Shown here piece by piece: positions 1 through 23,091 of a DNA stretch of 23,091 bases. The DNA is from Gemmatimonadota bacterium (GTDB lineage Bacteria; Latescibacterota; UBA2968; UBA8231): the NCBI GenBank assembly GCA_002712305.1, contig PATE01000026.1, positions 38,947 through 62,037 of the forward strand, in the 5' to 3' direction. The notes below the pieces were generated by a model. It was not told the origin of the DNA, ran no database searches, and saw only the letters and a program-made list of their open reading frames with translations. Each line of letters starts with the position of its first letter. The stretch's first letter is position 1. The position numbers and the translations under genes are program-made.

Positions 1-7
1 CATCTAA

Positions 8-24
8 TGCCCCTCGTCGGGGCA
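8..24. other. Short GC-rich hairpin at window edge
   Basis: TGCCCC and GGGGCA form a 6-bp perfect inverted repeat around a 5-base loop, just after a TAA at 5-7 that could be the stop of an upstream gene. There is no T-run after it, so a terminator is only a guess. It lies immediately before the start codon of the first (broken) gene. Confidence 0.25.
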
Positions 25-35
25 CGGAGACCGAC

Positions 36-914
36 ATGCCCGGCTCTTCGCTACTCAGGTCCCTGTCCACATTCGGTGTTGTGATTCTCGGAGCGGCATC
101 GGCCTGTGTACATGCCGCCAGTCTGCCTTTGAATCTGGTGCCGTCACGAGACCAGAATATCATCGGCGATGAGCTGATCCGGGGGATCGTCACGACCGGA
201 CCCGCCAGCGTGCACGGGCCGGAGATGGTGTCCACGGGGCCGGTCTTCGTCGGCGACGAGGCGGCGGCGATTCGCATCGACAGTACCGCACGTGGGACGT
301 GGATGCTGGATCTGGAATTCGCCGAAACCCTTGATATGCTCGGGTATTCGTCGTTCCGCTTCGCCTTCCATCCAGGGGGCGCGTCGGGCACGCAATTGGC
401 GATGGGGCTTGGCGAATACGATCTGTGATTGCTCACCCGTCGAACGACGCGCATCCACCTGAATCGCCGGGAATGGCAGATGGTGGAGTTTCCCCTCGAT
501 GTTTTTCAGAGGGAGCGTGTGATTCCCACGATCACATTCCAGGGAGATCTGCGGGGCACCTTCTATTTCGACGATATGCGACTGGTGAGTAAGCAGCAGC
601 TCACGGCCGTCGAGGAGGACACGAACCCAACACCGAATCAGACCACCCTTGAGGCCGGCTATCCGAACCCGTTCAACAGCAGCGTGACGATCTCATTCCA
701 GCTTGCTGAGTCGGGGCCGATACGGCTGGATATCTACAATGTCACTGGTTAGCGAGTGCGCCGACTCATTTCAGGGCACCGACAGGTCGGAGAGCATCCG
801 GCGACGTGGGATGGATGTGCTGAGGCTGGAGGCCACGTCGCAATCGGTGTATATCTATATCGACTGACCACGTCGGCGACGACGCAGGCACGGCGTTTAC
901 TGCTTCTGAGGTAA
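36..914 (+). pseudogene. Broken secreted protein with T9SS type A-like C-terminal sorting domain
   Basis: One reading frame runs from the ATG at 36 to the TAA at 912-914, interrupted by TGA at 426-428 and TAG at 750-752. Without the stops it would encode about 292 residues. The N-terminus is a signal peptide (hydrophobic stretch ending near CVHAAS). The middle is a beta-rich, jelly-roll/CBM-like region ending in FYFDDMRLV. The C-terminus is a typical T9SS tail: YPNPFN, then VTISFQL, LDIYNVTG, then after the TAG RVRRL, the GEHPATWDG core, GVYLYRL and a final RRLLLLR. Family conservation continues straight across both stops, so this is one gene. In this family the residue after LDIYNVTG is usually Gln, so the TAG probably arose from CAG. 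The TGA could have been TGG or CGA. The two stops make it non-functional, or the assembly is wrong at two bases. Its ligand is unknown. Confidence 0.8.
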
Positions 915-929
915 GGGCCTCCCTTTTTT
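913..929 (+). terminator. Weak candidate intrinsic terminator
   Basis: AAGGG and CCCTT form a 5-bp stem with a CCT loop overlapping the stop codon of the broken gene, followed by a run of six T. The stem is short. It ends only 12 bases before the ribosome-binding site of the next gene (AGGAG at 941-945), leaving little room for a separate promoter. Confidence 0.3.
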
Positions 930-952
930 CTTCAACGACCAGGAGTCTCGCA

Positions 953-2833
953 GTGACTCGATCCGTCCTCTGTCCAATGCTTTGCTTTGCCTGCCTGTTG
1001 GGGGTCGATCGCATCGCAGCTGACGACTTTCGTGTCCTGCCGTATCTACAGAATCCGGCACCAGAGGCGATGACGATCCTCTGGTTTTCTGACAGCGATG
1101 CCCCGGGGAGCGTCGAGATCAGTCCGACCCCCGGTCAGAGTTCAGAGCGCGTGTCAACAGCCACCCTCGCCGAGTCGCTCGCCTACCCGGCGTGGGAAGT
1201 GTCGACCTACTTCGACGGCACACCACCGCCTCCACCGATTCAGCACCGGGTTCGTATCGACGGCCTGGCACCGGCGACGGAGTACCACTTCCGCGTTCAG
1301 CAAGGGGAGTCGGCGCACGAGGGCACTTTCACCACCGCACCCGCACGCGGCACATCCGATCCGATCCGTCTGATCTTCTTCGCCGACTCCGAGACCGAGC
1401 CGGAATCGACGGGAAAACACACGAAGTGGCTCCGGGCGACCGACCTGCAGACGCCGCGAACCTATCCGCTGGATCAGACGACGGGTCTGGCGAACAACCT
1501 GCAGATCATCCTCGAAAGAGACCCTGACCTTCTGGGCATCGCCGGTGACCTCGTCGAATCGGGTGGCGAACAGCGCGACTGGGATGAATTCTGGCGTCAC
1601 ATGACCGATGTGGGAGGGGTCAATCTCGCAGCTCGTGTGCCGCTGATCGCGGCACCGGGGAATCACGAATACTACCAGGGCCCTCGGATGGCGGGATACG
1701 ACCAGCCCGGGTCCGAGCGGTCTATCTCACGCTGGTTGAGCTACTTCGAGAATCCGAGCAATTACGATCCGAGTGCAGAGGGCCGGTACTACCGTCTGGA
1801 CTATGGTCCCGTCACGCTCATCTGTCTGGATGTCAGCAATGGTATTCCGAACAGATCAGCCCACGACACGAACTTCTTACTTCTTGGGGACGATGAACCC
1901 GGTGGCGGGCATTCTCCCGGCTTTGGTGAGGGGTCCAGACAGCACGCCTGGTTGCGCCGGCAGTTGGCCGACAGTCAGCGGACCAGTGCCTTCACCTTCG
2001 TTTTCTTCCACCACGTGCCCTACTCGGTGGGCCCCCACGGATGGCCCGCCGGGAACGGCTCGGGACGGAACGAACAATCCGGCGTGCCCGTACGCGCCCT
2101 GACCCCCATGTTTCACGAATTCGGTGTCGATGCCCTCATCGCCGGCCACGACGAGATGTGGGAACGATCCACACTTGAGGGCGAGGAAGTCCTGACCGAT
2201 GGTCGTCGACGGCCTCATACACTACAGGTGCTGGATGTGGGCATCGCCGGCGACGGCCTGCGAGAACCGGAGCCGGGGCTGACCAATCCGCACCAGCAAT
2301 ACCTGGTGCATACGGATGTGCCAGAAGTCTGGTCGGACGGGGTGCTGATGTCGGGTGGCAAACACTATGGTCATCTCGAAATCGATGTGCTGCCTACCGA
2401 GGCGGGTTGGCAGGCGATTCTCAAGCCCGTCCACGTGTTTCCCTTTGTCGACGCCCAGGGCAATCTGCAGGGCTTCGAGCGCCGACTCTACGATGACATC
2501 ATCGTACTCGGGCACGTGGCGACGGCCATCAACGAGTCAAAGACCGGGAACGCCGGTACCCATCAACTACAGCCTCCGTACCCGAACCCCTTCAACGACA
2601 CGGTGCTGGTTCGATTTCAGCTGGCTTCGTTGGAAACGGTTCGAATCGAGATCCGCGACAACCGTGGAGCCTTGGTCCGCGAACTGCTAGACCGCCCTCT
2701 GGCAGCAGGCCTGCACACGGTGGAGTGGAATGGTCGCGAAGGGGATGGTGAGGCAGCCGCCAGCGGCATGTATCTGATCTCAATGCACGCCGGGGCCACG
2801 CGGGAGACAGTCGAGGCGGTGCTCGTCCGCTAA
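953..2833 (+). CDS. Secreted purple-acid-phosphatase-like metallophosphoesterase with T9SS tail
   Basis: A 626-residue exported phosphoesterase, probably hydrolysing organic phosphate esters outside the cytoplasm. The GTG start at 953 is supported by AGGAG at 941-945, seven bases upstream. Residues 1-23 are a signal peptide. About 25-130 is a fibronectin-III-like PAP N-terminal domain (FRVLPYLQNP to TEYHFRV to GTFTTAP). About 137-480 is the calcineurin-like core with the metal motifs in order: ADSE (144-147), GDLVE (198-202), GNHE (236-239), HH (353-354) and GHDEMWER (398-405). Residues 541-626 are a T9SS type A-like tail starting PPYPNPFN and ending EAVLVR. Oddities: motif I has D-S-E where DxH or DxG is usual, and the last motif has GHDE where GHxH is usual, so metal coordination may differ. 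It may share a transcript with the broken gene upstream, which carries the same tail type. Substrate cannot be told from sequence. Confidence 0.88.
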   Translation: MTRSVLCPMLCFACLLGVDRIAADDFRVLPYLQNPAPEAMTILWFSDSDAPGSVEISPTPGQSSERVSTATLAESLAYPAWEVSTYFDGTPPPPPIQHRVRIDGLAPATEYHFRVQQGESAHEGTFTTAPARGTSDPIRLIFFADSETEPESTGKHTKWLRATDLQTPRTYPLDQTTGLANNLQIILERDPDLLGIAGDLVESGGEQRDWDEFWRHMTDVGGVNLAARVPLIAAPGNHEYYQGPRMAGYDQPGSERSISRWLSYFENPSNYDPSAEGRYYRLDYGPVTLICLDVSNGIPNRSAHDTNFLLLGDDEPGGGHSPGFGEGSRQHAWLRRQLADSQRTSAFTFVFFHHVPYSVGPHGWPAGNGSGRNEQSGVPVRALTPMFHEFGVDALIAGHDEMWERSTLEGEEVLTDGRRRPHTLQVLDVGIAGDGLREPEPGLTNPHQQYLVHTDVPEVWSDGVLMSGGKHYGHLEIDVLPTEAGWQAILKPVHVFPFVDAQGNLQGFERRLYDDIIVLGHVATAINESKTGNAGTHQLQPPYPNPFNDTVLVRFQLASLETVRIEIRDNRGALVRELLDRPLAAGLHTVEWNGREGDGEAAASGMYLISMHAGATRETVEAVLVR

Positions 2834-2848
2834 GGGCAGACGCGAGGG

Positions 2849-3613
2849 CTACTGCGTATTCGGCTCGTGGGTGACGACTTTGCGTCCATCGGGATATAGG
2901 CGTCCTAGTTGCCGATCGAAGGCGTAGGCCAACTCAATCGACTCGCTCGGCTCACCCAGAAAGTTGAAACGCAGGACTACATCCTCCAAGATCAAGCGGA
3001 GGTCGGTGACGTCATCGTGAAGCACGGGGAAGACGAGGTATCCTTCCGCCTCCTGACCTGAGAACACGATGTCATCTGTCAGCATCGTGCGTCGCAGCAG
3101 GTCGAGTCGCTCGCGCAGCCGACCATACTCATTACCGCGATATCCGATGGCATAGGCCCGGTAGTAGTTCTCCATCTGCGCCAGAGAGAGACTGCGATAT
3201 TGGCGGCCATTGCCAGCGAGCAGAACCGAACGGGACGGGTCGACCTTCACCTTCGGATAACTGTAATTCTTGACCGTCGCGTGAAAAACGGTGAACCGCT
3301 GGCGTGTTGAATCCAAACCCGTGAATTCGGTATCACCGAATGTATAGCTGTTGGTCGACTTCGTGGCACCCACCGAGGCAGGGGAGAAATTCCGATTGAG
3401 TTCCTCGTCCGTCATCGGCCGCAAAGTGAGCTCGAACCGGTCCAGCTGATACACCACACTCCCGTCATCGTGCACCGTCATTCCCTGGCCCTGGTCACCC
3501 GCCGGCTTCAGAGGTCCAGCAAAGGGCTGATAGGCGCAAGAGACTATCGTGCAGCAGATGACGAGGGCCAGAAGGCCAAGGAAGGTGAGAATCGGCAGAG
3601 CGGGGCGTCTCAT
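2849..3613 (-). CDS. Predicted lipoprotein of unknown function
   Basis: A 254-residue protein I do not recognise. The ATG at 3613 gives MRRPALPIL, then a strongly hydrophobic stretch and a lipobox-like I-V-S-C (Cys26), so it is probably lipid-anchored. The frame is open upstream to a TTG at 3655, but that start would bury the signal peptide, so I prefer the ATG; neither has a clear Shine-Dalgarno sequence. The mature part is soluble and beta-rich with many charged residues (FELTLRPMTDEEL, QRFTVFHATVKNY, RFNFLGEPSESIELAYAFDRQ), somewhat like envelope lipoproteins that carry one compact domain. It converges on the phosphoesterase with a 15-bp gap and is divergent from the surface-protein block starting at 3748. 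Confidence 0.7.
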   Translation of the reverse strand: MRRPALPILTFLGLLALVICCTIVSCAYQPFAGPLKPAGDQGQGMTVHDDGSVVYQLDRFELTLRPMTDEELNRNFSPASVGATKSTNSYTFGDTEFTGLDSTRQRFTVFHATVKNYSYPKVKVDPSRSVLLAGNGRQYRSLSLAQMENYYRAYAIGYRGNEYGRLRERLDLLRRTMLTDDIVFSGQEAEGYLVFPVLHDDVTDLRLILEDVVLRFNFLGEPSESIELAYAFDRQLGRLYPDGRKVVTHEPNTQ

Positions 3614-3710
3614 GGAAATCTGTCCAGGTTTGCCAGCAACGGTGCGCAACAACAAGAATTCGCGAGGAAAGGTAGAGTCGGGTACCCCGACTGCACAAGA
3701 ATCTTCTTCC

Positions 3711-3741
3711 TTGACGATCCCTTCACAGCCGTTGTTACGTT
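3711..3741 (+). promoter_or_regulatory. Possible promoter of the surface-protein block
   Basis: TTGACG at 3711-3716 matches a -35 box at five of six positions. A poor -10 (TTACGT or TACGTT, 3735-3741) lies 18-19 bases on, within the 134-bp divergent gap. It would give a nearly leaderless mRNA for the ATG at 3748, which has no visible Shine-Dalgarno sequence. The -10 is weak, so this is tentative. Confidence 0.22.
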
Positions 3742-3747
3742 ATCCCT

Positions 3748-5685
3748 ATGTTGCGAAGAATCTACCCCTCTGTTTTCCTGCTCTGTCTTGCCTCGGTCAC
3801 GACAGGATCAGCCGACCAATTTCTCGTGGGCGGATCCGACCATCCCTGGGTCGACTCTGGTACCACTCCAGGTGGTGTCATCGACTTTGTCGAAGATATC
3901 ACCACCGTGATCGAAGAAGAGCAGGTCCTGTTTCCCGTCGAGACTGATGAGAGAAACTGGATCGTTCCGGTTCGTGTCGATCCAGACGTGAATATCTCGA
4001 TCGGATTGCTGGATCGTGGCGGCAAGATCGACATTAATCTGTCCGACAATCAGAAAGACGAAGATGAACTTGCGGGGGTGATCAACGGCGATCATCGTGT
4101 CGCCCTCGACCGCAAGCCTGTCGATGGCCGGGCCCTGGTGAACAATGGCATCATTCTGTCCATCGATCTGGGTGCCCGTTTTGGGGTGAATCGAATCGTC
4201 TTCTACCCTCGCATGACCCCGCAGTTTCCCTTCGGTAACGATTTCATGCGCAGTTACGCGCTGTTCATCAGCGAAGATGAAGAGCCAAACCTGGCGTCGC
4301 CTGACTTCTCGGAATCCGACAACCAGGACACGACGGTCGTCGTCGAGATCGACGCTCAGTTCGTTCGATCTCTGGCACTGAAGTCGACACTGAATGCCGG
4401 TTTTGAGATCGACGAATTCGAGATCTATGGGACCGGATTTGTGCCCGAGGCCTCTTACGAGTCCCTTCCACTGTTCCTCGATGATCCTTCTGTGTGGGGA
4501 CAGATTCGGTGGCTGGAGGCGATCGCCGGAGATCCGAGAGATTCCTCGATCGAAGTGCGGGTCCGCTCGGGTTCAGACGACACTCCGGACAGCTTCTTTC
4601 GCCAGATCAAGGTGGGAGGTGTTGTCACGGGCCGTTCCGAGAACGACGCTGATGGCAATCCGTTGACCCAGGCCAGCTACGAGCGCCTGCTGCGCGAAGA
4701 TGAGTCGGTGTTCAAGCAGACCGATCTGGAGAACTGGGGTCCGTGGCAGTTGGTGAGCAACGGGCAGACCCTTGAACTGCCCGCACCGCGACAGTATCTG
4801 CAGTTCCGCATCGACTTTGCCAACGCGACGCTGAATTCGGCTCGTGCCCTGGCGGAGTTGGAATTCGATTTCGCCTCGCCTCCCGTGGACAGGTTGATCG
4901 CCGAGGTCCAACCCTCTGTGGCCACCATCAGCGAGCCTACGACATTCACCTTCGTCGCTCGCATCGACAATGGCAGTGGCCGTCCCGGTTTTCGGCGTTT
5001 TGACATGGAAACGCCGGCGAGAGTGACGGCCATTCACTCGGTCATCGTACGCGACTCAAACGGTACCGTCGTTTCCCAAGGCGATTTCGGGTCGATCGCC
5101 AACGACGCGGTCTTGCCGATCCAGAGTGGCCAGATCACGGTCGATGCGATCGAAGAAGATCATTTCTCCTTACAATTGCCCCGGATTGAGCAGGACGGTG
5201 CCACGATCGAGATCATCTTTGACTCAGCCGTCTTTCGATATGGGACTCGATTCCGTGGCCAGGCCTTCGCCGACGATGCCGAGTTGCCCCTGCTGACCGA
5301 AGCGGGAAACGCGACGACTGCCATCGACACCGACGGTCTTCTCGTGAAGGTGTCGATCGGGTCCAAGATCGCGGGGCCCATGACCCTGACGCCGGCGAGT
5401 TTTTCACCCAATGGTGATGGTATCAACGATCTGACGCGGATCGAATACATTGTTCAGCATCTCGTCGCGCCTTCCCGGGTCACCGTAGATATCTATGACC
5501 TGGCCGGGCGTCGAGTGCGACAACTGACCACAGACAACAGAAGCAGTGGCCAATATGCCGTTGACTGGGACGGGCGCGACGATGACAACGCGCTGGTACC
5601 CCCCGGGTTGTATGTGGTGGCTGTCGAAATCAACTCAGATGAAGGAAACCATCGGCGCCTGGGGCAGGCTGCCGTGATCTACTGA
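3748..5685 (+). CDS. Surface protein A1: discoidin-like plus FlgD-like C-terminal domain
   Basis: A 645-residue secreted protein and the first of three paralogues in this block (others at 9626 and 13239). Residues 1-22 are a signal peptide. About 107-230 resembles a galactose-binding/discoidin jelly roll (SIDLGARFGVNRIVFYPR, then FEIDEFEIYGTGF). About 235-375 is a second beta domain containing GQIRW, the YERLL loop (311-315), NWGPWQ and APRQYLQFRI. About 385-535 is an Ig-like region with FRYGTRF and ELPLLTEAG. Residues 546-645 are a FlgD-Ig/gliding-associated domain (SPNGDGIND, DIYDLAGRRVRQL, WDGRDDDN, VPPGLYVV) ending AVIY. The stop TGA overlaps the ATG of the next gene by one base, so the two are probably translationally coupled. 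A role as an exported adhesin or surface-layer component fits the domains but is inference. Confidence 0.83.
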   Translation: MLRRIYPSVFLLCLASVTTGSADQFLVGGSDHPWVDSGTTPGGVIDFVEDITTVIEEEQVLFPVETDERNWIVPVRVDPDVNISIGLLDRGGKIDINLSDNQKDEDELAGVINGDHRVALDRKPVDGRALVNNGIILSIDLGARFGVNRIVFYPRMTPQFPFGNDFMRSYALFISEDEEPNLASPDFSESDNQDTTVVVEIDAQFVRSLALKSTLNAGFEIDEFEIYGTGFVPEASYESLPLFLDDPSVWGQIRWLEAIAGDPRDSSIEVRVRSGSDDTPDSFFRQIKVGGVVTGRSENDADGNPLTQASYERLLREDESVFKQTDLENWGPWQLVSNGQTLELPAPRQYLQFRIDFANATLNSARALAELEFDFASPPVDRLIAEVQPSVATISEPTTFTFVARIDNGSGRPGFRRFDMETPARVTAIHSVIVRDSNGTVVSQGDFGSIANDAVLPIQSGQITVDAIEEDHFSLQLPRIEQDGATIEIIFDSAVFRYGTRFRGQAFADDAELPLLTEAGNATTAIDTDGLLVKVSIGSKIAGPMTLTPASFSPNGDGINDLTRIEYIVQHLVAPSRVTVDIYDLAGRRVRQLTTDNRSSGQYAVDWDGRDDDNALVPPGLYVVAVEINSDEGNHRRLGQAAVIY

Positions 5686-8426
5686 TGAAAAGCACCACCA
5701 AACCTGCATTGACCAAACTTGCCGTATTGAGAGGGCTCAACGTGAGCATGACTCAGCCAGTTCACTATCGTCGAACACTCCAGATTGCCGTCATCTGTCT
5801 TTGCGCCGGCATCCTCGCTGTTCCCGCTTTTGCCCAGGACTACGGGGCCCGATTGGGAACGGTGAAGCGAGGCGGCGATGTCAAATTCGAACCCACCGGA
5901 CCGGGTGTGCTATTCGACGCCCTCGATCCAGCGGTGCGTAAGTGGTATGTGCCGCAGGAACTGTTCAACGAGTATGGATGGCACCAGTGGCAGTACACGA
6001 ACTACGCTCGGCAGCGCTACGAGCGTTACGTGGACACGGCAATCGAGGGAGACTACTTCTACGATCAGTATGGCAGTTTGGTCACCCGTGGATGGCTGGT
6101 GTACGACTGGCAGGAGGACCGTCCCCAGCAGTTTGGCAGCACCGTTTTCAAGACGCGCCGCTATCGGGACTGGTTCAATCGCGTCGTCATCGCCTCCGAT
6201 TCGAAAGGGCAGTATCACTACACGCTGACCGTGGGTGATGAGATTCGCTCGACTCTGACACCGATGACATTCTCGAAGCCGGGTTTCAACGGCATTCAGT
6301 TCGACTTCGCCGCCGACAAATACCAGGGAACGTTCCTGCTGTCGAGACCGAGTCGCCCGGCGCAGGTGACCGACCCGGAGGTGCCCGACACACGCACCAG
6401 CGTCACCAATCTGATCGGTGGGCGAGGTGTGGTTCAGGTAGGGGACTTTATCAAACTGGGAGCCACGTATGTGAGTGCCTTTCAGGCACAGACGCTGCGT
6501 GACGATGTGGCGGGCACACCCTTCTCAGGTGGCTCTCTTACGACGGAGCAGAATGCCGTTCCCATCTCGCGGATCATCCTGCGTCTTTCAGACGATTCGC
6601 CCGACGATGGCACAGGTGGCGCTGCCCTGTTTGATGACGAGATCATCATCAAGGACGTGGATGGAAACACGGTGCGCGGCAGCGAGATCGGCTTCGAACC
6701 CATCCGCGAGGGTGGTTTCCAGCGTGTGGGGTATCTGGCGGCCGACGGCGGCGAACAGATTCTGTTGACATACGACTTCACCGATGCCAGCTATCTGGGG
6801 CCCGATCGGTCGGTGATCAAAGAGGTCTCCTTCGAATTGGTCGTGTCCAACGACTATCGAGTGGAGATCACGTCAGACCGCCAGACCAATGTCGACCTGC
6901 AGCCCGTATTCCTGTTGGCTGAGCGCGCAGCAGGGAACATCCAGGACAACTCGAATCAACGTCTGCTGCGCATCGAATACGGTCTGCCCACGTCGAATGT
7001 GATCTTCGGGTTCACCGTCGAAGGCACACAGATCCTGGGCTTCGACCTGTACGGTGAGTGGGATATCAACAAGCGCTACCGCCAATACCCGAATGTGAAT
7101 CGCAAGAATCACAGCACCGCCATCGACGACGCACAGGCGTGGATGATCAATCTCACACGCACGACGTATCCCTGGTTCTTCTCGCTCGAGGGATACAGCA
7201 TGGACAGCGACTACTCGACTCGTTCGTTCCTGGCCGGTACACGGGTGCAGGACGAGATCGACTACGAGGATGAACGGCTCTACGTGTATGAATTCGTCGA
7301 TGACAACGACGATCAGGATCGTCGCCCGGATTGGGATCGTTTCGGCCAGGCACTCGTGGACAACGCCATCTTCCCCGGATTCGACGAGAACAACGACTTC
7401 ATCTCCGACTTCAACCAGAATGATACCGATGACCGGCCAAACCTGGTGCCGGACTACGAAGAGCCCTTCCTGCGCTATCGCACCGACCGCCCGGAGTTTC
7501 TGTTCGGCATCGACATGAACAACAACGGCTGGATCGACCGCTTCGAGAATGACGACGAGCCCGATTTCCCCTATAAGCGCGATCGTCGCGGATACAACGT
7601 CTATGGCGGCACCCACATTCTGTCCGACGCCCGATTGACGCTGGGGCGTACGGACGAGGAGCTCATCGACGGCGATGGTGCGAACCGAACGACCTATCTG
7701 TTGCTGACCCTCGATCATGATCGCGCGAGTCTGGGTCGCTTCAAGGTCTATCAGTATCTGCGCAAGGCAGAAGATGACATCCGTGACAATCTGATTCAGT
7801 GGGTGCAACTGCAGGACTCGCGTGGCGGTCTGGTCAGGATTCAGGATCCTTTACCGGCGCGCGACACGTGGATCAACACGACCTATCTGAGCTTCGACTA
7901 TCAGGGGATCGAGGGGCTCAACTTCGTCAACAAGTTCAAGTACGAGTTGTTCCATCAGAACGACGACGTACCCGAACTGCGTGACTCAGCCCATTTCTTC
8001 GGCCTCATCAACAAGGCCGACTACACGGTAAAAGTGGGCCCCGTCGATGTGCAACCCAGATGGAAGAGTGAGTTCATTCGCCAGAGCCCCGTCGAAGGGC
8101 GTGATCCCAAACGACGCGAGCTGACAGAAACGCTGTTTCTCGTGACCCGCTTCCCGGTGCTGCGACAAACCCTCATCGAACTCGGTCTTGAGATTTCCCG
8201 GTTCGAGCAGTTTCGCGACAAAAAGGGAGTACCCGTCGAGCGCACGCTGCGACCTGACTCGAACAGTCGAGTCGTAGCCGTTCAGTTGAGCAACACGTCG
8301 CCCTATCTCGGATACAATCTCAACGTGCGCACGGGATTGCGACTAAAGAAGGAGACCTTCGAGACGTTGCCCTCCGAGACCACAAGCACCCTTTTTGTGA
8401 CGATCTACGCTGGATTGGGCGGCTGA
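5685..8426 (+). CDS. Large putative outer-membrane beta-barrel protein with EF-hand-like loops
   Basis: A 913-residue envelope protein I cannot assign to a named family. The ATG at 5685 overlaps the previous stop (TGATG). A later ATG at 5748 is possible and would give a shorter signal-peptide n-region; cleavage is expected after AFA (residue 50) with either start. About 51-200 is aromatic-rich (WYVPQELFNEYGWHQWQY). Around 290-420 is a beta domain. From about 430 to the end are repeated amphipathic beta strands of outer-membrane type. An acidic insert at 539-625 carries calcium-loop-like motifs: DDNDDQDRR, DENNDFISDFN (from 567) and DMNNNGWIDRFE (610-621), the last matching the EF-hand loop pattern D-x-N-x-N-G-x-I-D-x-x-E. 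Coupling to A1 suggests it anchors or exports the surface proteins; this is inference. A perfect hairpin surrounds its stop codon. Confidence 0.75.
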   Translation: MKSTTKPALTKLAVLRGLNVSMTQPVHYRRTLQIAVICLCAGILAVPAFAQDYGARLGTVKRGGDVKFEPTGPGVLFDALDPAVRKWYVPQELFNEYGWHQWQYTNYARQRYERYVDTAIEGDYFYDQYGSLVTRGWLVYDWQEDRPQQFGSTVFKTRRYRDWFNRVVIASDSKGQYHYTLTVGDEIRSTLTPMTFSKPGFNGIQFDFAADKYQGTFLLSRPSRPAQVTDPEVPDTRTSVTNLIGGRGVVQVGDFIKLGATYVSAFQAQTLRDDVAGTPFSGGSLTTEQNAVPISRIILRLSDDSPDDGTGGAALFDDEIIIKDVDGNTVRGSEIGFEPIREGGFQRVGYLAADGGEQILLTYDFTDASYLGPDRSVIKEVSFELVVSNDYRVEITSDRQTNVDLQPVFLLAERAAGNIQDNSNQRLLRIEYGLPTSNVIFGFTVEGTQILGFDLYGEWDINKRYRQYPNVNRKNHSTAIDDAQAWMINLTRTTYPWFFSLEGYSMDSDYSTRSFLAGTRVQDEIDYEDERLYVYEFVDDNDDQDRRPDWDRFGQALVDNAIFPGFDENNDFISDFNQNDTDDRPNLVPDYEEPFLRYRTDRPEFLFGIDMNNNGWIDRFENDDEPDFPYKRDRRGYNVYGGTHILSDARLTLGRTDEELIDGDGANRTTYLLLTLDHDRASLGRFKVYQYLRKAEDDIRDNLIQWVQLQDSRGGLVRIQDPLPARDTWINTTYLSFDYQGIEGLNFVNKFKYELFHQNDDVPELRDSAHFFGLINKADYTVKVGPVDVQPRWKSEFIRQSPVEGRDPKRRELTETLFLVTRFPVLRQTLIELGLEISRFEQFRDKKGVPVERTLRPDSNSRVVAVQLSNTSPYLGYNLNVRTGLRLKKETFETLPSETTSTLFVTIYAGLGG

Positions 8427-8436
8427 GCCGCCCAAT
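8414..8436 (+). terminator. Perfect 10-bp hairpin with the stop codon as its loop
   Basis: ATTGGGCGGC (8414-8423) and GCCGCCCAAT (8427-8436) are exact inverted repeats. The three loop bases, TGA, are the stop codon of the outer-membrane protein gene. No T-run follows (next bases ATGGGG), so it could be an mRNA 3-prime stabiliser or a factor-dependent end, not a classical intrinsic terminator. Confidence 0.5.
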
Positions 8437-8595
8437 ATGGGGCCCTCGGAGACGCATATAAGTAACACTGTAACAACAGTTTAAGCTGACAGGCGGTCGT
8501 TGGTATTTGCGGCTCATTCAAAACCTGTTGATTTGCCCCCGGCTAAATAGATGTGTAGCTTTTCGACAGAATTTCGCGGCATTGAATCCAGAGCA

Positions 8596-8618
8596 GGGGG
8601 CCGGCCGGCCTCTGTTTT
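8596..8618 (+). terminator. GC-rich hairpin plus T-run upstream of the CBM9-like gene
   Basis: Two GGCC arms (8599-8602 and 8607-8610), with outer G-C and G-U pairs, fold around a GGCC tetraloop and are followed by TTTT at 8615-8618. It sits 45 bases before the ATG at 8664 in the 237-bp gap after the outer-membrane gene. It could end read-through from the gene before or act as a leader attenuator. I see no convincing promoter in the gap. Confidence 0.4.
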
Positions 8619-8663
8619 GATAAGTGCTGAGATCCTTTTCCACCAGCTCAAAGGAGCCTGACA

Positions 8664-9524
8664 ATGAAGAGATTTGCACCCATCGCGGCACTGTTGGTCG
8701 TCATGGCCACCAGTGGCGTTGAGGCGCACCAGGGAGAAATGGGCTTCATGTTCCAGTTCCCTGCGGGCCTCGAGCCGACCCTCGACGGTGAGATGGACGA
8801 CTGGGCATTCATCCCAGAGGTCTATTACAACCGTGCCGAGTCCATGTTCAATCAGTTTGGCGCCCCCCTCGATTTGAGCGATTTCAACTCGTACCAGATC
8901 TGGGGTTACTCGCTGGCAACCAACAAGGCCTATCTCGGCGCCTGGGTCTCGGATGACGCGATTCACAACACCGAGAAGTGGTCGACCACGACCGACTGGG
9001 ATCACACGGGTGGCCAGTTCCGTGGCTTCGGTGACGAGAGTGAAGAGTTCCAGGAGCGCTGGACCGGCGCACAGGCGCAGCGTTATGACCTGTATGCTCC
9101 CACCTTCGCTTCCGGTGGTTTCTACACCTCCCACCGCGGCAGCGCCGAGTGGGCAGGCCTTCCTCCCCACCTCGAGTGGGGTGGCAAGTACACAAAGGGT
9201 GAGGTGAACAGCTTCGAGCCGGCCGAGATGCAGGCCGAATTCGCCATCACTCCTTGGGACGATGCTCATCCCGACGGCCCCGAGGCCAGCACCGAGCACA
9301 TCTTTGCCGTGAACCAGATCATCGGTCTCGAGGCGAACTGGGGCGACAAGGATCCCGATCCGGGTGCCTATGACGACGCCTACTGGTCGCTGTTCGGTGG
9401 CATCGGTGCCTCCGCTCAGGCCGATCAGTTTGGTGACTTCCTGCTGGCACCTCTCGAGCCGGGGCTGCCCACGGCCGTTGAGAACAGTACCTGGGGTCAG
9501 GTGAAGGCCTCCTTCGCTCAGTAA
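8664..9524 (+). CDS. Secreted CBM9/DOMON-like domain protein
   Basis: A 286-residue exported protein that is mostly one beta-sandwich domain. AAGGAG at 8651-8656 is a good ribosome-binding site seven bases before the ATG. Residues 1-21 are a signal peptide (ending SGVEA). About 35-265 resembles the family 9 carbohydrate-binding module/DOMON fold: PTLDGEMDDWAFIPEV near the start, KAYLGAWVSDD in the middle, EMQAEFAITPWDDA and GLEANWGDKDPDPGAYDDAYW later. It ends with TAVENSTWGQVKASFAQ and lacks a T9SS or FlgD-like tail, unlike its neighbours. Proteins of this fold bind sugars or haem; which one applies here cannot be told. A hairpin upstream and a strong terminator downstream suggest its own, possibly abundant, transcript. 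Predicted cleavage would leave His22 at the mature N-terminus. Confidence 0.75.
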   Translation: MKRFAPIAALLVVMATSGVEAHQGEMGFMFQFPAGLEPTLDGEMDDWAFIPEVYYNRAESMFNQFGAPLDLSDFNSYQIWGYSLATNKAYLGAWVSDDAIHNTEKWSTTTDWDHTGGQFRGFGDESEEFQERWTGAQAQRYDLYAPTFASGGFYTSHRGSAEWAGLPPHLEWGGKYTKGEVNSFEPAEMQAEFAITPWDDAHPDGPEASTEHIFAVNQIIGLEANWGDKDPDPGAYDDAYWSLFGGIGASAQADQFGDFLLAPLEPGLPTAVENSTWGQVKASFAQ

Positions 9525-9560
9525 GCACGAAGGCTGCACATTCACCGTATTCGGAAGTTC

Positions 9561-9603
9561 AAAAGCGGGGTTCACGGGCTACCGTGAGCCCCGCTTTTCT
9601 TTT
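9561..9603 (+). terminator. Strong rho-independent terminator
   Basis: AAAAGCGGGG (9561-9570) pairs with CCCCGCTTTT (9589-9598). The inner arms CACGG and CCGTG continue the stem, one T-G wobble included, to about 17 bp around a GCTA loop. A T-rich run follows (9595-9603). The A-run on the other side would let it work in both directions. It separates the CBM9-like gene from the A2 operon. Confidence 0.9.
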
Positions 9604-9625
9604 ACCAGGCTGAAGAGTTTGCCCA

Positions 9626-11485
9626 ATGAAGATCTCATCACACTCGCTCGTCCTGTTGTTGGTACTCGGTGCCTTACCCCTGTCAGCGCGTGAAACGATC
9701 CAACTGGGTGGTGCCACCGGCCAGGCCTGGACTGAGAGTGGCGAACTCACGTTCATCGATTCAGATACGAGGGCAGGCAGCATCGGACCCTTCAAGACTG
9801 AACTGACGGAGAATCTGATCGCCACCATGCGATCTAGAGGTGGTGACATCGACACCATCGTCGACAACTACACCATCCCGCAGGACTGGAGCGATGGCGG
9901 CTATGAGTGGATCATTGACGGCGATTCCACGACCGCCTTCGTGCATCCACCCCGAATCCAGATCCTCGGAGGCGGGGGTGGCTACTGGACGGTGCCCATG
10001 TTCTTCGATCTGGGCGCGCCCTTCCTCGTCTCTCGGATTCGCTGGACAACTCGTTCGGACCACCCCGAGAATCAGATGAGGCGTTATATCCTCTATCTGA
10101 ATGATGGAACCGAGGCAGCGAAGGATCGCGTCGGCAACATCGTCTGGACGAAGTACCGAGAAGAGATCGACAATCTGGAGAGTATCGTCGACTTGGAGAT
10201 CAAGCCACAGATGGTGCGTCACATCTATATCCGGCCAGGTGGCGTGGGTACCAACAATGGCCTGAGTACAACCTGGGAAGTGGCGGAGATGCAGGTCTTC
10301 GGCCAGGGCTTCGTCCCTGGCGCCGAATTCACGTCCGATCCGCTTGACCTGGGTGCCCCATCTACACTTGGGCAGATTCAATGGGGTTCACACCAGGACG
10401 CCGGTGGGCAGATTATCATCCAGACGCGCACGGGCATTGACGACCAACCCTATGTCTATTGGCGCGTGACTGGTGTGGGAGACGAATTGTCTCCAATCGA
10501 TGACCAAGGCCGCCCCTTGACGCTGTCCGCCTATGAGCGTCTGAAGCCGAACCAGCGAGGCGGGATCACGGATGACCTGGCCGACTGGAGTCCCTGGCAG
10601 ACCTATGATCTCGAAAAAGGTCTGATGGGCACACAGATTCTGTCCCCCAGTCCACGATCCTTCATTCAGATCCGTGTTCAGTTCTTCTCCGACGCCCTTG
10701 CAGGGGGCCGCGTCGATTCACTGCACTTCGAATACTCGCAGCCACCGGTTGTGACATCTGCAGTGGGCGAGATCTTCCCCACGCAGGTCGAAGCTTCGGT
10801 GCTGACCGATTTCACCTATGCCGTACGCGCACGTATTGAGCCGGGACAGTCAGGTTTCGATGCACTTCGGCTGCGCTCCAACGCCCTCATCGACACGATT
10901 ACCGATGTCCGCATCGATCGAGGCGCCGTGGCCTACGATGTGGACCGAGATTCGTTGGGCATGTTGATTCGATTCCAGCGAATCGTCCAGGATCAGTCGC
11001 TGCTCGAGGTCGATTTTGGTGCCCGCGTATTTCGTTACGGCACGCCTTTCGACGGTGCTCTCGTAGATACCGAATCCGACGAAGTACCCTTGTTGGTCAA
11101 TGCAGGAGACGCGATCGCGGAAACACTCAGCGATGAGTTGACGGTGCGCACTGGTTTGAAGGGGGCGATCCTGCCCGATCTGACCGTGTCGCCCAATCCA
11201 TTCTCGCCAAACGATGATGGTTTCAACGACCAGGTCACGCTGTCTTCCGCGGTCCTGCGTTTGACGGGAGACACGCCGGTTGACCTGCAAATCTTCGATC
11301 TGAGTGGGCGTCTGATTCGGACGTTGAGCCAGGTCGTGTCGGGCAGCGCCTCCTTCGCGATGGAGTGGGACGGCCAGGACGAGGCCGGTATATTGGCGCC
11401 GCCGGGTCTGTATGTCTTCCGGCTGGCCGTCGACACCGACACAGGTAGTCACACGCGTCTGGGCCAGGTGGCCCTCGTCTATTGA
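9626..11485 (+). CDS. Surface protein A2: discoidin-like plus FlgD-like C-terminal domain
   Basis: A 619-residue secreted paralogue of A1 and A3. Residues 1-21 are a signal peptide. About 90-230 is discoidin-like (EWIIDGDSTTAF, FFDLGAPFLVSRIRW, EVAEMQVFGQGFVPG). About 235-370 is the second beta domain, with GQIQW (249-253), the YERLKPNQRGG loop (303-313), DWSPWQ and SPSPRSFIQIRV. About 380-510 is Ig-like with FRYGTPF (469-475) and EVPLLVNAG. Residues 521-619 are the FlgD-like domain (SPNPFSPNDDGFND, QIFDLSGRLIRTL, EWDGQDEAG, APPGLYVF) ending ALVY. The first gene after the strong terminator, it probably starts an operon; the ribosome-binding site is weak (GAAGAG upstream). Its TGA stop overlaps the next gene's ATG by one base. 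Role as a surface adhesin or matrix protein is inferred. Confidence 0.83.
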   Translation: MKISSHSLVLLLVLGALPLSARETIQLGGATGQAWTESGELTFIDSDTRAGSIGPFKTELTENLIATMRSRGGDIDTIVDNYTIPQDWSDGGYEWIIDGDSTTAFVHPPRIQILGGGGGYWTVPMFFDLGAPFLVSRIRWTTRSDHPENQMRRYILYLNDGTEAAKDRVGNIVWTKYREEIDNLESIVDLEIKPQMVRHIYIRPGGVGTNNGLSTTWEVAEMQVFGQGFVPGAEFTSDPLDLGAPSTLGQIQWGSHQDAGGQIIIQTRTGIDDQPYVYWRVTGVGDELSPIDDQGRPLTLSAYERLKPNQRGGITDDLADWSPWQTYDLEKGLMGTQILSPSPRSFIQIRVQFFSDALAGGRVDSLHFEYSQPPVVTSAVGEIFPTQVEASVLTDFTYAVRARIEPGQSGFDALRLRSNALIDTITDVRIDRGAVAYDVDRDSLGMLIRFQRIVQDQSLLEVDFGARVFRYGTPFDGALVDTESDEVPLLVNAGDAIAETLSDELTVRTGLKGAILPDLTVSPNPFSPNDDGFNDQVTLSSAVLRLTGDTPVDLQIFDLSGRLIRTLSQVVSGSASFAMEWDGQDEAGILAPPGLYVFRLAVDTDTGSHTRLGQVALVY

Positions 11486-13209
11486 TGCGGGTCGCTCACA
11501 GGCAGGTCGCCGCCGCGTTTCTGCTGCTGGTCGGATGCGCCACCGAACCCGAGGTCGCACCCGCTCCCGGCGTTGTCGCCACGGTGGGGGAAGAGCGGAT
11601 CCTGGCCGACGATCTTCGGATACACGCATCGCGCGTCCCCATCACCCTGCTTTCCAGCAGTCGGCCCGATTCCGCGCGTCGTCAGTATCTGAAGGGTCTC
11701 ATCGTGCGGCGGCTTCTGGCTCGAGAACTGACCGACCGCGGTCTGGACACGGCGAAGGTCGTGACCCAACAGGCAGAGGATATGCTGAGGAATCGGCTTT
11801 CAGATCTGTATCGGCGCGAACATCTGTGGCCAGAGGTGACCGTCGAGCGCGCCCAGGTGCAGGCATTCTACGACAGTCTCGGGCTTGCGGTACAGCGGCT
11901 GGTATCCGGCATTGTCGCCCGCACTCGTGCCGAGGCCGAGCAGATGCGTCGGGGTCTGTTGGCGGGGGAGAGCTTTGAGAAGATGGCGAAACGGCAGTCG
12001 AAACACCCCCTGTCTGCGGCGGCCGGTGGTGAACTCGGCCACCTGACTGTTCGTCAAGCAGCGACGCTCGGGATCTCCGCCGAGACTTTCGCAGATCTGC
12101 CAGACAGTGCGATCTCCGAGGTTTTTTCGCTGGGTGATCAGTTTCAGATCATTCGATTCCTCGACACACGGCATCCGCCTCTCGAAGAATTCGGACAGCA
12201 GATTTTAGACGTGTTGATGGAGCGCGCGCGTGAGCGTTACGAGGCGGAACGACTCGACGAACTTACCGCCGAGTTGGGCTGGCGATCTGTGCCCGAAGGT
12301 CTGGCCATCATCGACCAACGTGGCGGGGGCAATACGGCCGTGCAGCCTTGGTTGTTCGGGAGTGTGGAAATGGCGTCCCCGTTGTTCGTTTATGCCGACA
12401 CGGCGATCTCGATCGGCCAAATGCTGGACATCTCCAAACGCCGTCGTCGAGATATCACCGACGCGGCGTCAGCCGAGCGACTCGGCCAGAGTCTGCGAGC
12501 AGAGTATCTGTTCGCCGAGGCAAGTCGTCGTCTGGGCATGGAGAGCACGCCAGAGATGATCTCGTGGCAAGAGAACCTCATCGAGGAACTGGGCATCACC
12601 GAACTGCGCCGGCTCGTGTTGGCCGAGGCACCGGCCCTGACTTCAGACGATGTGCAGCAATTCTACAAGGACTATTCGGACCTGTTTCGTGAGAGTGATG
12701 ACATCCTCATCGTGGAGGCCCTGCTCGAAACCGAAGAGGACGCGGCCGCCGTCCTCGCCGATGCCGAGGCGGGACAGGATCTGATGGTGCTGGCACGCGA
12801 GCGAACGACACGAACCGAGGGCCCCGCGGATTCACGCGGAACGCTGAGACTCAACGAGCACGAGCGCATGACGAACAGCGTCCTGTATGCGGCCGTACAA
12901 GAGGCTCCCCTCAATGAGATCGTCGGCCCTGTTGCCGTGCAAGGCGGATTCAGTGTTTTTCGTGTGATCCACCGCGAGAAAGGGATAATGATTCCCTTTC
13001 TCGACGTAGAGCAACGTGCTCGTGCCTATGCACGGCGCACCCAACAGAGCAAGACCTTCGAGGACTTCGTCGACGAATTGCTGGATCGATACGAAGATCA
13101 GACGCGGATCTACGAATCAGAATTGGCCCTTGCCCTGCCCGACTCTCTCGTCGATGAGATCGCTCGACGCGATCGGCAACGCGCCGGTCTCCCTGTCGAT
13201 CTCAACTAA
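11485..13209 (+). CDS. SurA/PpiC-type peptidyl-prolyl isomerase lipoprotein
   Basis: A 574-residue parvulin-like periplasmic foldase. The ATG at 11485 lies in TGATG with the A2 stop; a TTG three bases earlier is open but less likely. The signal peptide ends in a lipobox, L-L-V-G-C (Cys18), so it should be membrane-anchored. About 30-130 is a helical SurA-N-like region (VVATVGEERILADDLR, then a charged helix ending LYRREHLWPEVT). Residues 136-228 form a first rotamase-like domain (EAEQMRRGLLAGESFEKMAKRQ, GGELGHLT, GDQFQIIRFLDTR). About 280-400 is a second helical part. Residues 404-498 form a second, more diverged rotamase domain (LMVLARERT, NEIVGPVAVQGGFSVFRVIHRE). The C-terminus is helical and charged. 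Placed between two large beta-rich exported proteins and coupled to one, it probably folds them during export; that partnership is inference. Confidence 0.85.
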   Translation: MRVAHRQVAAAFLLLVGCATEPEVAPAPGVVATVGEERILADDLRIHASRVPITLLSSSRPDSARRQYLKGLIVRRLLARELTDRGLDTAKVVTQQAEDMLRNRLSDLYRREHLWPEVTVERAQVQAFYDSLGLAVQRLVSGIVARTRAEAEQMRRGLLAGESFEKMAKRQSKHPLSAAAGGELGHLTVRQAATLGISAETFADLPDSAISEVFSLGDQFQIIRFLDTRHPPLEEFGQQILDVLMERARERYEAERLDELTAELGWRSVPEGLAIIDQRGGGNTAVQPWLFGSVEMASPLFVYADTAISIGQMLDISKRRRRDITDAASAERLGQSLRAEYLFAEASRRLGMESTPEMISWQENLIEELGITELRRLVLAEAPALTSDDVQQFYKDYSDLFRESDDILIVEALLETEEDAAAVLADAEAGQDLMVLARERTTRTEGPADSRGTLRLNEHERMTNSVLYAAVQEAPLNEIVGPVAVQGGFSVFRVIHREKGIMIPFLDVEQRARAYARRTQQSKTFEDFVDELLDRYEDQTRIYESELALALPDSLVDEIARRDRQRAGLPVDLN

Positions 13210-13238
13210 AGCGGCCACTTGCCAACAGGAGCTCACCC

Positions 13239-15875
13239 ATGTTTCGCGCTCTGTGCACCTGCCTGGTCATCCTATCGGTGAGCGCCGCCTGGGCGCAGGA
13301 TGGGTATCGCCTCACGAGTCAATCCATCGAGATCGACCGGGCTTCCCACTGGCGCGCATGGGCTGCCCCCGAGGGATTGGTGTCGATCTCGTCGGACGGC
13401 GTTGTCCAACCGCGGGTGCTGAACACGTCGGTGAATGCGTCGCTGAACGCGGCTGACTTTACGTATGAGTTGGCCGGTGCACTGAGCAGCTACTACGCCA
13501 ATTCTGCCAGCGATGGGGGCGTCTTGCGCGCCACGGGCGGCATCAAGAGTGCCAAGTCCAGCGACGGAACCGCTTTGCGCGTGATGGATGGTGACGTGAC
13601 GACCTACTGGGAGCCGGATGCCGACGATGAGCTGGCCGACTGGCAGGTCGAGATCGATCTGGGTCGATTGGTGTCGGCAACGCACATTACGATTCGTTTT
13701 ACCGAAGACGCACCCGATGACCGTGCCGATCCTTTCTACCAGTTTCGTGTGCATACCGCCACCGGTCAGAATCCCTTCGACGAGGTCTCCAATCCCATTC
13801 TCGAGTACCAGTTTGCAGGTGGAACGACCGAACCCAACCTCGACCAACGTGAGTTCACTTTCGGTCTCGAACCCGTACTCGTGCACACCGATGGATGGAC
13901 CGGCCGTCTGACTCAATACGTACGGGTCTCCGCCACAGGGCGGAGGGGCGACCGCGCCGAGGAGGTGACGCAGGGCGAATACGACGCTCTGCCGACGGCG
14001 GATCAGGGGGTCGTGGAGAATGTCTGGCTCATCGGTGGCGAACAGCGCGTCGTCACAGCGGACAGATACGATGCCCTTCCTGCCGAGCAGCAGGGAGGCC
14101 AGCGTTATTTCCGTCGTGAGCGCCCGCGCCTGGCCGAGGTCGAAGTGTGGACGGCGGGGGACAACATCGCGTCCGGCATCCAGACACGTGGTGGAAGCTT
14201 GCAAGAGGGCAATCCGAACGCTGCGGCGGAACTGGCCTTCGATGGCAGCATACGCACGAACTGGAATGCCACCGTCTTCAGTACTGTCGGAGATATTGCG
14301 GGTTGGGGGCTGCTGCAAATCGATCTGGGCGCATTGATGCGCATCGACGCGGTACGCACCATCTCACGCCGCCCTGCCCGCGCCGAGCGCGTTCTCTTCG
14401 GGTATATCCTGCGTGGCTCCGACGGTTCCGTGGCACCCGATGGCAGCCTGATCTGGGAAACCCTCAGCCCCGATGAGCGCCTGCTGAATCAGGATACGAG
14501 ACTCTTCGAAGATCGATTCGATTCGACGCCGCTGCGGTTTCTTGAGTTCCGCAACGTGGACACGGCACGCCGCACCCTCGCTCACGAGGGGAATCGACAT
14601 CAGAGTGTCGTGACCGAGATGCAGATCTACAGCAGTGGTTCGGTACCGGAAGTCACCATGGTGTCGGACCTCATCGACATGAATGTGCCGCGCAACCTGC
14701 AGACGATCTCCTGGGACGCGGATACACCTGAAGGCACGTCCGTTGAGATCCGTACGCGCACAGGTGACAACCTGCGAGAAATCAGTCATTACTACCTCAC
14801 GACAGGAGAGGAAGTCACCAAAGCTGTGTGGGACAGCAAACCCTCTTTCTTCCGCGATCCGGTGGTGGTGAAGGAGTTCGTGCCAGGGCCGGGATGGAGC
14901 AATTTCAGCCAGGCCTATCGGGAACCCGGTGAAGCGATCGTCTCACCCAGCCCACGGCGATACTTGATCGTGGAGACACGCCTGCTCAGCTCGGTATCCG
15001 ATACGGTCGCGTCCATCCGTTCGATCTCGATTTCCACGCAACGGCCCGTAGCCAGTCAGTTGCTCGCCGAGATCAGCCCCAAACGCGACGTGCCCATCGG
15101 TGAACCGGTGGATTTCGATCTGTTTCTCCGACCGACCTTTCCATCCTTCGGTGCCACCGACTTTGATCGTCTTCGGATCATCGCACCTTCGCAGGCCGAG
15201 ATGACCTTGCGCAGTGTTGACCTCGGGGATGAAGGCGATTTCACCGCCGCCACCACGGAGTCTTTCGTGCGCGACGGTGCGACCCAGTTCAGCAATGCAT
15301 CAGGTGAAGTCCTGTTTGTGAACGGGGATGGAACCGATACACTCCTGGTCGAATTGCCCACGGCGGTGAGCTCGAGCAGCCCCGACCTGGTTCGTCTGTC
15401 CTTTACGACGTCCGTCTTTCAGAGTGGATCGACCTTCCGCCTCGAGGCGGCGCGTTCATCCAGGCCAGATGCCTGGCAGGCAGCCGATGGAGGCGATGCG
15501 GTGGGTGATGAGTTGTCCATCGGTGGCGGCACGACGGTTCTGACCCCACTGGGTGGTAGCGACATTCTGCTCGGCGACGAGACGAGTCGCGTTTTCACCC
15601 CCAACGGCGATGGGTTCAACGACACCGGTCTGTTTGAGTTCGCCGTTCTCAGAATCAATGTGGACCGGGAGGTCGGCGTCGACATCCATGATCTGAGTGG
15701 CCGCTTGATCCGCCGGCTGCGTGAGACGCGGGCCAACGGGCTATACCGATTGGAATGGGACGGCCTCGACGAGGAAGACCAACTGGTTCCTCCAGGCATC
15801 TACATCGTGCGCTACAAAGTGGATGCCGATGCGGGGGGTTCGACACCGACCGGGCTGGTCAGCGTCGCCTACTGA
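13239..15875 (+). CDS. Surface protein A3: two discoidin-like regions plus FlgD-like C-terminal domain
   Basis: An 878-residue secreted protein, the largest of the three paralogues. AGGAG at 13227-13231 precedes the ATG by seven bases, 29 bp after the foldase gene. Residues 1-20 are a signal peptide ending AWAQ. The first discoidin-like region is about 100-305 (ALRVMDGDVTTYW, QVEIDLGRLVSATHITIRF), interrupted by two tandem YDALP loops at 243-287. The second is about 320-468 (AELAFDGSIRTNW, LLQIDLGALMRIDAVRTI, VVTEMQIYSSG). About 485-600 is the shared beta domain (QTISW, then SPSPRRYLIVET). About 605-740 is Ig-like. Residues 783-878 are FlgD-like (TPNGDGFND, DIHDLSGRLIRRL, EWDGLDEED, VPPGIYIV) ending SVAY. 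Discoidin domains usually bind carbohydrate or polar lipid heads, so an adhesive surface role is likely but unproven. Confidence 0.83.
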   Translation: MFRALCTCLVILSVSAAWAQDGYRLTSQSIEIDRASHWRAWAAPEGLVSISSDGVVQPRVLNTSVNASLNAADFTYELAGALSSYYANSASDGGVLRATGGIKSAKSSDGTALRVMDGDVTTYWEPDADDELADWQVEIDLGRLVSATHITIRFTEDAPDDRADPFYQFRVHTATGQNPFDEVSNPILEYQFAGGTTEPNLDQREFTFGLEPVLVHTDGWTGRLTQYVRVSATGRRGDRAEEVTQGEYDALPTADQGVVENVWLIGGEQRVVTADRYDALPAEQQGGQRYFRRERPRLAEVEVWTAGDNIASGIQTRGGSLQEGNPNAAAELAFDGSIRTNWNATVFSTVGDIAGWGLLQIDLGALMRIDAVRTISRRPARAERVLFGYILRGSDGSVAPDGSLIWETLSPDERLLNQDTRLFEDRFDSTPLRFLEFRNVDTARRTLAHEGNRHQSVVTEMQIYSSGSVPEVTMVSDLIDMNVPRNLQTISWDADTPEGTSVEIRTRTGDNLREISHYYLTTGEEVTKAVWDSKPSFFRDPVVVKEFVPGPGWSNFSQAYREPGEAIVSPSPRRYLIVETRLLSSVSDTVASIRSISISTQRPVASQLLAEISPKRDVPIGEPVDFDLFLRPTFPSFGATDFDRLRIIAPSQAEMTLRSVDLGDEGDFTAATTESFVRDGATQFSNASGEVLFVNGDGTDTLLVELPTAVSSSSPDLVRLSFTTSVFQSGSTFRLEAARSSRPDAWQAADGGDAVGDELSIGGGTTVLTPLGGSDILLGDETSRVFTPNGDGFNDTGLFEFAVLRINVDREVGVDIHDLSGRLIRRLRETRANGLYRLEWDGLDEEDQLVPPGIYIVRYKVDADAGGSTPTGLVSVAY
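13965..14099 (+). repeat. Tandem YDALP loop repeat inside A3
   Basis: Two copies, 29 residues apart, of a loop with pattern V-T-x-x-[ER]-Y-D-A-L-P-[TA]-x-x-Q-G (residues 243-257 and 272-286) sit within the first discoidin-like region of A3. Related single loops occur in A1 (YERLL, 311-315), A2 (YERLK, 303-307) and later in A3 (VTKAVWDSKP, 526-535). Confidence 0.6.
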
Positions 15876-15892
15876 CGCCGGCTTTGCGCTGA

Positions 15893-16204
15893 CTATTCCT
15901 CTTCTTTGTCCTCGCCGCCGCTGATGTGGGTCTCTCTCTCTTTCAACTCGGCCTCTCGTTCCGCCGCGTAACGCTCACGCGCGCGGTCCATCTTGGCCGC
16001 CTGCGAGCGGTTCTTCTTTTCCTTCATCTTCTTGGTGACAAACCAGAACGGCAGATAACCGAGTACAGCGAGGATGACGACGAGGATGGCCCACTTGGCA
16101 ATCCCGAGGGCTACGCCGCCGCCGAATTTCAGATACGCATCCTGCGCGGCGACGGGCAGGGCCGTCAGAAGATGGAGGGTTGTCAGACGTTTGAGGTGTT
16201 GCAT
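15893..16204 (-). CDS. Small single-pass membrane protein with charged coiled tail
   Basis: A 103-residue protein of unknown function. On the minus strand AGGAGG (16210-16215) precedes the ATG by five bases, a strong ribosome-binding site that supports translation. The N-terminus may be a signal peptide (ends near LPVAAQ). Residues about 29-56 form a hydrophobic transmembrane helix (AKWAILVVILAVLGYLPFWFV). The remainder is very charged, Lys/Arg-rich then Glu-rich (KKMKEKKNR to ELKERE to GGEDKEEE), and probably a helix on the cytoplasmic face. It converges on A3 with a 17-bp gap and no visible terminator. It follows the aminotransferase gene by 72 bp on the same strand. Confidence 0.7.
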   Translation of the reverse strand: MQHLKRLTTLHLLTALPVAAQDAYLKFGGGVALGIAKWAILVVILAVLGYLPFWFVTKKMKEKKNRSQAAKMDRARERYAAEREAELKERETHISGGEDKEEE

Positions 16205-16276
16205 GGAGGCCTCCTAGCAATGGAGGGGGAGAGGGCGATCTCTTAGAAGATTACCAAAACAGGTTGCAGCGCGCTA

Positions 16277-17617
16277 CTAGAGGCTGGGCGACCACGCGCA
16301 GGCCTCGGCCATGAAACCGATGGCGGCATCGAGCTGCCCGAGCTCTTCGAAGCCATAGGACAGCCGCAATTGGCGTTGGCCCACTTCCGCCAGTTGGCCA
16401 TGGGGATGGACGCAGAATTCGCCGGGAATGTAGACGACCCGGGGATGTCGCTGGTGCAACGGTCCGTCGATCTCGACCTGCCCCGTGGTCCTTGAGAGAT
16501 AACGACTAAAGGCCGAGCCGATGGTGGTGGTCGTTTCGGCGAAGGTCAGATAGTAGTAGAAGCCCGCCTGTCCACCGGTTACTGCCTGCAGATGCGGGCC
16601 GAGCCGATCGTGCAGCCACTGGCCCACGCACCTGGCCTTGTGGCGATAGCCGTCATTCACCGACTGCACCTGTTCGTCGATCAGGTGATCGAGAAGCCAC
16701 GAAGAGATCTCCTGATTGATCAGGGGGGCGCTGAAACCGGCGTCACTGGTGCGCTGCGCCAGGGCCCCGATGAGCGGCCCTGGTGGGGCGATGACAAAAC
16801 CGATACGCAAGGCGGGGGCCATGGTCTTGGAGACGGTGCCGATTTCGTAGACGATACCGATCTCGTCGTCGGCCATCATGGATCGCGGTCGCTCGAGGGA
16901 ATCGTCGTGAATCAGGTCCTCGTAAGCGCGGTCGGAGAGCAACGGAATCTGCCGATCGAGCCGTCGAGACAGGTCGCTCACGATATCCACGATCTGTGTG
17001 CGTCGACGATTGGTCATCACCGTCCCCGTCGGGTTGTGTACGGTGACGACGTAGACGAAGCGGATCTCCCGGGCCCGCTCACTCAATTCGTCGATGGCCC
17101 GCCGCAGCCCCTCGGCGGACAGACCCTCGTCGTCTTCCGGGATGGCGATCAGTTCGAAGCCGGCCCGTTGCAGCACGTCGCAGTAGATGTAGTACAGGGG
17201 GTCGGCGACGAAGACGATGCCGAGCTCCAGCAACAGAGAGAAACTCTCCAACAGGCTGGTGGCGCCGTTGGGGCCGATGAGAAGATGTCGCGTATCGAGC
17301 AACCCTTCATCCACACCGGCCGGGCCGTGCCGTAGATACCAGCGCCGAAGACTGTCGAGCAGATTGCGCGACCCCGTGGGACCACCATAGTTGAGGGCCG
17401 CTCGATAGTGATCGGGGTCTTGAAGAACCGCATCCAACCCCTGGCGGACACCGTCGCGTGGCAGGGTTGCTTCATTGACGTAGCCCACACCGAGATTGAT
17501 GTCGACGTCGTCGCGAAAGTCGACGGCAAACTCCGCCATCATGCGGTTCACCGGTGACGTGGTCAGACATGCCTCGCCATAGGCGGACAAGCTGGGTGCG
17601 GGTGGACGATGGGCCAT
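16277..17617 (-). CDS. PLP-dependent class I/II aminotransferase
   Basis: A 446-residue cytosolic fold-type-I PLP enzyme that should transfer an amino group between an amino acid and a 2-oxo acid. Visible landmarks are HNPTG (194-198, with the PLP-contacting Asn195), DRAYEDL (Asp229, Tyr232), the Schiff-base Lys264 in T-V-S-K-T-M-A-P with following RIGF, and the carboxylate-binding Arg418 in LRLSYGF. Length fits the family (about 400-450). It resembles the 2-aminoadipate/MocR-type aminotransferase branch but has no DNA-binding domain. The ATG at 17617 is the first good start. It is divergent from the M20 gene at 17732, and a 21-bp dyad lies between them, so both may share one regulator. Substrate not determinable. 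Confidence 0.88.
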   Translation of the reverse strand: MAHRPPAPSLSAYGEACLTTSPVNRMMAEFAVDFRDDVDINLGVGYVNEATLPRDGVRQGLDAVLQDPDHYRAALNYGGPTGSRNLLDSLRRWYLRHGPAGVDEGLLDTRHLLIGPNGATSLLESFSLLLELGIVFVADPLYYIYCDVLQRAGFELIAIPEDDEGLSAEGLRRAIDELSERAREIRFVYVVTVHNPTGTVMTNRRRTQIVDIVSDLSRRLDRQIPLLSDRAYEDLIHDDSLERPRSMMADDEIGIVYEIGTVSKTMAPALRIGFVIAPPGPLIGALAQRTSDAGFSAPLINQEISSWLLDHLIDEQVQSVNDGYRHKARCVGQWLHDRLGPHLQAVTGGQAGFYYYLTFAETTTTIGSAFSRYLSRTTGQVEIDGPLHQRHPRVVYIPGEFCVHPHGQLAEVGQRQLRLSYGFEELGQLDAAIGFMAEACAWSPSL

Positions 17618-17643
17618 ATGCGGGCAGAACTCCCTGGGGTTCG

Positions 17644-17664
17644 GCTACTCTACCGTAAAGTAGC
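17644..17664. promoter_or_regulatory. 21-bp imperfect palindrome, candidate operator
   Basis: The half-sites GCTACTCTAC (17644-17653) and GTAAAGTAGC (17655-17664) flank a central C and match at nine of ten positions as an inverted repeat. It lies in the 114-bp divergent gap between the aminotransferase and M20 genes, where an operator is expected. The size and two-fold symmetry fit a dimeric repressor such as a GntR- or MarR-type regulator; the protein is not encoded here. Confidence 0.45.
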
Positions 17665-17731
17665 GGATTTCGATTCGGCAGTCGTGGTGTTCCCTTGCCT
17701 GCGGACCCTTCATGTGCCAACATCTGTGACC

Positions 17732-18922
17732 ATGACACCTACCCAACCGACCGATCCCGAGCGTCTCAGTGCGGCTGTCGACGAGCAGCGCCTCCTCGAC
17801 ACGGCGATCCGCCTCGTCGATATCCCCAGTCCCACGTGTGATGCGGCTGCTGTGGCCGATGGACTGGCCGAGTTGCTGGCTGCAGAGGGTTTCGAGGTGG
17901 AACGACCCGACGCCGGTTGGCCGGAAGCACCGGCGGTGGTGACGCGCCTGCACGGCGCGGGTGAAGGTCGAACGCTCCAGTTCGACGGTCATCTCGATAC
18001 GGTGCACCTGCCCTTCGTGCCGGCGCGCGTCGAAGATGGCCATCTTCGCGGTCTCGGTGCGTCCGATATGAAGGGGGGGATTGCCGCCTGCGTCGAAGCG
18101 ATGCGCGCGCTACGCGATACCGATGCCCTCAGCGCGGGCAGCGTCCTGCTCACAACACACGATCACCATGAGGCGCCCTGGGGCGACGGGCGACAGGTCC
18201 ACGGGTTGATCGCAGATGGTTTCACAGGCGATGCGGTCCTGTTGCCCGAGTATCTGGCAAATCCGCTGCCCCTGGCCGGTCGCGGCATGGCGGTCTTTGA
18301 AGTGACCCTGTCTCGGCCGGGCGAACCGGTGCACGAGGTCCTGCGTCCCTCCGATACGCCGAATGTCGTCGACGCGGGGGCCGAGCTCGTCGTCCGCCTG
18401 CGCGAGTTGGCCCGCGAGCTACAGTCGATCACCCACCCCTATTCTGGCACTGACACGACCTTCGTCGGCTTGCTGCAGGCGGGAGAGATCTACAACCAGT
18501 CGCCCACGTCCTGTCAGATCAAGGGGACCCGCCGCTGGGTGACGCCGGGCAGTGTAGATCGTATCCGAGACGAACTCGGTTCGATCATCGACACCGTCGC
18601 CTGTGAGACGGGCACCACCGCGCAGTGGCACCTCGAAGTGCCTGGAGACGCCTTCCAGATCGATCCTGCCGAACCGGTGCTGACCTGCCTGCAGTCGGCC
18701 TGTCGTCAGGTCAGTGGCTCAGAGCTTCCCCTCGGGGGCAAACCCTTCGTCGATGACGGCAACAAGTATTCCGCCATGGCCGGAATCCCGGCCCTGACCC
18801 ACGGCCCGGATGCCCTGGGAGCCCACACGACGCAAGAGAGTGTTCCCGTCAGCGAGTTGACCCGCATCGCTCGTGTCTACGCCCAGACAGCAGCCTCGTT
18901 CTGTCCGGGTGACGCAGCCTGA
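17732..18922 (+). CDS. M20-family metallo-amidohydrolase (ArgE/DapE-like)
   Basis: A 396-residue cytosolic di-zinc hydrolase that should cleave an N-acyl amino acid or small peptide. The ATG at 17732 gives the usual family N-terminus; the frame is open back to 17609, but that extension overlaps the aminotransferase start and shows no homology, so I rejected it. No clear Shine-Dalgarno sequence is visible. Motifs: FDGHLDTVH (metal ligand His87, Asp89), GASDMKGG (Asp112), THDHHEAPWG (Glu147), a dimerisation/lid domain at about 185-290, and GPDALGAHTTQES (His365). Where most M20 enzymes have D-E-E with a catalytic Glu next to the ligand Glu, this one has H-H-E, so either the base differs or it belongs to a variant subfamily. 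The divergent aminotransferase suggests a joint amino-acid salvage pathway, which is inference. Confidence 0.85.
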   Translation: MTPTQPTDPERLSAAVDEQRLLDTAIRLVDIPSPTCDAAAVADGLAELLAAEGFEVERPDAGWPEAPAVVTRLHGAGEGRTLQFDGHLDTVHLPFVPARVEDGHLRGLGASDMKGGIAACVEAMRALRDTDALSAGSVLLTTHDHHEAPWGDGRQVHGLIADGFTGDAVLLPEYLANPLPLAGRGMAVFEVTLSRPGEPVHEVLRPSDTPNVVDAGAELVVRLRELARELQSITHPYSGTDTTFVGLLQAGEIYNQSPTSCQIKGTRRWVTPGSVDRIRDELGSIIDTVACETGTTAQWHLEVPGDAFQIDPAEPVLTCLQSACRQVSGSELPLGGKPFVDDGNKYSAMAGIPALTHGPDALGAHTTQESVPVSELTRIARVYAQTAASFCPGDAA

Positions 18923-18951
18923 CGGCTCAAGACGACCACCTCAACCATCTC

Positions 18952-18955
18952 GGAG
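18952..18955 (+). promoter_or_regulatory. Ribosome-binding site deciding the selenoprotein start
   Basis: GGAG lies eight bases before the GTG at 18964 and supports a start upstream of the in-frame TGA. A second AAGGAG (19076-19081) precedes the ATG at 19087, but that shorter product would lack the active site. Confidence 0.5.
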
Positions 18956-18963
18956 ACAAGACC

Positions 18964-19308
18964 GTGCCAAAAATCGAATGGCGCTACCACCGGCCTGGCT
19001 GAACCAGCTGCAAACACACGCAAGAGTTTCTTGCGCAGAACGAAGTAGCTGATGGCACGGTTCAAAGCGCCTCTAAGGAGCCTGTCATGGCCGACACTGT
19101 CCTGGCTCTGTTGGACGGCGTTGACGAGATGCTCGTGGCCAAGGGCAAGAACATTCAACGATACGATCTGGGAAGAGAACGCCCCGATGATGACGAGCTG
19201 CGCGGTCTCATGCTCGGGCGCTCGGGCAAACTGCGGGCGCCCACCATCCGCCAGGGCAACCGGTTGCTCGTCGGCTACAACCAGGATTTGGTGGCCGAAC
19301 TGCTGTGA
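18964..19308 (+). CDS. ArsC/thioredoxin-fold selenoprotein (UxxC), TGA at 19000 read as Sec
   Basis: A 114-residue redox protein if the in-frame TGA at 19000-19002 is decoded as selenocysteine. GTG at 18964 (GGAG eight bases upstream) gives PKIEWRYHRPG, then Sec13-T-S-Cys16, KHTQEFL and onward without another stop to the TGA at 19306. The frame is the same before and after 19000. The C-terminal half has the ArsC-family signature: DGVDEMLVAKGK, RPDDDELRGLMLGRSGKLRAPTIRQG and LLVGYNQD, with a likely cis-Pro at 93. Cys-containing relatives with CxxC at this place are known to me as the ArsC family (seleno)protein group. A hairpin fitting the bacterial SECIS lies just after the TGA. It probably acts as a cytosolic thiol/selenol oxidoreductase; the substrate is unknown. 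Calling it from the ATG at 19087 would lose the active site. It lies 41 bp after the M20 gene and converges on the DUF4389 pseudogene. Confidence 0.87.
19005..19051 (+). promoter_or_regulatory. Bacterial SECIS element
   Basis: The lower stem pairs CAGCTGC (19005-19011) with GTAGCTG (19045-19051), seven pairs including one G-U. The upper stem pairs CGCAAG (19019-19024) with CTTGCG (19030-19035). The apical loop is AGTTT with G at 19026, 23 bases after the TGA. Published bacterial SECIS rules call for a short upper stem, a G in the first two loop bases and a spacing of about 16-37 bases; all are met. SelB would bind the loop. Confidence 0.8.
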
Positions 19309-19324
19309 TCGTTCGCTCGCCGAG

Positions 19325-19952
19325 TCACTCTATGGCGAAGGGTGGGTAGTGGTCGGTGGTCAGCAGGAAGGCACAGGCCACAACCCGCAGCCAGTAACGC
19401 ATGACGAGGACGACGAAATCGAAGAGGCCACGGGGATAACGTCCCGTGAACAGGATCGCAAACCAGGCGATCACGATACAGAGCAGGCTGGCAATGCTCA
19501 GCGCGAACAGCACCACATAGTGCGGTAGGGCGAGGAGCCACTTGACCAACGGCAGCCCAACGGTTGAGATCTGCTGCTGCGTCAGGATATTCGAGGTGGT
19601 CTCGAACGGCCTGATCTTCATCGACAGACGGATATTCGTCGCGCAGAAGCATCAAATAGGACTTGACATGGGCGCCAAACCCCATCCGAGCCAACTGCCA
19701 GTCGAATCACCAGCGCGGGTATTTCTGCCGGAACAGGATCATCAGAAGCGTCGCCATATACAGGCCTGCACCGAGACCGAGTCCCGTCGACACGGATGAC
19801 TCTCGCACCTGTGTTCCCGGGCCACTGAGAAACGACAGAATGATGAACACGGGGATCGCGTAGATCAGCCGGAAGAACGTCGACAGTCTGGACAGCTCCC
19901 GATCGGGATAGTCCACCTCGACGGTGGCGGGATACGGGGTTGTGGCATCCAC
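19325..19952 (-). pseudogene. DUF4389 membrane protein, broken by a nonsense codon and a +1 frameshift
   Basis: On the minus strand AGGAGG (19958-19963) precedes a GTG start at 19952. The reading frame gives PYPATVEVDYP, the first membrane segment (TFFRLIYAIPVFIILSFL) and LLMILFRQKYPRW, then meets TGA at 19707-19709. It continues in the same frame with FDWQLARMGFGAHVKSYLMLLRDEYPS to DLNRW. There the frame must shift by one base in a CCC run (19556-19558, plus strand) to resume LPLVKWLLALPHYVVL and the final FTGRYPRGLFDF to YPPFAIE. The order matches intact DUF4389 proteins of about 200 residues with a duplicated membrane unit. TGA stands where the family usually has Trp (RYPRWWFDW), so TGG to TGA is likely. 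With both lesions the protein is not made whole; assembly error at two sites is the alternative. It converges on the selenoprotein gene (16-bp gap). Confidence 0.85.
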
Positions 19953-19957
19953 AAGGT

Positions 19958-19963
19958 CCTCCT
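19958..19963 (-). promoter_or_regulatory. Ribosome-binding site fixing the DUF4389 start
   Basis: AGGAGG on the minus strand, five bases before the GTG at 19952. It rules out the longer open frame from a TTG at 19982 and shows the gene was once translated from here. Confidence 0.7.
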
Positions 19964-20013
19964 GTTTCGGGGGAGGGTACAAAGGAACCTTACAGAGGGA
20001 GTGTCAAACGCAG

Positions 20014-20751
20014 ATGGTCCACCGACAGGTCGCCGACGTCGTGAGCCGCATCGAGAAACTCGACAGCAACTTCCATCAGCCTGCCACCATCGGCGAGGCG
20101 ACAGGTCATCCCATGTGGAGCGTGCAGATGGGGGAGCCAGGTGTGGGTCGACGCGTGCTGATGACCGGCGGTGTGCATGGCGATGAACCAGCCAGCGTGG
20201 AAGCAGTGCTGCAGTTTCTGGAAGGTGTGACGGCTGAGGATGTCCGTCACTTTCACTTCGACGTCATTCCCTGCGTGAACCCTTCCGGATACGAACGAAA
20301 TACCCGTGAAAACGCAGCCGGCATCGATATCAATCGATCCATGTCCGACGATGATGTGATCGAGTCGGTGACCCTGCGAAAGCACATCGCGGGCCAGCAT
20401 TACGATCTGTTCTTCGACTTACACGAAGACTACGAGGCGACGGGATTCTACATGTATGAAGCCGAGCGGCAGGAGAAACTGCTCGGTCCGCAAGTCGTGG
20501 AAGCGGTGAAACAGATCGGCGACATCGATTCAGATGAGAACACGGACGAGGGCCTCGACATGCCTTTGTCAGAAGGGCTGTTTCGCATCAATCCCGCATG
20601 GCGATCGATGGGTTGGTCGGCGTACGCCTATTTCGAAGGCGCCGAACACGCCGTATTGCCCGAAACCCCCTCGACGCCGTGGCCTCTGCAGAAACGCGTC
20701 GACGCGCACCTGCGGGTGCTGCGGCTGGTGCTCGACCACTACACTCCGTAG
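20014..20751 (+). CDS. Aspartoacylase/succinylglutamate desuccinylase-like (M14 clan) Zn hydrolase
   Basis: A 245-residue cytosolic Zn-dependent amidohydrolase or carboxypeptidase. The ATG at 20014 has AGAGGGAG (19995-20002) twelve bases upstream, a loose ribosome-binding site. The frame stays open to a GTG at 19924, but that would overlap the divergent gene and adds no homology. Motifs: TGGVHGDEPAS (Zn ligands His55 and Glu58), NPSGYERNTRENAAGIDINR (substrate-carboxylate Arg and Asn residues, 89-108), FDLHEDY (third Zn ligand His137) and the catalytic Glu217 in AVLPETPS. All key residues are present, so it should be active. It is shorter than typical AstE (about 320) and close to compact M14-like proteins. 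It converges on the oxygenase gene with a 14-bp gap. Substrate not known. Confidence 0.82.
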   Translation: MVHRQVADVVSRIEKLDSNFHQPATIGEATGHPMWSVQMGEPGVGRRVLMTGGVHGDEPASVEAVLQFLEGVTAEDVRHFHFDVIPCVNPSGYERNTRENAAGIDINRSMSDDDVIESVTLRKHIAGQHYDLFFDLHEDYEATGFYMYEAERQEKLLGPQVVEAVKQIGDIDSDENTDEGLDMPLSEGLFRINPAWRSMGWSAYAYFEGAEHAVLPETPSTPWPLQKRVDAHLRVLRLVLDHYTP

Positions 20752-20765
20752 CCGCCATTCTCGCG

Positions 20766-21557
20766 TTATCCCTTGACAGCGCCGGCCTCGCCGGCGAGTC
20801 TGGCCGCGTGTGTCTCCACGGCATCGGCGACCTGCGCCGGATTCCAGCGCTCAAAGGGGGTGAAATCTCCGACGGCCCCTTCGTGGAAGGGGGTATTGAA
20901 GGTTGCCGTGTAACAGCAGATGAGTGCCCAGCGTCGATGGGGACTCTCGTTGGCATCTGAGCGGTGCAGCAGATTGCTGTGGAAGAACAGGACCGTTCCC
21001 GGTTCCATTTCACAGTATACCCGCTCGAGTCGTTCTTCTACCACAGGAACGCGCTCAAGGTCGATACCGGTCTGACTGCTGACCTTGCCGTGATCGAGGC
21101 GCCCCATCCGATGGGAACCGGCCAACACCTGCAGGCACCCATTGGCTCGGCTCGCCCGATCGACGGCGATCATACAACTGCCCATGTCCGGGAAGAGAAA
21201 ACTCGAATACCAGTAGCCGAAGTCCTGATGCCACTCCCAGGCACCGCCCACGAGAGGCTCTTTCATCATCATCTTGTGGTGATAGTGAAAGACGCGGTCA
21301 CCCATGAGTTGCTCGATGGGATCTACGACCGCCGCGCTTCTCGCATAGGCGGCGTAGGCGCTGTCAGGCAAGGCATAGTGCAGCGATAGCCTGCTGACTC
21401 TTCCGTCCTGGTCCATGTGATCCCGGGCACCCTCCTCCAACGCCTGGTCCGCGACGCCGACCTGCTCGAGGCGCTGCATTTGGCTGGCGGAGAAGAAATC
21501 GGGTAGCAGCAGATACCCGTCGCGGTCGTAGTCCTTCAGTTGTTCAGACGTCAGCAT
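20766..21557 (-). CDS. Phytanoyl-CoA dioxygenase (PhyH)-family Fe(II)/2-oxoglutarate oxygenase
   Basis: A 263-residue non-haem iron oxygenase expected to hydroxylate a small molecule using 2-oxoglutarate and oxygen. The ATG at 21557 follows GGAGG (21565-21569) by seven bases; a TTG 15 bases further up is open but overlaps this site. N-terminal MLTSEQLKDYDRDGYLLLPDFF is the classic PhyH opening. The iron-binding triad is visible as His110 and Asp112 in EWHQDFGYW and His198 in SNLLHRSDAN, with Arg208/Arg209 (HRRWALI) as the likely 2-oxoglutarate contact. GCLQVLAGSHR (140-150) is also typical. It follows the threonine-dehydratase-like gene by 33 bp on the same strand, so the two are probably co-transcribed. 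PhyH proteins are highly varied in substrate, so nothing more specific can be said. Confidence 0.9.
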   Translation of the reverse strand: MLTSEQLKDYDRDGYLLLPDFFSASQMQRLEQVGVADQALEEGARDHMDQDGRVSRLSLHYALPDSAYAAYARSAAVVDPIEQLMGDRVFHYHHKMMMKEPLVGGAWEWHQDFGYWYSSFLFPDMGSCMIAVDRASRANGCLQVLAGSHRMGRLDHGKVSSQTGIDLERVPVVEERLERVYCEMEPGTVLFFHSNLLHRSDANESPHRRWALICCYTATFNTPFHEGAVGDFTPFERWNPAQVADAVETHAARLAGEAGAVKG

Positions 21558-21590
21558 CGTTGACCCTCCCAAGGTCCTTGCAAGTTTCGA

Positions 21591-22598
21591 TCACAGGTTC
21601 CTCGTCCACTCTCTGAAGCGTTCCTCGTCCACATTCCGTCCACTGACGACGGCTACCACGTCCCCGTCGCCGGATAGATCGACCTTTTCCTGCAGCAGGG
21701 CCGCCGTGGCGATGGCGCCCGACGGTTCCGTGCGCATTCCATGTTGGTCATAGAGCCACTTCATCGCTTCGCGTGTGGCCAGGTCGGGCAGGGCCACCGA
21801 TTCTGTCAGCAGCGAACGCAGAATGGGCCAGTTGTGTTCTCCCACATCGTAGGACAACAGGCCATCGCAGATGCTGTCGGGTTTCTCGATGCGGACCCGC
21901 TCTCCCTTGGCAAGAGATTGACGGAAATCATCGGCGCCCGTCGGTTCGACACCGATGATGCGCGCCTGCGGAAAACCGTCGGCAATGGCCACCGCGTGCC
22001 CCGCCATCAGACCACCGCCTGAGACCTGACAGATAAAGTGGGACAGGGTTCGGCCGTGACGCTGAAGCTCTTCCACTATCTGCAGACCACCGACACCATT
22101 GCCGGAGATCACATCGGCGTCGTCGTAGGGCGAGGCCTGCAGCGCATTCTCCTGTTCGGAGATCTCGCGTGTCAGCCGGTCTCGTTCACCCGTCTGCGGG
22201 TCGGTGAGGATATTGTAGGTACGAATCTCCGCGCCAAAGGATCGCGTGCGTTCGAACTTGATCTTCGGTGCCGATTCTGGCATCACGATGATGACGCGTT
22301 TGCTATACCGCATTCCCGCGAAGGAGATGCCCGAGGCGAAATTGCCGGAGGAGTGGGCGGCGATCGGTCGGTCGCCGATGCGCTCCAGATTCTGCGCTGT
22401 CCAGTTGAGGGCGCCGAAGAGTTTGAAGGATCCCACCGGCGTCCACCCGTAGTCCTTCAGCCAGACACGTCGACTTTCATCAAAGCCGAGTGCATGCTCC
22501 AGCGCATAGGAGCGGATCAGCGGTGGTGGCGACAGATGTTGAGACATGACATCCACCGCCTGGCGGACATCGTCGATCGTGGCAACGCGGACGGACAT
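21591..22598 (-). CDS. Threonine/serine dehydratase-like PLP enzyme (fold type II)
   Basis: A 335-residue member of the threonine ammonia-lyase/serine racemase family, which removes ammonia from hydroxy-amino acids or racemises them. The ATG at 22598 has AGGGAG (22605-22610, minus strand) six bases upstream. Landmarks: PVGSFKLFGALN with the Schiff-base Lys59, AHSSGNFASG (81-90), the phosphate-binding loop VSGGGLMAG (192-200), GVEPTGADD (217-224), EPSGAIATAAL (291-301) and VVSGRNVD (317-324), where SGGN is more usual. There is no C-terminal ACT regulatory domain, so it is of the short catabolic type and not feedback-regulated IlvA. It lies between an unknown gene and the oxygenase gene on the same strand. 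Whether threonine, serine or hydroxyaspartate is the substrate cannot be told. Confidence 0.88.
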   Translation of the reverse strand: MSVRVATIDDVRQAVDVMSQHLSPPPLIRSYALEHALGFDESRRVWLKDYGWTPVGSFKLFGALNWTAQNLERIGDRPIAAHSSGNFASGISFAGMRYSKRVIIVMPESAPKIKFERTRSFGAEIRTYNILTDPQTGERDRLTREISEQENALQASPYDDADVISGNGVGGLQIVEELQRHGRTLSHFICQVSGGGLMAGHAVAIADGFPQARIIGVEPTGADDFRQSLAKGERVRIEKPDSICDGLLSYDVGEHNWPILRSLLTESVALPDLATREAMKWLYDQHGMRTEPSGAIATAALLQEKVDLSGDGDVVAVVSGRNVDEERFREWTRNL

Positions 22599-22667
22599 TG
22601 ATTTCTCCCTGGTTCTGACATCAAGGTGGCCATCCAGGGCGACACGTCAAGGCAGAGCAACCACTTC

Positions 22668-23091
22668 TCAGGCTGCGGCGGCAGAGGCTTCCACGATTTG
22701 GGCGTCCTCCTCCTCCGTCCACTCGTCGCCAAACATCTCCTTCAGAATCTGCTGCTGCTCTTTGGTGGAACGCTGCACATACGCCTCGGGGCGAAGCTCA
22801 TCATGCTCGACCAGGCAGTCCTGCCAGGCATCCATCGGATCCTCGTCGTCATCGATGGCATCGGTGCGCCGCTCGGCGTGGTTCGACTCCCATTCGGCGA
22901 AGAAGGACTCCACAGCCATGTCCAGAGCATTGCCCCCGAGGCAGTGCTCGAAGGTGGTGGCGATCACGTGGGCGGCTGCAGCGTCGAGATTGCCCGCATC
23001 TACCAACAGGACTTCCACCACCTCGCGAGTGAGCAGCAATTGCAGGGCGCTTAGACCATGCTCGCCTGTGATGGGGCGAAGATACTTGCCA
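22668..23091 (-). CDS. Partial acidic protein of unknown function (start beyond the window)
   Basis: The frame is open from the right edge (no stop or certain start in 23040-23091) to TGA at 22668, so only the C-terminal 140 residues or so are visible. They begin GKYLRPITGEHGLSALQLLLT, continue with a helical stretch (EVVEVLLVDAGNLDAAAAHVIAT) and then an acidic part (DAIDDDEDPMDAW) and end EEEDAQIVEASAAAA. No family is recognised, and no signal peptide or membrane segment is visible in this part. It lies 69 bp upstream of the dehydratase-like gene on the same strand and could belong to its operon. Confidence 0.6.
   Translation of the reverse strand, partial: GKYLRPITGEHGLSALQLLLTREVVEVLLVDAGNLDAAAAHVIATTFEHCLGGNALDMAVESFFAEWESNHAERRTDAIDDDEDPMDAWQDCLVEHDELRPEAYVQRSTKEQQQILKEMFGDEWTEEEDAQIVEASAAAA

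Follow-up and report, generated by a model that had tools for sequence, protein, structure and literature searches.

Arsenate reductase-like selenoproteins carrying a UxxC motif have already been catalogued several times. A 2026 review lists "Arsenate reductase-like protein, NF041106, UxxC" among selenoproteins (PMC13188914), and an arsenate reductase-like COG1393 UxxC family is listed elsewhere (PMC9312934). An "Arsenate reductase 2" (cd03032, UxxC) was described in the GOS ocean samples, where 238 homologues with Cys accompanied its 42 selenoprotein sequences (PMC2398784). This last group is probably the same family as NF041106. Besides these selenoproteins, the relatives to be compared are the Spx/MgsR proteins (TIGR01617; PDB 6ghb, 3ihq), which have a CxxC motif, and the glutaredoxin-coupled ArsC of E. 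coli (PDB 1i9d), which has CGTS where the UxxC proteins have their redox motif. We analyzed a stretch of 23,091 nucleotides (hereafter, the window), which contains a further example of the catalogued selenoprotein family, here in what is very probably a Latescibacterota lineage, and no new kind of system. Indeed, the gene shares with NF041106 the fold family, the UxxC motif and the place of selenocysteine (Sec), and differs from it in nothing of kind.

The gene, of the ArsC/Spx family and encoding 114 aa, is located on the + strand at 18964..19308. A single frame, read directly from the sequence, leads from GTG 18964 through TGA 19000-19002 to the stop codon TGA 19306-19308, and a GGAG at 18952..18955 (+ strand), 8 nt 5' of the GTG start, is a probable ribosome-binding site. 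When the internal TGA is taken as a sense codon, the frame 18964-19305 gives the 114-residue product VPKIEWRYHRPG-U-TSCKHTQEFLAQ..., whose redox motif is U13-T-S-C16. In the alignments, ArsC Cys12 and Spx Cys10 are matched by the Sec codon 13 (19000..19002, + strand), and the second Cys in the CxxC of Spx is matched by Cys16 (19009..19011, + strand), the second residue of UxxC. The sequence-only reading had claimed a continuous frame across TGA 19000, and 18964-19308 does read in this way, with purifying selection on both sides. It had also anticipated that a gene caller would start at 19087 and report 73 residues; 19087-19308 is indeed the only entry of the conventional ORF list in this frame (73 aa). 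On the contrary, its description of the gene as "unannotatable" fails, because NCBI already holds the curated model NF041106 for this selenoprotein family. From the comparative sequence evidence given below, we consider it nearly certain that TGA 19000 is read through as selenocysteine in a member of NF041106, and highly probable that the product is a selenoprotein with a redox role.

The product matches the Pfam ArsC family PF03960 (41.5 bits, residues 8-112) and the NCBIfam model NF041106 (ArsC_rel_Se_1, "ArsC family (seleno)protein"), the latter with 117.6 bits against a cut-off of 85 and over model positions 1-105 of 107. An earlier label, "ArsC-like with UxxC", is thus right on the PF03960 match as far as the fold family is concerned. 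Its reading as an arsenate reductase is barred, because R60, R94 and R107 of E. coli ArsC, which we take to be the oxyanion-binding arginines, are replaced by K/Q, A92 and Y105 in the selenoprotein alignment. An AlphaFold2 model obtained with 26 sequences has a pLDDT of 94.8, and its top PDB match by Foldseek is Spx (E 2e-5, TM about 0.55). Spx is also the best match by VIA-align (Z 8.3, rmsd 2.8, 86 residues), with YffB and small thioredoxin/NrdH-like proteins close behind, at Z gaps below 1 that amount to ties.

Since the three arginines are replaced, the likeliest activity would be that of a dithiol-type selenol oxidoreductase and not of an arsenate reductase, an assignment from sequence comparison that we hold to be rather probable. 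We propose that SelB and Sec-tRNA would recognize a hairpin 3' of the UGA and insert selenocysteine at residue 13, a step supported by sequence conservation, by covariation and by the Sec machinery found in the genome. The resulting protein belongs to the Trx/Spx fold. The Sec13 selenolate would probably attack an oxidized substrate (disulfide, sulfenate or peroxide), a selenenyl-sulfide with Cys16 would resolve the intermediate, and the selenoprotein would be regenerated by a thiol reductant of the cell. The steps of attack, resolution and regeneration are drawn from the UxxC motif and the fold.

A special case of this oxidoreductase activity is suggested by the gene neighborhood. Most members of the sister genus carry a PAPS_reduct (cysH) gene (117 bits) just upstream of the selenoprotein gene and in the same orientation, with a gap of 13 nt at the five loci checked, and CysH-type enzymes need a thioredoxin or glutaredoxin-like partner. 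Hence, the selenoprotein could serve specifically to pass electrons to an APS/PAPS reductase of the CysH type. However, this adjacency concerns one genus only, of which one member has no adjacent PAPS_reduct gene. The related cysH of the window's genome (51% identical, 122 bits) lies on another contig; its place is taken by an M20-family peptidase gene (17732..18922, + strand), directly 5' of the selenoprotein gene, a neighbor also found in the genus's other genome. The other phyla have other neighbors, namely a GNAT acetyltransferase in some Gemmatimonadota and a small protein without Pfam match in Acidobacteriota. No neighborhood conserved across phyla was found, the adjacent genes varying by genus. 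Since no partner is conserved family-wide, CysH is only a lead, and we regard the role of electron donor for it as improbable.

The rest of the window calls for two observations of its own. The DUF4389 gene adjoining the selenoprotein gene (19325-19982, - strand) looks broken: its TGA (about 19709) corresponds to the second Trp of RWWFDW in the same-genus orthologue (L040), and a frameshift follows. In contrast to TGA 19000, this comparison points to a mutation or an assembly error and not to selenocysteine. Elsewhere in the window, several large proteins of secreted type, whose C-terminal domains are FlgD-Ig or CHU_C, the latter a type IX sorting signal, are encoded near one another at 953-2833, 3748-5685, 9626-11485 (assigned by the similarity of its C-terminus only) and 13239-15875, with a rotamase gene (11482-13209) in their midst. 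These FlgD-Ig/CHU_C genes perhaps form a secretion cargo cluster.

The literature label of the family, arsenate reductase-like, corresponds to another explanation, namely a classical ArsC arsenate reductase, coupled to glutaredoxin, that contains selenium. It agrees with the Pfam ArsC family, and with the presence of Sec at the position of the catalytic Cys12; E. coli ArsC and the window protein also share the overall fold and the position of the nucleophile. Against it, besides the replacement of R60, R94 and R107, stand a TIGR00014 (ArsC arsenate reductase) score of 13.7 bits for a cut-off of 106.05, and a profile comparison much weaker with ArsC than with Spx (hhalign probability 41 vs 97). 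Moreover, no ArsB/ArsR-like neighbor was recognized among the listed adjacent ORFs, part of which were classified. We therefore judge an arsenate reductase of this type to be very unlikely.

Among solved structures as well as in sequence, Spx comes closest to the selenoprotein: the two share the Trx fold, the location of the redox motif, the VGYN motif and about 25% identity. Hence the alternative of an Spx-like redox switch which would bind RNA polymerase and control transcription. However, the window protein has Sec for the first Cys of CxxC, its region 55-68 is predicted as two strands, and it lacks the C-terminal segment that Spx possesses after about residue 114. The scores are also far off the curated Spx cut-offs, with 38.8 vs 75.05 bits for TIGR01617 (Spx/MgsR) and 35.3 vs 123 for a second one. 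Sec tends to take the place of catalytic cysteines more than that of regulatory ones, which disfavors such a regulator further, and we hold this alternative to be highly doubtful.

Whatever the activity of the oxidoreductase, its synthesis would require the decoding of selenocysteine, which the sequence-only reading had attributed to this lineage. The window's genome (4.77 Mb, 146 contigs) bears this out, as all the components looked for are present: selA (553 bits), selB (350 bits), selD (351 bits, with its own in-frame TGA) and a tRNA-Sec (66.6 bits, anticodon tca (UCA)). The in-frame TGA of selD (L038) falls in the N-terminal active-site loop, TCG-U-AAKVSP, and for this reason the selenophosphate synthetase of this genome is probably a selenoprotein too. 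A selB scoring above the cut-off is present in 11 of the 12 family carriers; in the remaining one, whose genome is 75% complete, a fragment of selB lies at the end of a contig. In 70 genomes of two other phyla, selA was found in 35/35 gene-positive and in 24/35 gene-negative genomes (Fisher p 0.0002), an association inflated by the relatedness of the genomes.

The second component of the decoding is the bacterial SECIS (bSECIS) hairpin, for which published rules give a loop of 3-9 nt, a stem of 4-16 bp, a G in loop positions 1-2, a spacing of 16-37 nt and an energy of at most -7.5 (PMC13188914). The candidate CGCAAGAGTTTCTTGCG (19019..19035, + strand; 17 nt) has a 7-bp stem, a loop G at 19026 and a loop start 22-23 nt after the TGA, and it lies within the published limits for loop, stem, spacing and energy. 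Its single-sequence fold is unexceptional when taken alone (z -1.3), so that the case rests on covariation. Across 33 distinct sequences, 97% of the stem cells are paired, and double changes are found in 26 cells against 6.8 expected in shuffles, a level attained in 0/500 of these. The stem covariation reaches 0.360, compared with at most 0.116 when the partner is slid; sliding by 1-3 columns abolishes the signal. Two stem pairs illustrate these exchanges, one occurring as GC (17), UA (10), AU (4) and CG (1), and the other as AU (23) and GC (9). The distance between the hairpin and the TGA is identical in every aligned sequence. A recoding of TGA to Trp, Gly or Cys, whether through a changed genetic code or through near-cognate readthrough, is countered by this covarying SECIS together with the full Sec system, by the alignment of Sec with the catalytic Cys of ArsC and Spx, and by the use of TGA to terminate the selenoprotein gene itself (19306-19308); we consider it extremely improbable.

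Conservation also bears on selenocysteine readthrough at TGA 19000. The gene occurs in 12 genomes of the same GTDB family, that of the window among them, and in each of the 12 it contains a single in-frame TGA, always at this codon. A scan of GenBank with one genome per species, partly overlapping these same-family genomes, gave 40 loci from Latescibacterota, Gemmatimonadota (including Longimicrobiales) and Acidobacteriota, and 40/40 have TGA there. In 298 Gemmatimonadota genomes 54 matches exceed the NF041106 cut-off, and in 297 Acidobacteriota genomes 23 do so, with exactly one TGA each, its position having been checked for the majority of the matches retrieved as loci and inferred for the rest. 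In the window's phylum, profile A1 gave 12 matches, all with one TGA. The alignment with the relatives extends over residues 1-41, Sec being at position 13, and their codon 13 is TGA, neither TGC nor TGG; all the computational checks put forward with the sequence-only reading, that of the Sec machinery included, came out in its favor. Over 21 sequences, pN/pS rises from 0.16 in codons 4-12 to 0.34 in codons 14-41 and 0.41 in codons 42-110. Purifying selection thus acts on either side of the TGA and is strongest 5' of it. Codon 42 (ATG 19087) is Met in the window only, and E, A, T or V in the 20/20 other sequences, which excludes a conserved translation start at 19087 and makes the 73-residue reading an artefact. 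A true stop or sequencing error at TGA 19000, leaving a 73-residue protein from ATG 19087 or a pseudogene, would suit the 19087-19308 returned by a mechanical ORF finder and the broken look of the neighboring DUF4389 gene, but it is refuted for practical purposes by a TGA kept in all examined relatives of three phyla, by preceding codons that are the most constrained and by an ATG that is unconserved.

Finally, we looked for forms of the protein with Cys in place of Sec. No Cys homologue of the subfamily was found in the 298 Gemmatimonadota and 297 Acidobacteriota genomes; the TGA-less matches in them score no higher than about 41 bits and for this reason seem to belong to other ArsC/Spx-type families, and not to be Cys forms. 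Viral contigs yielded no relatives, and a search of plasmid proteins gave mainly Spx at 25-29% identity and no close Cys homologue. The argument from Sec/Cys pairs thus rests on the distant Spx and ArsC. Most Sec families have Cys counterparts, and the lack of a Cys form among the sampled members is worth noting for this reason. Our limited literature search found no description of this distribution over Latescibacterota, Gemmatimonadota and Acidobacteriota without Cys forms. A Gemmatimonadota sister group (L101-L105) has WAYLRPG-U-xTC (WSYLRPG in L105) and PSGNLRAP where the subfamily has WRYHRPG-U-TSC and RSGKLRAP, with the TGA and a similar hairpin present too. In Acidobacteriota, weak ArsC-family matches of about 22-31 bits (G596, G641, G657, G519, G595 and others) have one in-frame TGA, and are possibly a second ArsC-type selenoprotein family.

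What these results mean for the family and its hosts can be stated at different strengths. We offer only as a speculation that the subfamily might be an essentially Sec-obligate redoxin, its covarying SECIS fixed in all three phyla, serving as the dedicated reductant of a specific oxidized partner such as a CysH-type APS/PAPS reductase. More directly, a family usually labelled arsenate reductase-like is shown here to be without the arsenate-binding residues, and a little-studied lineage is shown to carry the full selenocysteine machinery and to use it.
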